Under the pieces are notes generated by a model. It made no database searches and had not been told where the DNA came from. It saw only the letters and a program-made list of their open reading frames with translations. The position numbers and the translations under genes are program-made. This document shows, in pieces, positions 1 through 64,000 of a stretch of DNA of 64,000 bases. Origin of the DNA: Ornithinimicrobium sediminis (GTDB taxonomy: Bacteria > Actinomycetota > Actinomycetes > Actinomycetales > Dermatophilaceae); contig NZ_JAJSDQ010000001.1 of NCBI RefSeq assembly GCF_021272345.1, positions 620,001-684,000 of the forward strand, written 5' to 3'. How positions within the stretch are numbered: the stretch's first letter is position 1; each line of letters begins with the position of its first letter.

Positions 1-411
1 GTTCTCGACGGCGATGGGCATGCCGGTGCGGACCTCCCGCTCGGCCACCCCGTCGACGAAGCCCTCGGCGTACCCCCGCTGCCAGCGGAAGGGCGGGTGC
101 ACCACCACGCAGTCGGCGTCCACCGCCTGGGCCAGCTCGATGGACCGGTCGATCTTGCCCCACGGGTCCCAGCCCCAGAGCCGTTGCGACAGCAGCAGGG
201 TCGGGGCGTGGATGGCGCCGATCGACAGGCCGTGCAGCTGGGCGAGCGCGCGCAGCGCCCCGGCCTCCTGGGTGACCGGGTCGGTCCAGACCATGATCTC
301 GACGCCGTCGTAGCCGAGCCGCTCGGCCAGGTCGAAGGCGTAGGCGGCGTTCTCGGGGTAGACCGAGGAGGTCGACAGGTGGACCGGGATCGCGCCCGGG
401 GACTCAGACAC
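1..411 (-). CDS. Sugar phosphate isomerase/epimerase family protein (partial, C-terminus off the window)
   Basis: Only the first 137 codons are inside the window. The product opens with a first TIM-barrel strand ([11 protein letters not shown]), then [10 protein letters not shown] and a VVVHPPFRW strand. This is the layout of the xylose-isomerase-like (AP endonuclease 2) barrel of sugar phosphate isomerases/epimerases. The substrate cannot be named because the metal-binding C-terminal half is missing. I chose the GTG at 411 because a GGAGG lies nine bases upstream on the minus strand. It is divergent from the Cys-rich protein gene, with about 79 bp between their starts. Confidence 0.8.
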
Positions 412-478
412 GGGTCGTGCCCTCCGGACGCTGTCGGTCGTTGACACCCAGCCGCATAGGTCTCAGGCTAACCCCGCC

Positions 479-484
479 TACCCT
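479..484 (+). promoter_or_regulatory. Probable -10 box TACCCT, leaderless start
   Basis: TACCCT fits the actinobacterial TANNNT -10 pattern and ends six bases before the ATG at 491. There is no purine-rich ribosome binding site, which suggests that transcription begins at or next to the start codon. A TTGACA at 441-446 is too far away to be its -35. Confidence 0.45.
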
Positions 485-490
485 GGTCCG

Positions 491-1279
491 ATGACGACAG
501 TGCCCGGTCACCGGGAGGTGGCCTTCGACACACCGCGCTGGTGGGTGGAGTTCACCGACCCCGCCGAGCCCGCACAGCGGCTTCGCTGCGACCTCACCTG
601 GCTGACCTCGTCCTGGCACTGCATCTTCGGCCAGGGCTGCCCCGGCATCTACGCCGACCGCCCGGACGACGGCTGCTGCACGCTCGGCGCCCACCTCACC
701 GACGACGACGACCTGGCGCGGGTGAGCGAGGCCGCCGGGCGGCTGGGGCCGGACGAGTGGCAGCTGCACGACCTGGGCCAGGAGGGCGCCTGGCGCGACC
801 GGGACGGCGACGACGTCACGACCCGGGTCGTCGACGGGGCGTGCATCTTCCTCAACCGGCCGGGCTTCCCCGCCGGGGCCGGCTGTGCCCTGCACCAGCA
901 CGCGGTCGCCGAGGGCCTGCCACCCCACACGCTCAAGCCCGACGTCTGCTGGCAGCTGCCGGTGCGGCGCACCTACCGCACCGTCGAGGCCCCCGACGAG
1001 ACGTCCTACCTGGAGGTCACCATCGCCGAGTACGACCGCCGCGGCTGGGGGCCCGGCGGCCACGACCTCGACTGGTACTGCACGGCAGCACCGGTGGCCC
1101 ACAGCGCGGCGCAGCCGGTCTACCTGTCGCTACGCGACGAGCTCGTCGAGCTCATCGGTGAGCCGGCCTACCAGGTGCTCGTGGAGCACTGCGAGGAGGC
1201 CCTCGCGGCGCGGCGCGGCCGCCGCCACCTCCCGCTGTGGGTGCACCCGGCGACCCGCGCCGGCGGGGCGCAGGCATGA
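491..1279 (+). CDS. Cysteine-cluster protein of unknown function (YkgJ/DUF3109-like)
   Basis: A 262-residue protein that I do not recognise as a named enzyme. It has many cysteines. The first group is C33, C44, C50, C62 and C63 (HCIFGQGC, then DDGCC), and later ones lie near residues 117, 131, 151 and 192. Spaced cysteines around a G-Q-G-C-P turn recall the YkgJ/DUF3109 group, thought to bind iron or zinc; assignment to that group is inference. There is no signal peptide, so it is probably cytosolic. Its stop overlaps the start of the following methyltransferase by four bases (ATGA), so the two are translationally coupled. Confidence 0.75.
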
Positions 1280-1965
1280 GCGGTGAGGTCGTCCCCAGCC
1301 CCAACATCTGGGAGCACGCCGACGTCTACGAGCTGGAGAACTCCGGTGTCGACCCCGGCGGCGCGGTCTGGGCGGCGATGCGGCAGGTCGCCGGGTGGAG
1401 CGGCAGGCGGGTGCTCGACCTCGGCTGCGGGTCCGGCTACCACCTGCCCTTCTTCGCGCAGGAGGCGACCGAGGTGGTGGGCGTCGAGCCGCACCCGCCC
1501 CTGGTCGCCCGCGCGCGGGACCGGGTCGCCGACCTCCCCCGCGCCCGGGTCCTGCAGGGGACGGCCCAGGCCGTCCCGCTGGAGGACGCGAGCGTCGACA
1601 TCGTCCACGCCCGGTGGGCCTACTTCTTCGGCGCCGGCTGCGAGCCCGGGCTCGCCGAGGTCGAGCGCGTGCTCGCACCCGGTGGCACCGCCTTCGTCGT
1701 CGACAACGACGCCACCAGGTCGACCTTCGGCGCGTGGTTCCGCAGGGCCTGGCCGCACTACGACCCCGCGGCGGTGGAACGGTTCTGGCGACGGCAGGGG
1801 TATGCCGTGTCGCGGGTCGACATGCGCTGGCGCTTCGCCTCGCGGACCGACTTCGAGGCCGTGGTCCGCATCGAGTTCACCGAGACGATGGCCGACTGCA
1901 TCCTGGGCGAGCACCCCGGCACGGGGGTCGACTACGCCGTCAACCTCTGGCACCGCACGTTCTGA
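1276..1965 (+). CDS. Class I SAM-dependent methyltransferase
   Basis: A 229-residue protein with a glycine-rich SAM motif I ([11 protein letters not shown], residues about 52-62), an acidic motif II (VVGVEPHP) and the later [12 protein letters not shown] segment typical of Methyltransf_11 enzymes. The substrate is unknown. I start at the ATG at 1276 because it overlaps the upstream stop codon as ATGA; an in-frame ATG at 1237 lies inside the upstream gene and adds only an arginine/proline-rich extension. The pair with the Cys-rich protein looks like a two-gene operon. Confidence 0.85.
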
Positions 1966-1999
1966 CGCTGCGCCGGGGACCGTTGTCGGCGGCCCCGCC

Positions 2000-2005
2000 T
2001 AGAGT
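2000..2005 (+). promoter_or_regulatory. -10 box TAGAGT before radA, leaderless start
   Basis: TAGAGT is followed by seven bases and then the radA ATG at 2013, with no ribosome binding site in between. This fits a leaderless transcript that starts at the ATG. The -35 is not clear. Confidence 0.5.
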
Positions 2006-2012
2006 CTCGGGC

Positions 2013-3386
2013 ATGCCCACGAAGTCGACCCGCACCACCCGCCCGACCTTCCGCTGCACCGAGTGCGGGTGGAGCACGGTCAAGTGGGTCGGCCGCTGCG
2101 GCGAGTGCCAGGCGTGGGGCACCGTGGCCGAGGTCGGGGCCACCCCGGTCCGCACCGCGGCGGCCACGCCTGCCCGCCCGGCCGTGCCGATCGGTGACGT
2201 CGACGCGGAGCCCGCCCGGGCCAGCACGACCGGGGTCGGCGAGTTCGACCGGGTGCTGGGCGGTGGGCTGGTGCCGGGCGCCGTCGTCCTGATGGCCGGT
2301 GAGCCCGGCATCGGCAAGTCCACCCTGGCCCTCGACGTGGCGGCCCGGGCGGCGCGGGAGGACCGCACCGTGCTCTACGTCTCCGGGGAGGAGTCCGCGG
2401 CGCAGGTGCGCCTGCGGGCGGAGCGGATCGGCGCCGTGGCCCCTACGCTCTACCTCGCCGCCGAGACCGACCTGGCCACCGTGCTCGGGCAGGTCGACCG
2501 GGTGGGCCCGACGCTGCTGGTCATCGACTCCGTGCAGACGATGGCCAGCGCCGACGTCGAGGGTGCCCCCGGCAACGTGGGCCAGGTGCGGGAGGTCGCC
2601 TCCGCCCTCATCCAGGTGGCCAAGTCGCGCAACATCGCCGCCCTGCTCATCGGTCACGTGACCAAGGACGGTGCCATCGCCGGCCCCCGCGTGCTGGAGC
2701 ACCTGGTGGACGTCGTCGTGCAGTTCGAGGGCGAGCGGCACTCCCGGCTGCGCCTGGTGCGTGCGGTCAAGAACCGCTTCGGTCCCACCGACGAGGTGGG
2801 CTGCTTCGACCTCGGGGACAGCGGCATCGTCGGGCTGCCCGACCCCAGCGGACTCTTCCTCACCAGCCGCGACCGGCCGGTCCCCGGCACCTGCGTCACG
2901 GTGACCCTCGAGGGTCGCCGGCCCCTGGTCGCCGAGGTGCAGGCCCTGGTCACCCCCTCGACCGGAGGGAGCCCCCGGCGGACCACCAGCGGCCTCGACT
3001 CCTCGCGCCTGGCCATGGTGCTCGCCGTGCTGACCCGCCGGGCCTCCCTCGACGTCCACAGTGCCGACTGCTACGCGTCCACGGTGGGCGGCGTGCGCCT
3101 CGGGGAGCCGGCGGCCGACCTCGCGGTGGCCCTGGCGGTCGCCGGCGCACGGCTCGACGTCGCCCTCCCCCAGGGCACCGTCGCCTTCGGCGAGGTGGGC
3201 CTGGCCGGCGACCTGCGCCCGGTCACCGGCGCACCCCGGCGGCTGGCCGAGGCGGCTCGGATCGGGTTCCGCCGCGCGGTCGTGCCGGCCGGTTCGCTGA
3301 GCGAGGGAGGCGCCCCGCCGGGCATGCAGGTGCTGGAGGCCACCTCGGTGGTCCAGGCCGTGTCGGCGGCGCTGGGCGCGCCCTGA
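2013..3386 (+). CDS. radA: DNA repair protein RadA
   Basis: A 457-residue RadA/Sms protein, a RecA-like ATPase that drives branch migration of recombination intermediates. It has an N-terminal C4 zinc finger (C15, C18, C29, C32), a Walker A at 96-104 (GEPGIGKST), the RadA-specific KNRFG motif (VKNRFGPTDE), and a C-terminal Lon-protease-like domain. Length and domain order match the family. It lies directly upstream of disA. The two are neighbours in many Gram-positive genomes, and RadA is a known partner and regulator of DisA in Bacillus and mycobacteria. Confidence 0.97.
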   Translation: MPTKSTRTTRPTFRCTECGWSTVKWVGRCGECQAWGTVAEVGATPVRTAAATPARPAVPIGDVDAEPARASTTGVGEFDRVLGGGLVPGAVVLMAGEPGIGKSTLALDVAARAAREDRTVLYVSGEESAAQVRLRAERIGAVAPTLYLAAETDLATVLGQVDRVGPTLLVIDSVQTMASADVEGAPGNVGQVREVASALIQVAKSRNIAALLIGHVTKDGAIAGPRVLEHLVDVVVQFEGERHSRLRLVRAVKNRFGPTDEVGCFDLGDSGIVGLPDPSGLFLTSRDRPVPGTCVTVTLEGRRPLVAEVQALVTPSTGGSPRRTTSGLDSSRLAMVLAVLTRRASLDVHSADCYASTVGGVRLGEPAADLAVALAVAGARLDVALPQGTVAFGEVGLAGDLRPVTGAPRRLAEAARIGFRRAVVPAGSLSEGGAPPGMQVLEATSVVQAVSAALGAP

Positions 3387-3419
3387 TCTGACCTTGAGGG
3401 TGGGACACCTGTGAGCAGG

Positions 3420-3425
3420 TACAAT
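3420..3425 (+). promoter_or_regulatory. Possible disA promoter, -10 TACAAT
   Basis: TACAAT at 3420-3425 is close to the consensus -10. A TTGAGG at 3394-3399 could be the -35, but the 20-bp spacing is long. This would give disA its own promoter with a leader of about 60 bases, containing a GGGTGAG ribosome binding site just before 3494. Confidence 0.4.
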
Positions 3426-3493
3426 CCGCGCAAGGACAGGGACGCTCGTGCGACGTGCCGTGGGACCGTGGACGACGACACATACGGGGTGAG

Positions 3494-4579
3494 ATGGCCG
3501 GCATGGAGCGCAGCGACGACGAGGTGCTGCGTGCTGTCCTTGCCGTCGTCGCCCCCGGGACCGAGCTGCGCGACGGGCTCGAGCGCATCCTGCGCGGGCG
3601 CACCGGGGCCCTGATCGTCCTGGGCAGCGACCGAGTCGTGGAAGGGATCTGCACGGGCGGGTTCGAGCTCGACATCGAGTTCTCCGCCACCCGGGTGCGC
3701 GAGCTGGCCAAGATGGACGGTGCCGTGGTGCTCGACCGGGACGTGACCCGCATCGTCCGGGCGGCCACCCAGCTCGTGCCCGACCCCGCCATCGAGACGC
3801 GCGAGAGCGGCACCCGGCACCGCACCGCCGAGCGCGTGGCCAAGCAGACCGGTCACCCGGTCGTGGCCGTCAGCCAGTCCATGTCCATCGTCGCCCTATA
3901 CATCGGAGACGTGCGCTACGTGCTGGAGGACTCCAGCCAGATCCTCGGCCGCGCCAACCAGGCCCTGCAGACCCTCGAGCGCTACCGCTCACGCCTCGAC
4001 GAGGTCGCCGGCTCCCTGTCGGCCCTGGAGATCGAGGACCTCGTCACCGTCCGGGACGTGGCGGCGGTGCTGCAGCGTCTGGAGATGGTCCGTCGGATCT
4101 CCGACGAGATCGCGCAGTACGCCGTCGAGCTCGGCACCGACGGACGCCTCATCACGCTGCAGCTGGGCGAGCTGACCGGCGGGCTGGGCAACGACCGTGA
4201 CCACGTCGTGCGGGACTACATCCACCAGGTCTCGACACCGCATACGGTCGAGGAGGTGCTCACCTGCCTGGAGGCACTGACCGCCACCGACCTGCTCGAC
4301 CTCGGACAGGTGGCTCGGTGCATGGGCTTCCTGACCGTCGGGGACGCGCTCGACTCGTCCATCTCCCCTCGGGGGCACCGGCTGCTGAGCCGGGTCCCCC
4401 GGCTGCCCGGTGCCATCACCGAACGGCTGATCGACGAGTTCGGCACGCTGCAGGCCCTGCTCTCGGCCGGTGTGGACGACCTGATGACCGTCGACGGCGT
4501 GGGCGAGGCCCGGGCCCGTGCGGTGCGCGAGGGCCTGTCCCGTCTGGCCGAGACGAGCATCCTCGAACGCTACGTGTGA
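3494..4579 (+). CDS. disA: Diadenylate cyclase / DNA integrity scanning protein DisA
   Basis: A 361-residue octameric enzyme that makes cyclic di-AMP from two ATP and pauses at branched DNA. The DAC domain carries both catalytic signatures at the canonical positions: DGA at 75-77 and RHR at 108-110. A helical spine follows, and then a C-terminal helix-hairpin-helix DNA-binding domain (TVDGVGEARARAVREGL). I chose the ATG at 3494 because of the GGGTGAG five bases upstream and because it puts DGA and RHR at the usual numbers; an ATG at 3455 would add 13 residues. It is coupled to mutY by a GTGA overlap. Confidence 0.96.
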   Translation: MAGMERSDDEVLRAVLAVVAPGTELRDGLERILRGRTGALIVLGSDRVVEGICTGGFELDIEFSATRVRELAKMDGAVVLDRDVTRIVRAATQLVPDPAIETRESGTRHRTAERVAKQTGHPVVAVSQSMSIVALYIGDVRYVLEDSSQILGRANQALQTLERYRSRLDEVAGSLSALEIEDLVTVRDVAAVLQRLEMVRRISDEIAQYAVELGTDGRLITLQLGELTGGLGNDRDHVVRDYIHQVSTPHTVEEVLTCLEALTATDLLDLGQVARCMGFLTVGDALDSSISPRGHRLLSRVPRLPGAITERLIDEFGTLQALLSAGVDDLMTVDGVGEARARAVREGLSRLAETSILERYV

Positions 4580-5487
4580 GCGCGCCCGACTCCGCTCCGG
4601 GGGTGACCCGTACCGCCGCCGACGCCCTGCACCGGCCGGTGCTCGACTGGTATGCGGTGCACGCCCGCGACCTGCCCTGGCGCCGCCCGGAGTGCTCACC
4701 CTGGGGGGTGCTCGTCTCCGAGGTCATGCTGCAGCAGACCCCGGTGTCACGGGTGGAGCCGGTGTGGTGTGCCTGGCTGGAACGCTGGCCGACTCCCGGG
4801 CGGCTGGCCGAGGAGCCCGCCGGTGAGGCGGTGCGCGCCTGGGGGCGGCTGGGCTACCCGCGCCGGGCGCTGAGGCTGCACGCCGCCGCACGCACCATCC
4901 GCGACGAGCACGGCGGGCAGGTGCCCGACGACCTGGAGAGCCTGCGACAGCTGCCCGGCGTCGGCGAGTACACCGCCGCGGCGGTCCGCACCTTCGCCTA
5001 CGGCGGCCGCGCCGTGGTGGTCGACACCAACATCCGGCGGGTGCTGGTCCGGGCGCTCACCGGCCGTGCGCTGCCGGCACCGGCCCTCACCCGGGCAGAG
5101 ACGGAGCTGGCCGGTGCTGCACTGCCCGGGGACGACGCCGCGGCAGCGACCTGGAACGTCGCTGTGATGGAGCTCGGTGCGCTGGTGTGCACCGCCCGCT
5201 CACCGGACTGCGCGGCCTGCCCGGTGGCCGGTCGCTGCGCCTGGCGCCGCGCCGGGCACCCCGCCTACGACGGTCCGCCGCGCCGAGGCCAGGCCTGGGC
5301 GGGGACCGACCGGCAGTGCCGGGGGGTGCTCGTGCAGGTGCTCCGTGAGGCCACGACGCCGGTGGCCGCGGAGCGGCTCGCCCTCGCGTGGACCGACGAC
5401 CTGCAGCGGGAGCGGTGCCTGGACGCGCTGGTGGCCGACGGGCTCGTCGAGCCGCTGGCCCGCCGGACCTACCGTCTGCCCGGCTAG
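4576..5487 (+). CDS. mutY: A/G-specific adenine glycosylase MutY
   Basis: A 303-residue base-excision enzyme that removes adenine opposite 8-oxoguanine. It has the catalytic Glu in SEVMLQQTPV (E49), the helix-hairpin-helix LPGVGEYTAAAV, the catalytic Asp in VVDTNIRRV, and a [4Fe-4S] ligand set C-x6-C-x2-C-x5-C (CTARSPDCAACPVAGRC). The NUDIX-like 8-oxoG recognition domain of the longer MutY proteins is reduced to a short winged C-terminal tail, which is common in actinobacteria. The start is a GTG that overlaps the disA stop as GTGA, so radA, disA and mutY form one genome-maintenance block. Its 3' end nearly touches the convergent FemAB gene. Confidence 0.95.
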   Translation: MSAPDSAPGVTRTAADALHRPVLDWYAVHARDLPWRRPECSPWGVLVSEVMLQQTPVSRVEPVWCAWLERWPTPGRLAEEPAGEAVRAWGRLGYPRRALRLHAAARTIRDEHGGQVPDDLESLRQLPGVGEYTAAAVRTFAYGGRAVVVDTNIRRVLVRALTGRALPAPALTRAETELAGAALPGDDAAAATWNVAVMELGALVCTARSPDCAACPVAGRCAWRRAGHPAYDGPPRRGQAWAGTDRQCRGVLVQVLREATTPVAAERLALAWTDDLQRERCLDALVADGLVEPLARRTYRLPG

Positions 5488-5491
5488 GTCC

Positions 5492-6586
5492 TCACAGGAT
5501 GTCGTCGGTGGTGCCGCGCGAGCGGTAGTTGACGTAGCTGCGCCGTGCCCGCAGCGCCTTGCGCAGCGCAGGGCTGAACGGGTGCAGGGACAGGTCGTAG
5601 GCCGGGAACCAGTAGCGCGCGGTGCCGAACTTCAGCTTCATCTTGAACACGCCGTAGGAGTGCTTGGACTCGTCCAGCCGACGCGGGATGCCCCAGAAGT
5701 CGAACGCCGTGTAGCCGTGCTCCTTGGCGTCCTGCATGGCCCCCCAGTAGAAGGCGTCCGGTGCCTTGGCGTCCTTGCGGGTCTCCCCCTCCGAGGGGGG
5801 CCGGTCGTCCCGGATGGAGCCACCGTAGAGGTAGCAGGTCATGTCGCCCAGCCCGAGGAAGAACCCTCCGGCCAGCGCCCGGCCCTCGTGCCGGGACAGG
5901 AACAGGTAGGCCTCGCTGCCGTCCCCGTTGCCCTCGCGCAGCAAGGTCTCGTAGTAGGCGCGCGGGAACGAGCCGAGCTTGGCCCGCTGGTTGGTGGCGT
6001 CGAAGATCTCCCAGAACGCCGCGAAGTCGTCGTCCCGGGCTGCCACGACCCCCATCCGCTGCGCGGTGCGCACGTTGCGGCGGGCCATCTTGTGCAGACC
6101 TGCGAAGATGGTGTCGCTGTCCTGGCCGAGGTCGGCCAGGATCGTGTGCTCCGGCTGTTCGGTCTCGGTGCGCCGGAAGGGCCCGAGCCGCTCGGGGATC
6201 ACGGACTGCTCGGCCGCCAGGTCGACCTGGTGCGGCTCGGTGCCGGCGACGAGCGGGACCGACGGCTCGATCTTGAGGTGCATGTCCGTCGTCCTGGCCA
6301 TCCTGCGCACCAGGCGAGCCACCTCGGGCAGGTCGTCCAGGCTCTCCAGCGCGGGGCCGCGCGGGGCGTAGAGGGTGCTGACACCGGGCACGAGGGGCTT
6401 GCGGACGACCTGCAGTGCGCCGACCGTGGAGCCGTTGCGCCGCAGCAGGAAGCGCAGGGGCTGCTGGCCCAGCACACGACGGGCCTCGCCGTAGCCCCAG
6501 CTCTGCAGCGGGCTGCTGATCGGAAGGTCCCTGACGGCGGCGTTGAACGTCGAGCGGTCATGGGCTTCGACCAGGGTGAGGGGCAC
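5492..6586 (-). CDS. FemAB-type aminoacyltransferase (lipid II:glycine glycyltransferase-like)
   Basis: A 364-residue protein of the FemX/FemAB family. These are double-GNAT enzymes that add amino acids from aminoacyl-tRNA to the stem peptide of lipid II to build peptidoglycan cross-bridges. Typical blocks are visible: KIEPSVPL in the first half, MARRNVRTAQRMGV, the Gly-rich AGGFFLGLGDMTCYLYGGS, and FYWGAMQDAKEHGYTAFDFW near the C-terminus. It acts at the cytoplasmic face of the membrane. The amino acid added cannot be predicted. The GTG at 6586 is preceded by TAGGGT (6593-6598) six bases upstream, so the start appears leaderless. Confidence 0.85.
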   Translation of the reverse strand: MPLTLVEAHDRSTFNAAVRDLPISSPLQSWGYGEARRVLGQQPLRFLLRRNGSTVGALQVVRKPLVPGVSTLYAPRGPALESLDDLPEVARLVRRMARTTDMHLKIEPSVPLVAGTEPHQVDLAAEQSVIPERLGPFRRTETEQPEHTILADLGQDSDTIFAGLHKMARRNVRTAQRMGVVAARDDDFAAFWEIFDATNQRAKLGSFPRAYYETLLREGNGDGSEAYLFLSRHEGRALAGGFFLGLGDMTCYLYGGSIRDDRPPSEGETRKDAKAPDAFYWGAMQDAKEHGYTAFDFWGIPRRLDESKHSYGVFKMKLKFGTARYWFPAYDLSLHPFSPALRKALRARRSYVNYRSRGTTDDIL

Positions 6587-6677
6587 ACCGGAACCCTACG
6601 AGAGGGGACGGCGCCGGTGCACATGAGCGCCCCCTTACTGCGTGTCCCGGCCCGGGGCGGGAGGGCGAGTGCGCGAA

Positions 6678-6706
6678 GGGCCGGGCGCGCTGTGCGCACC
6701 CGGCCC
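6678..6706 (-). terminator. Intrinsic-type hairpin downstream of clpC
   Basis: GGGCCGGG at 6678-6685 pairs perfectly with CCCGGCCC at 6699-6706. An inner GCGC/GCGC stem closes a three-base loop. There is no T-tract, as is usual in high-GC actinobacteria. It sits 22 bases past the clpC stop codon. Confidence 0.6.
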
Positions 6707-6727
6707 CGTCACGTCACACCGTCGGTC

Positions 6728-9238
6728 TCACTCCGACGTCGTCGCCTCCTCGATGGGAAGCAGGTCGGGCAGGGACTCCTTGGGGCTGCCCTGGAAGGTG
6801 AATGCCTCCTCCTTGCCCTCCCCAGCGGTGTCGACCAGCACGATCTCGCCGGCCTTCAGCTCGCCGAAGAGGATCTTCTCGGACAGCGCGTCCTCGATCT
6901 CCCGCTGGATCGCACGGCGCAGCGGTCGTGCGCCCAGCACCGGGTCGTAGCCCTTCTTGGCCAGGAGCGCCTTCGACGCGGGCGTGAGCTCGATGCCCAT
7001 GTCCTTGTCCTTGAGCCGCTCGTCGAGCCGGGCGACCATCAGGTCCACGATCTGGACGATCTCGCTCTGCGAGAGCTGCGGGAAGACGATGGTGTCGTCG
7101 ACGCGGTTGAGGAACTCGGGACGGAAGTGCTGCTTGAGCTCGTCGGTCACCTTGTTCTTCATGCGCTCGTAGCTGCCCTGGGTGTCGTTGCCGGCCGAGA
7201 AGCCGAGCGAGACGCTCTTGGAGATGTCCCGGGTGCCGAGGTTGGTGGTCATGATGATGACGGTGTTCTTGAAGTCCACGGCACGGCCCTGGGAGTCGGT
7301 CAGGCGACCGTCCTCCAGGATCTGCAGCAGGCTGTTGAAGATGTCCGGGTGGGCCTTCTCGATCTCGTCGAAGAGCACGACCGAGAACGGCTTGCGGCGC
7401 ACCTTCTCGGTGAGCTGTCCACCTTCCTCGTAGCCGACGTACCCCGGAGGCGAGCCGAACATCCGCGACACCGTGTGCTTCTCGGAGTACTCCGACATGT
7501 CCAGGGTGATCAGGGCGTCCTCGTCGCCGAAGAGGAACTCCGCGAGCGCCTTGGCCAGCTCGGTCTTGCCGACACCCGTGGGCCCGGCGAAGATGAACGA
7601 GCCACCCGGACGGCGCGGGTCCTTCAGCCCGGCGCGGGTGCGGCGGATCGCCTGGGACAGCGCCGTGATGGCGTCCTCCATGCCGACGATCCGCTTGTGC
7701 AGCTCGTCCTCCATGTGGAGCAGCCGGCTGGACTCCTCCTCGGTCAGCCTCATGACCGGGATGCCCGTCGAGGCCGCCAGCACCTCGGCGATGAGCTCCT
7801 CGTCGACCTCCGCGACGACGTCCATGTCGCCGGCCTTCCACTCCTTCTCCCGGGCGGCGCGAGCCTGCGTGAGCTTGTGCTCCTCGTCCCGCAGGCGCGC
7901 AGCCTTCTCGAAGTCCTGCGCGTCGATCGCCGACTCCTTCTCACGCTTGGCGTGCGAGATCTTGTCGTCGAAGTCGCGCAGGTCCGGCGGAGCCGTCATC
8001 CGGCGGATGCGCAGACGCGCGCCCGCCTCGTCGATGAGGTCGATCGCCTTGTCCGGCAGAAAGCGGTCGTTGATGTAGCGGTCGGCCATCGTGGCCGCGG
8101 CGACCAGGGCGGCGTCGGTGATCGACACCCGGTGGTGCGCCTCGTAGCGGTCGCGCAGACCCTTGAGGATCTCGATGGCGTGCGACAGCGTCGGCTCGCT
8201 GACCTGGATCGGCTGGAAACGGCGCTCCAGGGCGGCGTCCTTCTCGATGTGCTTGCGGTACTCGTCGAGCGTCGTGGCGCCGATGGTCTGCAGCTCGCCG
8301 CGGGCCAGCATCGGCTTGAGGATGCTCGCAGCGTCGATGGCCCCCTCGGCGGCACCGGCACCCACCAGGGTGTGGATCTCGTCGATGAACAGGATGATGT
8401 CGCCGCGGGTGCGGATCTCCTTGAGCACCTTCTTCAGGCGCTCCTCGAAGTCACCGCGGTAGCGGCTGCCCGCCACGAGCGCCCCGAGGTCGAGGGTGTA
8501 GAGCTGCTTGTCCTTCAGCGTCTCCGGCACCTCGCCGCGGACGATGTCGGTGGCCAGCCCCTCGACGACGGCCGTCTTGCCGACGCCGGGCTCACCGATG
8601 AGCACCGGGTTGTTCTTGGTGCGGCGGGAGAGCACCTGCATCACCCGCTCGATCTCGGCCTGCCGGCCGATGACCGGGTCGAGCTTGCCCTCCCGGGCGG
8701 CCTGGGTGAGGTTGCGCCCGAACTGGTCCAGCACCAGGGAGCCGGCCTGCTGGCCCTCCTGGCTGCTGGCGCCGACACCGGCGGCGGCGGCCTCCTTGCC
8801 CTGGTAGCCGGACAGCAGCTGGATGACGGTCTGGCGCACCCGGTTGAGGTCGGCGCCGAGCTTGACCAGCACCTGGGCCGCGACGCCCTCCCCCTCGCGG
8901 ATGAGGCCGAGCAGGATGTGCTCGGTGCCGATGTAGTTGTGGCCGAGCTGCAGGCCCTCACGCAGGGACAGCTCCAGCACCTTCTTGGCGCGGGGGGTGA
9001 ACGGGATGTGCCCGGTGGGCGACTGCTGCCCCTGGCCGATGATCTCCTGGACCTGCTCGCGCACGGCGTCCAGGGAGATGCCCAGGGACTCCAGGGCCTT
9101 GGCGGCCACGCCCTCCCCCTCGTGGATCAGCCCGAGCAGGATGTGCTCGGTGCCGATGTAGTTGTGGTTGAGCATCCGCGCCTCTTCCTGCGCGAGCACC
9201 ACAACCCGGCGGGCCCGGTCGGTGAACCGTTCGAACAT
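6728..9238 (-). CDS. clpC: ATP-dependent Clp protease ATP-binding subunit ClpC
   Basis: An 836-residue AAA+ unfoldase that feeds substrates to ClpP. It has two N-terminal Clp-N repeats (both containing the block [14 protein letters not shown]), NBD1 with Walker [14 protein letters not shown] near residue 215, a UVR motif ([20 protein letters not shown]) in the middle, and NBD2 with [14 protein letters not shown] and arginine-finger blocks. Full length for the family. A CAGGAGAGACC ribosome binding site precedes the ATG. No ctsR-mcsA-mcsB genes lie upstream, so it is a stand-alone actinobacterial clpC1. It is divergent from a lipoprotein gene, with about 178 bp between starts. Confidence 0.97.
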
Positions 9239-9404
9239 GGTCTCTCCTGAATCGTCGAGAAGACTCGATGGTACGTGCGTCTGCTGGGCTCAACGCGGTG
9301 TTTCGCAGGACTGTTCCACATCCGGGCCCCTGTGGCCGCGGTGTTCGCCCACGGCATAAGCGGCGGTGGGACCACGGCGACGGCTCCCCCAGCCGTACAC
9401 GTCA

Positions 9405-9410
9405 TACTCT
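9405..9410 (+). promoter_or_regulatory. -10 box TACTCT, leaderless lipoprotein start
   Basis: TACTCT ends six bases before the ATG at 9417, and no ribosome binding site is visible. This is the same arrangement as at several other genes in the window. Confidence 0.4.
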
Positions 9411-9416
9411 GCCCTC

Positions 9417-10061
9417 ATGCGCCACCTCCCCACCTCTGCAGCCGCGCTCGCCGGTGCGTCACTGCTGCTCGCCGCCTGTACGAGCGACGGGCCGGACACT
9501 GCGGAGCCCGACGTCGTGACGCTCACCTCGGCGCCCGGCCCGGCCGAGGCCGGCACGGCCTCCGACACGGGCTGGTACTGCGCACTGATCGAGGAGGAGC
9601 TGGTGGCGACCGCCACCAACGGTGCCCTGGACCGGGCCCGCGAGTCGATGGTCAGCAACGACGACGACGCGTGGGTGTGCGAGGTCAACCTGGTCACCGG
9701 CGACAGCTACGAGACCGTGCTGCGCCTGAGCGTGTACCCCAACGGGCAGGAGGAGACCGAGGCCTTCCGCGCCGAGCTCGCGGACGCCGACGGGATGGAG
9801 CGGGGCCCGGCGTTCCTCGGCGAGTCCTATGTCGTGCCCGGTCGCACGGTGGCGCTCATGCAGTGCAACCTGCCCGAGCTGGAGGGGCAGCCCGGCGGGC
9901 CGGGTCCCTACGCCTTCCAGGTCGAGGGGCTGTCCGGGCCCGCCGCCGAGCTGACCGAGGAGCTCCGCAGCCCGGTGCGCAGGCTCGTGACCCAGATCGA
10001 CCAGTCGGTCGGCTGCTTCCCGACGCAGGCCTACGAGTCGGCCCCCACCGACGGCGGCTGA
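9417..10061 (+). CDS. Secreted lipoprotein of unknown function
   Basis: A 214-residue protein with a lipoprotein signal peptide: MRHLPTS, a hydrophobic Ala/Leu stretch, and the lipobox LLAAC with the modified Cys at 22. The mature part is acidic and has three further cysteines (WYCAL, WVCEV, MQCNLPE) plus one near the end (VGCFP), which could form two disulfides outside the cell. The pattern recalls small actinobacterial DUF3558-like lipoproteins, but I cannot assign it firmly. It converges on ku and shares a hairpin with it across the two stop codons. Confidence 0.75.
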   Translation: MRHLPTSAAALAGASLLLAACTSDGPDTAEPDVVTLTSAPGPAEAGTASDTGWYCALIEEELVATATNGALDRARESMVSNDDDAWVCEVNLVTGDSYETVLRLSVYPNGQEETEAFRAELADADGMERGPAFLGESYVVPGRTVALMQCNLPELEGQPGGPGPYAFQVEGLSGPAAELTEELRSPVRRLVTQIDQSVGCFPTQAYESAPTDGG

Positions 10062-10081
10062 GCCACCACGAGGGTCAGCCG
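10055..10081. terminator. Bidirectional hairpin spanning the stop codons of the lipoprotein gene and ku
   Basis: CGGCTGA at 10055-10061 pairs with TCAGCCG at 10075-10081 across a 13-base loop. The two arms contain the stop codons of the two convergent genes (10061 on the plus strand, 10075 on the minus strand). It is short, so the terminator role is inferred. Confidence 0.4.
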
Positions 10082-11067
10082 GCCTTGGTCTCCTCGTCCG
10101 TCGTGTCCTTGGCCGAGGACCTCTTCGAGGTCTTCTTCGCCGCCGTCTTCCTGGCGGGCGTCTTCTTCGCGGTGTCCTTCTTCGCACGCGTCTTCTTGGC
10201 AGTGGCCTTCTTCGCGGTGGTCCTCTTGGCAGCCGGCGTCGTGCCCGACCCCTCCTCGGCGTCCGACGAGGAACCCTCACCCCGAGCGGCCTTCGCGCGG
10301 TCCACGCTGCGCTGCAGCGCAGCGAGCAGGTCGACGACCTCGCCGGTGTCGCCCTCGTCCTCGGTGTCCGGGCTCTCAGTGACCTCGCCGCCCTCGATCT
10401 TGGACCGGACCAGCGCCTCCACCGCCTGCTGGTAGTCGTCCTCGTGCCCCTCGGGCTCGAAGTCGCCGGCCATGGAGTCGACCAGCATGCGCGCCATCGC
10501 GACCTCGGACTCCTTGGGCTCGGAGACCTCGTCGAGGTGGTCCAGCTGGCCTGCATCCCGGATCTCGTCGGGCCACAGCAACGTCTGGAGCACGATGACC
10601 TCGTCCACGACCCGCAGCACGGCCATGGTCATCCGGGTGCGCACCGACACCGTGACGACCGCGACGCGCTCGCTCTCACGCAGCGCCTCCCGCAGCAGCC
10701 CGTAGGCCTTGGCGCCCATGGCGTCGGGCTCGATGTAGTAGGCCTTGTCGTAGAGGATCGGGTCGATCTGCGAGACCGGCACGAAGCGCTCGACCGCGAT
10801 CTCCTTGCTGCTGCGGTTGGGCAGGCTCGCGAAGTCCTCGTCCGTCAGCACGACCGTCTTGCCGTCGGTCGTCTCGTAGGCCTTGGCGATGTCACGGTAG
10901 GCCACCTCCTCCCCGTCGGCCTGCGCCACCCGCTTGTAGCGGATGCGGCTGCCGTCGGAGGCGCGCACCTGGTGGAAGCTGACGTCGTGGTTCTCCGTGG
11001 CCGAGTAGAGCCGGACCGGCACGTTGACCAGCCCGAAGGACACGGCTCCCTTCCAGATCGCTCGCAC
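10075..11067 (-). CDS. ku: Non-homologous end-joining protein Ku
   Basis: A 330-residue bacterial Ku, the homodimeric ring that binds DNA ends and recruits LigD. It opens with the family hallmark IWKGAVSFGLVNVPVRLYSA, followed by the β-barrel core and the minimal C-terminal segment. From about residue 265 there is a long Lys/Ala-rich tail (repeats of AKK, TAKKT, ARKTAAKK), the extended C-terminus that in other species adds DNA binding and threading. The start is the GTG at 11067. Only 17 bp separate it from the ATG of the divergent ligase gene, so the two end-joining genes must share a promoter region. Confidence 0.96.
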   Translation of the reverse strand: MRAIWKGAVSFGLVNVPVRLYSATENHDVSFHQVRASDGSRIRYKRVAQADGEEVAYRDIAKAYETTDGKTVVLTDEDFASLPNRSSKEIAVERFVPVSQIDPILYDKAYYIEPDAMGAKAYGLLREALRESERVAVVTVSVRTRMTMAVLRVVDEVIVLQTLLWPDEIRDAGQLDHLDEVSEPKESEVAMARMLVDSMAGDFEPEGHEDDYQQAVEALVRSKIEGGEVTESPDTEDEGDTGEVVDLLAALQRSVDRAKAARGEGSSSDAEEGSGTTPAAKRTTAKKATAKKTRAKKDTAKKTPARKTAAKKTSKRSSAKDTTDEETKAG

Positions 11068-11084
11068 TCCCCCAGGATGGACCC
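11068..11084. promoter_or_regulatory. 17-bp divergent start region between ku and ligD-ligase
   Basis: The start codons of ku (minus) and the ligase gene (plus) are separated by just 17 bp. CAGGAT on the plus strand ends six bases before the ligase ATG, and CATCCT on the minus strand ends six bases before the ku GTG. The candidate -10 boxes overlap each other, so both transcripts would be leaderless. Each -35 would then lie inside the other gene. Confidence 0.45.
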
Positions 11085-12041
11085 ATGAGACCGATGCTCG
11101 CCACCTCGGGCAGCGCCCGGCCGGGCACCGGTGTGCCCACGGGGCCGGAGTGGGTGCACGAGATCAAGTGGGACGGCGTGCGCCTGCTGGCCGATGTCAG
11201 CCGGGGCCGGCTCCGGCTGCTGACCCGCTCGGGTCGGGACGTCGCGGTGGGCTTTCCCGAGCTGGCCGGTCTGGTCGACGTCGCCGACGACATGCTGCTC
11301 GACGGTGAGGCGGTGGCCATGCTGGAGGGGAGGCCGACCTTCTCGGGGGTCGTCGACCGTGTGCACGTCGCGACCCCGGCCGAGGCCGCACGCGCCCGGG
11401 CCGCGCGGCCTGCGACATACCTCGTCTTCGACCTGCTGCGGCTGGACGGGCTGGAGCTCACCGGCCTGCCGTGGCGCGAGCGCCGGGCGGCCCTGGAGGC
11501 CCTCCTGCCGCCCGGACCGTCCTGGCAGGTGTCACCCACGTATGCCGACGGGCCGGGACTGCTCACCGCGACGGCCGAGCAGGGTCTGGAGGGCATCGTG
11601 TCCAAACGGGTCGACTCCACCTACCTGCCGGGGGTGCGCAGCCCGGCGTGGCTGAAGTTCCCGCACCGCGAGGTCGAGAGCTACGTCGTCGGTGGCTGGC
11701 GACCCGAGACCGGTCGCTCGCGCCTGGGCGCGCTGCTGGTGGGGGTGCCGGCCGCGGGACAGCCCGGAAGGCTGTCCTTCCGGGGCCGGGTCGGCAGCGG
11801 TCTGGCCGGGCGGGCCGGCGCCGAGCTGGCGGCCCGGCTGTCCGAGGTGCCCGCGGCCGGGTGCCCCTTCGTCGACGAGGTGCCGCGCGCCGACAGCACC
11901 GGCGCCCGGTGGCTGCGGCCCGAGGTGGTCGTCGACGTCGCCTCCCTCGGGGTCACCTCCGCGGGCCGGCTGCGGCAGCCGTCCTACCAGGGGCAGCGCC
12001 CCGACCTCGACCCGCAGGAGGTGACCGGTGGCGACCGGTGA
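11085..12041 (+). CDS. ligD: ATP-dependent DNA ligase (LigD ligase-domain protein)
   Basis: A 318-residue stand-alone ATP-dependent ligase of the LigD/LigC type, sealing nicks during non-homologous end joining. The nucleotidyl lysine is K28 in EIKWDGVR; further motifs include LLDGEAV, YLVFDLLRLDG and EGIVSKRVDSTYLPG, and a C-terminal OB-fold contains RGRVGSGL. There is no polymerase or phosphoesterase domain on this polypeptide. It overlaps the polymerase gene by 14 bases, so the two would be translated from one message. The order is ligase then polymerase. Confidence 0.93.
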   Translation: MRPMLATSGSARPGTGVPTGPEWVHEIKWDGVRLLADVSRGRLRLLTRSGRDVAVGFPELAGLVDVADDMLLDGEAVAMLEGRPTFSGVVDRVHVATPAEAARARAARPATYLVFDLLRLDGLELTGLPWRERRAALEALLPPGPSWQVSPTYADGPGLLTATAEQGLEGIVSKRVDSTYLPGVRSPAWLKFPHREVESYVVGGWRPETGRSRLGALLVGVPAAGQPGRLSFRGRVGSGLAGRAGAELAARLSEVPAAGCPFVDEVPRADSTGARWLRPEVVVDVASLGVTSAGRLRQPSYQGQRPDLDPQEVTGGDR

Positions 12042-12918
12042 GACGCAGACGGTGGAGGTGGCCGGGCGGACCCTGCGGGTCAGCAGCCTGGACAAGGTGC
12101 TCTACCCCGCCACCGGGACCACCAAGGGCGAGGTGCTGCAGTACTACGTCTCCGTCGCCGACCGGCTGCTGCCACACCTGCGTGACCGGCCGGTGACACG
12201 CATCCGCTGGCCGCACGGGGTCACCGGCGAGCACTTCTTCGAGAAGAACCTGCCCAGCGGCGCTCCCCGCTGGCTGGAGTCGGTGACCATCCGCGGTCAC
12301 GGCTCACGCTCGGGCCGCGAGAGCGTGACCTACCCCCTGGTCAGGGACCTGGCCGCGCTCGTCTACCTGGTCAACCTGGGCTCCCTGGAGCTGCACGTGC
12401 CGCAGTGGCGGGTGGACGCCGAGGGTGTGCCGCAGCCCCCGGACCGGCTGGTCGTCGACCTGGACCCGGGGCCGGGCGCCGGGCTCGGCGAGTGCGCCCG
12501 CGTGGCGCTGCTGGTGCGGGAGCAGCTGGCAGCGGTCGGCCTGGACCCCGCACCGGTCACCAGCGGCAGCAAGGGCATGCAGGTCTACGCCGGCCTCGAC
12601 GGCGAGCGCTCCGCCGACGAGGTGAGCGCGGTGACCAAGGCCCTGGCCCAGCACCTCAGCGAGCGCCACCCCGCTCTGGTGGTGTGGCAGATGACCAAGG
12701 CCCTACGGCCGGGCAAGGTGCTGCTCGACTGGTCGCAGAACTCCGCGGCCAAGACGACCATCTGCCCGTGGTCGCTGCGGGGCCGCGACCACCCGCGCGT
12801 CGCCGCCCCGCGCTCCTGGGCCGAGGTGGAGGCCGCCGCCGACGGGCGTGCCGAGCTGACCCAGCTGCCCTACGAGCAGGCACTCGCCCTCGGGTCCGCG
12901 GCCGACGCCGACACCTGA
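12028..12918 (+). CDS. ligD: LigD polymerase-domain protein (AEP-type DNA repair polymerase)
   Basis: A 296-residue archaeo-eukaryotic primase-type polymerase, the PolDom of LigD, which fills and extends ends during end joining. Visible motifs are VSSLDKVLYP near the N-terminus, HFFEKNLP, a conserved His in LELHVPQW, the catalytic pair in VVDLDPGPGAG, SGSKGMQVYAGL, and WSQNSAAKTTICPWSLR near the C-terminus. The ATG at 12028 lies inside the end of the ligase gene. With ku and the ligase it forms a complete minimal end-joining set, without the 3'-phosphoesterase module. A strong hairpin follows. Confidence 0.93.
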   Translation: MATGETQTVEVAGRTLRVSSLDKVLYPATGTTKGEVLQYYVSVADRLLPHLRDRPVTRIRWPHGVTGEHFFEKNLPSGAPRWLESVTIRGHGSRSGRESVTYPLVRDLAALVYLVNLGSLELHVPQWRVDAEGVPQPPDRLVVDLDPGPGAGLGECARVALLVREQLAAVGLDPAPVTSGSKGMQVYAGLDGERSADEVSAVTKALAQHLSERHPALVVWQMTKALRPGKVLLDWSQNSAAKTTICPWSLRGRDHPRVAAPRSWAEVEAAADGRAELTQLPYEQALALGSAADADT

Positions 12919-12944
12919 CCGGCTCCGCCGGCACCCGGACATGC

Positions 12945-12980
12945 GTCGGCCCCCGTCGTCCAGGGCTGACGGGGGCCGAC
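12945..12980. terminator. Strong bidirectional hairpin between the LigD polymerase gene and lsr2
   Basis: A perfect 13-bp inverted repeat, GTCGGCCCCCGTC at 12945-12957 and its complement at 12968-12980, encloses a 10-base loop. It lies midway between the convergent ends of the polymerase gene and lsr2 and can terminate both. Confidence 0.8.
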
Positions 12981-12997
12981 AAGCAGCGGCGGACGTG

Positions 12998-13336
12998 TCA
13001 GTGCGCCGCCGCGTAGGCGTCCTGGAGCTCCTGGGAGACCCGACCCCGGTCGCTCACCTTGTATCCGTTGGCACGGCCCCACTCCCGCACCTTGGCCAGG
13101 TCGGCCGAGCTGGAGGAGGACGAGGAGGTGCCCGAGCTGCGTCGCCGAGTCTGCCGACGACCACCGGAGCGGCGGGCCTGGCCCACCCACTTGCCGAAGT
13201 CGTCCCTCAGCTGCGCAGCATGCTGGTCGTTCAGATCGATCTCGTAGGTGACACCGTCGAGCGAGAACTCCACTGTCTCGGAAGCCTCGGAACCGTCGAT
13301 GTCGTCCTCGAGAATCACTTGCACCCGCTGAGCCAT
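12998..13336 (-). CDS. lsr2: Nucleoid-associated protein Lsr2
   Basis: A 112-residue Lsr2, the actinobacterial H-NS analogue that bridges AT-rich DNA and silences transferred genes. The N-terminal dimerisation domain begins MAQRVQVILEDDIDGSEA. A basic linker with a run of eight serines broken once (SSGTSSSSSSS) leads to the C-terminal AT-hook-like domain with the signature RGRVS in the minor-groove loop. Length matches the family. A GAGG ribosome binding site precedes the ATG. It lies downstream of lysS, as in mycobacteria. Confidence 0.96.
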   Translation of the reverse strand: MAQRVQVILEDDIDGSEASETVEFSLDGVTYEIDLNDQHAAQLRDDFGKWVGQARRSGGRRQTRRRSSGTSSSSSSSADLAKVREWGRANGYKVSDRGRVSQELQDAYAAAH

Positions 13337-13438
13337 GCGTACCTCTGCTTCTTGAATGGGGATGGGGAACGGCCTTCGTTCACGGGATTGGCCGCAATCT
13401 CACGATATCGCTCCGGCGACTGCGACACAAGAAAGATG

Positions 13439-13654
13439 TCATTGTTGTGGAGAATCGTCGCTTTCCTGCTCGCTCCCGGATTCGCCGGTGGCCGCCTTCT
13501 GGGCGTCCAGGCTCCGCTCCCACTCGCGTTGGGCTGCCCTTTCCCTACGGTCGCCCTCGAGGATGTGCTTCATGATCACCCAGAACAGGTAGGCCAGCCC
13601 GATGGTCGGCAACAGGGCCGCCACATAGGGCCAGATCGACTGCACCACCGACAT
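13439..13654 (-). CDS. Small single-pass membrane protein
   Basis: A 71-residue protein with one clear transmembrane helix (residues about 8-30, SIWPYVAALLPTIGLAYLFW). An amphipathic basic/acidic stretch follows, and then a polar tail ending in Asp, Glu, Ser and Gln. The function is unknown. It starts one base after the lysS stop codon and so is probably translated from the lysS message. Confidence 0.7.
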   Translation of the reverse strand: MSVVQSIWPYVAALLPTIGLAYLFWVIMKHILEGDRRERAAQREWERSLDAQKAATGESGSEQESDDSPQQ

Positions 13655-13655
13655 T

Positions 13656-15155
13656 TCAGGCCTCGGGCTTCACGAAGGGGAAGAGAATGGTCTCGCGGAT
13701 CCCGGCGCCGGTGAGCAGCATCATGACCCGGTCGATGCCCAGCCCCAGGCCGCCCATGGGCGGCGCCGCGTACTCCAGCGCCTGGAGGAAGTCCTCGTCG
13801 AGCTGCATGGCGTCGAGGTCCCCGTCCGCCGCCCGGTGCGACTGCTCGGTGAGCCGCTGCCGCTGGATCTCGGGGTCGATGAGCTCGGTGAACGCGGTGC
13901 CCCGCTCCACACCCCCGATGATCAGGTCCCAGGCCTCGATGAGCCCCGGCTTGGTGCGGTGTGGGCGCGCCAGTGGCTGGGCCGACGCCGGGTAGTCGCA
14001 CACGAAGGTCGGCTGCAGCAGGCGGGGCTCGACCAGCTCACCGAAGAGCTCCACGGCGAGCTTCTCACTGTCCCAGCCGCGGTCCACCTCGACGCCGCGA
14101 CGGTCGGCGACCGCCAGCAGCACGTCGCGACCGGTCTCCACCGTGATCTCCTCACCCACCTCGTCCGACAGCGCGTCGTAGAAAGGCAGCCACGTCCACT
14201 CGGCGTCAAGGTCGATGACGCCCTCGGGTGTCTCGATGCGCCTGCTGCCGACGACGTCGGCGGCCGCCAGGATCATTTCCCGGGTGAGGTGGGCCATCGT
14301 CGTCTGGTCACCATAGGCTCCGTAGGCCTCGAGCATCGTGAATTCAGGGCTGTGGCTGGAGTCGATGCCCTCGTTGCGGAAGATGCGCCCGATCTCGTAG
14401 ACCCGGTCGATCCCTCCGACGACAGCCCTCTTCAGATACAGCTCCAGCGCGATGCGCATCGTCATCGGCATGTCGAACGCATTCAGGTGGGTGTGGAACG
14501 GGCGGGCCGTCGCACCACCGTGAATGGTCTGCAGGATCGGGCTCTCGATCTCCACGTAGCCGTGCGAGTCCAGCACCTCGCGGATGGCGCGCATCACCCC
14601 GGCACGCCGGCGCACCATGTCGCGAGCCTCCTGGCGCACGATGAGGTCGACGTAGCGACGGCGCACGCGCTGCTCCTCGGACAGCTCCTTGTGCAGCACC
14701 GGCAGGGGCCGCAGGGCCTTGCTCGCCATGCGCCACTCAGCGGCCATCACCGACAGCTCCCCGCGCCGGCTGGAGACGACCCGTCCGTGGACGAAGACAT
14801 GGTCACCGAGGTCGACCAGGTGCTTCCAGCGGGCCAGTGCCTCCTCCCCTACCTCGGCGAGGCTGAGCATCACCTGCAGCCGGGAGCCGTCACCGGCCTG
14901 CAGGGTCGCGAAGCAGAGCTTGCCGGTGTTGCGCACGAACACGACGCGGCCGGCGACGCCGACCTCGTCGGTCGTCTCCTGGCCGGTCTCCAGGTGCCCC
15001 CACTGCTCGCGCACCTCACCGATGGAGTGCGTGACCGGCACGTGCACCGCATACGGCTCGTGCCCCTGCTCCAGGAGGGCCGCACGCTTGGCGCGCCGCA
15101 CGCGCATCTGCTCGGGCAGCTCGGACTCGGGGGTGGGCAGGGGGGTGTCCGTCAC
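13656..15155 (-). CDS. lysS: Lysyl-tRNA synthetase (class II)
   Basis: A 499-residue class II LysRS charging tRNA-Lys. The N-terminal OB-fold anticodon domain (GRVVFVRNTGKLCFATLQ) is followed by the catalytic domain. Motif 2 is around VYEIGRIFRNEGID and HSPEFTMLE, and motif 3 is GLGLGIDRVMMLL near the C-terminus, followed by the usual ILFPFV end. I chose the GTG at 15155, seven bases after a TACCCT box, rather than the further upstream ATG at 15353, which would extend into ogt. The N-terminus VTDTPLPTPESELPEQ fits the family. Confidence 0.96.
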   Translation of the reverse strand: MTDTPLPTPESELPEQMRVRRAKRAALLEQGHEPYAVHVPVTHSIGEVREQWGHLETGQETTDEVGVAGRVVFVRNTGKLCFATLQAGDGSRLQVMLSLAEVGEEALARWKHLVDLGDHVFVHGRVVSSRRGELSVMAAEWRMASKALRPLPVLHKELSEEQRVRRRYVDLIVRQEARDMVRRRAGVMRAIREVLDSHGYVEIESPILQTIHGGATARPFHTHLNAFDMPMTMRIALELYLKRAVVGGIDRVYEIGRIFRNEGIDSSHSPEFTMLEAYGAYGDQTTMAHLTREMILAAADVVGSRRIETPEGVIDLDAEWTWLPFYDALSDEVGEEITVETGRDVLLAVADRRGVEVDRGWDSEKLAVELFGELVEPRLLQPTFVCDYPASAQPLARPHRTKPGLIEAWDLIIGGVERGTAFTELIDPEIQRQRLTEQSHRAADGDLDAMQLDEDFLQALEYAAPPMGGLGLGIDRVMMLLTGAGIRETILFPFVKPEA

Positions 15156-15162
15156 GGTGTCA

Positions 15163-15168
15163 AGGGTA
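15163..15168 (-). promoter_or_regulatory. -10 box TACCCT before lysS, leaderless start
   Basis: On the minus strand TACCCT is followed by TGACACC and then the GTG start. There is no ribosome binding site. The box lies in the short gap between ogt and lysS. Confidence 0.5.
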
Positions 15169-15180
15169 ACGAGCCCGGGC

Positions 15181-15690
15181 TCACCACAAGGACACGCCGT
15201 CGACGCTACGCTCCAGGTCGAGCAGCGCCTGCTTGCGCGCCGCCCCGCCCCCGTAGCCCGTGAGCGAGCCGTCTGCGCCGATGACGCGGTGGCAGGGGAC
15301 GACGATGGAGATCGGGTTGCGCCCGTTGGCCAGGCCGACGGCGCGCGAGGCACCCGGCCTGCCGAGCGCGAGCGCGAGCTGGCCGTAGGACCGGGTGCGG
15401 GCGTAGGGGATCTCCTGCAGCGCGGCCCAGACCTGCTGCTGGAAGGCGGTGCCCGTCGGGGCCAGCGGCAGGTCGAAGTCGGTGCGCCGTCCGGCGAAGT
15501 ACTCCTCCAGCTGGCGGGCGGTGCGCTGCAGCACCTCGGGTGCGTCGCCGGCGTCCACCCGCGGACCCAGGCGGGCGACGTCCGGTGCGTGCCTGTGCTC
15601 GACGAAGTAGACGGCCGTCAGCGCGGCACCGTCGGTGACCAGGGTGAGGTCGCCGACCGGGCTGTCGACGACGAGATGGCAGGTGCTCAT
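15181..15690 (-). CDS. ogt: Methylated-DNA--[protein]-cysteine S-methyltransferase (Ogt/MGMT)
   Basis: A 169-residue suicide repair protein that takes the alkyl group from O6-alkylguanine onto its own cysteine. The active site is VPCHRVIG. The helix-turn-helix block [21 protein letters not shown] with the arginine finger is present, as is the usual SLTGYGGG downstream of the active site. Its ATG overlaps the stop of the ada-alkA gene as ATGA, so the two form an alkylation-repair operon in which this gene supplies the methyltransferase domain missing from its partner. Confidence 0.94.
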
Positions 15691-17195
15691 GACTGCTCCG
15701 AGGGTGGGGTCGGGTCGGGCGTCCGCGCAGCCGCGTGGCCGCTGGAGGCCCAGAGGGTCTGGGTGACGTAGGAGCGCCAGGGCCGCCACGCGGCACTGCG
15801 CGCGACGAGTGCCCGCACGTCCCCCGGGAGCCCGTGGGCGACCGCGGTGGCACGGACGGCCAGGTCGGTGGCCGGGAAGGCGTCGGGGTCACCGAGACCT
15901 CGCAGGGCCACCATCTCCGCGGTCCACGGGCCGATGCCGGGGATGTCGTGCAGCGCGGCCCGCGCCTCGCTCCAGGGGGTGTCCGGGCCCAGCCGCAGGG
16001 AGCCGTCCCCGAGCGCGGCCGCCAGGGTCAGCAGCGTGCGCAGGCGGGCGGGCGGCATACCGGGCAGGTCCTCGGTGGGGTGCCCGGCGAGGGCGGCGGG
16101 CTCGGGGAAGAGGTGGTCCGGCCCCTCACCCTCGCGCAGGGCCGGCGGCAGCGGGTCGCCGACCCGCTGCACGATGCGCCCGGCCAGCGTGCTCGCGGCC
16201 CGGGTGGAGATCTGCTGCCCGAGCACGACCCGCAGCGCCATCTCGGCGGGGTCGACCGTGCCGGGGATGCGCACCCCCGGGCGGGCTCCGACGAGGGGGG
16301 CCAGCACCGGGTCGGCGGCCAGGTGCGTGTCGACCGCGACCGGGTCGGCGTCGAGGTCCAGCAGCCTGCGGCAGCGGTGGATGGCTGCCGTGAGGTCACG
16401 CAGGTCGAGCAGCGTGAGCGCCGCCAGCACATGCCCCTCGGCGGGGCGCAGGTGGACGCGCCCCGGTGCGTGCGGCAGCCGGAGGGTGCGCTCCAGCCCA
16501 CCGTCGTGCCACCGCTCGACGTGCGGCACCAGGGTCGCCGCGAGGTGGCCGAAGAGCGAGTCGGCGTGCAGCGGGCTGCGGTGCGGCAGGCGCACGGTCA
16601 GGCGGTGGGCGGTGCCGGCCCCCGGACGCCGGGCCCGGCCGTGACCGCGCAGGGCGCTGGGCGTGGTCGCGAAGACGGCCTGCACGGTGTCGTTGAAGGA
16701 GCGGATGCTGGAGAAGCCGGCGGCGAAGGCGACGTCGGCCATCGGCAGCGCCGTCGTCTCGATGAGGGTGCGCGCGGTCTGGGCCCGCTGGGCCCGGGCG
16801 AGGGCCAGCGGTCCTGCGCCGAGCTCGGCGGTGACCAGACGCTCGACCTGGCGGGGGCTGTAGCCGAGCCGGCGGGCCAGGCCCTCGACCCCTTCGCTGT
16901 CGACGACACCGTCGGCGATGAGACGCATCGCCCGCGCGACCAGGTCGCCCCGGGTGTGCCACTGCGGCGACCCCGGTGTGGCGTCGGGGCGGCACCGCTT
17001 GCAGGCGCGGAAGCCTGCACCCTGAGCCGCCGCCGCACTCGGGTAGAAGCGCATGTTGCGGGTGTGCGGGGTCATCGCAGGACAGCTCGGCCGGCAGTAG
17101 ATGCCGGTCGTGACGACCGCGGTGTAGAACCACCCGTCGAAGCGGGGGTCCCGGCTGCGCACGGCGGCGGCGCAGGCCTCGTGGTCGGTGTGCAT
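15687..17195 (-). CDS. alkA: Ada/AraC-AlkA fusion: DNA-3-methyladenine glycosylase with regulator domains
   Basis: A 502-residue protein with three modules. Residues 1-80 are the Ada zinc domain, with C34, C38, C65 and C68 (IYCRPSC, ACKRC). Residues about 85-185 are an AraC-type helix-turn-helix ([19 protein letters not shown], then [17 protein letters not shown]). Residues about 200-500 are an AlkA glycosylase with a helix-hairpin-helix ([19 protein letters not shown]) and the catalytic Asp in ATDLAVR. The Ada domain senses methyl phosphotriesters, so the protein is probably both inducer and repair enzyme and is likely to activate its own operon with ogt. Confidence 0.94.
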
Positions 17196-17259
17196 GCGGC
17201 CAGTCTGCCCCGGGACACGACAGGGATCTAGCAGGAATCCGACATGCCCTTCGGGCGGG

Positions 17260-18366
17260 TCACTCCCTCGGCTGTGCCCTGACCTCGCGACGGCCCCGGA
17301 GGACCCCCGCCTCGTACACCGCGAGGAGCACCAGGGTCAGCCCGACGAGAGGCAGGACGAAGAGCAGCATCACCGCGCTGAAGCCCTGCTCGGCGTCGTG
17401 CTCCGTGGCGTTGAGGACCAGGTAGGTCGTGTAGGAGGCGTAGAGCAGGACGAACAGCCAGCCCTCCCAGCGGGCGATGACGAACCCCGTGAAGATGACG
17501 GGCAGCAGCGCGAGAGCTGTGGCGATCATGAGCGGGATGTCGACCGCCACCGCAGCACTGGGCACGGGCAGACCACCGGCGGCCAGCATGGACGGCAGAC
17601 CGAGCACGAGACCGATGTTGGCCAGACAGCTGCCGACGGCGTTGCCCACGGCGATGTCGCCCTCACCCCGGCGCACGGCCACGACCGAGGCGACGAGCTC
17701 GGGCAGCGACGTGCCCACGGCCACGATCGTGAGACCGACCACGAGACCGCTGACCCCGAGACCGGTCGCGATGGCGACGGCCCCGGTCACGAGCAGCTGC
17801 GCCCCGACGACCAGCAGCCCGACCCCCACCAGCACGAGCACGACCATGGTCAGCAGCGACATCCGGGGCCGGTGCCGCTCCTCCTCCTCGCCATCCACAC
17901 GTCCTTCCCCCTTGTCGCGCCGGCTGACCCACACGGCGATGACGGAGTGGGCGACCCAGGCCGTAAGCAGCAGCAGCCCGTCGAGGGTGCTGATCGTGCC
18001 GTCGAGCGACAGCAGCAGCAGACCGATGCTGAGCACACCGAGGAAGGGCACGTCCAGGCGCACGAGCTGGCGCCGGACCGCCAGCGGCAGCACCAGCGCC
18101 GACAGGCCCAGGATGAGCAGCACGTTGGCGATGTTGCTGCCGACCACGTTGCCGACCGCCAGGTCGGTCTCCCCTGTCAGCACGGCCCCGGTGGTCACGG
18201 CGAGCTCGGGGGCGGAGGTGGCGATCGACACGACGGTGAGGCCGACGACGAGCGGGGAGATGCCGACGCGGGTCGCGAGGTTGGCGGCCCCACGCACCAG
18301 CAGCTCGCCGCCGACGACGAGCAGGAGCAGACCGGCGAGGATGCGGCCGACGTCGAGGATGTCCAC
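17260..18366 (-). CDS. Calcium/sodium antiporter (CaCA family)
   Basis: A 368-residue, roughly ten-helix membrane protein with the two inverted α-repeats of Na+/Ca2+ exchangers: SIATSAPELAVTTGA in the first half and AVGTSLPELVASVVAV in the second, each carrying the conserved acidic residue. This is the YrbG-like branch, exchanging cytosolic Ca2+ (or another cation) for Na+ or H+. A charged cytosolic loop rich in Glu and Arg near residue 145 separates the halves. The GTG at 18366 is preceded by TACACT (18373-18378) six bases upstream. It is divergent from the MidA-like gene, with 31 bp between starts. Confidence 0.9.
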   Translation of the reverse strand: MDILDVGRILAGLLLLVVGGELLVRGAANLATRVGISPLVVGLTVVSIATSAPELAVTTGAVLTGETDLAVGNVVGSNIANVLLILGLSALVLPLAVRRQLVRLDVPFLGVLSIGLLLLSLDGTISTLDGLLLLTAWVAHSVIAVWVSRRDKGEGRVDGEEEERHRPRMSLLTMVVLVLVGVGLLVVGAQLLVTGAVAIATGLGVSGLVVGLTIVAVGTSLPELVASVVAVRRGEGDIAVGNAVGSCLANIGLVLGLPSMLAAGGLPVPSAAVAVDIPLMIATALALLPVIFTGFVIARWEGWLFVLLYASYTTYLVLNATEHDAEQGFSAVMLLFVLPLVGLTLVLLAVYEAGVLRGRREVRAQPRE

Positions 18367-18397
18367 GCCGCGAGTGTAGGGCTGGGAGGATGACGGG

Positions 18398-19384
18398 ATG
18401 GTGGTCGACGCGGAGCCCGTGCCCTGGCAGGACGCCTGGCAGTCGGCGCTCTACGGCCCACAGGGGTTCTACCGCCGTGCCGAGGGCCCCGCCGGGCACT
18501 TCGCGACGTCGGCCCAGGGCCTGCCCCACGGCACCGCGCTGCTGGCGCGCGCGGTCGTCACCCTGGCCCGGCGACACGGGCTGACGCACGTCGTCGATGT
18601 GGGCGCAGGCCGAGGCGAGCTCGCCTCCGCGGTCGCCGAGCTGCTGCCTGCCCTCCGCGTCACCGCGGTCGACGTGGTCGACCGTCCGCCAGGGGTCGCG
18701 CCGTCGGTCGGCTGGGTCCGCTCCCCCGGCGGGGCCGCGCTCCCGGACTCGCTCACCGGTCTCGGCGACGCCCTGGTCCTCGCCCATGAGTGGCTGGACG
18801 TCGTCCCGTGCACGGTGGCCACGCGGGAGGACGGGGTATGGCGTGTGCTCACCGTCGAGCCGCGCACCGGCCACGAGAGCGTCGACGGCCCGCCGTCCGC
18901 CGACGAGTCCGCCTGGCTGGACCGGTGGGCCGGCCCGTCCGCCCTGCGTGCCGAGGTCGGCATCACCCGCGACCTCGCCTGGGCCGACCTGGTCTCCCGG
19001 GTCGACGACGGGCTGGTCCTCGCCGTCGACTACGGGCACACGCTGGCCGACCGACCGCCGGAGGGCACGCTCACCGCATACCGACACGGCGAGCAGGTGG
19101 TCCCGGTGCCCGACGGGTCCTGTGACCTCACCGCGCACGTCGCCGTCGACGCGCTGGCCGCGGCGACACCCGGTGCCGGGGTGCGCGTGCTGCGCCAGCG
19201 GGAGGTGCTGGAGGACCTGCTCGGCCCGCCCCAGGCCGCCCCGCACGACCTCGCCCGTTCGGACCCCACGGCATACCTGGAGGCGCTGGCGGAGCAGTCG
19301 ACCCGCAGAGAGCTGGCCGCCCGGGGCGGTCTGGGCGGCTTCTGGTGGGTGCTGGCAGAGCGTGGCACTACCGTGGGGGCGTGA
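18398..19384 (+). CDS. SAM-dependent methyltransferase, MidA/NDUFAF7 family (COG1565)
   Basis: A 328-residue class I methyltransferase with the family-specific blocks: [18 protein letters not shown] near the N-terminus, SAM motif [13 protein letters not shown] (residues about 64-76), [24 protein letters not shown], and the late GTLTAYRHG and [13 protein letters not shown]. The human homologue NDUFAF7 dimethylates Arg85 of the 49-kDa (NuoD-type) subunit of complex I. Here the gene overlaps a NuoD-like gene by four bases (GTGA), so the same substrate relationship is likely; that is inference from position plus family knowledge. A GGAGG lies eight to nine bases before the ATG. Confidence 0.88.
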
Positions 19385-20559
19385 GCGAGAGCGGTCCCAC
19401 GGGCACGAGGAGCCTCGACGTCAGCATGGGCGCGGCCGGGCTGAGCACCACCGAGATGGTGCTCAACATCGGCCCCCAGCACCCGGCGACGCACGGGGTG
19501 CTGCGGCTGCGCATCACGGCCGACGGCGAGCGGATCACCGCCGCGGAGCCGGTGGTGGGCTACATGCACCGCGGGGCCGAGAAGCTCTTCGAGGTGCGCG
19601 ACTACCGGCAGATCATGGTGCTGGCCAACCGGCACGACTGGCTGTCGGCGTTCAGCAACGAGATCGGGGTGGCGCTCACCGTCGAGGCGCTGCTGGGCAT
19701 GGAGGTGCCCGAGCGGGCGACCTGGGCCCGCACCCTCCTGGCCGAGCTCAACCGCGTGCTCAACCACCTCATGTTCCTGGGGTCCTACCCCCTGGAGCTC
19801 GGTGCGATCACACCGATGTTCTACGCCTTCCGGGAGCGGGAGGAGCTGCAGGCCGTCATGGAGGAGATCTCCGGTGGGCGGATGCACTACATGATCGCCC
19901 GAGTCGGGGGCCTGCGCGAGGACATCCCGAATGGCTGGCTCGACCGGGTGGACACGGCGATCGCCGCCGTGAGGCGCCGGCTGCCCGACCTGCAGGCGAT
20001 GCTCGTGGGCAACGAGATCCTGCAGGCCCGCACCTTCGGTGTCGGGGTGCTGGACGCCGACGTGGCCCGTGCCTTCGGGGTCAGCGGGCCGATCGCCCGG
20101 GCCAGCGGGCTCGACGTCGACCTGCGTCGCGACGAGCCCTACCTGGCGTATGCCGAGCTGTTCGCCGAGGGCGGGCCGGGCCGGGTCGTCACCCGCACCG
20201 CCGGCGACTGCCACGCCCGGCTCGAGGTGCTGCTGGAGCAGGTCGAGGTCAGCCTGGAGCTGGCCGAGCGCTGCACCGCTGTGCTCCGCGAGCTGCCCCC
20301 GGGCCCGATCAACGTCAAGCTGCCCAAGGTGCTGAAGGTCCCCGAGGGTGAGCACTACCAGGCGACCGAGAACCCGCTCGGCTTCAACGGCTACTACCTG
20401 GTGAGCCGGGGTGACAAGGTGCCGTGGCGGCTCAAGCTGCGGTCGGCCTCGTTCAACAACGTGCAGGCGCTGGCCCAGCTGCTCCCGGGCACCGTGGTCG
20501 CCGACATGGTCGCCATCCTCGGCTCGATGTTCTTCGTGGTCGGCGACGTCGACAAGTAG
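19381..20559 (+). CDS. nuoD: Orphan NADH-quinone oxidoreductase subunit D-like protein
   Basis: A 392-residue protein of the NuoD/49-kDa family. It has [13 protein letters not shown] near the N-terminus with the quinone-site His at 38, [11 protein letters not shown] with the Arg that NDUFAF7 methylates in mammals at residue 64, and a family-like C-terminus (SFNNVQ, then VVGDVDK). At residue 87, where Thermus Nqo4 has the essential quinone-site Tyr87 (Tyr108 in cattle), it has Trp (HDWLSAF). The usual SxDIVxGEVDR end has become [11 protein letters not shown]. No other nuo genes are nearby, so it is not part of a complex I operon. The start is a GTG overlapping the methyltransferase stop. Confidence 0.9.
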
Positions 20560-20576
20560 CCCGGCTCCCCCCACGC

Positions 20577-20686
20577 GTTGCCAGGGAGATTGCACCCCAC
20601 CACACCCCGTTGCCAGGGAGATTGCACCCCGCCACACCCCGTTGCCAGGGAGATTGCACCCCGCCACACCCCGTTGCCAGGGAGAT
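20577..20686 (+). repeat. Tandem 32-bp repeat array 1, behind nuoD-like gene
   Basis: Units begin with GTTGCCAGGGAGAT at 20577, 20609, 20641 and 20673, exactly 32 bp apart. The first three units are nearly identical (one A/G difference) and the fourth is cut after 14 bases. The array starts 18 bases after the nuoD-like stop codon and reads in the same direction. It would therefore form the 3' tail of that transcript. Confidence 0.9.
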
Positions 20687-20794
20687 CGCCCGATGTCGGC
20701 CGGCAAGGACACGTGACCCAGCTGGCCGGGCGATGCCCCGATGGGTCGGCTCGCCGAGGTCAGATGACCTTGTGAGCAGATCACCCCGGCCGAC

Positions 20795-20881
20795 ACACCG
20801 GAAAACCCCGAGCAACGCGCCGGCGGACACCGGAAAACCCCGAGCAACGCGCCGGCGGACACCGCAAAACCCTCGCAACGG
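20795..20881 (-). repeat. Tandem 32-bp repeat array 2, behind the DUF3180 gene
   Basis: On the plus strand, units containing ACACCGGAAAACCCCGAGC start at 20795 and 20827, and a diverged copy starts at 20859, again 32 bp apart. Read on the minus strand the units begin GTTGCTCGGGGTTTTCC (two copies) and GTTGCGAGGGTTTTGC (the copy next to the gene). They share a GTTGCnnGGG core with array 1. The array begins two bases after the DUF3180 stop codon in that gene's own direction. Between the arrays (20687-20794) I see no gene. Confidence 0.85.
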
Positions 20882-20882
20882 G

Positions 20883-21392
20883 TCAGCCGTAGGCCAGGTC
20901 CCCCGGCTCCGGCGTGCCGTCGTCGTCCTCGTCCTGCGGGGGCAGCCGGCACCACGACTGGGCCACGAACCCGCTCACCGAGACCAGCGCGGCGGCGACC
21001 GCGGAGGCGCCGGCCCGCAGCGCCATCCCGCGCACCGAGGCCACGTCCAGGTCCGGCAGGTGGACGACGACGTTCGCGGCATACCAGCCGAGGAGGACGG
21101 CACCACCGACGGCACACGCCTGGGCCGCGACGAGCGCACCACGGGCCCACTGCGGGCTGGGCCGGAACGTGCCCTGCCCCTTCACGTAGCGCCGGACCTG
21201 CCAGCCGCTCACGAGGACGGCCACCGCGAGGAGCAGCAGCGGCACCAGACCCAGCCACGGCAGCAGCGGGAACTCCCGGCCCCAGGAGCGCCAGAGGGTC
21301 AGGCCGACCCACCCCACGACCCCCGAGGCCACCGCGGCCACCACAGCAGCGCCGACCCGGATGCCGTCCGGCTGGGGCGTCGGGGCGCTCAT
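20883..21392 (-). CDS. DUF3180 membrane protein
   Basis: A 169-residue protein with four predicted transmembrane helices (two near the N-terminus around VGAAVVAAVASGVVGWVGL and PLLPWLGLVPLLLLAVAVLV, two after residue 90) and an acidic C-terminal tail (DEDDDGTPEPGD). It matches DUF3180, whose mycobacterial member lies next to folK. The function is unknown. I use the ATG at 21392 because it overlaps the folBK stop as ATGA, so this is the last gene of the folate operon. Array 2 follows immediately. Confidence 0.85.
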   Translation of the reverse strand: MSAPTPQPDGIRVGAAVVAAVASGVVGWVGLTLWRSWGREFPLLPWLGLVPLLLLAVAVLVSGWQVRRYVKGQGTFRPSPQWARGALVAAQACAVGGAVLLGWYAANVVVHLPDLDVASVRGMALRAGASAVAAALVSVSGFVAQSWCRLPPQDEDDDGTPEPGDLAYG

Positions 21393-22285
21393 CCGGGCTC
21401 CGCCAGGGGACGCACGCCCGCGTCGCCGGTCTCGTCGGCCAGCTCGGCGACCGCCCGGACCTCCTCGCCGACGCGCAGCACCGCCGCAGGGTCGACCTGC
21501 GCCCAGGGCACCAGCACGAAGGCGCGCTGGTGGGCACGAGGATGGGGCAGCACCAGCTCGGGGTCCGCGCTCACCAGGTCGGTGCCCTCGGCAGGGTCGC
21601 CCCACTGGATGAGGTCGAGGTCCAGGGTCCGGGCTCCCCAGCGCACCTCGCGGGTGCGCCCGAAGTCGGCCTCGATGTCGTGCAGCGCCGCGAGGAGCGA
21701 GCCGGCGGTGAGCCGGGTGCGGCCCACGGCGACGGCGTTCACGTAGTCGGGCTGCTGCGGCCCGCCGACCGGGTCGGTGCCGTAGAGCCGCGACAGCCGC
21801 ACCCTGCGCAGGCCCCGCACGCGCTGCAGCCGCCGCCCGGCCTGCTGCACGGTGCGCACCGGGTCCTCCAGGTTGGCACCCAGCGCGATGACGACGGGCA
21901 CGTCACGGGTGCGGCGGATGCTGACCGCGACGTCGCCGAACGGCACCCCCACGGGCGCCTGCGGCTTGTGCACGGTGACGGACACGGTCTCCACCAGCGG
22001 CTGGGTGGCGAGCACGCGGTCGGCGACCAGGCCGGCGACCTTCTCGATGAGGTCGCACGGGGGCCCTTCGACGACCTCGACGACCGTGGCCGCCACCTCG
22101 CCGTAGTGCACGGTGCGGTGCAGCGCGTCGGTGGCGGCGGCCGGGCCGAGGTCGAGACCCATCTCGACGTCGACGACGAACTCCTGGCCCTCCCGCCGCT
22201 CGACGTCGAACACCCCGTGATAGCCGTATGCCGTCACGCCGCGCAGCGTGACGAGGTCGCCCTGCGAGCTCTCAGGTCCGCGCAC
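21389..22285 (-). CDS. folK: Bifunctional dihydroneopterin aldolase / HPPK (FolB-FolK fusion)
   Basis: A 298-residue fusion of two consecutive folate-pathway enzymes. Residues about 8-130 are dihydroneopterin aldolase (LRGVTAYGYHGVFDVERREG with the catalytic region, later VTVHKPQAPV). Residues about 135-298 are 6-hydroxymethyl-7,8-dihydropterin pyrophosphokinase (VIALGANLEDP, then RWGARTLDLDLIQWG and LVLPHPRAHQRAFVLVPW). The only fitting start is the GTG at 22285, which lies inside the end of folP (14-base overlap). In mycobacteria the two activities are separate adjacent genes, so this is a fusion of neighbours. Confidence 0.93.
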   Translation of the reverse strand: MRGPESSQGDLVTLRGVTAYGYHGVFDVERREGQEFVVDVEMGLDLGPAAATDALHRTVHYGEVAATVVEVVEGPPCDLIEKVAGLVADRVLATQPLVETVSVTVHKPQAPVGVPFGDVAVSIRRTRDVPVVIALGANLEDPVRTVQQAGRRLQRVRGLRRVRLSRLYGTDPVGGPQQPDYVNAVAVGRTRLTAGSLLAALHDIEADFGRTREVRWGARTLDLDLIQWGDPAEGTDLVSADPELVLPHPRAHQRAFVLVPWAQVDPAAVLRVGEEVRAVAELADETGDAGVRPLAEPG

Positions 22286-23114
22286 GCTGCACCATCTCCC
22301 ACACGGCGAGGGCGTCCCGGGTGGCAGCGACGTCATGGACGCGCACCGCCCAGGCCCCGGCCTGGGCGGCGAGCAGGGAGGTCGCAGCCGTCGCGAGGTC
22401 ACGGTCGGCCGGGGGCCGGGGTTCGGCGGCCTCGTCGACGGCGGCACCCGGGCGCGCAGGCAGCCTGCCCAGGAAGCGCTTGCGCGACGTGCCCACCAGC
22501 ACCGGGTGACCCAGGGCTGTCACGGCGTCCAGGTGGGCCAGCAGCCGCCAGTTGTGCCCCGCGTCCTTGGCGAAGCCGAAACCCGGGTCGAGGACGAGCT
22601 GCGCCGCCGGCACCCCGTCGGCCACGAGGGCGGCCACCCGTGCACGCAGGGCACCCACCACCTCGGCCACCACGTCGTCGTAGGTCGCGCGCTCGTCCAT
22701 GGTGTCGGAGTGTCCGCGCCAGTGCATGACGACGTAGGGCACCCCGGCGGTGGCCATCAGGGCGGGCATGCCGGGGTCGGCGAGCCCGCCGGACACGTCG
22801 TTGACGACGGCGGCACCTGCCTCCAGGCACTCCCGGGCGATGTCGGCCTTCATGGTGTCGACCGAGACCCGGACCCCCTGCGCCGCGAGCCCGCGGACCA
22901 CGGGCAGCACCCGGCGGGCCTCCTCCCGGGCGCTGATGCGGGAGGCGCCTGGCCGGGTGGACTCTCCGCCGACGTCGACGATGTCGGCCCCCTGCTCGAC
23001 GAGCCCGAGCCCGTGCTCGACGGCACGCTGGGGCTGCACCCACTCGCCCCCGTCGCTGAACGAGTCCGGGGTCACGTTGAGCACCCCGACGATGCGGGTC
23101 ACGGGCGCGCTCAC
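22272..23114 (-). CDS. folP: Dihydropteroate synthase
   Basis: A 280-residue TIM-barrel enzyme that joins p-aminobenzoate to dihydropterin pyrophosphate and is the target of sulfonamides. The signatures are [15 protein letters not shown] at the N-terminus and [15 protein letters not shown], followed by [21 protein letters not shown] and [10 protein letters not shown]. The GTG at 23114 overlaps the folE stop as GTGA. It is flanked by overlapping genes on both sides, so expression must be coupled along the operon. Confidence 0.96.
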
Positions 23115-23743
23115 CCGCGGTGGGCGAGCACCAGGCTCATGGCCTCGGCACGGGTCGCCGGCTGCCGCAGCTGGCCCCGGACGGCGGAGGTGATGGTGCG
23201 GGCGCCGGGGCGGCGGATGCCGCGCATCGACATGCACAGGTGCTCGGCCTCGATGACGACGATGACCCCGCGGGGGCTGAGCTGCTCCTCCAGCGCGTCG
23301 GCGACCTGCGAGGTCAGCCTCTCCTGCACCTGAGGGCGGCGGGCGAACACGTCGACCAGCCGGGCGAGCTTGGACAGGCCGGTCACGCGCCCGTCCCGTC
23401 CGGGGATGTAGCCGACGTGGGCCACGCCGTGGAAGGGCACCAGGTGGTGCTCGCACACACTGTAGAGGTCGATGTCGCGCACCAGGATGAGCTCCTCGTG
23501 GTCGACGTCGAAGGTGGTCGTCAGGACATCCTCGGGCACCTGGGCCAGCCCGGAGAAGATCTCGGCGTAGGCCCGGGCCACCCGCGCCGGGGTGTCGAGC
23601 AGCCCGTCGCGGTCGGGGTCCTCGCCCACCGCGACGAGGATCTCGCGGACGGCCGCCTCGATCCGGGCGTGGTCGACCGGTGTGCGCAGCGGCAGGTCGG
23701 TGTCGTCGACGTCCGCGTGGTCAGTGGTGTCCAGGATCGACAT
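23111..23743 (-). CDS. folE: GTP cyclohydrolase I
   Basis: A 210-residue type IA enzyme converting GTP to dihydroneopterin triphosphate, the first step of folate synthesis. The zinc site and active-site motifs are visible: [32 protein letters not shown], and [11 protein letters not shown] with the second zinc cysteine. The ATG at 23743 lies 23 bases inside the end of ftsH, so it is translationally coupled to the protease gene. Confidence 0.96.
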
Positions 23744-25742
23744 GGCCGCCCTCTGGGATCTCGATGACCTTGGTCGGGGGGTGGGTCTGCTCGTCGTGGC
23801 TCGGGTGGTGCCCGTTGGACATCGACCGGCGCTCCGCCTCGGTGAGCACCGGGCCGCGCTCGTGCACCGTGCGCTGGTCGCTGGAGAGCCACACGGGGCG
23901 CTGCGGGCGCTTCACGACGTCGGCGAACAGGGCCGCGAGCTCCTCGGTGTTCAGCGTCTCCCGCTCGAGGAGCTCCAGGACGAGGCGGTCGAGCAGGTCA
24001 CGGTTCTCGTTGAGGGCGTGCCAGGCCTCGTCGTGAGCGGCCTCGATGAGGCGCCGGACCTCCTGGTCGACGACCCCGGCGAGGTTCTCCGAGTAGTCGC
24101 GCTCGTGCCCCATGTCGCGTCCGAGGAAGACCTCCCCGCCGCCGGAGCCGAGCTTGACCGCGCCGATGCGCTCGCTCATGCCGAACTGGGTGACCATCTT
24201 GCGCGCCAGCCCGGTGGCCTTCTCGATGTCGTTGGACGCCCCGGTGGTCGGGTCGTGGAAGATGATCTCCTCGGCCACCCGGCCGCCCAGGGCGTAGGCC
24301 AGCTGGTCGAGAAGCTCGTTGCGGGTGGTCGAGTACTTGTCGTCGGCCGGCAGCACCATGGTGTAGCCGAGGGCGCGGCCGCGGGGCAGGATCGTGATCT
24401 TGGTGACCGGCTCGGTGTGCCGCATGGCCGCCGCGACGATGGCGTGACCGCCCTCGTGGTAGGCGGTGATCTTCTTCTCCTTGGCACTCATCACCCGGCT
24501 GCGCTTCTGCGGCCCGGCGATGACACGGTCGATCGCCTCGTCGAGGTGGTGGTCGGTGATGACCTTCTCCTCCTTGCGCGCAGCGAGGAGGGCCGCCTCG
24601 TTGAGCACGTTGGCCAGGTCGGCACCGGAGAAGCCGGGGGTCCGGCGGGCGACGGCGAGCAGGTCGACCTCGCCCATCGGCTTGCCCTTGCCGTGCACCT
24701 GCAGGATGTGGTGACGCCCGATCATGTCGGGCGCCTCCACGGCGATCTGCCGGTCGAAGCGGCCGGGGCGCAGCAGCGCGGGGTCGAGGATGTCGGGACG
24801 GTTGGTCGCCGCGATGAGGATGACGTTGGTCGTGACGTCGAAGCCGTCCATCTCGACGAGCAGCTGGTTCAGCGTCTGCTCGCGCTCGTCGTGCCCGCCT
24901 CCCAGGCCGGCACCACGGTGGCGCCCGACCGCGTCGATCTCGTCGACGAAGATGATGGCCGGCGCGTTCTCCTTGGCGTTCTCGAAGAGGTCACGGACGC
25001 GGGAGGCACCCACACCGACGAACATCTCGACGAAGTCCGAGCCGGAGATCGTGTAGAACGGCACGCCCGCCTCGCCGGCGACGGCCCTCGCCAGCAGCGT
25101 CTTGCCGGTGCCGGGCGGGCCGTAGAGCAGCACACCCTTGGGGATCTTGGCGCCGACGTCGAGGAACTTGCGGGGCTCGGCGAGGAACTCCTTGATCTCG
25201 TGCAGCTCCTCCACCGCCTCGTCGGCACCGGCGACGTCGGCGAAGGTGACCTTGGGCATGTCCGGCGAGGCGAGCTTGGCCTTGGACTTGCCGAACTGCA
25301 TGACGCCTCGGCCGCCCCCCTGCATCCGCGTCAGCAGGAAGAGGAACAGACCCAGGATCAGCAGCAGCGGGATGATCGTGAAGAGCAGCGAGACGAACCA
25401 GTTCTGTCGCGCCGGGTCGTCGGTGAAGCCCTCGCTCGGCGGGTGCTGCTCCAGCGTCTCCACGATGACGGGACCGCGGCTCTCGACGTAGAACGCCTGC
25501 ACCTCGCTGAGGTCCTCGACCTCGTCGTTGGAGAAGGTCTCATCCTCCTTGAGGGTCAGGTCCATCCGGTCCGGGGTCAGCGTCACGGACGCGACCCGCT
25601 CGTCGGTGATGAGCTCCATCGCCTCGGAGGTCTCGATCCGGGTGTAGGCGCTGGGGCTGGCCAGGGCATACCACAGCAGCCCCAGGCCGAGGATCATCAT
25701 GACCCACACCCACGGACTGCGAGTCTGCTTCTTCTTGCTCAT
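23721..25742 (-). CDS. ftsH: ATP-dependent zinc metalloprotease FtsH
   Basis: A 673-residue membrane AAA+ protease. It has two transmembrane helices (residues about 9-28 and 113-137) around an extracytoplasmic domain, an AAA module with Walker [11 protein letters not shown], Walker B IIFVDEID, and the SRH arginine fingers ([18 protein letters not shown]), and an M41 peptidase with the zinc site HEGGHAI. The C-terminal tail is polar and His-rich. A TACTGT box and a long GC-rich leader precede the ATG, with a GGAGG about 27 bases upstream. It heads the ftsH-folE-folP-folBK-DUF3180 operon. Confidence 0.97.
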
Positions 25743-25811
25743 CGGCGTCCGGGGCCGGTGCCCCGCTCCTCCTGGTCCGTTCTGTCAACAGTAGCGGTCG
25801 GCCGGAGCCCG

Positions 25812-25843
25812 GCGACCTGCTCGCCACAACGTGTGGCGGTCGC
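25812..25843. terminator. Hairpin between hpt and ftsH
   Basis: GCGACC at 25812-25817 pairs with GGTCGC at 25838-25843, and an inner GCCACA/TGTGGC stem closes a three-base loop, with five unpaired bases on the left side. It lies 16 bases past the hpt stop and just upstream of the ftsH promoter, so it probably separates the two transcripts. Confidence 0.55.
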
Positions 25844-25859
25844 CCAGTGTTCCAGACGC

Positions 25860-26411
25860 TCAGGTGTACATGTGCGGCGCAAGCACTCCGACGACGCGCA
25901 GGTTGCGGTAGGCCTCGGCGAAGTCGAGGCCGTAGCCGACCACGAACTCGGTGGGGATGTCGAACCCGACGTAGCGCACGTCGATCTCGACCTTGGCCGC
26001 CTCCGGCTTGCGCAGCAGCGTGCAGATCTCGACCGAGGCGGGGCTGCGGGAGAGCAGGTTGGTGCGGATCCACGACAGGGTCAGACCCGAGTCGATGATG
26101 TCCTCCACGATCAGCACGTGCCGGTCGGTGATGTCGGTGTCGAGGTCCTTGAGGATCCGCACGACACCGGAGGACTTGGTGCCCGACCCGTAGGAGGACA
26201 CCGCCATCCAGTCCATCTCGGCCGAGCCCGGCAGCGCCCGCATCAGGTCGGCCATCACGACGACGGCGCCCTTGAGCACCCCCACGAGCAGCACGTTCTT
26301 GTCGTGGTAGTCGGCCCAGATCTCCTGGCCGAGCTCGCCCAGGCGGGCCTGGATCTCCTGCTCGGTCAGCAGCACCTTGGCCAGGTCTGCTCCCATGTGC
26401 TCGGCGTCCAC
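25860..26411 (-). CDS. hpt: Hypoxanthine phosphoribosyltransferase
   Basis: A 183-residue purine salvage enzyme. The PRPP-binding loop is HVLIVEDIIDSGLTL, the first loop is LVGVLKGAVVVMADL, and YGSGTKSSG and YVGFDIPTEFVVGYGLDFAE are also family blocks. The start is most likely the GTG at 26411 with GGAGGA immediately upstream; the ATG at 26396 would be five residues shorter and has no ribosome binding site. It follows tilS, as in many bacteria. Confidence 0.94.
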   Translation of the reverse strand: MDAEHMGADLAKVLLTEQEIQARLGELGQEIWADYHDKNVLLVGVLKGAVVVMADLMRALPGSAEMDWMAVSSYGSGTKSSGVVRILKDLDTDITDRHVLIVEDIIDSGLTLSWIRTNLLSRSPASVEICTLLRKPEAAKVEIDVRYVGFDIPTEFVVGYGLDFAEAYRNLRVVGVLAPHMYT

Positions 26412-26472
26412 GCGTCCTCCAGTGTCGTCAGGTGCTCGGGTCGGTGATCTGCGCCCCCGGGGTGGGTGCCAT

Positions 26473-27471
26473 TCAACTAGCCCCGGGCCGCTGGAGCCAC
26501 ACGCGGCCCTGGCTCCGGAGGGCACGGACACCCCCCGGCAGGTCGATCGGGCCCTGGCCGTGCCAGTGCTCGAGCAGGTCGTCCAGCGCCAGCAGGTGGG
26601 TGGCGCCCAGCGCGCCGGCAGGCACCCCGTGCTCGATCGCCAGCCGGCGCCACAGCCGTCGGCGCACGGCGGGCGGGTGCTCACGCAGCTGGTCCACCAT
26701 CCAGGGCTGCTCCCCCAGCCGTCGGTATGCCGTGGAGCAGAGGTCGTCGAGCACGCTCGCGTCGTCGCGGAGCAGGTCGGCGCTGCGCGCCAGGGCTGCC
26801 GACACTCCCGGCCCCAGCTGCTCCTCGAGCACCGGGAGCAGACGCCGCACCCGCACGCGGGTGTAGCGGAGCTCGTCGTTGTGCGGGTCGGCCCACGGTG
26901 TGAGACCGAGGTCGGCGCAGGCTGCAGCGGTGACGGCCCGGGAGACCCCCAGCAGCGGGCGCAGGAGCAGCACCGACGGGTCACCGTGCGGACGGGCGGG
27001 GGGCATCCCCGACAGCGAGGTGGTGCCGGAGCCCCGCACGAGGCCCAGCAGCACCTGCTCGGCCTGGTCGTCGAGCGTGTGCCCGAGCAGCACCGCGCTC
27101 GCGCCATGGCCGTGGGCGGCAGCGGTCAGCGCGGCCAGCCGTGCGGTGCGCGCAGCGCCCTCGGGGCCGGTGCCGGCATGGCGCACGTCGACCGGCACCA
27201 CCTCCACCGGTGACAGGCCGAGCCGTCGGCAGGCCGCCGCTGCAGCCGCGGCGGTCTCGTGCGATCCGAGCTGCAGGCCGTGGTCCACCACGACGGCCCC
27301 GGCCCGACCACCTCCCCTCGGCACGACGAAGGCAGCTGCGGCTGCGAGCGCGAGGGAGTCGACCCCGCCGCTGCAGCCGACCACCACGTCGGCGCCCAGC
27401 AGGCCGTGCTGCTCCAGCGCGCGGCGCAGCGCCACCCGCACGGCGGCGACGGCAGGCGGTGGGCCGGGCAC
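26473..27471 (-). CDS. tilS: tRNA(Ile)-lysidine synthetase
   Basis: A 332-residue N-type PP-loop ATPase that makes lysidine at the wobble position of tRNA-Ile(CAU). The ATP site is VVGCSGGVDSLAL (residues about 30-42). Further blocks are VVVDHGLQLGS, ASAVLLGHTLDDQAEQVLLGL and the later LLRPLLGVSR, with a shortened C-terminal TilS domain as is typical of actinobacteria. It starts seven bases after the metalloprotease stop, so the two genes are probably cotranscribed. Confidence 0.93.
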   Translation of the reverse strand: MPGPPPAVAAVRVALRRALEQHGLLGADVVVGCSGGVDSLALAAAAAFVVPRGGGRAGAVVVDHGLQLGSHETAAAAAAACRRLGLSPVEVVPVDVRHAGTGPEGAARTARLAALTAAAHGHGASAVLLGHTLDDQAEQVLLGLVRGSGTTSLSGMPPARPHGDPSVLLLRPLLGVSRAVTAAACADLGLTPWADPHNDELRYTRVRVRRLLPVLEEQLGPGVSAALARSADLLRDDASVLDDLCSTAYRRLGEQPWMVDQLREHPPAVRRRLWRRLAIEHGVPAGALGATHLLALDDLLEHWHGQGPIDLPGGVRALRSQGRVWLQRPGAS

Positions 27472-27477
27472 GTCGGC

Positions 27478-28608
27478 TCAGCCGTGCACGCGGCGCACCC
27501 AGGCGCCGGGGTCGGGGATCTCGAGGGCACGCGGCAGGGTCTCCGGGGAGGTCCAGACACGGTTGAAGCCGTCCAGGCCGACCTCGTCGATGACCGCCCG
27601 CACGAAGACGGCGCCGTCGCGGTACTGCCGCATCTTGGCCTCCATGCCCAGCAGGCGTCGCAGCAGGACGTCGACCGCCCCGGCGCCCTTGCGGCGCTGC
27701 GTGAAGCGTTCCCGGATGAGGGCCACCGTGGGGATCACCTCCGGCCCGACCTCGTCCATCACCACGTCGGCGTGCCCTTCCAGCAAGGACATCACGGCCG
27801 TGATCGCCGCGATCTGCTCCCGCTGCTCCGGTGTCGCCAGCAGCTGCGTGATGTCGGTCTCGCCGCGGAGCACGCCCGGAAGGCCGGTGACGACGGTCTG
27901 CAGCTGCTGCCCGAGCGCGTCACCCTCGGGGACGAGGCGCGAGCCCAGGCTCCGCGCGGCCTGCACGATGTGGTCGCGCAGCCAGGGCACGGCGGTGAAC
28001 TGCACCCGGTGGGTCTCCTCGTGCAGACAGACCCACAGCCGGAAGTCGTGCTCGTCGACCTCGAGCTCACGCTCGGCCGACATGATGTTGGGGGCCACGA
28101 GCAGCAGGCGCGGGGTGCCCTGGGGTGCCAGGTCGTACTGCCCCAGCACCTTGGTGCTGACCCAGGACAGCATGCCCGCGACCTCGGTGCCGGTCAGCGC
28201 GCCGCCCACCTTCTGCAGTGCCACCGGGGCGTCCTTGCCGGCCACGCGCCCCCGCTCACGGTCGACCCGGCGGTGCCGCTCGACCACCTCGTCCAGCACC
28301 GGCCCGAGCATGCCCTGCAGGGAGGCGACGTTGGTCTCGATCCACCGGGGACGGTCCACGACCAGGGGCCGGGGGGCGCCGGCGGGGGCCCGCAGGCCGC
28401 TGGTCTGCGCGACCGGCTCCACAGCGCGGGAGGCCGCCTGGCGCAGCTCGGCCACCAGGTCTCGGATCTCCTCCTGGGATGCCTTGGGCCCGGCGGGCAC
28501 GATGCGCCGGGCCGCCTTCGCCGCGAAGTCCCAGTCCACGTAGTCGCGGCCCGCGCGACCACCCGGTGCATCGCTGGTGCCGGCCGTGCGGGCGTCGTGG
28601 GTCGTCAT
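27478..28608 (-). CDS. Zinc-dependent metalloprotease, DUF2342 family
   Basis: A 376-residue protein of the family once called 'coenzyme F420 biosynthesis-associated'. The zinc site is HEETH in LWVCLHEETHRVQF, about two fifths of the way in, preceded by VAPNIMSAERELEVD and followed by SLLEGHADVVMDEVG, which supplies the third ligand region. It is cytosolic with no signal peptide; physiological substrates are unknown to me. I chose the ATG at 28608: a TACGTT box (28615-28620) lies six bases upstream, and the longer frame has no support. The position between tilS and dacB matches mycobacteria. Confidence 0.9.
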   Translation of the reverse strand: MTTHDARTAGTSDAPGGRAGRDYVDWDFAAKAARRIVPAGPKASQEEIRDLVAELRQAASRAVEPVAQTSGLRAPAGAPRPLVVDRPRWIETNVASLQGMLGPVLDEVVERHRRVDRERGRVAGKDAPVALQKVGGALTGTEVAGMLSWVSTKVLGQYDLAPQGTPRLLLVAPNIMSAERELEVDEHDFRLWVCLHEETHRVQFTAVPWLRDHIVQAARSLGSRLVPEGDALGQQLQTVVTGLPGVLRGETDITQLLATPEQREQIAAITAVMSLLEGHADVVMDEVGPEVIPTVALIRERFTQRRKGAGAVDVLLRRLLGMEAKMRQYRDGAVFVRAVIDEVGLDGFNRVWTSPETLPRALEIPDPGAWVRRVHG

Positions 28609-28636
28609 GGTGCCAACGTAACCCGCGCCCTGGGGC

Positions 28637-30094
28637 TCAGCACCCACAGGCAGCGAGATCGGAGACCAGTGCGTCGACGACGGCGCGCGCCTCCAGCGCC
28701 TGGCCGTCGGGCCCGATGTCGGTGGCCGAGACCGCGAAGGCCAGCAACCGGTCGTCCGCGGTCACCACCGTGCCGGCCAGCGAGGTGGTGCCGGGCAGTG
28801 ACCCGGTCTTGGCCCGCACCACGCCCACGCCGTCGGTGGCGTCGTCGAGGGCGAACCGGTCCCACAGGGTGCCGGTGTAGCCCGCGACCGGGAGCCGGGC
28901 CAGCACCGACTGCAGCCCGGGCCGCGAGCCGTCGGCACCCGCGGTCACGACCTCTGCCACCAGGCGCATGGGCAGCTCCGTGCCGTCGGAGAGCCCGGAG
29001 GTGTCCGCGAGCACCGCATCGGTGGTGTCGAGGCCGTATGCCGTGCGCAGCGTGCTCAGCACCCAGTCGTTCACCGACTCCTGGTCGGCGTCAGCGCCGT
29101 CCCGGACCGCGGCCTGCCGCGCGAGCTGCTCGACCATCGCGTTGTCGCTGCTGGCCAGCGCGAGACCCAGCACGTCACGCAGGGGCGCGGAGCGCACCTC
29201 GGCCAGCACCTCGGCGTCATCGGCCACCGGGTCGGTGCGCACCACGTCGGACTCGTCGACCTCGACCCCGGCCTCGACCAGGGCGTCCCGGAAGGCCTCG
29301 GCGGCGACCAGCGGCGGGTCGGCCGGCGAGGGGTCGAAGGGCACGGCCCGGTCCTGCTGGAGGCCCAGCATCGTGACGCGCCCGGCATACCCCGTGTCGA
29401 CCCAGTAGTCCGTCCACCCCGGAGCGACGTCCGCCCCCTCGGCATACGCCGTGTCGAGCAGCACCCGCACCGGACCCGCGGCAGTGGCCTCGGCCCCGTC
29501 GGTCTCCTCGGCCCGGGACGCGTCGGCCAGGGCTGCGGCGGTCTGCTCGGCGAGGTCGGCCAGGCCGGCACGGCCGACGACGGCGTCCGGGTCGCCGGCA
29601 CCGGACCGGAGCAGCAGGTCGCCCCCGGCGACGAGCACGACCTCCCCGGGGCGGGCGCCCGCGACGACCCGGGTCGGGAAGGTCTCCTCAGGGTCCACCG
29701 TCACGGTCACCGCGGCCGCGGTGAGCAGCTTGACGGTGGAGGCCGGTGTCAGCGCGGTGTCGCCACGCAGGTCGACCAGCACCTGTCCGGACTGCACGTC
29801 CTGCACCACCAGCGAGCGCCGGGACTCCCGGCCGAGCCACCGGGAGTCCCAGGCGTCATCCACGGCGGCCAGGACCCCCTCGGAGGTCGGCAGAGCGCCC
29901 TGCTGCACGGGGTCCAGCGCGGGACGGGCACCCGCAGGCACCGGACGCACGGCGGCCTGTGCGGACAGGATGCTCTCCGGTGGCGCGTCGTCCTGGGTCC
30001 CGGTGCCGGTCGCCAGCGAGGGCCCACCGGCGAGGACGAGCGCCAGACCCAGGCCGGCGACGGTCCTGCCCGCGGAGATGCGCGCGCGCGACAT
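28637..30094 (-). CDS. dacB: D-alanyl-D-alanine carboxypeptidase/endopeptidase (PBP4 type, S13)
   Basis: A 485-residue secreted penicillin-binding protein. It has a signal peptide (MSRARIS, then a hydrophobic Ala/Leu/Val stretch to about residue 29), the active-site Ser in ASTVK (S119, K122), the second motif SSDNAM (SxN), and the third RAKTGSLPG (KTG). A large insert with Ala/Glu-rich segments separates the first and second motifs, as in class C PBPs. It trims or cleaves peptidoglycan outside the membrane. A GGAGGA ribosome binding site lies four bases before the ATG at 30094. It is divergent from ppa. Confidence 0.95.
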   Translation of the reverse strand: MSRARISAGRTVAGLGLALVLAGGPSLATGTGTQDDAPPESILSAQAAVRPVPAGARPALDPVQQGALPTSEGVLAAVDDAWDSRWLGRESRRSLVVQDVQSGQVLVDLRGDTALTPASTVKLLTAAAVTVTVDPEETFPTRVVAGARPGEVVLVAGGDLLLRSGAGDPDAVVGRAGLADLAEQTAAALADASRAEETDGAEATAAGPVRVLLDTAYAEGADVAPGWTDYWVDTGYAGRVTMLGLQQDRAVPFDPSPADPPLVAAEAFRDALVEAGVEVDESDVVRTDPVADDAEVLAEVRSAPLRDVLGLALASSDNAMVEQLARQAAVRDGADADQESVNDWVLSTLRTAYGLDTTDAVLADTSGLSDGTELPMRLVAEVVTAGADGSRPGLQSVLARLPVAGYTGTLWDRFALDDATDGVGVVRAKTGSLPGTTSLAGTVVTADDRLLAFAVSATDIGPDGQALEARAVVDALVSDLAACGC

Positions 30095-30253
30095 ACGTCC
30101 TCCTCTCGGGCCGGGCGGGGGTGCGGAGTGGGCCACTCTACGACCGTCGCCTGCAGGCGAGGTCGAGGTCCGTCGCACCCGCGACCTGCCGAAGTGTGAG
30201 ATTCTGCGACTCAGCAGACAGACCACCACACCGTGTGAAGGGGCAGGGCCGAC

Positions 30254-30769
30254 ATGCACTTCGACGTCACCATCGAGATCCCGATGGGCAGCCGCAACAA
30301 GTACGAGGTGGACCACGCCACCGGCCGCATCCGCCTCGACCGGATGCTCTTCACCTCCACGCGCTACCCGGCCGACTACGGCTACATCGAGGACACGCTG
30401 GGCGAGGACGGTGACCCGCTGGACGCGCTGGTCCTGCTCGACGAGCCGACCTGGCCGGGGTGCCTGGTGGCTGCCCGCCCCATCGGCATGTTCCACATGC
30501 GTGACGAGGCCGGTGGCGACGACAAGATCATCTGCGTGCCCGCCGACGACCCCCGCAAGGGCAGCATCCGCGAGCTGGAGCACATCAGCGACCACACCCG
30601 GCTGGAGATCCAGCACTTCTTCGAGGTCTACAAGGACCTCGAGCCCGGCAAGTCCGTCGAGGGCGCCCACTGGGGCGGCCGTGCCGACGCCGAGCAGTGC
30701 TACCACGAGGCCATCGACCGCGCGACGCGCGAGGGCGTGAGCACGAAGCGCTGGCCCGGCCCGCACTGA
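30254..30769 (+). CDS. ppa: Inorganic pyrophosphatase (family I)
   Basis: A 171-residue soluble pyrophosphatase, hydrolysing the PPi released by biosynthesis. It has [13 protein letters not shown] near the N-terminus, [11 protein letters not shown], the metal-binding [11 protein letters not shown] block, and the later [13 protein letters not shown] and [13 protein letters not shown]. Full length for the prokaryotic family. A GAAGGGG sits 9-10 bases upstream of the ATG. The window also encodes a membrane pyrophosphatase near 57 kb. Confidence 0.96.
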
Positions 30770-30783
30770 CCGCCCCGGGCCAC

Positions 30784-30814
30784 CCGGGCAGCCCGCCGGC
30801 GAGCGGGCTCCCGG
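30784..30814. terminator. Bidirectional hairpin after ppa
   Basis: CCGGG plus AGCCCGC on the left pair with GCGGGCT plus CCCGG on the right, a 12-bp stem with one bulged base and a six-base loop. It begins 15 bases past the ppa stop, between ppa and the convergent flavoprotein gene. Confidence 0.7.
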
Positions 30815-30889
30815 ACGGCCAACCATGCCGTGGCTGCAGCTGTTGCGGAAGTCGTCCTTATGTGAGGCGGGTCACCGCCGGGCAGGCCG

Positions 30890-31642
30890 TCACCGGTACT
30901 CCGGGTTCGGTGCGTCGGGGGACGACAGGTCCCAGTTGCTCGTGACGTTGCCGTGCGCCGGCACGCCCCCGAGGTCCTTGAGCCGGCGCGCGGCATGCAG
31001 CATGTTCCACGCCGCGAAGACCGTGTTGCGGGTCGTCCAGGCGTTGGTGGCACCGCCTGCCTCGTCCAGGTAGGACGGTCCGGGCCCGGCCTCACCCACC
31101 CAGTAGGCGTCGACCTGCGGCGGGATGGTGAACCCGATGTGGGACAGCGCGTAGAGCATCTGTGCAGCACAGTGCTTCCCGCCGTCCTCGTTGCCGGTCA
31201 CGAGCACCCCTCCGACCTTGCCGTAGTAGGACCACTGCCCACGGTCGTTGAGCTGCCCGCTGTAGCCGTACAGCCGCTCGATCACCAGGCGCGTCATCGA
31301 CGACTGGTCTCCCAGCCAGATGGGCGAGGCCAGCACGACGATGTCCGCCGGCGCGATGAGGTCGGTGTAGAGCGCGGGGAAGTCGTCGACCGCACGGCCG
31401 TGCTCCCGCATGTCCGTGTAGACCCCTGGGGGGATCTCGTGGTCCACCGTCCGCACCACGTCCACGCGGGCCCCTACCCCGTCCAGCACCCGCCGGGCGA
31501 CGGCGACCAGGCCGTCGGTGTGGCTGGGCTCCGGGCTCGGCTTCAGGGTGCCGTTGAGGACCACCACCCGTAGGTCGGAGAAGTCCGTCGGGCTCGCGGT
31601 GACCTCGGCGTCGATGAACCGCTGCACAGGAGATGGGAGCAT
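30890..31642 (-). CDS. Flavodoxin-fold NAD(P)H-dependent oxidoreductase
   Basis: A 250-residue protein of the NADPH-dependent FMN reductase/flavodoxin-like fold. VVVLNGTLKPSPEPSHTD is the phosphate-binding first loop of the FMN site. ADIVVLASPIWLGDQSSMTR is the second FMN loop. GKVGGVLVTGNEDGGKH is the third. Probably a soluble flavoprotein reducing quinones or similar acceptors. I chose the ATG at 31642, since GAGG lies about six bases upstream and the longer in-frame start adds only low-complexity sequence. It is codirectional with the Crp-type regulator gene upstream of it and may be under its control (inference). Confidence 0.82.
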   Translation of the reverse strand: MLPSPVQRFIDAEVTASPTDFSDLRVVVLNGTLKPSPEPSHTDGLVAVARRVLDGVGARVDVVRTVDHEIPPGVYTDMREHGRAVDDFPALYTDLIAPADIVVLASPIWLGDQSSMTRLVIERLYGYSGQLNDRGQWSYYGKVGGVLVTGNEDGGKHCAAQMLYALSHIGFTIPPQVDAYWVGEAGPGPSYLDEAGGATNAWTTRNTVFAAWNMLHAARRLKDLGGVPAHGNVTSNWDLSSPDAPNPEYR

Positions 31643-31801
31643 CTCTACCTCGCGTCGTGACAAGGGGCGAGGTGGTCCGCACCGCGACCCGGGTGGCGCG
31701 ACGGCACGGCGTGGCCGTCGCGCGAGCGGAACCCGGTGAGGCGTCGCCCGGCTTCCAGGAACCGACGCCTCGCCGGGGCCGCCGGGCCACACTGGAGCAG
31801 C

Positions 31802-32497
31802 TCAGGCGTGCCGGGCGACGGCCTCCAGCTGCGCGCGGTCGCGGAGGTCCACACGGCCGTAGCCCACATCGACCATCCCGCGCTCGACGAACGCACGCAG
31901 CACCGTGTTGACCGACTGGCGCTGCACACCGACGAGGGCGCCCAGGGCGGCCTGCGGCAGCTCGACGACGCCGTCGACGCTCTCGTCGAGCAACAGCTGG
32001 GCCAGCTGTGACTGCAGCGACCGCCCGAGCAGGCTCGTCAGCCGCTGGTGGGAGTACGCGAGGCGTTGCGCGACACTGCTCAGCCACCGCCGGGACAGTC
32101 CCGGGTGGCGGGCCAGCAGGTCGTCGAAGTCGCTGCGCTCCAGGACCAGGCACGTCGTGGCGGTGCCGGCCCGCGTGTCGTAGGGCATGGGCATGCCGAG
32201 CAGGATCTGGATGTCGCCGTCGATCCCGCCTCGACGCACCGTCTGCACCACGAGCCGGCCCCCGTCCGCAGGCACGGACAGCTCGAGGCGACCGTCCCGG
32301 ACGATGCGGACGGCCGACGCCTGCTCACCTCGGCGCTGCAGCGGCTCACCCGGTGCCAGGTGACGCACACCGAGCGTCTCGGCCAGTCCCTCGAGGTCCG
32401 TCGGCGTCAGCGGGGACGTGTGCGGGTCGCCCACACACCGCGAGACCCACAGGGCGTCGCGGAACGCTGCCGACTGCTCACCGCGAGGCGCGCCCAC
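31802..32497 (-). CDS. Crp/Fnr family transcriptional regulator
   Basis: About 231 residues from the GTG at 32497. The N-terminal cyclic-nucleotide-binding-type β-barrel (LAPGEPLQRRGEQASAVRIV, GDIQILLGMPM) is followed by a dimer helix and a C-terminal helix-turn-helix (LPQAALGALVGVQRQSVNTV). There is no Fnr-type cysteine set, so an iron-sulfur sensor is unlikely; the effector is unknown. The frame stays open to a GTG at 32578, but that N-terminus looks non-coding and would fill the divergent promoter. It is divergent from the AhpD-like gene and upstream of the flavoprotein gene, which suggests a small redox regulon. Confidence 0.85.
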   Translation of the reverse strand: MGAPRGEQSAAFRDALWVSRCVGDPHTSPLTPTDLEGLAETLGVRHLAPGEPLQRRGEQASAVRIVRDGRLELSVPADGGRLVVQTVRRGGIDGDIQILLGMPMPYDTRAGTATTCLVLERSDFDDLLARHPGLSRRWLSSVAQRLAYSHQRLTSLLGRSLQSQLAQLLLDESVDGVVELPQAALGALVGVQRQSVNTVLRAFVERGMVDVGYGRVDLRDRAQLEAVARHA

Positions 32498-32546
32498 GCC
32501 CGGAGTCTCCCACCTGTGTGTCCTCGGCGCAGCAGGCCGCCCGGAG

Positions 32547-32579
32547 AGTGTCGTCCAGATGACGGTTCCGGAAGACACT
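32547..32579. promoter_or_regulatory. Candidate operator between the Crp-like and AhpD-like genes
   Basis: AGTGTC at 32547-32552 and GACACT at 32574-32579 form an inverted repeat around a region that also holds the palindrome TTCCGGAA (32566-32573). It lies 60 bases upstream of the AhpD-like gene. It does not match the classical Crp site, so its role is only suggested by position. Confidence 0.3.
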
Positions 32580-32639
32580 GTCTCGACACCCTGTTCCCCG
32601 AGCGCACCGCAGCACCCGACAGACCACGAGGAGAGTCAG

Positions 32640-33200
32640 ATGCCCCGCATCCCCACCCACACCGTCGACAGTGCCCCGGACCAGAGCCGCGCCGTCCTGC
32701 ACGAGGTCGCCGCGCAGGTCGGGAAGGTCCTCAACATCCACGGCGGCATGGCGCATGCTCCTGTCGTCCTGCACTCCTACGCGGCTCTGCAGGGTGTGAT
32801 CGCCGAGCACGGCACCTTGGACGCCCGCACGCGTGAGGCCATCGCGCTCACGGTCGCCGCGGTCGACGAGTGCACCTACTGCCAGTCCGCACACACCGCC
32901 TCCGGCAAGGCAGCGGGCCTGACCCGCGACGAGATGATCGCCATCCGTGAGGGCTCCTACGACAGCGACCGCCGGCTGGCGGCGCTGCTCGCCGTCGCCC
33001 GTGAGGCGACCGCCGACACGGGGTACGTCGCGGACGCCACCTGGCAGGAGGCCCTGGAGGCGGGCTGGAGCGACGCGGAGCTTGCTGAGGTGACGACCCA
33101 CATGACGGTCAACCTGCTGGCCAACTACTTCAACCACATGGTCGGCACCGAGCTCGACCTCCCCGCCGCCCCGCAGCTGCGCTCGGAGTCTGCTGCCTGA
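32640..33200 (+). CDS. Carboxymuconolactone decarboxylase/AhpD-family peroxidase-like protein
   Basis: A 186-residue all-helical protein with the AhpD active-site pattern: an upstream Glu in REAIALTVA, then DECTYCQSAHT, giving C-x-x-C-x-x-x-H. In AhpD proteins these residues reduce peroxides or relay electrons to a peroxiredoxin. A GAGGAG ribosome binding site lies just before the ATG. Its neighbours are a Crp-type regulator, a flavoprotein and a MerR regulator, which suggests a role in redox or electrophile stress; this is inference. Confidence 0.85.
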   Translation: MPRIPTHTVDSAPDQSRAVLHEVAAQVGKVLNIHGGMAHAPVVLHSYAALQGVIAEHGTLDARTREAIALTVAAVDECTYCQSAHTASGKAAGLTRDEMIAIREGSYDSDRRLAALLAVAREATADTGYVADATWQEALEAGWSDAELAEVTTHMTVNLLANYFNHMVGTELDLPAAPQLRSESAA

Positions 33201-33264
33201 GGCCAGACACGAGCCGAGGGCTCGGTGGGTGGGTGGCCCGGGACGCCGGTCCCTGACGTGCCGC

Positions 33265-33270
33265 TAGCCT
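33265..33270 (+). promoter_or_regulatory. Possible -10 box TAGCCT before the MerR gene
   Basis: TAGCCT fits the TANNNT -10 pattern and would start a transcript with a leader of about 32 bases. GGGAC near 33306 is a weak ribosome binding site. Confidence 0.35.
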
Positions 33271-33308
33271 GGGGGCACCTTCGACGCCACGGGAAGCCGA
33301 GCTGGGAC

Positions 33309-33713
33309 ATGAGCGAGACGGGACGTCTGCAGATCGGCGAGGTCGCCGCGCAGACAGGGTTGAGCGTGCGCACGATCCGGCACTACGAGGACGTGGGCCT
33401 CATCACGCCTTCGGCACGGAGCGTGGGCGGGTTCCGCCTCTACTCCCCGAGCGACGTCGCGCGGCTCAGGGCCGTCTGCGGGATGAAGCCGCTGGGCTTC
33501 TCGCTGGAGGAGATGGGCGACCTCCTGCACGCCGTCGACACGATGCAGGACCCTGCCGCCGGTGACGACCAGGGCCGGGAGGCACGGGCCGTGGTCGAGC
33601 ACTTCCACCAGGCGGCCCTGAGCCGGGTCGACAAGGCCCGGCGTGACCTCGAACAGGCGGAGCACTTCGCCACGAGCCTCGGGCACCGCCTCGCCGACAC
33701 CGCCTCGGGATGA
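33309..33713 (+). CDS. MerR family transcriptional regulator
   Basis: A 134-residue regulator. The winged helix-turn-helix is LQIGEVAAQTGLSVRTIRHYEDVGLI at residues about 6-31, continuing into GFRLYSPSDVARLR. A coiled-coil dimerisation helix rich in Arg, Glu and Ala follows (ALSRVDKARRDLEQAE). No cysteine lies in the C-terminal effector region, so it is not a metal-sensing MerR of the classical type. It probably bends and activates a promoter with long spacing, but the target is not clear. Confidence 0.85.
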   Translation: MSETGRLQIGEVAAQTGLSVRTIRHYEDVGLITPSARSVGGFRLYSPSDVARLRAVCGMKPLGFSLEEMGDLLHAVDTMQDPAAGDDQGREARAVVEHFHQAALSRVDKARRDLEQAEHFATSLGHRLADTASG

Positions 33714-33772
33714 CCCGGGCCGGGGCGACCTGAGTGCTGACACGGTGCGTCCCTCACCGCCCCGGGGCCGGC

Positions 33773-34570
33773 TCACTCGGAGCCTGGTCGTAGCCCCGCC
33801 GCGAGGTCGTGCTCGAGCCATCCGCGTGTCCTCCAGTCGTCGACGACCGCGCGGAGGGTGGCGCGTGACATGCGGCCACGGATGGAGGTGGCGTCGGGCC
33901 AGGTCGCCTGGACCCAGGAGGTGAGGGCTGCGGTGCCGGTCGCGTCGTCCAGGTGCGACAGACGGGTGGTGGTGCCCAGGTGGGTGCCGAGGAGCAGCAC
34001 CGTGGTGGCGTCCAGGTCGGTGCGCTCCTCCATGACGGCTGCGACGGCCTGCCTGATGGTCGGGTCGGCGGGCGCGGTCGCAGGAGCGGCGGGCCGGGAG
34101 CGGCGAGTGCTCCGGCCGGCTGGGGTGCCGACCTGCGGGCGGGGCGTGGTCCGGGGACCGTGCGGTGGCGCAGGCGGGGTGACAGGGGCGGGCGGGGAGG
34201 CTGGGGTGCGGACCAGGGGCGGGTGCTGGCCTGCAGCCGGGTGGTCGCGTGGCTGCCGGTATGCCGCGACGTAGCCTTCGGGGACGGGCTGGTTGCGGCT
34301 CAGGGACGTCTGCAGCACGGGCGCGTCGCAGGTCTGGCACAGGGCGATGGACCGGGTGCCGATGATGGCGAGCTGGTTGCCGCGGGGCGTGCGCGTCATC
34401 GACTGCGGCCGGTGGACGACGTCGGTGCCCGCGCAGGTCGCGCACGGGGAGACCCCGCGCAGCCAGGCATGGCCGCATCGGCCGCAGGTCAGCCGGATGT
34501 CCGCACCGTCGGGACGGCCGTGCAGGTCGTCGGTCTCGCCGCAGCGGGGACAGGACGGGGTCACGGCCAT
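33773..34570 (-). CDS. Zinc-ribbon protein of unknown function
   Basis: A 265-residue protein I do not recognise. The first 80 residues hold four CxxC pairs: CPRCG, CGRCG, CATC and CQTC, consistent with two zinc ribbons. A long Pro/Ala/Arg-rich linker (residues about 100-165) follows. The last 95 residues are predicted helical and contain TIRQAVAAVMEERTDLDA, VQATWPDATSIRGRMSRATL and VVDDWRTRGWLEHD, which looks like a winged-helix or helical DNA- or partner-binding domain. The ATG at 34570 has GAGG five bases upstream. It is divergent from prfC. Function unknown. Confidence 0.7.
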   Translation of the reverse strand: MAVTPSCPRCGETDDLHGRPDGADIRLTCGRCGHAWLRGVSPCATCAGTDVVHRPQSMTRTPRGNQLAIIGTRSIALCQTCDAPVLQTSLSRNQPVPEGYVAAYRQPRDHPAAGQHPPLVRTPASPPAPVTPPAPPHGPRTTPRPQVGTPAGRSTRRSRPAAPATAPADPTIRQAVAAVMEERTDLDATTVLLLGTHLGTTTRLSHLDDATGTAALTSWVQATWPDATSIRGRMSRATLRAVVDDWRTRGWLEHDLAAGLRPGSE

Positions 34571-34601
34571 GCTCGCCTCAGCCCCTTCTCCCCTGGTGGG
34601 G

Positions 34602-34631
34602 TCCACCCTGCCTTTTGGGCTCCACCCTACC
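34602..34631. promoter_or_regulatory. Direct repeat between the zinc-ribbon gene and prfC
   Basis: TCCACCCTGCC at 34602-34612 is repeated as TCCACCCTACC at 34621-34631, with starts 19 bp apart, nearly two helical turns. The pair lies just upstream of the prfC -10 box and could bind a regulator of the divergent genes; no regulator is identified. Confidence 0.35.
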
Positions 34632-34638
34632 GTTGCGT

Positions 34639-34644
34639 TAGCGT
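34639..34644 (+). promoter_or_regulatory. -10 box TAGCGT before prfC, leaderless start
   Basis: TAGCGT ends eight bases before the GTG at 34653 and there is no ribosome binding site. The second copy of the direct repeat sits where a -35 element would be expected. Confidence 0.4.
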
Positions 34645-34652
34645 TGTCCTAC

Positions 34653-36287
34653 GTGAGTCACTCCCCGCACGTCCACACCGGCACGACGGCGGGTCGTCGC
34701 CGCGTCGACGATCCCGTCGATGTCGGGGGTGCCCTGCCTCGGCGCACGTTCGCGGTGATCAGCCACCCGGACGCCGGCAAGTCCACGCTCACCGAGGCTT
34801 TGGCGCTGCACGCCCAGGTGCTCTCCGAGGCGGGCGCGGTGCACGGCAAGGCAGGCCGCAAGGCGACGGTGTCGGACTGGATGCAGATGGAGCGCGACCG
34901 GGGCATCTCCATCGCCTCGGCGGCACTGCAGTTCGAGTTCGGGGACCACATCGTCAACATGGTCGACACCCCCGGTCACTCCGACTTCTCCGAGGACACC
35001 TACCGGGTGCTGTCCGCGGTCGACTGCGCGGTGATGCTCATCGACGCCGCCAAGGGCCTGGAGCCGCAGACCCTCAAGCTCTTCCGGGTCTGCAGGCACC
35101 GGGGCATCCCGGTCATCACGGTGGTGAACAAGTGGGACCGCCCCGGCAAGGACCCGTTGGAGCTCCTGGACGAGATCGAGCAGCAGATCGGCCTGCGTCC
35201 CACCCCGCTGACCTGGCCGGTCGGCATCGCCGGCGACTTCCGCGGCGTGCTGGAGCGCTCCAGCGGTGACTTCGTCGAGTTCACCCGCACCGCCGGCGGG
35301 GCGACCCGGGCCCCCGAGCGGCGGGTCCCGGCATCCGAGGCCCGGCTCGCCCAGGGCCAGTGGTGGGACACCGCCGTCGAGGAGCACGAGCTGCTGGCCG
35401 CCGACGGCGCCGACCACCACCAGGAGTCCTTCCTGGCCGGGGTCACCACCCCGGTGCTGTTCGCCTCCGCGCTGCTGAACTTCGGGGTCGGCCAGCTGCT
35501 CCAGGTGCTGCTCGACGTCGCGCCCGCCCCGGCACCACAGGCAGGTGAGGACGGCTCCCTGCGGCCCCTGGAGGGCGACTTCAGCGCGTTCGTGTTCAAG
35601 GTCCAGTCCGGCATGGACGCCGCCCACCGCGACCGCCTGGCCTACGCCAGGGTCTGCAGCGGCGTCTTCGAGCGCGGCATGGTCGTGCAGCACGCGGACA
35701 CCGGACGGCCGTTCACGACCAAGTACGCCCAGGCGGTGTTCGGACGCGAGCGGGCCTCGGTCGAGACGGCCTACCCCGGCGACATCGTCGGGCTGGTCAA
35801 CGCCTCCGCCCTCACCGTCGGCGACACCATCCACACCGGGCCGGTCATCCGCTACCCCGCCATGGCCCGCTTCGCCCCCGAGCACTTCGCCGTCGTCCGG
35901 CCCAAGGACAACGGCCGGCAGAAGCAGTTCCGCCGGGGCATGGACCAACTCGACGAGGAGGGCGTGGTCCAGGTCCTGCGCTCGGACCTGCGCGGCGACC
36001 AGGCCCCGGTGCTGGCCGCCGTCGGCCTCATGCAGTTCGAGGTCGTCCAGCAGCGCCTGGCCAGCGAGTTCGGCGTCCAGGTCGACCTGGACCACCTCGA
36101 CTACACCCTGGCCCGCTCGGTCAGCGAACAGGACGCCCCCACCGTGAACGCCGCCCGGGGCGTGGAGGTGCTGCGCCGCAGCGACGGCGCCCTGCTCGCG
36201 CTCTTCCCCGACCGCTGGCGTGCCGGCACCGTGGCCCGCAACAACCCCGGCATCACCCTGACCGAGCTGCCCGCCGGCGGACTGTGA
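34653..36287 (+). CDS. prfC: Peptide chain release factor 3
   Basis: A 544-residue translational GTPase that recycles RF1 and RF2 after termination. It has G1 SHPDAGKSTLTE, switch regions with RGISIASAALQFEF, G3 DTPGHSDFSEDTYR, and G4 NKWDRPGKDP, where Asn-Lys-Trp-Asp replaces the usual NKLD. An RF3-specific C-terminal part (FVFKVQSGMDAAHRDR, FRRGMDQLDEEGVVQV) follows. I chose the GTG at 34653 because a longer N-terminus would run across the divergent promoter. RF3 is not universal in actinobacteria. It is followed 34 bases later by an MFS gene in the same direction. Confidence 0.95.
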   Translation: MSHSPHVHTGTTAGRRRVDDPVDVGGALPRRTFAVISHPDAGKSTLTEALALHAQVLSEAGAVHGKAGRKATVSDWMQMERDRGISIASAALQFEFGDHIVNMVDTPGHSDFSEDTYRVLSAVDCAVMLIDAAKGLEPQTLKLFRVCRHRGIPVITVVNKWDRPGKDPLELLDEIEQQIGLRPTPLTWPVGIAGDFRGVLERSSGDFVEFTRTAGGATRAPERRVPASEARLAQGQWWDTAVEEHELLAADGADHHQESFLAGVTTPVLFASALLNFGVGQLLQVLLDVAPAPAPQAGEDGSLRPLEGDFSAFVFKVQSGMDAAHRDRLAYARVCSGVFERGMVVQHADTGRPFTTKYAQAVFGRERASVETAYPGDIVGLVNASALTVGDTIHTGPVIRYPAMARFAPEHFAVVRPKDNGRQKQFRRGMDQLDEEGVVQVLRSDLRGDQAPVLAAVGLMQFEVVQQRLASEFGVQVDLDHLDYTLARSVSEQDAPTVNAARGVEVLRRSDGALLALFPDRWRAGTVARNNPGITLTELPAGGL

Positions 36288-36321
36288 CCACGCCGACCCA
36301 GCGCGGCACCGTGGTCCCGCG

Positions 36322-37608
36322 GTGAGCGCGCCCGCACCAGCACCGACGCGCCTGCGCAGCCGACGGCCCGACGGCTTCTACGGATGGCACGTCACCGCGT
36401 TCTCCGCGCTCGTGCTCATCGCCACCGCGCCCGGCCAGACCGCCGGGGTCTCCACCTTCATCGACCCGATGATCGCCGACCTCGGCATCAGCCGCTCCGG
36501 CATCTCCACCGCATACCTCGTCGGCACCCTGACCGGCGCCCTGGCCCTGCCGTTCGTCGGCCGCCTCATCGACCGCTTCGGGGTGCGGGCCAGCATGCTG
36601 GTCATCGGGGCCGCCTTCGGCCTCGCGCTGCTGCTCATGAGCACCGTCGCCGGGCCCGTCGGGCTGCTGCTGGGCTTCATGGGCATCCGCTCCCTGGGCC
36701 AAGGGGCCCTGGGACTGACCGCGACCACCGCGGCAGCCCGGTGGTTCGAACGCCGCCGCGGCCGCGCCCTCGGCATCGTCTCCGCCCTCGGCTCGGCCGG
36801 CATCTCGCTCACCCCCGTGCTCAGCGAGATGCTCATCAGCGCCCAGGGCTGGCGCGTCGCCTGGGTCGTCATGGGCGTGGCCGTCTGGCTGGTGGTCATC
36901 CCCGTCGCCGTCCTCGGCATGCGCGACGACCCCGCCGACCTCGGACAGCGCCCCGACGGCACCCGACCGGTCGACGGGACACCACTGCCCCCGCGGTGGG
37001 GCCACACCCGAGGCCAGGCCCTCGCCGAGCCCTACTTCTGGGTCCTGGTCGCCGGCGTCGCCACCTCCGGCCTGCTCTGCACCGCCGTGGCGTTCCACCA
37101 GATCAGCCTCCTGGGAGAACGCGGGCTCAGCCCCACCGAGGCCGCGGCCAACTTCATCCCGCAGACCCTCGCCGGCATCGCCGCGACCCTGGTGACAGGG
37201 TCCATGATCGACCGGCTCAGCATCCGCTGGGTCGTCACAGGGTCCATGACCCTGCACGTCGCAGCACTCGTGTGGGCCACCCTCGCCGTGCCCGGCTGGT
37301 CAGCCATCGGGTTCGGCGCAGCCATCGGCGCCGCCGGCGCCTCGATCCGCATCGCCGAAGCCGCCGCCGTCCCCGCCTACTTCGGCGTGCTGCACCTCGG
37401 CAGCATCCGCGGCGTCGTCGCCTCCGTCAGCGTCGGCTCCACCGCCTTCGGCCCCCTCGCCTTCTCCCTCGGCCACGACCTCACCGGCAGCTACACCACC
37501 ATCCTGCTCGCCGGCACCGTGCTCCCCCTCCTGGTCGCCGCAGCCGCACTGGCCGCGCCCCTCCCCTCCTCGCCCGACAGCGCGATGCGGGACCAACTCT
37601 CACGTTAG
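36322..37608 (+). CDS. MFS transporter
   Basis: A 428-residue, 12-helix major facilitator. The loop 2-3 motif appears as VGRLIDRFGVRAS, and a charged cytosolic loop (RDDPADLGQRPDGTRPVDG) sits between helices 6 and 7. It resembles the oxalate/formate-antiporter-like branch (start DGFYGWHVTAFSALVL), but the substrate is unknown. It starts at a GTG 34 bases after prfC and is probably cotranscribed with it. A strong hairpin begins 17 bases past its stop. Confidence 0.85.
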   Translation: MSAPAPAPTRLRSRRPDGFYGWHVTAFSALVLIATAPGQTAGVSTFIDPMIADLGISRSGISTAYLVGTLTGALALPFVGRLIDRFGVRASMLVIGAAFGLALLLMSTVAGPVGLLLGFMGIRSLGQGALGLTATTAAARWFERRRGRALGIVSALGSAGISLTPVLSEMLISAQGWRVAWVVMGVAVWLVVIPVAVLGMRDDPADLGQRPDGTRPVDGTPLPPRWGHTRGQALAEPYFWVLVAGVATSGLLCTAVAFHQISLLGERGLSPTEAAANFIPQTLAGIAATLVTGSMIDRLSIRWVVTGSMTLHVAALVWATLAVPGWSAIGFGAAIGAAGASIRIAEAAAVPAYFGVLHLGSIRGVVASVSVGSTAFGPLAFSLGHDLTGSYTTILLAGTVLPLLVAAAALAAPLPSSPDSAMRDQLSR

Positions 37609-37624
37609 GGTACAGTTGCCGCAT

Positions 37625-37662
37625 CGACCTGATGGTGCGTCGCCGGACGCACGGTCAGGTCG
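37625..37662. terminator. Long hairpin between the MFS and SulP genes
   Basis: CGACCTGA/TCAGGTCG (8 bp) and GTGCGTC/GACGCAC (7 bp) stack across a 2x2 internal loop, with a GCCG tetraloop. There is no T-tract. It most likely ends the prfC-MFS message; a role in the SulP leader cannot be excluded. In the remaining leader (37663-37820) I see no gene and no riboswitch I can name. Confidence 0.6.
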
Positions 37663-37820
37663 TCGTATGTCGCCGTGATGTCCCGGCGCCCCCCGCGGCA
37701 AGGATGCCGCTGAACCTCCTGCCCTGACCCAGGGCGACCCCTCGCTTGTCCCCAGCGGCCCTGTCCGGCGTCGCAGCCACCACCGCATGCCGTTCGGCCT
37801 GCCCCTCTCCTTGGAGCACC

Positions 37821-39338
37821 ATGACTCCCACACGCCCCAACGTGACCACCGTCGACGAGCCCGAGTCGGACTTCTCCGTGCGGGCAGCGCTGCGCTCTCC
37901 GCAGCGGCTGCGCACCGAGGTCCTGGCCGGGCTGGTCGTGGCCCTGGCCCTCATCCCGGAGGCGATCTCCTTCTCCATCCTGGCCGGCGTGGACCCCCGC
38001 GTGGGCCTGTTCGCCTCCTTCACGATGGCGGTGACGATCGCGTTCGTCGGTGGCCGTCGCGCGATGATCTCCGGGGCGACCGGTGCGATCGCCCTGGTGA
38101 TCGCACCCGTGGTGGCCGAGCACGGCCTGGACTACCTCATCGCCACGGTGATCCTGGCCGGCATCCTGCAGGTCGTGCTCAGCCTGGTGGGGGTGGCCAA
38201 GCTGATGCGCTTCCTGCCCCGCAGCGTCATGGTCGGCTTCGTCAACGCCCTGGCCATCCTCATCTTCACCGCCCAGATCCCCTACCTCATCGGGGTCCCC
38301 TGGCTGGTCTACCCGATGGTGGTCTTCGGTCTGGTCGTCATGGTCGCCCTGCCTCGCATGACCACCACCGTGCCCGCGCCCCTGGTGGCGATCGTCGTGC
38401 TCACCGGCGCCGCGGTGCTGCTGGCCATCAACGTGCCCACCGTCGGTGACCAGGGCGAGCTGCCCGACAGCCTGCCCTCGCTGTTCGTCCCCGACGTGCC
38501 GCTGACCCTGGAGACCCTGCAGATCATCGCGCCCTACGCGTTCGCGATGGCCCTGGTCGGCCTGCTGGAGTCGCTCATGACCGCCAAGCTCGTGGACGAC
38601 GTCACCGACTCCCACTCGGACAAGACCCGCGAGGCCTGGGGACAGGGCAGCGCCAACGTCGTCAGCGGCTTCTTCGGTGGCATGGGCGGCTGCGCGATGA
38701 TCGGCCAGACGATGATCAACGTCAAGGTCTCCGGCGCCCGCACCCGCATCTCCACGTTCCTGGCCGGCGTCTTCCTGCTCGGCCTGGTCGTCGGCCTCGG
38801 CGACCTCGTCGCCACCATCCCGATGGCCGCCCTGGTCGCCGTGATGATCATGGTCTCCGTCGGCACCATGGACTGGCACAGCATCCACCCCGCCACCCTG
38901 CGCCGGATGCCGTTCAGCGCGACCGCGATCATGGCCACCACCGTCGCGGTCACCGTCTACACCCACAACCTGGCCTACGGCGTCATCCTCGGCGTCATCG
39001 TCGCCACGATCTTCTTCGCCCGCCGGGTGGCCCACTTCACCGAGGTCGTCGACATCGCCCACCCCGACGCCGACACCCGGGTCTACGCCGTGCGCGGCGT
39101 GCTCTTCTTCGCCTCCAGCAACGACCTCGTCTACCAGTTCGACTACGCCGGCGACCCCAAGAACGTCGTCATCGACCTCAGCGAGGCACAGATCTACGAC
39201 TCCTCCACCGTCGCCGCCCTCGACGCCATCGAGATGAAGTACCACCAGAAGGGCAAGAACGTGCAGATCGTCGGCCTCAACGACGCCAGCCAGGCCTGGC
39301 ACGGCACCCTCACCGGACAGCTCGGAGCGGGGCACTGA
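37821..39338 (+). CDS. SulP family inorganic anion transporter with STAS domain
   Basis: A 505-residue SLC26/SulP transporter. It starts with the hallmark block TEVLAGLVVALALIPEAISF. The membrane domain has SGATGAIALV, MVGFVNALAILIFTAQIPYL and a distal GGMGGCAMIGQTMINVKVSG. A cytosolic STAS domain (residues about 415-505) contains VIDLSEAQIYDSSTVAALD. Such proteins carry sulfate, bicarbonate or other anions; no carbonic anhydrase gene is fused or adjacent, so the substrate is open. The ATG at 37821 has a TTGGAG ribosome binding site; 212 bp separate it from the MFS gene. Confidence 0.92.
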   Translation: MTPTRPNVTTVDEPESDFSVRAALRSPQRLRTEVLAGLVVALALIPEAISFSILAGVDPRVGLFASFTMAVTIAFVGGRRAMISGATGAIALVIAPVVAEHGLDYLIATVILAGILQVVLSLVGVAKLMRFLPRSVMVGFVNALAILIFTAQIPYLIGVPWLVYPMVVFGLVVMVALPRMTTTVPAPLVAIVVLTGAAVLLAINVPTVGDQGELPDSLPSLFVPDVPLTLETLQIIAPYAFAMALVGLLESLMTAKLVDDVTDSHSDKTREAWGQGSANVVSGFFGGMGGCAMIGQTMINVKVSGARTRISTFLAGVFLLGLVVGLGDLVATIPMAALVAVMIMVSVGTMDWHSIHPATLRRMPFSATAIMATTVAVTVYTHNLAYGVILGVIVATIFFARRVAHFTEVVDIAHPDADTRVYAVRGVLFFASSNDLVYQFDYAGDPKNVVIDLSEAQIYDSSTVAALDAIEMKYHQKGKNVQIVGLNDASQAWHGTLTGQLGAGH

Positions 39339-39367
39339 CCCCTGCCGAGGGCACCCCAGGCCACGAC

Positions 39368-39403
39368 AAAGCCCCAGGCGAGAGATCTCTGACCTGGGGC
39401 TTT
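39368..39403. terminator. Bidirectional terminator between the SulP gene and tRNA-Thr
   Basis: AAAGCCCCAGG at 39368-39378 pairs perfectly with CCTGGGGCTTT at 39393-39403 (11 bp). The loop contains the palindrome AGAGATCTCT. T-runs at both ends allow termination in both directions, for the SulP gene on the plus strand and the tRNA on the minus strand. Confidence 0.85.
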
Positions 39404-39406
39404 GGG

Positions 39407-39483
39407 TGGAGCCGCCTATCGGAATCGAACCGATGACCTATTCATTACGAGTGAATCGCTCTAGCCGACTGAGCTAAGGCGGC
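39407..39483 (-). tRNA. tRNA-Thr (anticodon CGT)
   Basis: On the minus strand the cloverleaf is complete. The acceptor stem is GCCGCCT/AGGCGGC, the D arm GCTC...GAGC, and the anticodon stem ATTCA/TGAAT with loop CTCGTAA. There is a five-base variable loop, the T arm ATCGG-TTCGATT-CCGAT, discriminator T and an encoded CCA. The CGT anticodon reads the Thr codon ACG. No intron. The terminator follows directly. Confidence 0.95.
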
Positions 39484-39561
39484 GGACACCTCAAGGGTGC
39501 GCAGGGAGGATAACCGACCGACCCCCGCCGCCGCGAATCGCGAGACGGAGGCCCCGGGGCC

Positions 39562-41190
39562 TCAGCAGGTCAGCCCGTCCTCGGGCACCGTGCCCTCGAG
39601 GAGGAAGGCGTCGACAGCACCGTCGATGCAGTCGTTGGCACGACCGTAGGCGGTGTGCCCCTCGCCCTCGTAGGACACCAGGACCCCGGACTCGAGCGTC
39701 TCGGCGAGCGCGCCGGCCCACTGGTAGGGGGTGGCGGGGTCACCGGTCGTGCCGATCACGACGACGGGCGCCGCGCCCGCTGCGCTGTAGTCGTCCAGGG
39801 TCTGCGCCGCCTCGGCCTCCCAGACGCCGCAGGCGCCCTCGCCGGCCAGGTAGCGACCGAAGGTGGGGGCGACCTCCTCGAACTCGGCGAGGATCTCCTC
39901 GTCGGTGCGCTCGTCCTCCCCCGCAGGCCGGTCGAGGCAGTTGACGGCATAGATCGCCTGCATCGAGTTGCCGTTGTAGGTGCCGTCGGCGTTGCGGTCG
40001 GCGTAGATGTTGGCCAGCAGCATGAGCATGGAGCCGTCTCCGTCGAAGGCCCGCCCGAGCGCCTGGGTCAGGATGTCCCAGGCCGACTCGTCGTACATCG
40101 CCACGATGATGCCCAGCAGCGCCCACCCCTCGGTCAGCTCCCCGATCGCGTCGCCGTCGACCGGCAGCGGCTGCTGGTCGACCTCGTCGAGGAAGTCGGT
40201 GATCCGCTGCATGCCGGCGTCGACCGAGCCGCCGAGCGGACAGTCGCCCTCGTCCAGGCAGTGCTGCACGTAGGAGCGGGTGGCCTGCTCGAAGCCGGCC
40301 GCCTGGCCGAGCCCGATCTCAAGCCCGGAGAGGTTGGGGTCGAGGGCGCCGTCGAGCACCAGCCTCCCGACCTGCTCGGGGAAGAGCTCGGCGTAGGTGG
40401 CCCCGAGGTAGGTGCCGTAGGACGCACCCAGGTAGTCCGTCGTGTCCTCGCCCAACGCGGCCCGCAGCACGTCCATGTCGCGGGCGACCTCCACGGTCGA
40501 TACGTGGCCGAGCAGCTCGGGTGCCGCCTCGGCGCACGCCTGGGCGAAGGACCGCACGAGCTCGTCGGTCTCGGCCTCCTCCTCCGGCGTGTCCGGGCTC
40601 GGGTCGGCACCGAGGAACTCGTCCATCTCGCCGTCGTCGAAGCAGGTGATGGGAGCGGAGCCGGCCACCCCACGGGGGTCGAAACCGACGATGTCGTAGG
40701 CCGCGGCCACCTCCGGGGACACGACGAACTCGGCCAGCCGGGCATACTCCACCCCGGAGGCTCCGGGCCCCCCGGGGTTCACCATCAGGCTGCCCTGTCG
40801 CTCACCGGTGGCCGGGGCCCGCAGCAGCGCCAGCTCGATCGTGGACCCCTCGGGGTCGGCGTAGTCGATCGGCACCGTCAGCGTGGCGCACTCGCCGCCG
40901 TCGCACTCGCTCCACTCCAGGGTCTGCGAGTAGAACGTCTCCAGCCCCTCGGGTGCCGTCGCGTCCTGCGGCGCGTCCTGTGTCGCGTCCTCGGAGGCCT
41001 CGGGCGTCGCCGTGCCCGCGTCCCCGCTGTCCTGCGGCGACTCCGAGGGAGCGGAGACCTGCGGACTCTCGGTCTCGGGCGCCCCCGCGGAGCAGGCGGC
41101 GAGCAGGCTCATCACCCCTGCCCCTGCTGAGAGTCGGGCCCACAGGCCACCTGTCCGTCTGCGCACCGCGCCGTCCTTCCGCATCGTCAT
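39562..41190 (-). CDS. Secreted alpha/beta hydrolase, tripeptidyl-aminopeptidase-like lipoprotein
   Basis: A 542-residue exported protein. The signal sequence ends in the lipobox LLAAC (Cys near residue 33). A Ser/Glu/Ala-rich linker to about residue 80 precedes an α/β-hydrolase fold of the SlpD/SlpE-TAP type. The oxyanion block is VNPGGPGASG, the nucleophile Ser is in GASYGTYLG, the Asp is in IGTTGDPATPYQWA and the His in EGEGHTAYG, all in the right order. It also has the C-terminal TAP-like domain with several cysteines. It probably cleaves peptides at the cell surface. The ATG overlaps the holB stop as ATGA. Confidence 0.9.
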   Translation of the reverse strand: MTMRKDGAVRRRTGGLWARLSAGAGVMSLLAACSAGAPETESPQVSAPSESPQDSGDAGTATPEASEDATQDAPQDATAPEGLETFYSQTLEWSECDGGECATLTVPIDYADPEGSTIELALLRAPATGERQGSLMVNPGGPGASGVEYARLAEFVVSPEVAAAYDIVGFDPRGVAGSAPITCFDDGEMDEFLGADPSPDTPEEEAETDELVRSFAQACAEAAPELLGHVSTVEVARDMDVLRAALGEDTTDYLGASYGTYLGATYAELFPEQVGRLVLDGALDPNLSGLEIGLGQAAGFEQATRSYVQHCLDEGDCPLGGSVDAGMQRITDFLDEVDQQPLPVDGDAIGELTEGWALLGIIVAMYDESAWDILTQALGRAFDGDGSMLMLLANIYADRNADGTYNGNSMQAIYAVNCLDRPAGEDERTDEEILAEFEEVAPTFGRYLAGEGACGVWEAEAAQTLDDYSAAGAAPVVVIGTTGDPATPYQWAGALAETLESGVLVSYEGEGHTAYGRANDCIDGAVDAFLLEGTVPEDGLTC

Positions 41191-42350
41191 CCCCGGGCTC
41201 CCGAGCGGGCGTGGGGCAGGACCAACCCAACCATCATCGCCTCGACCACCAGCAGAGGCGCACCGTTGGCGATCAGCCGCTGCCTGGCCAGGTTGATGGT
41301 CTCCAGCGCGTGCAGCAGGCCCTCGGGGCCCAGCGCGCGGGCCAGCCGGGCGACCTGCTCGGCCTCGGTGGCGTTGACCGGCTCGACGCCGGATCCGAGC
41401 ACGAGCGCGTCACGGTAGACGGAGGCCAGGTCGGTGAGCGCGGCGTCGATGGTGTCGTGCTGGCGTCGGCGCGCCACCCGCTTCTGGTCCTCCTCCAGCT
41501 GCCGCAGATGGGCGCGCACCGCGGGCGGCTGGGTGCGGGCGGCCGGGTCGGCGCCCAGCTGTCGGAGCACCTCGGCACGTGCGTGCGCGGCGTCCTCGCC
41601 GGACACCGCCTGGGCCCCCTGGGTGGCTTCCTCCACGATCTCCGCGGCGGCGGCCAGTGCCTCGCCGAGCGAGGTGAGGGACAGCGGTATGCCGGTCACC
41701 CGACGCCGTCGGGACCGTGCGGCCTCGTCGGTCGCGAGCCGCTTGGCGATGCCGACGTGGCTCTGTGCCGCCCGGGCGGCGTAGTGGGCCATCGAGGGCT
41801 CGATGCCGTCCCGCCGGATCAGCAGCTCCGCGACGTCGTCGACCGGAGGCGTGCCCAGGCGGACGTGGCGACACCGGCTGCGCACGGTCACGATGAGGTC
41901 GTCCAGGGTGGGGGCGCACAAAAGCCACACGGTGCGCGGGGGCGGCTCCTCCAGGGTCTTCAGGAGCGCGTCGGCGGCCTGCTCGTTGAGCCGGTCGGCG
42001 TCCTCGACCACGATGACGCGCCAGCGTCCCAGCGTCGGGCGGCCGGCAGCGGCGAGGGCGAGCTCACGGGCGCGCTCCACTCGGATGAAGGTCTCGCTGG
42101 TGCTGAGCACCGTCACGTCGGGGTGGCTGCCCACCATCACCGTGCGACAGGCGCCACACTGCCCGCACCCGGGGTCCTGCGGGCGCTCGCACTGCAGCGC
42201 CGCCGCGAAGGCCCGCGCCGCCACCGACCTGCCCGACCCCGGGGGTCCCGTGAACAGCCACGAGTGGGTCATCGCCGCAGGCACCGTGGCAGCGCGGCGC
42301 AGCGTGTCCACGACACGCTCCTGTCCCACGAGCTGGTCGAAGACGCTCAC
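41187..42350 (-). CDS. holB: DNA polymerase III subunit delta'
   Basis: A 387-residue clamp-loader subunit. The N-terminal AAA+ part has a P-loop in which Lys is replaced (GPPGSGRSVAA), as expected for the non-ATPase δ' subunit. A zinc module C-x7-C-x2-C-x2-C (CERPQDPGCGQCGAC) follows, then VVEDADRLNEQAADALLKTLEEPP and an arginine-finger region VRSRCRHVRL. The C-terminal half is helical. The GTG at 42350 overlaps the tmk stop as GTGA; tmk-holB is a classic pair. Confidence 0.94.
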   Translation of the reverse strand: MSVFDQLVGQERVVDTLRRAATVPAAMTHSWLFTGPPGSGRSVAARAFAAALQCERPQDPGCGQCGACRTVMVGSHPDVTVLSTSETFIRVERARELALAAAGRPTLGRWRVIVVEDADRLNEQAADALLKTLEEPPPRTVWLLCAPTLDDLIVTVRSRCRHVRLGTPPVDDVAELLIRRDGIEPSMAHYAARAAQSHVGIAKRLATDEAARSRRRRVTGIPLSLTSLGEALAAAAEIVEEATQGAQAVSGEDAAHARAEVLRQLGADPAARTQPPAVRAHLRQLEEDQKRVARRRQHDTIDAALTDLASVYRDALVLGSGVEPVNATEAEQVARLARALGPEGLLHALETINLARQRLIANGAPLLVVEAMMVGLVLPHARSGARG

Positions 42351-42994
42351 ACGGCCGCCTCGTCGGCGAGCAGCCCGAAGCGCTCGCGCACGGCAGCGTG
42401 GATCTGCTGCGCCGGGGCCGTGGCGTCCAGCACGAGGTAGCGTCCCGGATCGGCCGCGGCGAGGTCGAGGAAGCCCTGGCGCACCCGGTCGTGGAAGCCG
42501 TCGTCCTCGCGCTCCAGCCGGTCGTGCACGTGTCCCCGGCGGGTCCGGCCCTCCCCCGAGGTGACATCGAGCACCACGGTCAGGTCGGGCAGCAGGCCCT
42601 CGGTGGCCCACAGCGAGAGCCCACGCACGTCCTCGCGGGCCAGGGAGCGCGCGACCCCCTGGTAGGCGACCGAGGAGTCCATGTAGCGGTCGGTCAGCAC
42701 CACGGCACCCCGCTCGAGGGCCGGGCGGACCACGGTCGCGACATGGTGGGCGCGGTCCGCGGCGAAGAGCAGCGCCTCGGCGCGAGGCGCCACGTGCTCC
42801 CCGTGCAGCAGGACGTCCCGGATGGCCATGCCGACGGGGGTGCCGCCGGGCTCTCGGGTCAGCACCACCTCACGGCCCCCCTCGCGCAGCCACGCACCGA
42901 GCAGTGCGGACTGGGTGGACTTACCTGCCCCGTCACCACCTTCGAAGGCCACGAAGCACCCCCGGGTCGGCGGGACGTCACGGACGGCGGGCAT
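42347..42994 (-). CDS. tmk: Thymidylate kinase
   Basis: A 215-residue dTMP kinase. The P-loop is FVAFEGGDGAGKST (residues about 14-27), the DR(Y) motif is LTDRYMDSSVAYQG, the REPGGTPVG block follows the P-loop, and there is a lid region with several Arg. It makes dTDP for DNA synthesis. The ATG at 42994 has TAGGCT (43001-43006) six bases upstream and no ribosome binding site, so it is probably leaderless. It is cotranscribed with holB and the peptidase gene. Confidence 0.95.
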   Translation of the reverse strand: MPAVRDVPPTRGCFVAFEGGDGAGKSTQSALLGAWLREGGREVVLTREPGGTPVGMAIRDVLLHGEHVAPRAEALLFAADRAHHVATVVRPALERGAVVLTDRYMDSSVAYQGVARSLAREDVRGLSLWATEGLLPDLTVVLDVTSGEGRTRRGHVHDRLEREDDGFHDRVRQGFLDLAAADPGRYLVLDATAPAQQIHAAVRERFGLLADEAAV

Positions 42995-43000
42995 GGCAGG

Positions 43001-43006
43001 AGCCTA
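43001..43006 (-). promoter_or_regulatory. -10 box TAGGCT before tmk, leaderless start
   Basis: On the minus strand TAGGCT is followed by six bases and the tmk ATG. The box lies inside or just past the frameshifted upstream gene, so the tmk operon has its own promoter. Confidence 0.45.
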
Positions 43007-43012
43007 GGACAG

Positions 43013-43489
43013 TCACCTGACACCGGTGGCCGCGCCGTCCACACCAGGCACTCCCCACGCGTCGGCCCAGGCCCGTAGGCGAGGTGTCGGCATGACGGCT
43101 GCCCACGACCATGTGGCGCCTGACCTCGACGACGACCGGCCGCGTGCCCCCGGCCCTCCCCGGGTCGTAGCCGCGGGTGTCGTCCACGGCACCGGCGAAG
43201 CCCACCCTGGAGCTGTGGTGGTAGGCGCGCCAGAACTCCAGGCGGCCCCGGCCCAACGGCTCCGGCAGGTGGACCTCGACCCGGTCGGCCATCGCGTGGG
43301 CAGCTGCAGGCTCAGCAGCACGTCGTAGAGCAGCCGCCGGTCCATGCGCCCGACGGGCACGCCGTGGTAGTCGACGAACCAGCGGTTGCGTGTCTGCAGC
43401 GCGTTCTGCCCGTCCTGCGCCCAGCGGAAGGTGACCTTGCCGCGCCGCACCTCCGGCGGCTCCACGTGCACGGTGAGCGTCTGCGGCAT
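43013..43489 (-). pseudogene. Frameshifted gene of unknown function
   Basis: The first 64 residues (MPQTLTVHVEPPEVRRGKV to LLSLQLP) read well in one frame. After about 43290 that frame turns into a Ser/Arg/Thr-rich sequence, while the frame starting at the ATG at 43292 continues sensibly (MADRVEVHLPEPLGRGRLEF, then FAGAVDDTRGYDPG). Near 43090 the first frame again looks natural (RLRAWADAWGVPG), suggesting a compensating second shift; otherwise the second frame ends at 42978, overlapping tmk. Either the gene is decaying, or the sequence has an indel error. No family recognised. Confidence 0.6.
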
Positions 43490-43519
43490 GCCTGCCCGTC
43501 CCTCGCTGCTCTCGTCGGG

Positions 43520-44005
43520 TCAGGTCAGCGGGCCGTCGCCGCGCAGCGACTCGAAGATCAGCGCGGTCTCGGCGTGCAGCACCCCCGGCCGGTTGGTCAG
43601 GTGGTCGAGCACGAAGTCACGCAGCGCGTCGGCCGACTCCGCGGCCACATGGACGAGGTAGTCCGTCGCCCCGGAGACGTGGTAGGCGCCGATGACGCCC
43701 GGGAGCCGGGGCACCTCGTCACGGAACGCCTCGAAGTGGCTGCGTCGGTGCCCGCCGAAGCGGACCGCGATCATCGCCTGGACCGGACGCCCGACCGCGG
43801 CCGGGTCGATGTCGGCGTGGATGCCCAGGATCACCCCGCGCTCGCGCAGGGAGCGCACCCTGACCAGGCAGGTCGACTCCGCGATGCCGGCCTCCCTCGC
43901 CAGCATCGCGTTGGACATGCGGCCGTCCTCCTCCAGCAGCCGCACGAGCCGCTGGTCGATCGCGTCCAGGGGTCGCTCTTCGGACGTCTGCACGGGCTTC
44001 GCCAT
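43520..44005 (-). CDS. Lrp/AsnC family transcriptional regulator
   Basis: A 161-residue leucine-responsive-type regulator. The N-terminal helix-turn-helix is LDAIDQRLVRLLEEDGRMSNAML followed by AGIAESTCLVRVRSL. The C-terminal RAM/AsnC domain contains IAVRFGGHRRSHFEAF and VSGATDYLVHVAAE, the effector-binding core. I chose the ATG at 44005, which has TAAACT (44013-44018) seven bases upstream, over the ATG at 44035. It is divergent from a PLP-dependent sulfur-amino-acid lyase and is probably its regulator, as MdeR is for methionine γ-lyase in Pseudomonas. Confidence 0.9.
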   Translation of the reverse strand: MAKPVQTSEERPLDAIDQRLVRLLEEDGRMSNAMLAREAGIAESTCLVRVRSLRERGVILGIHADIDPAAVGRPVQAMIAVRFGGHRRSHFEAFRDEVPRLPGVIGAYHVSGATDYLVHVAAESADALRDFVLDHLTNRPGVLHAETALIFESLRGDGPLT

Positions 44006-44012
44006 GCGTGGC

Positions 44013-44081
44013 AGTTTACCCGGTCTTGCAGGCATTTCCTTCGTTTTTCGAGTCTTTTTGTCGCAGCACCTGCGTTATACT
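44013..44081. promoter_or_regulatory. Divergent promoter region of the Lrp regulator and PLP lyase
   Basis: This 69-bp stretch is clearly richer in T than its surroundings (TTCGTTTTTCG, TCTTTTTGTCG). It holds TAAACT for the regulator (minus strand) and TATACT at 44076-44081 for the lyase (plus strand). TATACT is the best -10 match I see in the window. An Lrp protein could bind between them. Confidence 0.5.
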
Positions 44082-44086
44082 TGACT

Positions 44087-45316
44087 GTGGGCCGCATGAT
44101 CAGCAACATAGAAGGCATGTTTGACGATGATGTCTCTCTGGACACCCGTGCCGTCCACTCAGCCCGTGAGGACCTGGCCGCACTCGGGGTGCACGTGCCC
44201 CCGATCGACCTGTCCAGCACCTACCCGGTGACCGACGTCGAGACCGGCGGTGCGTCCTACGAGCACCTGGCCACCGGCGGAGCGCTGCAGTCCGGGCAGA
44301 GCGCTGTCTACCAGCGGCTCTGGAACCCGACCGTGGCCCGTTTCGAGCGGGCGCTCGCGGACCTCGAGGGCGCACAGGAAGGGGTGGCGTTCGCCTCCGG
44401 CATGGCGGCCCTGTCGGCCGTGCTGCTCGCGGCCGTGAGCGCCGGCACCCCGCACGTCGTCGCGGTGCGACCGCTCTACGGCGGCACCGACCATGTGCTC
44501 GCGACCGGCCTGCTCGGCACCGAGGTCACCTGGGCGACGCCCGCCACGGTCGCCGAGGCGGTCACCCCGCGCACCGGGCTCGTCGTGGTCGAGACCCCCG
44601 CCAACCCGACCCTCGACCTCGTCGACATCGAGGGCGTGGTCGCCCAGGCGGGTGACGTCCCGGTCCTGGTCGACAACACCTTCGCCACCCCTGTCCTGCA
44701 GCGGCCCCTGGCCCACGGCGCTCGCATCGTGCTGCACTCGGCCACGAAGTTCCTCGGCGGTCACGGAGACCTCCTCGCGGGTGTCATCGCCACCGACGGG
44801 GAGTGGGCCGCCCGCATCCGCAGTGTCCGGGCCCTGACCGGCGGCATCCTCTACCCGCTCGCCGCCTACCAGGCCCACCGCGGGCTGCAGACCCTCCCGG
44901 TGCGGGTGCGCGCCCAGCAGGACACCGCGCAGGTGGTCGCCCGGTGGCTGGCCACCCACGACCAGGTGCGCGCCGTCCACTACCCCGGCCTGGGTGACAG
45001 CGACCCCGGCGGCCTGGTCGGCACGCAGATGACCGGCACCGGCTCGGTGCTGGCCTTCGAGCTCGACTCCTACGCGGCCGCGGCTGCGGTCACGCAGGGC
45101 TGCCGCCTCGTCACGCACGCCGTCTCTCTCGGAGGGGTGGACACCCTGATCCAGCACCCGGCGTCGCTGACGCACCGGCCGGTGGCCCCGGAGGCCCGGC
45201 CCGGCGCCGGCATCGTGCGCCTCTCGGTCGGCCTGGAGGACGCCGGCGACCTCATCGCCGACCTCGGACAGTCCCTGCAGCAGGTCAGCCGGCGTTCGGC
45301 CACACTGACCGCCTGA
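44087..45316 (+). CDS. Trans-sulfuration family PLP-dependent enzyme (cystathionine γ-synthase/lyase-like)
   Basis: About 409 residues of the Cys/Met-metabolism PLP family. The cofactor Lys is in [12 protein letters not shown], the phosphate-binding block is [12 protein letters not shown], and the active-site Tyr is in [11 protein letters not shown]. Further family motifs are [27 protein letters not shown] and [17 protein letters not shown]. The Cys that marks methionine γ-lyases beside that Tyr is Gly here, so a cystathionine enzyme is more likely than a methionine lyase. The start is the GTG at 44087 five bases after TATACT, or the ATG at 44096. Confidence 0.9.
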
Positions 45317-45326
45317 CCCCCGCAGC

Positions 45327-48029
<2,703 letters not shown>

Positions 48030-48132
48030 GGGACAGCACTCCTTCTGGGGAGCCTCGTGCCGCGGATTCGTCGCGACTCGGACGGGGCCCCGGCGCACAC
48101 GGTAGCGGACCGGACAGGGTGCCCGGGCTGGC

Positions 48133-48138
48133 TACCCT
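48133..48138 (+). promoter_or_regulatory. -10 box TACCCT, leaderless lipoprotein start
   Basis: TACCCT ends six bases before the ATG at 48145, and no ribosome binding site is visible in the gap. The hexamer is the same one used before lysS and before the gene at 491. Confidence 0.45.
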
Positions 48139-48144
48139 GATCGC

Positions 48145-48804
48145 ATGTCGATCCCCCGCCTCTCCGGAGTCGCCGCCGCCTGTCTCCTGGTCGGCCTGAC
48201 GACCGGATGCTCACAGGCTCCCCGGACGAGCGAGGTCGTGGTCGAGCCGCCCTCCGACCCACCGTCGGCCGGCGAGGCACCCGCGGGCCAGGACGACGCG
48301 ACGAGCACCGCGACCTCGGGGAGCACCGAGCGCAGCGTGACGACCGCCAGTGACGGCACGACTCTGGCGACCGGTGACCAGGCCAGCTTCGTGATGCCCT
48401 CGGGCAACATCCAGTGCGTCATGCGCGCGGCCTCCGTGGTGTGCCAGATCTCGGAGAAGGACTTCGACCCGGGGCAGGACGACCTCGACCCGCAGGCTCT
48501 CGGGGCGTGCGACACCGGCTCGGCCGACGCGGTCACCGTCCTGGCAGGGGCCCGCGCCACGTGGGGCTGCACCTCGGAGACGATCCGCGGGCAGGCCGCG
48601 CTGGACCTGGGCGGCTGGTGGGCCGGCGAGGGCGTGGGCGACACCGAGGAGGTCGACGGCGCCGACCTCGCCGTCCTGACCTACGACAGCTCCCTGCAGG
48701 TGGGGTCGATGCTCTGCCGCAGCTCGTTCACCGACGTGACCTGTCGTGACCTCGACTCCAGCCACGGGTTCACCCTGGCCCGGGAGGCCTACAGCACCGG
48801 CTGA
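48145..48804 (+). CDS. Secreted, probably lipid-anchored protein (DUF6636-like)
   Basis: A 219-residue exported protein: signal peptide MSIPRLSGVAAACLLVGL and an imperfect lipobox TTGC (Cys at 22), then a Ser/Thr/Asp-rich linker to about residue 70. The folded part has the pattern SGNIQCVMRAASVVCQI, a middle GACDTG and WGCTSE, and the end MLCRSSFTDVTCRDLDSSHGF. These six or so cysteines and the closing 'HGF' block resemble the DUF6636 family of actinobacterial surface proteins. Function unknown. Confidence 0.78.
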   Translation: MSIPRLSGVAAACLLVGLTTGCSQAPRTSEVVVEPPSDPPSAGEAPAGQDDATSTATSGSTERSVTTASDGTTLATGDQASFVMPSGNIQCVMRAASVVCQISEKDFDPGQDDLDPQALGACDTGSADAVTVLAGARATWGCTSETIRGQAALDLGGWWAGEGVGDTEEVDGADLAVLTYDSSLQVGSMLCRSSFTDVTCRDLDSSHGFTLAREAYSTG

Positions 48805-48818
48805 CCCGTTCCGGACGC

Positions 48819-50815
<1,997 letters not shown>

Positions 50816-50819
<4 letters not shown>

Positions 50820-52549
50820 GAGCCCACCTCCGCGGTGAGCTGGGAGGCCACGATCTCCTGGTATGTCGTACAGCTCGCCAGGAGCTCGTCGTGGGTGCCG
50901 GTGCCCACCACCCGGCCGTGCTCGAGCACGACGATGCGGTCGGCCCGGGTGATGGTGGAGACGCGCTGGGCGACGACGAGCACCGTCGAGGTGGCGGTGC
51001 GCGCACGCAGGGCGGCCCGCAGGCGGGCGTCGGTGGCGACGTCGAGCGCCGAGAACGAGTCGTCGAAGACGTAGACCTCCGGACGCTTGACCAGCGCCCG
51101 GGCGATCGCGAGGCGCTGCCGCTGGCCACCGGAGACGTTGGTGCCGCCCTGTGCGACGGGGGCTTCCAGCCCCCCCGGCATGGCCCGCACGAAGTCCTCC
51201 GCCTGGGCGATGCGCAGGGCGTCCCAGAGGTCGTCCTCGGTGGCGGCGGGGTTGCCGTAGCGCAGGTTCGACGCCACGGTGCCGGAGAAGAGGTAGGGCC
51301 GCTGCGGCACGATGCCCGCCTTGCCCCAGACGTCCTCGAGCGCGGCCCGGCGCAGGTCGACACCGTTCATCCGCACCGCGCCGCCGGTCACGTCGTAGAG
51401 GCGCGTCACCAGCGACACCGCGGTCGTCTTGCCCGCGCCGGTGGACCCGACCAGCGCCGTCATCTGACCCGGGTGGGCCGTGAAGGAGACGTCCTGGAGC
51501 ACCGGCTGCTCGGCGCCCGGGTAGCTGAACGTCACGTCCCGGAACTCCACGGTGACCGGTCCCTCCGGCAGGGCCTGCGGCTGCAGCGGGTCGACCACGG
51601 TGGTGTCGGTCTGCAGGACCTCCATGATGCGCCCCGCCGAGACGGAGGCGCGCGGGATCATCGTGGCCATGAAGGTGGCCATCATCACCGACATGAGCAC
51701 GAACAGCAGGTAGGCCATGAAGGCGACGAGGGAGCCGATCTGCATCTGGCCGGCGTCGATGCGGTGGGCTCCGAACCACATGACCGCCACGGTGGAGGCG
51801 TTCAGGATGAACATGACGATCGGGAAGACCAGGGCCATGAGCTTGCCCACGGACAGGGCGGCGCCGGTGTAGTCGTCGTTGGCCTCGGCGAAGCGCGCCT
51901 TCTCCTGGTCCTCCCGCACGAAGGCCCGGACGACCCGCACACCGGTGATCTGCTCCCGCAGCACCCGGTTGACCTCGTCGACCGCCTTCTGCATGATCGT
52001 GAACTGCGGCACCATGCGACGCAGGACGAGGCCGATGCAGACCGCGAGCAGGGGCACGGCCACGGCCATCAGCCAGGACAGCCCGGCGTCCTCGCGCACC
52101 GCCATGACGATGCCGCCGACCATCATGATCGGCACGGTGACCATCATCGCCAGCGCCATGAAGACGACGGTCTGGACCTGCGTGACGTCGTTGGTGCTGC
52201 GGCTGATCAGCGTCGGCGCCCCGAAGCGCCCGACCTCCTGGGCGCTGAAGGTGCTCACCCGGTCGAAGACGCTCCCGCGCAGGTCGCGGGCGGTGGACGC
52301 AGCGGTCCGGGAGGCCAGGTAGGTCGCGGCGACGGTCAGCAGGATCTGCACGACGGTGAACGCCAGCATCAGGGCGCCCAGACGGACGATCTGGTCGGTG
52401 TCGCCGACCGCCACGCCCTCGTCGATGATGCGGCCGTTGAGGCTGGGCAGGTAGAGCGAGGCCAGGGTGCTCATGAGCTGCAGACCGAGCAGCACGAGGA
52501 TGGGCGTGCGGTAGGGCGCCAGGTGGCGGCGGAGCAGGGCGATCAGCAC
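50816..52549 (-). CDS. ABC exporter, half-transporter with degenerate ATPase site
   Basis: A 577-residue half-transporter: six transmembrane helices starting with LRRHLAPYRTPILVLLGLQL, then a nucleotide-binding domain with Walker A GSTGAGKTT and a proper signature NVSGGQRQRLAIA. Its Walker B reads VYVFDDSFSALD, with Asp where the catalytic Glu should be, and the switch position is VVAQRVST with Gln instead of His. One of the two composite sites of the heterodimer is therefore degenerate. The GTG at 52549 overlaps the tetR-like gene by seven bases. Confidence 0.92.
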
Positions 52550-53124
52550 GAGGGGCTCCTCGTGCCGTCCAGCAGCACGTCCACGATCTGCTCCGGCGTG
52601 AGCAGCCGGCCCCGCGCGATGTGCCGGTTGCTGCCGGAGAAGGTCAGCAGCCTGACCAGATGGACGAGCTCCTCAGGGGTCACGGTGAGCTGGTCCGCGT
52701 CCACCGCGACCAGGGCCGTCATCCGGCGGTCCAGCCGGGACTGCCACTCCTGGGCGTCGTCGGCCGAGAGGTCCTCCGGGGGTCGGATCATCCCCACGGC
52801 CGTCATCAGGTCGAAGAGGTCCACGAGCCTGTCCTGCAGGGCCGCCACCACGGCGACCAGACGCTCGCGCAGCGGCAGCCCGGGGTCGACGCCGTCCAGC
52901 CGCGCCAGCAGCGGCTCGGGGTCGAACGCACGGTGCAGGGCGGCACGGAGGAGGTCCTCCTTGCAGTCGAACACCCGGAAGATCGTGCCCTCCGCGACAC
53001 CCGCCGCTGCGGCGATCTCCCGGGTGGTGACCGCAAGCCCCCGCTCGTGGAGCACGCGCACGGCGGCCAGCTCCAGCTGGGCACGCCGCTGGTCCGGCGG
53101 CAGAGAGGGGGCGCGGGACGGCAT
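52543..53124 (-). CDS. TetR family transcriptional regulator
   Basis: A 193-residue repressor. The N-terminal helix-turn-helix is RGLAVTTREIAAAAGVAEGTIFRVFDCKEDLL-like (residues about 29-60). The C-terminal ligand-binding region has no close signature. It is the first gene of an operon with the two ABC genes, joined by short overlaps, so it most likely represses the exporter until a substrate appears. A near-perfect palindrome sits just upstream of its -10 box. Confidence 0.92.
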   Translation of the reverse strand: MPSRAPSLPPDQRRAQLELAAVRVLHERGLAVTTREIAAAAGVAEGTIFRVFDCKEDLLRAALHRAFDPEPLLARLDGVDPGLPLRERLVAVVAALQDRLVDLFDLMTAVGMIRPPEDLSADDAQEWQSRLDRRMTALVAVDADQLTVTPEELVHLVRLLTFSGSNRHIARGRLLTPEQIVDVLLDGTRSPSC

Positions 53125-53137
53125 ACCGCAGGATAAC

Positions 53138-53155
53138 TGAGTGAGTGCTCACTCA
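53138..53155. promoter_or_regulatory. TetR-type operator palindrome
   Basis: TGAGTGAG and CTCACTCA form a perfect 8-bp inverted repeat separated by two bases. It lies 14-31 bases upstream of the regulator's ATG and directly abuts the -10 box TATCCT (minus strand, 53130-53135). Binding here would block the promoter, giving autoregulation. TGAGTGA half-sites are common for TetR repressors. Confidence 0.75.
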
Positions 53156-53295
53156 TGCCAGGGGCGGCTGCGACAGGTTCAACCCATGGGTCTGTTGTGT
53201 TCTGAGTCACATTGGAGCACACTCATGTATCAGGATGCGGCACAACGGTTCCTCGGGGGTAACCACACACGTCCATGCACGGAAGGCCTCCCCTG

Positions 53296-53769
53296 ATGAG
53301 TCGCTTGTCCAGCCCTACCGGACCCGCAGTCGCCCGCGCTCGCACCGCCGAGATGCTCTGTCGTCTCCTTCGCGAACGCCCTGCCTACCGTCAGGCCTGG
53401 TCCCGGCACACCAGACGGGGAGGGCGGGGGGTGCACCAGGGGGCCGTCGCCCACGTGCTCGCGGACCACCTGTGGGCCACGGGTGCCGAGCCACGTCAGA
53501 ACGTCGACCTGCCGCGCCAGCTCAAGGACGTCGTCAGCAGGGCCTTGTCGGGCAAGACCCTGTCCCCGCGGGTCCTGGGGCTGTTCATCGCCGCCTTCGC
53601 GATGGACGACCACACCAGCAGCCAGCTGTGGCGCTCCCTGCTGGGTGACCGTCGCGACCACGACCAGCACCCGCCCGACGAGCACCAGCCCGCCCAGCAC
53701 CGCACCCGCCAGCACCGGTCCGACCAGCGCCGGCCGGACCAGCTCAGTGCATCAGGCCACCGGCGATGA
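53296..53769 (+). CDS. Protein of unknown function, paralogue of the N-terminal domain of the gene at 55269-56195
   Basis: A 157-residue protein. Residues about 13-115 form a helical domain with blocks MLCRLLRERPAYRQAW, HQGAVAHVLADHL, LPRQLKDVVSRALSG and LGLFIAAFAMDD. Nearly half of these positions match the N-terminal domain encoded at 55269-56195. The pattern has a helix-turn-helix flavour (inference). The remaining 40 residues are a low-complexity His/Gln/Arg/Asp tail, and the β-domain of the paralogue is missing. The ATG at 53296 has GGAAGG upstream. Its end overlaps the convergent methyltransferase gene by 26 bp. Confidence 0.7.
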   Translation: MSRLSSPTGPAVARARTAEMLCRLLRERPAYRQAWSRHTRRGGRGVHQGAVAHVLADHLWATGAEPRQNVDLPRQLKDVVSRALSGKTLSPRVLGLFIAAFAMDDHTSSQLWRSLLGDRRDHDQHPPDEHQPAQHRTRQHRSDQRRPDQLSASGHRR

Positions 53770-55249
53770 GCCGCCGTAGCCGGGGCACGACCTGAGCCTT
53801 CACCTCACCGGCGTCCACGTCGGTCAGCACCGCCACGGCCTGCACGATCTGCGCCGCTGAGAGGTCACCGTCGCAGGCGCCGACCACCGCTGCCGTCAGG
53901 GTGTCCAGCTGTTCGACCCGGCGCAGGCCCCCACCCTGGCGCAGCCGGATCACCGCAGGGTCGGGAGCCCCTGGATATCCGACCCTCTCCTCGCCCACGT
54001 CGTCGGCGACGCTCCAGGGGACGCTGAGCACCTCGTCGTCAGAGTGCAGCGCGAGCCAGGTCCGCGCCCGGACCTCTGCGAGCACGGTCGGGCCCATCGG
54101 CACGGCCGTCGGGGACGGGAGGTGCTCCAGCACCCGCCACGGGGCACGGTCCTGGCCCGGGCGCTGCAGGGTCAGGACGCCGAAGCCGACCCGCTCGACC
54201 CCGCGCGCCGCGAAGTCGGACAGCCACGCCTCGTACAGGCCGTCGAACCCCGCCGTCCCGGGTCGGTGCCCGCCGTCGCGCGCCCAGGTCTCGGCATACT
54301 CCGCGACGTCCTGCATGTCCCGCTGAACCACCCAGGCGTCCAGCCCGGTGCCCTCCAGCCAGCCGCTCACGTGCTCCTGCCAGCTCTCACCGCTGCGCAG
54401 CTCCCAGTTGCCCAGCAGCTGGGCGATCCCGCCCGGCGCGAGGTGTGACTCCATGCCGCGCACCAGGCCTGCCACGACCTCGTCCCCCGTCGCCCCACCG
54501 TCGCGGTAGTCGTAGACGGGCACGTCGGCCCGGCGCGGGGTGATGACGAACGGCGGGTTGGACACGACGAGGTCGAACTCCTCACCGGCCACGGGCTCCC
54601 ACAGCGAGCCCGCCCGCAGGTCCAGCTCGACCTCGTTGAGCCCCGCGGTGAAGCGCGCGAAGTCCAGCGCCCGGGCCGACAGGTCGGTCGCGACCCGGTG
54701 CGACGTGTGCCCCGCCAGGTGCAGTGACTGCACCCCGCAGCCCGTCCCGAGGTCGAGGGCCCGGCGGACCCGGGGCCGGGGGGTCCACGAGGCCAGGGTC
54801 GTGGACGCGCCGCCGACCCCGAGGACGTGACCCGTGCCCAGGGCCCGACCGGTCGCCGTCTCCGTGAGGTCGGAGGCCACCCACCAGGTGTGCTGGTCCT
54901 CCCCGTAGGGCCGCAGGTCGCACAGGCCGCTCACCCGGGAGCCCTGCCCCACCAGCCCCAGCGCCTGCACGCCGCGCACCCCGGTGCGGGGCAGGGCGGC
55001 CGCCAGGGCCGCGGCGGACACCGGAAGCCCGAGCACGAAGACCCGGAGCAGGGTGGCGACCGGGTCCTCGCTCCCCCGGGTGGCCAGGTCGGCGGGCAGC
55101 GGCTGCTCCCGGTGCAGCGCGGCCTCCGCGACCGGGCCGAGCACCTGCTCCACCCGGTCCACCGTGTAGGGGGCGGCCCGGAGGTCCTCGCGCAGGGCGG
55201 CCAGCTGCGCGGGCGAGCCGGCGGGAGCGGGGGTGGCAGGCGTGGTCAC
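53744..55249 (-). CDS. N5-glutamine-methyltransferase-like protein with DUF7059-type N-terminus
   Basis: A 501-residue protein. The N-terminal 150 residues are helical and winged-helix-like. A class I methyltransferase core follows, with motif I RALDLGTGCGVQSLHLA, motif II VATDLSARAL and the NPPF tetrad VVSNPPFVI that marks amide or amino methyltransferases of the HemK/PrmC type. The C-terminal 150 residues are an extra domain of unknown role. Substrate unknown. The GTG at 55249 has TAGCCT (55256-55261) six bases upstream. It lies between the two paralogous genes. Confidence 0.85.
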   Translation of the reverse strand: MTTPATPAPAGSPAQLAALREDLRAAPYTVDRVEQVLGPVAEAALHREQPLPADLATRGSEDPVATLLRVFVLGLPVSAAALAAALPRTGVRGVQALGLVGQGSRVSGLCDLRPYGEDQHTWWVASDLTETATGRALGTGHVLGVGGASTTLASWTPRPRVRRALDLGTGCGVQSLHLAGHTSHRVATDLSARALDFARFTAGLNEVELDLRAGSLWEPVAGEEFDLVVSNPPFVITPRRADVPVYDYRDGGATGDEVVAGLVRGMESHLAPGGIAQLLGNWELRSGESWQEHVSGWLEGTGLDAWVVQRDMQDVAEYAETWARDGGHRPGTAGFDGLYEAWLSDFAARGVERVGFGVLTLQRPGQDRAPWRVLEHLPSPTAVPMGPTVLAEVRARTWLALHSDDEVLSVPWSVADDVGEERVGYPGAPDPAVIRLRQGGGLRRVEQLDTLTAAVVGACDGDLSAAQIVQAVAVLTDVDAGEVKAQVVPRLRRLIAGGLMH

Positions 55250-55268
55250 GTGGCGAGGCTAGCCGCGC

Positions 55269-56195
55269 TCACCACTGCCAGGTGAAACCGACCAGCGCGT
55301 GGTGCACGTCCTCGCCGAACCAGTGGACCGCATGGTCGGGGCCGACCTGCTGCGGTGTCAGGCCGGCCGGTGGAGCGTCCAGCGCCTCCCAGGTGCCGAA
55401 CCAGACCTGCGCCGGCACCTTGGCGGGGTGGAACTGCACCTGCAGCGTCACCGCTCCCGTCGTGCGGGCGAGGCCGCGTCGGAACTCCGGGGGTGGCGAG
55501 TCCTGGTAGCGGAAGGTGGTGCGGTACTCCAGCACCGCCGTCTGGCCGGCGGGGACCGTGTCGTGCAGGTGGATGTCGACCGCCCAGACGCCCGGGATGT
55601 CGGTGGCGTAGACCTGGCCGGGACGGCCGCCGCGCACGACGTCGATCGCGACCGCCGAGGTGTCGAAGCGGTAGCTGTAGCGCGTCATCGGCTCCAGCGC
55701 CCGGATCACCTGGACGCTGCGGTGGGTGTGCGGCACCCCGTCCGCACCGACCACGTGCAGCTCGTCGAGGGCGACGGTGCGGTATGCCGTCTCCGGCGCC
55801 GGAGCCCTGCCCGGTGCGGGCTCGTCCGCGACCCGCGCGGCCTCCGGCTGGTCCTCGGCGAACCGGCGCCAGAGCAGGTCGCGATGGGCCGCGGAGATCT
55901 CGAAGGCCGCGATGAACCACTCCAGCGACTGCGGGGTCAGACGTCCGGACAGGGCACGGCCCACCGTGTCCTTGAGGCTGCGCGGGAGCGACTGCTGCTC
56001 GGCCGGCATGGCGCCGATGTCCGTCAGGTAGTCCGCGAGCACCTGCGAGACCGCCCCCTGGTGCAGGGGCCCGGGGCTGGACCGGCGGACGTAGTGCTGC
56101 CAGCGGCTGCGGTACTCCTCGTCCTCGGCGAGCAGACGGCGGAGCAGGTCCGCGGCCCGTGACGACGTCGCGTCACCCTGGCTGACCATGACCAT
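55269..56195 (-). CDS. Two-domain protein of unknown function (helical N-domain plus β-rich C-domain)
   Basis: A 308-residue protein I do not recognise. Residues about 12-115 are helical (LLRRLLAEDEEYRSRW, HQGAVSQVLADYL, LPRSLKDTVGRALSG, LEWFIAAFEISAAHRDLLW) and are paralogous to the protein at 53296. A Glu/Ala/Pro-rich linker follows. Residues about 145-308 look like an all-β domain (RSVQVIRALEPMTRYSYRFD, QVYATDIPGVWAVDIHL, VTLQVQFHP, VWFGTWEAL), perhaps ligand-binding. There is no signal peptide. The ATG at 56195 has GGGAGG five bases upstream, and a TAGTCT box lies about 31 bases upstream. Confidence 0.75.
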   Translation of the reverse strand: MVMVSQGDATSSRAADLLRRLLAEDEEYRSRWQHYVRRSSPGPLHQGAVSQVLADYLTDIGAMPAEQQSLPRSLKDTVGRALSGRLTPQSLEWFIAAFEISAAHRDLLWRRFAEDQPEAARVADEPAPGRAPAPETAYRTVALDELHVVGADGVPHTHRSVQVIRALEPMTRYSYRFDTSAVAIDVVRGGRPGQVYATDIPGVWAVDIHLHDTVPAGQTAVLEYRTTFRYQDSPPPEFRRGLARTTGAVTLQVQFHPAKVPAQVWFGTWEALDAPPAGLTPQQVGPDHAVHWFGEDVHHALVGFTWQW

Positions 56196-56312
56196 GGCAA
56201 CCTCCCCGCGTGCTCGTGTGCCCAGCAGCAGACTATCCAACCGAGGGCCACCGCGGGGGCCGCTGCCGCCTCCGCGGGCGTCGCGGCACCGCGGGCGTGT
56301 GCCCCGGCTGCC

Positions 56313-58631
56313 TCACGCCGAGGTCGAGGGCGTGGCGGGTGCCTCGGCGATGGCGAGGTCGCGTCGCTTGCTGACCCAGACGGCGACGACGATGACCAGG
56401 GTCGACACGCCCGCGATGCTCCAGCGGAGCACGTCGTTGGCGCCGTCTCCCACCGACATCGTGACGATGGCCGGCGCGATCAGGAGGGCCACCAGGTTCA
56501 TCACCTTGATCAGCGGGTTGATGGCCGGGCCCGCGGTGTCCTTGAACGGGTCGCCCACCGTGTCGCCGATGACCGTGGCGGCGTGCGCGTCGCTGCCCTT
56601 GCCGCCGTGGTGGCCGTCCTCGACGATCTTCTTGGCGTTGTCCCAGGCCCCGCCCGAGTTGGCCAGGAAGACGGCCATGAGCACACCGGTGCCGATGGCG
56701 CCGGCGAGGTAGCCCGCGAGGGCACCCACGCCGAGCGCGAAGCCCACGGCGATCGGGGCGAAGATGGCCAGCAGCCCGGGCGTGGCGAGCTCGCGCAGCG
56801 AGTCCTTGGTGCAGATGTCCACGACCTTGGCGTACTCGGGCTTCTGCGTGTAGTTCATGATGCCGGGCATCTCGCGGAACTGGCGTCGCACCTCGAACAC
56901 GATCGCGCCGGCCGCCCTCGTCACGGCGTTGATCGCCAGCCCGGAGAAGAGGAAGACCACCGAGCCGCCGATGAGGATGCCGACCAGCGCGCGCGGGTCG
57001 AAGACCAGGAACGACTGGTAGAGCGAGTCGCTGGCCTCGGCGCTGCCACCGGCCAGCTCCTCCAGGGAGGTGCTGACGGAGTCCCAGTACGCACCGAACA
57101 GGGCGGTGGCGGCCAGGACTGCCGTGGCGATCGCGATGCCCTTGGTGATGGCCTTCGTGGTGTTGCCGACGGCGTCGAGCTCGGTGAGGATCTGTGCGCC
57201 CTCGCCGTCGACGTCGCCGGACATCTCGGCGATGCCCTGGGCGTTGTCGGAGACCGGGCCGAAGGTGTCCATCGCCACGATGACCCCGACCGTGGTCAGC
57301 AGGCCGCAGCCGGCCAGCGCGACGAAGAACAGCGACAGGATCAGCGAGCCGCCGCCGAGGGTGAACAGCAGGTAGATCGCCCCGGCGATCGTCACCGCGG
57401 TGTAGACCGCCGACTCCAGGCCCACCCCGATGCCCGAGAGCACGACGGTGGCCGCACCGGTCAGCGAGGTGCGTGCGACGTCCTTGGTGGGCTTGGAGTC
57501 CGTGCCCGTGAAGTAGCCGGTCAGCCAGAGGATGAAGGCGGCGAGCACGATGCCGATGATGACCGCCCCGGCACCCCGGATGGCCGGGTTCAGGTCGGGG
57601 GTCTGCGTGACACCGAAGATCGCCAGGTCGGAGGAGGTGATGCCCTCCATGCTCCAGGGCAGGAAGATCATCGCCGCGATGACCGAGGCGACGGCGGCGG
57701 TGATGGCGGAGAGGTAGAACCCGCGGTTGATGGCGGTGAGCCCGTTCTCCCCGGGCCGCGCCTTGGTGACGAACACCCCGAGGATCGCGGTGAGCGCACC
57801 GATCGCCGGGATGATGAGCGGGAAGGTGAGACCGACCGAGCCCAGCGCCGCCGTGCCCAGGATGAGGGCCGCGACGAGCGTCACGGCATACGACTCGAAG
57901 AGGTCGGCGGCCATGCCGGCGCAGTCGCCGACGTTGTCACCCACGTTGTCGGCGATGGTGGCGGCGTTGCGCGGGTCGTCCTCGGGGATGCCGGCCTCGA
58001 TCTTGCCCACGAGGTCTGCACCGACGTCGGCGGCCTTGGTGAAGATGCCGCCGCCGACCCGCATGAACATCGCCAGCAGCGCGGCGCCGAAGCCGAAGCC
58101 CTCCAGCACCTTCGGCGCGTCGCCCTGGTAGACGAGGACGACCAGCGCGGCGCCCAGCAGACCCAGGCCCACCGTGGCCATGCCCACCGTGCCGCCGGTG
58201 CGGAAGGCGATCCGCATGCCCAGGTCACGGCCGGAGGTCCGGGCCGCCTCGGCGACCCGCATGTTGGCCGCGGTCGCCAGGCTCATCCCCAGGTAGCCGA
58301 TGGTCGCCGAGAAGACCGCACCCAGCACGAAGAACACCGAGCGTCCGACGCGCACGAAGGTGTCGTCGGCCGGCAGCGCGAGCAGCAGGAAGAAGGCGAT
58401 GACGACGAAGACACCCAGGGTGGAGAACTGGCGGCGCAGGTAGGCCTGCGCACCCTCCTGGACGGCCGCACCGATCTCCTGCATGCCGGCCGTCCCCGGA
58501 GAGGTGGCCAGCACCTCCTTGCGGAACCGCAGACCCATCACCAGGGCTGCCAGGGAGATGAGGAGGACGACGACCACGATGGACGTGCCCCCCACCCCCA
58601 GCTCGACGTCCTGCATGACGATCGGTGTCAT
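56313..58631 (-). CDS. hppA: Membrane-bound proton-pumping pyrophosphatase
   Basis: A 772-residue integral membrane enzyme with about 16 helices that couples PPi hydrolysis to ion pumping. The PPi-binding motif is GGIFTKAADVGADLVGKIE, followed by EDDPRNAATIADNVGDNVGD. The cation-dependence signature reads GNTTKAITKG, with Lys and Thr at the two diagnostic positions, which marks the K+-independent H+ pump type. The second catalytic Asp cluster (IGDTVGDPFKDTAGP) is near the C-terminus. A strong GGAGGTAGCA precedes the ATG at 58631. Confidence 0.96.
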   Translation of the reverse strand: MTPIVMQDVELGVGGTSIVVVVLLISLAALVMGLRFRKEVLATSPGTAGMQEIGAAVQEGAQAYLRRQFSTLGVFVVIAFFLLLALPADDTFVRVGRSVFFVLGAVFSATIGYLGMSLATAANMRVAEAARTSGRDLGMRIAFRTGGTVGMATVGLGLLGAALVVLVYQGDAPKVLEGFGFGAALLAMFMRVGGGIFTKAADVGADLVGKIEAGIPEDDPRNAATIADNVGDNVGDCAGMAADLFESYAVTLVAALILGTAALGSVGLTFPLIIPAIGALTAILGVFVTKARPGENGLTAINRGFYLSAITAAVASVIAAMIFLPWSMEGITSSDLAIFGVTQTPDLNPAIRGAGAVIIGIVLAAFILWLTGYFTGTDSKPTKDVARTSLTGAATVVLSGIGVGLESAVYTAVTIAGAIYLLFTLGGGSLILSLFFVALAGCGLLTTVGVIVAMDTFGPVSDNAQGIAEMSGDVDGEGAQILTELDAVGNTTKAITKGIAIATAVLAATALFGAYWDSVSTSLEELAGGSAEASDSLYQSFLVFDPRALVGILIGGSVVFLFSGLAINAVTRAAGAIVFEVRRQFREMPGIMNYTQKPEYAKVVDICTKDSLRELATPGLLAIFAPIAVGFALGVGALAGYLAGAIGTGVLMAVFLANSGGAWDNAKKIVEDGHHGGKGSDAHAATVIGDTVGDPFKDTAGPAINPLIKVMNLVALLIAPAIVTMSVGDGANDVLRWSIAGVSTLVIVVAVWVSKRRDLAIAEAPATPSTSA

Positions 58632-58734
58632 TGCTACCTCCGTGCAGCGTCGCGCAGCGTCGCGCGACGTGGGTGACCGTTGTGTGCGGCTCACAGTAGA
58701 CCAGGGCACCGGCACCGTCACCCAGGCCTCGGCA

Positions 58735-58740
58735 TACCGT
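58735..58740 (+). promoter_or_regulatory. -10 box TACCGT before the helicase gene, leaderless start
   Basis: TACCGT ends seven bases before the ATG at 58748 and there is no ribosome binding site. This favours 58748 over the GTG at 58739, which would lie inside the -10 box. Confidence 0.45.
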
Positions 58741-58747
58741 GGCGACG

Positions 58748-61063
58748 ATGTCTCCGACCGACCGCTTCGTGCCCGCCCGCGCTCTCGCCCACCTGGGGCG
58801 CGGCGACCGGGGCGGGCGTCTGCTGCACGTCCGGACGGTGCCACCGCGGCAGGCCCGCACCGTGCCCTGGCCCGCCTGGGTCGCGCCGCCGGTGCAGGCG
58901 GCCTGCCTCGGGGCGGGGATCGAGCACCTCTGGACGCACCAGCGCGACGTCGCCGAGCTGGCGCGGGCCGGCACCCACGTGGTGTGCGCCACCGGCACCG
59001 CCTCGGGCAAGTCCCTGGGCTACCTGCTCCCTGTCCTCACCGCGCTGGTCGACGGCCGGGAGGCGGCCTCCGGTCGCGGCGCCACCGCGCTCTACCTCTC
59101 CCCCACCAAGGCGCTGGCCGCCGACCAGGAGGCGCGGCTGGACGCCCTGGCCGTGCCCGGGGTGCGGGTCGCGGCCTACGACGGTGACACCCCGACGGAC
59201 GAGCGCCGCTGGGTCCGCGAGCACGCCCACTACGTGCTGACCAACCCCGACCTGGTGCACCACTCCCTGCTGCCGGGGCACCAGCACTGGGCACCGTTCC
59301 TGCGCGCCCTGCGCTACGTCGTCGTCGACGAGTGCCACGTCTACCGCGGGGTGTTCGGGGCCCACGTGTCGGCGGTGCTGCGGCGGCTGCTGCGCGTCGC
59401 AGCACGGTACGGCTCGTTCCCCACCGTCGTGCTGGCCTCGGCGACGGTCGCCGACCCGGCGCAGCACGCGACCACCCTGGTGGGCCGACCCGTGGTCGCC
59501 GTCACCGACGACGCCTCTCCCCGGGCCGCCGCCACGTTCGCCCTGTGGGAGCCGCCGCTGGGAGAGGACGGCACCCGGCGCAGCGCCGTCGCCGAGAGCG
59601 CAGACCTGCTGGCCGACCTCACCTCCGCCGACGTGCAGACCGTCGTCTTCGCACGGTCGCGGGCGGGGGTCGAGGTCGTCGCGCAGGCGGCCCGCCGGCA
59701 CCTGGGCGAGCTGCGCCCCGACCTGCGCGACGCGGTCGCCGCCTACCGCGGGGGCTACCTGCCCGAGGAGCGGCGCCGGCTGGAGGAGCGGCTGCGCGAC
59801 CGGTCCCTGCTCGGGCTGGCGGCGACGACGGCGCTCGAGCTGGGCATCGACATCGCGGGGCTGGACGCCGTCGTGCTGGCGGGGTGGCCCGGGACCCGTG
59901 CCTCCTTCTGGCAGCAGTCGGGGCGGGCCGGGCGGACGGGCGGGGAGTCGCTGGCCGTGCTGGTCGCGGGGGACGACCCGCTGGACAGCTACCTCGTGCA
60001 CCACCCCGAGCGGATCTTCGAGGCACCGGTCGAGGCCAGCGTGCTCGACCCGGACAACCCCTACGTCCTCACCCCGCACCTGGCCGCCGCCGCGGCCGAG
60101 CTGCCGCTGACGAGCGAGGACGTGCGGTGGTTCGGCCCCGACCTGCCTGCCCTGGCCGACGCCCTCGTCACCGGCGGTGTCCTGCGCCGCCGGCCGGCCG
60201 GCTGGTTCTGGGCCCGGTCCGACCGCGCGAGCGACCATGTGAGCCTGCGGACGGCCGGGGCGGCCGTGCGCATCGTGGAGACCCGCACCGGCCGGGTGCT
60301 GGGCACCGTCGACGGTGCGAGGGCTCACTCGGCGGTGCACACGGGCGCGGTCTACGTCCACCAGGGGCAGCCGTATGTCGTCACCCAGCTCGACCTCGAG
60401 GACGACAGCGCCTTCGTGGTCGCCGGAGACCCGGGCTGGAGCACGCAGGCACGCTCGGTGAGCGAGTTCAGCATCGTGGGCACCGACCGGACGACGCAGT
60501 GGGGCCCCGCGGTGCTCTCGGCGGGCCGGGTGGAGGTGACGACGCGGGTCACCTCGTTCCTGAGGCGTCTGCCCGGCGGCGAGGTCATCGGCGAGCACCC
60601 ACTGGACCTGCCGTCCCGCACGCTGCGCACCCAGGCGGTCTGGTGGACCCTGCCCGAGGAGGAGCTGGCCCTGGCCGGCGTCGGCGAGGCCGACGTGCCG
60701 GGGGCGCTGCACGCCGCCGAGCACGCCTCGATCGGGCTGCTGCCGATCGTGGCCATCTGCGACCGTTGGGACATCGGCGGGGTGTCGACCGCATGTCACC
60801 CGGACACCGGGCTGCCGACCGTCATGGTCTACGACGGCTACCCGGGCGGGGCCGGGTTCGCCCGGCGCGGGCACGACCGTGCCCGCGCCTGGCTGAGGGC
60901 GACCCTCCAGACGGTCGAGGACTGCGAGTGCGCGACGGGGTGTCCGGGCTGCGTGCAGTCGCCCAAGTGCGGCAACGGCAACGAGCCCCTCGACAAGCAG
61001 GGCGCGGTGCGAGCCCTGCGGCACCTGCTCTCCGGGGTGCCGCCGTCCGGCGACCTCGACTAG
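58748..61063 (+). CDS. DEAD/DEAH-box helicase, MrfA/YprA-like with DUF1998 zinc domain
   Basis: A 771-residue superfamily 2 helicase. It has the Q/Walker A region CATGTASGKSLGYLLP, motif Ia YLSPTKALAADQ, motif II VVVDECHVYRG, motif III LASATVADP, motif V ATTALELGIDIAGLDAV and motif VI WQQSGRAGRTG. The C-terminal DUF1998 (MZB) domain carries four cysteines, CECATGCPGCVQSPKC. Relatives such as Bacillus MrfA act in repair of mitomycin C damage. It is divergent from hppA and adjacent to pilus genes, as Rv3649 is in mycobacteria. Confidence 0.93.
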   Translation: MSPTDRFVPARALAHLGRGDRGGRLLHVRTVPPRQARTVPWPAWVAPPVQAACLGAGIEHLWTHQRDVAELARAGTHVVCATGTASGKSLGYLLPVLTALVDGREAASGRGATALYLSPTKALAADQEARLDALAVPGVRVAAYDGDTPTDERRWVREHAHYVLTNPDLVHHSLLPGHQHWAPFLRALRYVVVDECHVYRGVFGAHVSAVLRRLLRVAARYGSFPTVVLASATVADPAQHATTLVGRPVVAVTDDASPRAAATFALWEPPLGEDGTRRSAVAESADLLADLTSADVQTVVFARSRAGVEVVAQAARRHLGELRPDLRDAVAAYRGGYLPEERRRLEERLRDRSLLGLAATTALELGIDIAGLDAVVLAGWPGTRASFWQQSGRAGRTGGESLAVLVAGDDPLDSYLVHHPERIFEAPVEASVLDPDNPYVLTPHLAAAAAELPLTSEDVRWFGPDLPALADALVTGGVLRRRPAGWFWARSDRASDHVSLRTAGAAVRIVETRTGRVLGTVDGARAHSAVHTGAVYVHQGQPYVVTQLDLEDDSAFVVAGDPGWSTQARSVSEFSIVGTDRTTQWGPAVLSAGRVEVTTRVTSFLRRLPGGEVIGEHPLDLPSRTLRTQAVWWTLPEEELALAGVGEADVPGALHAAEHASIGLLPIVAICDRWDIGGVSTACHPDTGLPTVMVYDGYPGGAGFARRGHDRARAWLRATLQTVEDCECATGCPGCVQSPKCGNGNEPLDKQGAVRALRHLLSGVPPSGDLD

Positions 61064-61120
61064 TCTCGACAGGGCACCTCGTCGTCGGGGCGCGCACCGA
61101 CAGAAGGGAAGGTGGCAGGC

Positions 61121-61690
61121 ATGGTCGCCCTCGGTCTCATCCTCGTCCTCATCGCGGTCGTCGTGGTGGTCTACGTGTGGTTCGCCACCGCCGGGCTGCC
61201 GGCGATGGAGATCGACTGGGGCATCTTCACCGCGGAGCTCACGCCCTTCCAGCTCTTCGGCGTCGGTGCAGGGACCATCCTGCTGCTGTCCCTGGGTGCC
61301 GTGGTGCTGTCGGCCGGCCTGAAGCGGCAGCGCGCCAAGCGCTCGGAGATCAAGCGCCTGCGCAAGGAGGTCGCCACCAGCGAACCGGCGGACGCGCGCA
61401 CATCCCCCGACTCCGGCTCCCGCACCCCGAGCGGAGCGGCCACGTCCTCCCGGCCGTCGGAGCCTGCCACCCAGGACGGCACCACCTCGTCGCGGCAGCA
61501 CCGGCCGAGCACGCAGGACACCGCTCCGCTGAGCCGTCCGGCCGGCAGCGCCCCCGCCCCCCGCAGCGGTGACCGGAGCGCCGACACCCGAGGCGCCGGC
61601 ACCCGGGACCCCGGCAACGCTCCCTCGGACGGTGACCGGGACGGCCTGCAGGACCGGCCCGGTCAGGCCCCGCCGCCGCCCGGCACCTGA
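61121..61690 (+). CDS. LapA-like membrane protein with disordered tail
   Basis: A 189-residue protein with two transmembrane helices (residues about 2-23, LGLILVLIAVVVVVYVWF, and 43-67, GVGAGTILLLSLGAVVLSAGL) separated by an extracytoplasmic loop. A basic juxtamembrane stretch (KRQRAKRSEIKRLRKE) follows, and then about 100 residues rich in Ser, Pro, Thr, Asp and Arg that should be disordered. The layout matches the LapA domain family. The start could also be the GTG at 61112. Its end overlaps the convergent acyltransferase gene by 28 bp. Confidence 0.75.
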   Translation: MVALGLILVLIAVVVVVYVWFATAGLPAMEIDWGIFTAELTPFQLFGVGAGTILLLSLGAVVLSAGLKRQRAKRSEIKRLRKEVATSEPADARTSPDSGSRTPSGAATSSRPSEPATQDGTTSSRQHRPSTQDTAPLSRPAGSAPAPRSGDRSADTRGAGTRDPGNAPSDGDRDGLQDRPGQAPPPPGT

Positions 61691-62964
61691 GCCACCGCCG
61701 GCCGGCTGACCGTCGGACGTCGGCTCAGGAGCCAGCCTGCCGCCACCAGGACGGCTCCGGGAGCCGCGGCGAACTGCTGCCCCGCCAGGGTGACACCTCC
61801 GCTGCTGAAAGGGTCGGCGAAACCTGCCGCGGCCACCATGGCCAGGCCCACCACCGCCAGGACGGTCGCCGCCACGGCCCAACGTCCGGCCACCTCGACC
61901 CGCTGCGTGCGCTCGGCTCCCCGCAGGAGCAGCACCAGCAGCACGGTCACGGCCGCGCAGGCCAGCACCCACACCAGCTTGTGCCCCCACCACAGCAGCG
62001 AGCCCGGCTCGGGCAGGGGCACCTCCAGGGCCAGGGCCACGCCCGCCACCGTGACGAAGGCGGTCAGGTGCCACAGGAAGACGGTCAGGACCGACAGGTT
62101 GACCGCGACGGTGGCCTTCCACAGCCAGGCCTGCTGGAGCCACCGGAGCAGGTGTGACCGGAGCAGCATCACCAGTGAGACCTGCAGGACCGCGACCAGC
62201 ACCACGCACACGCTGGGAGGCAGCATGTTGGACATCTCCTGGCCCGGCAGCCCGATCATGCTGACCGGGTAGGGGCCGGGCCCGGTGGCGACGACGAGCA
62301 GCAGCAGAGCCAGGGCCACTCCGGCCCACCACGCGCGCGGCGGCCACCGCAGCAGCCGCCCGTCGGCGTAGAGGATGCCGAGCTGCTGGCAGAAGGCGAA
62401 GACGACCACGTAGTTGAGCAGCCCGACCCCTGCCCAGGGCGTGCCCTGGAGCTGGTCGAGCGCCAGCGCCACGGGAGGGAGCAGCAGCACGAGAGCCCAC
62501 GGATGGCGCCGGTGCACCTCGACCTGAGCCGGTGCGACCAGAGCCAGCAGCAGGTAGACGGCGAGGAACCAGAGCACCATCGCCGCGTTGGCCCCCGCCG
62601 TCACGACGAGGCGGTGCGGCACCCCGGCCCACACCAGCACCTGTGCCAGCACCAGCCAGACCACGAGGAACGGCAGCACCGGGCGCAGCACCCGGTCGAT
62701 CCGCCCGGACAGGAAGAGCCTCAGCGACCGACCGTGCCACAGCGAGGTGGCGTTGGCGAAGCCCGCGGCGAAGAAGAACAGCGGCATGACCTGGAACAGC
62801 CAGGTCGCAGCCTGCAGCAGCGGCGAGACCTCCAGGACGTTGCGGACCGACACCGCGCCCGTGGCGTCCTGGGTCAGGGCACCCATGGTCCAGTGCCCCA
62901 GCACCACGACCAGGATGCTCGCGGCGCGGACGAGGTCGACGACGCGGTCACGGACCGATGCCAT
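61663..62964 (-). CDS. Acyltransferase 3 family membrane protein
   Basis: A 433-residue, ten-helix membrane protein. The N-terminal block RVVDLVRAASILVVVLGHW contains the conserved Arg and His of acyltransferase 3 enzymes, which O-acetylate sugars or other surface molecules. VMPLFFFAAGFANATSLW and SLRLFLSGRIDRVLRPVLPF are the next family blocks. The acceptor is unknown. The ATG at 62964 is preceded by CATACT six bases upstream, so it is probably leaderless. It sits between the helicase block and the pilus genes. Confidence 0.88.
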   Translation of the reverse strand: MASVRDRVVDLVRAASILVVVLGHWTMGALTQDATGAVSVRNVLEVSPLLQAATWLFQVMPLFFFAAGFANATSLWHGRSLRLFLSGRIDRVLRPVLPFLVVWLVLAQVLVWAGVPHRLVVTAGANAAMVLWFLAVYLLLALVAPAQVEVHRRHPWALVLLLPPVALALDQLQGTPWAGVGLLNYVVVFAFCQQLGILYADGRLLRWPPRAWWAGVALALLLLVVATGPGPYPVSMIGLPGQEMSNMLPPSVCVVLVAVLQVSLVMLLRSHLLRWLQQAWLWKATVAVNLSVLTVFLWHLTAFVTVAGVALALEVPLPEPGSLLWWGHKLVWVLACAAVTVLLVLLLRGAERTQRVEVAGRWAVAATVLAVVGLAMVAAAGFADPFSSGGVTLAGQQFAAAPGAVLVAAGWLLSRRPTVSRPAVAQVPGGGGA

Positions 62965-62988
62965 CGGTCCAGTATGTCGCCCGGACCG

Positions 62989-63396
62989 TCACGGAGACAG
63001 GGGCACCAGACCTGCCACCGCCGTGCCATGGGCCCAGGGCACGACCGGCACTCCGGTGGCGACCCGCACCTTGGCCCACACCCGCGGACCGACCTCGGCG
63101 CCCCCGACACCGCCGGCGCCCGCAGGGCCTGCCTCGAGCAGCTCGCAGGCGACCAGCTGGGCCCCGTTGGCCGTGGCGAGCGCGGCGACCCGCGCACACA
63201 CCCGGTGCTCGGGTGCGCCGCGCAGCAGCTCCTGCCCGCCGGCCACGGTGCCGAGGTCGGCGGCAGTGCGGGCCCGCTGCCCGGCGGTCAGCGCAGCGCC
63301 CACCATGAGCCCGGCGAGCAGCACGGTCACCAGCACCGCGACCAGCGCCAGCCCCAGCACCGAGGCCGCACCACGGTCGGAGCCTGTCCCGCTCAC
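62989..63396 (-). CDS. Rv3654c-like TadE/pilus-associated secreted protein
   Basis: A 135-residue protein with one N-terminal transmembrane or pseudopilin-like helix (DRGAASVLGLALVAVLVTVLLAGLM), a small domain with two cysteines (RVCARVAAL, LVACELLEA) and an Ala/Gly-rich end. This is the Rv3654c type found at the 3' end of actinobacterial tad operons. The GTG at 63396 overlaps the TadE stop as GTGA. It is the last gene of the pilus locus here. Confidence 0.82.
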   Translation of the reverse strand: MSGTGSDRGAASVLGLALVAVLVTVLLAGLMVGAALTAGQRARTAADLGTVAGGQELLRGAPEHRVCARVAALATANGAQLVACELLEAGPAGAGGVGGAEVGPRVWAKVRVATGVPVVPWAHGTAVAGLVPLSP

Positions 63397-63746
63397 GGCG
63401 CGAGCACCGGCTCACGGGGTGCGGTGGCGCCGGCCTGTGCCCGGGGCATCCCCGGCAGCCCGAGGCGTGGCGGCGCGGTCACCGTCACCGTCACCTCCTG
63501 GCGCCCCGTGCGCAGCGTGACGCGCGACCCCTCGGGTGCTCCCGCGCCGGCCAGTCGACGCACCTCCTGCTCCGGCTCGCCGCGCGATGCGGCACGCGCA
63601 GCCACGCGCGCCGCATCGGCGCAGCGGACCTGGTCGACGGCCAGGCCCAGACCGGTCAGGCACATCGCGAGCACCAGGAGCACGACGGGGACCACGAGCG
63701 CCAGCTCGGCGGTCGCCATCCCCGACTCACGGGGCCCGCGCGCCAT
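63393..63746 (-). CDS. TadE family pseudopilin-like protein
   Basis: A 117-residue TadE-type protein. After a short basic leader comes ESGMATAELALVVPVVLLVLAM, the TadE helix with its Gly-Met and Glu (E5-like) at the processing site, then a helix QVRCADAARVAARAASRGE and a β-rich part (VTLRTGRQEVTVTVTAPP). It helps assemble Flp-type pili at the membrane. The ATG shares one base with the stop of the DUF4244 gene (TGATG), so translation is coupled. Confidence 0.88.
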   Translation of the reverse strand: MARGPRESGMATAELALVVPVVLLVLAMCLTGLGLAVDQVRCADAARVAARAASRGEPEQEVRRLAGAGAPEGSRVTLRTGRQEVTVTVTAPPRLGLPGMPRAQAGATAPREPVLAP

Positions 63747-63943
63747 CAGAGACCGACCGACAGGGACATCGTGATGACCTCCGTGACCAGCGTCGAGATG
63801 CCACCCGACTTCACCACTGCCAGCAGCACGGCCGCGAACGCGCACGCCGCGAGCGTGCCCACCGCATACTCGGCCGTCGTCATGCCCGCCTCGGGCCTGC
63901 GCCCCCACTCGCCCACCAGGTGAGCCCACCGTCGAACCCTCAT
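63746..63943 (-). CDS. DUF4244 protein, Flp pilin-like
   Basis: A 65-residue small protein. A basic N-terminus (MRVRRWAHLVGEWGRRPEAG) is followed by MTTAEYAVGTLAACAFAAVL, where Gly-Met-Thr-Thr-Ala-Glu-Tyr is the prepilin peptidase site of Flp/TadE-like pilins, and then a second hydrophobic stretch. It matches DUF4244 (Rv3656c in mycobacteria) and is probably the major pilin subunit of a tad-like system. A GGAGGAGCAGG precedes the ATG at 63943. The upstream tad assembly genes would lie beyond the window; 63944-64000 shows nothing else I can name. Confidence 0.88.
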   Translation of the reverse strand: MRVRRWAHLVGEWGRRPEAGMTTAEYAVGTLAACAFAAVLLAVVKSGGISTLVTEVITMSLSVGL

Positions 63944-64000
63944 GATCCTGCTCCTCCCACTCCGTCGTCCCCGGAGCCGTTGCACCGGAGAGCAGGTGCG

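Follow-up and report, generated by a model that had tools for sequence, protein, structure and literature searches.

Why should an actinobacterium carry, apart from the other nuo genes, a gene for the D (49-kDa) subunit of complex I, and why should that gene overlap one for a methyltransferase? The question is raised by a locus of Ornithinimicrobium sediminis within the window, by which we mean the whole 64-kb stretch of DNA that was analysed. The answer we favour, with a probability of roughly four in five and from comparison of sequences, is that the gene, here called nuoD2, encodes a D subunit, displaced and probably methylated on Arg, of a complex I that has 11 subunits and is perhaps fed by ferredoxin.

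Table 1. Features of the methyltransferase-nuoD2 pair (positions are those of the window)
Feature	Position	Strand	Remarks
midA-type methyltransferase gene	18398..19384	+	ATG start, TGA stop; COG1565, PF02636; SAM-dependent; proposed NuoD2 Arg methylase
GTGA overlap	19381..19384	+	nuoD2 start and methyltransferase stop; direct reading
nuoD2, D (49-kDa) subunit	19381..20559	+	GTG start, TAG stop; family models, fold, tree
His38 codon CAC	19492..19494	+	quinone-site loop histidine, numbered from GTG; kept
Arg64 codon CGC	19570..19572	+	in HRGAE; aligns with mammalian Arg85; proposed methylation target
Trp87 codon TGG	19639..19641	+	site of quinone-site Tyr in canonical NuoD

The methyltransferase (MidA) scores 58.9 bits against the Pfam model PF02636, for which the cut-off is 23.3, and its best solved relatives are the structures 4f3n and 1zkd (COG1565/DUF185). 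NuoD2 reaches 236.1 bits against PF00346 (cut-off 24) and 366.8 bits against NF004739, the NuoD equivalog of NCBIfam (cut-off 360), and it remains under the curated cut-off of TIGR01962 for NuoD, with 378.2 against 459.35. Its AF2 model (pLDDT 79.9, pTM 0.85) finds complex I 49-kDa chains as its best matches in Foldseek, at an E value of about 1e-26, and all 50 of the matches listed are complex I or NDH entries; the predicted fold is that of a 49-kDa subunit. The quinone site departs from the usual combination of His and Tyr in that His38 is kept and Trp87 replaces the tyrosine.

A sequence-only reading of this DNA had reported the GTGA overlap between a COG1565 methyltransferase and a NuoD-like gene, together with the positions of His38, Arg64 (in HRGAE) and Trp87, and inspection of the open reading frames confirms all of these. 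The surrounding genes on the minus strand encode a Na/Ca exchanger, FolB/FolK, FolP, FolE, FtsH and TilS; a class II tRNA synthetase is also there, and no nuo genes were found among the flanking genes tested on both sides. The earlier statement that no other nuo genes lie nearby is thus correct for the window, but it does not extend to the genome, where a contig other than that of the window carries a full canonical nuo operon together with a second cluster of nuo genes.

The second nuo cluster and its probable D subunit

A search of the assembly with PF00346 returns nuoD2 and one canonical NuoD, and a search with PF00146 returns three NuoH. The first NuoH is part of a full canonical nuo operon with E, F and G, so that the canonical operon for which the sequence-only reading had proposed a search does exist. 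The second stands in a cluster of A2 B2 C2 H2 I2 J2 K2 L2 M2 N2 that starts about 17 kb past the end of the canonical operon. D, E, F and G are absent from this cluster (E, F and G as judged by tblastn), and NuoC2 runs directly into NuoH2 at the place where D would be expected. NuoC2 and NuoL2 match their families below the curated cut-offs, NuoC2 with an E value of 9e-23. Taken together with the displaced D2, the cluster provides the subunits of an 11-subunit complex I (A, B, C, D and H-N); it has no NADH module (E, F, G) and does not qualify as a canonical NADH:quinone complex I. A divergent pair of genes for KorA and KorB, a 2-oxoacid:ferredoxin oxidoreductase, is located 3.4 kb upstream, KorA scoring over the TIGR03710 cut-off and KorB just under that of TIGR02177.

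The same genome harbors a third nuo-like set, to which NuoD2 might conceivably be coupled; it was seen to contain A, H, J, K, L, M and N and no B, C or I. A 393-aa protein of this set has a likeness to NuoB/NuoD by eye, without Pfam or NCBIfam support.

The association between NuoD2 and the second cluster was followed through 148 genomes of the class Actinomycetes, 127 of which are near-complete (completeness of 90% or more, contamination of 5% or less). Presence was assigned from the best E value per genome, up to 2.3e-75 for NuoD2, 3.2e-25 for NuoI2 and 1.1e-109 for NuoH2, to which G021 (two fragments) was added; these thresholds were placed after viewing gaps in the match lists. Genome lists and coordinates for the co-occurrence and MidA-distance counts were transferred by hand, and the Fisher tests of co-occurrence treat genomes without regard to their relatedness. 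NuoD2 is present in 67 of the 148 genomes (two as fragments), NuoI2 in 70 and NuoH2 in 41. Among the near-complete genomes, 54 have both NuoD2 and NuoI2 and 71 have neither, an agreement in 125 of 127; the sole genome with NuoD2 only (G070) has its NuoB2 at a contig end, and the sole genome with NuoI2 only is G004. The remaining 21 genomes include four with NuoI2 and no NuoD2 and one with the reverse. Across all 148, NuoI2 without NuoD2 is thus seen in five (four of them 72-85% complete, and G004 at 93%) and NuoH2 without NuoD2 in two. Within mixed families NuoD2 and NuoI2 have mostly been lost jointly, as in G081, from the window's own family, and in five of the ten genomes of family f19.

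No NuoD is present in any of the 41 second-cluster loci of the class, which come from 40 genomes and in some cases are truncated where a contig stops; one NuoF-like gene adjoins NuoA2 in a single locus (L086). The gap is filled outside the class. A phylum-wide search of 149 genomes revealed strong relatives of NuoD2, many of them 15-31 kb from a canonical NuoD on the same contig, and 20 such loci of other classes were hand-picked and fetched. In 15 of the 20, a NuoD with Arg64 and Trp87 occupies the very slot between C2 and H2 in a cluster running from A2 to N2; three of these 15 (L221, L223 and L231) are truncated at the end of a contig. NuoE, NuoF and NuoG were not found by tblastn in these 15 loci, and in 11 of them a further NuoN, read as the end of the canonical operon, lies 0.2-5.4 kb upstream. 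Four of the 20 have Arg64 with Tyr87. The only displaced NuoD2 among the 20, at L224, has a MidA gene about 2.8 kb away.

A tree of 91 NuoD proteins, rooted for drawing only, sets the displaced NuoD2 (50 proteins) apart by a branch with support of 100/100, next to the protein of L224, and a branch with support of 100/99 parts all Trp-type proteins from the canonical and Tyr-type ones. On the evidence of the in-cluster D of other classes and of this tree, the orphan nuoD most likely encodes a D subunit that was displaced long ago. The orphan NuoD of the sequence-only reading thus becomes one subunit, D, of a second complex I, the rest of which is encoded elsewhere.

Trp87, Arg64 and the surroundings of cluster N2

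Residues were read in 50 of the 67 NuoD2 proteins, consisting of the 30 best matches and 20 chosen distant ones, all picked by similarity alone, and also in 16 other Trp-type proteins that were grouped by Trp87 itself. A further 80 named loci were found by patterns including HRGAEKLF and LANRHDW and, since these contain the residues in question, were left out of the counts for Arg64 and Trp87. Trp87 is found in all 50 displaced NuoD2, and the pair Thr64/Tyr87 in all 21 canonical operon NuoD, 20 of which are from other genomes; the claim that Trp at residue 87 sets this protein apart from canonical NuoD therefore stands. The quinone-site Tyr of NuoD is regarded as essential to the reduction of quinone, and the sequence-only reading had supposed that NuoD2 does something else. 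This was not borne out. His38 is kept in 49 of the 50 displaced proteins and all 16 of the others (65 of 66), and the four cysteines that bind cluster N2 are present in NuoB2 at 37 of 38 loci, the match at L073 beginning past the first two. The retention of these residues suggests that the quinone site works, with Trp standing where Tyr usually does. NuoI2, for its part, has both [4Fe-4S] motifs in 40 of 40 cases.

Trp87 was also considered as a mark of the orphan state, which was ruled out because it is shared by NuoD2 encoded within the operon in other classes; on sequence comparison, Trp87 marks the second complex I. The C-terminal Lys of the window's NuoD2 is common to 41 of the 50 displaced proteins, and Arg is the last residue of the 16 other Trp-type proteins. 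One could still suppose that NuoD2 and MidA form a free-standing pair that has nothing to do with the second cluster and has taken on a new role outside respiration, as their genomic separation in Actinomycetes, the altered Tyr87 and C-terminus and the drift of residues around His34/His38 in the most distant members might suggest. We give this hardly any credence in view of the in-cluster orthologues, the co-occurrence with NuoI2 and the conservation of His38 and HRGxE.

Arg64 is more widely distributed than Trp87, being present in all 50 displaced, all 16 other Trp-type and all four Tyr-type proteins, and its place is taken by Thr in the 21 canonical NuoD. Its alignment with mammalian Arg85, as first proposed from the sequence, is supported. 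At the matching site of NuoB the two residues are exchanged: Thr is found in NuoB2 at 38 of 38 readable loci and Arg in NuoB1 of 27 of 27 genomes, one locus of each being cut. In the other classes Thr is found in NuoB at 18 of 19 loci (L235 was unreadable by the pattern used), and the printed alignments of NuoB2, which contain mammalian chains only, have Thr at the same place. For Thermus we take the corresponding position within the Nqo6 sequence to be Arg83. The space by N2 that is filled in Yarrowia by the HRGxE Arg of NDUFS2 is reported to be taken up in Thermus by Arg83 of the NuoB homologue (PMC8042128). With Thr on NuoD1 and Arg on NuoB1, as against Arg on NuoD2 and Thr on NuoB2, the first pair would be Thermus-like and the second mitochondria-like, and this reciprocal swap appears to fit D2 to B2. 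The swap is, however, a difference between two old clades, and so reflects few independent events.

It bears directly on the suggestion that NuoD2 takes the place of NuoD1 within the canonical complex I, the one driven by NADH, and thereby alters the quinone site. A host for such a replacement is at hand, in that all 22 near-complete NuoD2 genomes without NuoH2, and many others too, have a canonical NuoH, which is present in most genomes of the class. However, D2 paired with B1 would set two arginines by N2, NuoD2 tracks NuoI2 genome by genome, and one genome, G128, presents the reverse case: it has the second complex and NuoD2, and neither a canonical NuoD nor a canonical NuoH was found in it. 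The idea of NuoD2 as a substitute for NuoD1 was rejected on the swap and on G128, and we consider it very improbable.

MidA, the possible electron donor and the reduced gene sets

The genes for MidA and NuoD2 travel together. PF02636 gives a match over its cut-off in 64 of the 148 genomes, 59 with NuoD2 and five without, and eight genomes have NuoD2 and no such match. For the 55 near-complete holders of NuoD2, the class-wide search finds MidA in 50, a figure that rises to 52 with two additions, one from a single-genome query (G128) and one at a contig edge from a custom profile (G020). As the class-wide search had missed the MidA of G128, the 72 near-complete non-holders were requeried one by one, and MidA was found in only one of them (G069). 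No MidA was found in three near-complete holders (G116, G127 and G137), which keep Arg64.

The two genes were also expected to be conserved as neighbours, and by its PF02636 match MidA is indeed within 12 kb of NuoD2 on the same contig in 53 of the 67 NuoD2 genomes; for the 52 near-complete holders with MidA the figure is 49, the other three (G008, G079 and G084) having it on another contig. In 44 of the 53 close pairs MidA is upstream on the same strand, in eight the genes are convergent and in one divergent. The 80 named loci agree: 73 have MidA within 10 kb, 72 of these upstream on the same strand and one, in Streptomyces otsuchiensis, convergent, and the other seven hold only 0.1-5 kb of upstream DNA. 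The proposal that the enzyme and its likely substrate are encoded together is hence upheld by a link conserved across genomes. In the other classes MidA passes the cut-off in 11 of the 20 genomes and not in nine, Arg64 being present in all 20, and in four loci (L228, L229, L230 and L234) its gene comes next after the NuoN that closes the second cluster.

That the pair stays together only through an old neighbourhood, with MidA methylating something else, seems to us quite unlikely. Both genes do lie in an old and conserved fol-ftsH neighbourhood, and Arg64 persists in some genomes with no detected MidA. Yet MidA adjoins the last NuoN in those four loci, where the surroundings are different, as well as lying close to the displaced NuoD2 of L224; closeness has been kept through changes of orientation in nine of the 53 close pairs; and near-complete genomes without NuoD2 have MidA in only one case out of 72. 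Moreover, a known enzyme of this type, NDUFAF7, acts on this very residue of the D subunit, Arg85 of NDUFS2 (PMC3829151). Arg65 of Paracoccus Nqo4 is reported to be dimethylated, and the Arg of E. coli NuoCD to be unmethylated (PMC3750175); E. coli, used as a control, gave no PF02636 match over the cut-off. NuoD2 is likely to be methylated where MidA is present, and the Arg may also occur without MidA: its retention where MidA was not found suggests that methylation is not obligatory.

The identity of NuoD2, the missing D slot, the co-occurrence, the Arg/Thr swap and the iron-sulphur ligands of NuoB2 and NuoI2 are established at the level of sequence. The mechanism proposed is more conditional. 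A second complex I would be assembled from A2 B2 C2 D2 H2 I2 J2 K2 L2 M2 N2 with no NADH module; in the class Actinomycetes nuoD2 would have left the operon, usually to stand with midA in the fol-ftsH neighbourhood, and other classes would have kept the order C2-D2-H2. By analogy with the action of NDUFAF7 on NDUFS2, MidA would dimethylate Arg64 of NuoD2 during assembly, and this modification may tune or stabilise cluster N2. Less certain is the path of the electrons, which might be delivered by ferredoxin, reduced by the neighbouring KorAB, to NuoI2 with its two [4Fe-4S] motifs and then passed via N2 in NuoB2 to menaquinone bound by His38 and Trp87, with coupled proton pumping. A divergent KorAB is located 0.1-4.6 kb from the second cluster in 21 of the 41 loci of the class; KorAB was not found near the remaining 20, some of them at contig ends, or in any of the 20 loci from other classes. 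With E, F and G absent, the KorAB neighbourhood makes ferredoxin the best guess for the donor.

In some lineages the second cluster has been reduced. NuoH2 was not found in 22 near-complete NuoD2 genomes (in G070 possibly through a contig gap), and in 20 loci from genomes without it the second cluster comprises B2-C2-I2 only, as far as the contigs reach; this set includes G015, which is 78% complete, and L076, where NuoC2 was seen only as an open reading frame. G016 is of the same type, with a contig break between C2 and I2 (L095 and L096), and the exception is G030, which keeps A2 and a shortened remnant of NuoH2. As drawn, the NuoD2 tree puts the loss of the membrane arm at three points, one being a clade of 20 rows (support 82/88) and the others G030 and G016. 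At each loss the Q-module of B, C, D and I was kept, with its iron-sulphur ligands and with Arg64/Trp87 intact.

These module-only forms hint at a Q-module that can use the canonical membrane arm, though it may instead have a soluble role or be in slow decay. The first option can be enlarged into a tentative proposal, to which we would give well under an even chance, namely that a MidA-methylated, ferredoxin-fed B2-C2-D2-I2 module can dock on the canonical membrane arm and there substitute for B-C-D-I and E-F-G, exclusively so in lineages without A2, H2 and J2-N2, and that Trp87 adapts the quinone site to a low-potential donor. If this were true, one proton pump would serve two electron inputs. 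That the reduced sets are decaying relics with no function is in our view unlikely. The loss of the membrane genes, the remnant in G030 and the long branches of some distant NuoD2 would accord with decay, but the same four subunits survived all three losses on the drawn tree (even if the clade of 20 has support of only 82/88), and the ligands of NuoI2 (40/40) and the cysteines of NuoB2 were kept along with Arg64 and Trp87.

Significance and comparison with known systems

This reading assigns a position and a probable function to the conserved "orphan" NuoD that is found, along with its methyltransferase, in Nonomuraea, Ornithinimicrobium, Janibacter, Streptomyces and their relatives. Two environments of N2 in one cell, one with Arg on D, probably methylated, and one with Arg on B, constitute a genetic system in which the role of NDUFAF7-type methylation could be separated from general respiration. 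Nature also offers for study complexes in which Trp occupies a position regarded as essential to the reduction of quinone, as well as lineages in which the Q-module was kept and the membrane arm lost.

The literature already contains part of this picture. Streptomyces has a second nuo set without E, F and G (nuo2, SCO4599-SCO4608) and a separate nuoD2 (PMC3765725, PMC8388888), and the function of nuo2 has been called unclear and a hybrid machinery suggested (PMC9239103). The likeness to the genes described here lies in the missing E, F and G and in a nuoD2 apart from the rest. The S. coelicolor cluster is said to be without NuoC and NuoL (PMC9239103), whereas the genome of the window has matches to both, below curated cut-offs. 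The available passages of the Streptomyces nuo2 papers make no mention of MidA, Trp87, the Arg/Thr swap, the in-operon NuoD2 or the module-only forms. Nor were the pairing of MidA with NuoD2, the swap, the invariant Trp87 or the in-operon and module-only versions found in those parts of the literature that were searched. A separate nuoD2 and a nuo2 operon are thus already known from Streptomyces, and the MidA pairing and the module-only forms look new.

The action of NDUFAF7/MidA on Arg85 of NDUFS2 offers a second comparison, as it too involves a COG1565 methyltransferase and the HRGxE Arg of a D subunit (PMC3829151, PMC3750175). It differs in that the genes for enzyme and target are neighbours here, and in that Thr occupies this site in the cell's own canonical NuoD. 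Thermus-type complex I is resembled by the canonical NuoD1, with Thr64, and its partner NuoB1, with Arg (PMC8042128); NuoD2/NuoB2 differ in having the mitochondrial arrangement, and one cell codes for both. Finally, the 11-subunit complex I of Desulfitobacterium, for which ferredoxin has been proposed as donor, likewise has complex I genes without an NADH module (PMC11238625). The actinobacterial form is distinguished from it by its coexistence with a canonical complex I (G128 excepted), by Trp87 and by its displaced D subunit.

Variant second clusters

The second complex I cluster (nuo2) is interrupted by other genes, at B2/C2 or H2/I2, in two of the fetched loci, L085 (G095:C1:5203000-5222000) and L097 (G087:C13:17000-36000), so that certain lineages have the operon fragmented in addition to lacking D. 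At a further locus, L060, J2 to N2 were not found, NuoH2 is represented by a remnant, and a gene for an HtpX-like peptidase lies immediately 3' of NuoI2. L060 is a second cluster in the course of losing its membrane arm. At L086, a NuoF-like gene adjoins NuoA2, at the place held in many other genomes by KorAB, the 2-oxoacid:ferredoxin oxidoreductase pair, and it perhaps provides a different electron input to the cluster.

Features located in the window and in the fetched loci
Feature	Locus	Position	Remarks
NuoF-like gene	L086 (G022:C222:1-16000)	8355-9527	38% to NuoF1
Shortened NuoH2 remnant	L060 (G030:C1:446000-462000)	7930-8301	between NuoC2 and NuoI2
Third complex I-like set	L039 (G000:C12:192001-208000)	2386-10637	minus strand; same genome as window
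Tandem repeat array 1	window	20576-20686	period 32 bases, 3.5 copies
Tandem repeat array 2	window	20786-20872	period 32 bases, about 2.4 copies

A third complex I-like set

At L039, NuoA (PF00507) and NuoH (PF00146) were identified with Pfam, L, M, and N were matched by tblastn, and J and K were recognized by eye; no NuoB, NuoC, or NuoI was seen within it. The gene between A and H encodes a protein of 393 aa that contains a long stretch rich in His and Asp; this protein scored above the cut-off for no Pfam or NCBIfam family. Such an arrangement may represent a proton-pump arm in which a metal-binding adaptor replaces the redox arm.

Surroundings and relatives of nuoD2

Both short repeat arrays of the window follow nuoD2, in what the ORFs indicate is a convergent intergenic region. 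In actinobacterial classes other than Actinomycetes (L235-L238), additional NuoD proteins with Arg64 but Tyr87 are encoded inside complex I clusters, and the swap-site residue of NuoB is Thr in all three readable loci.
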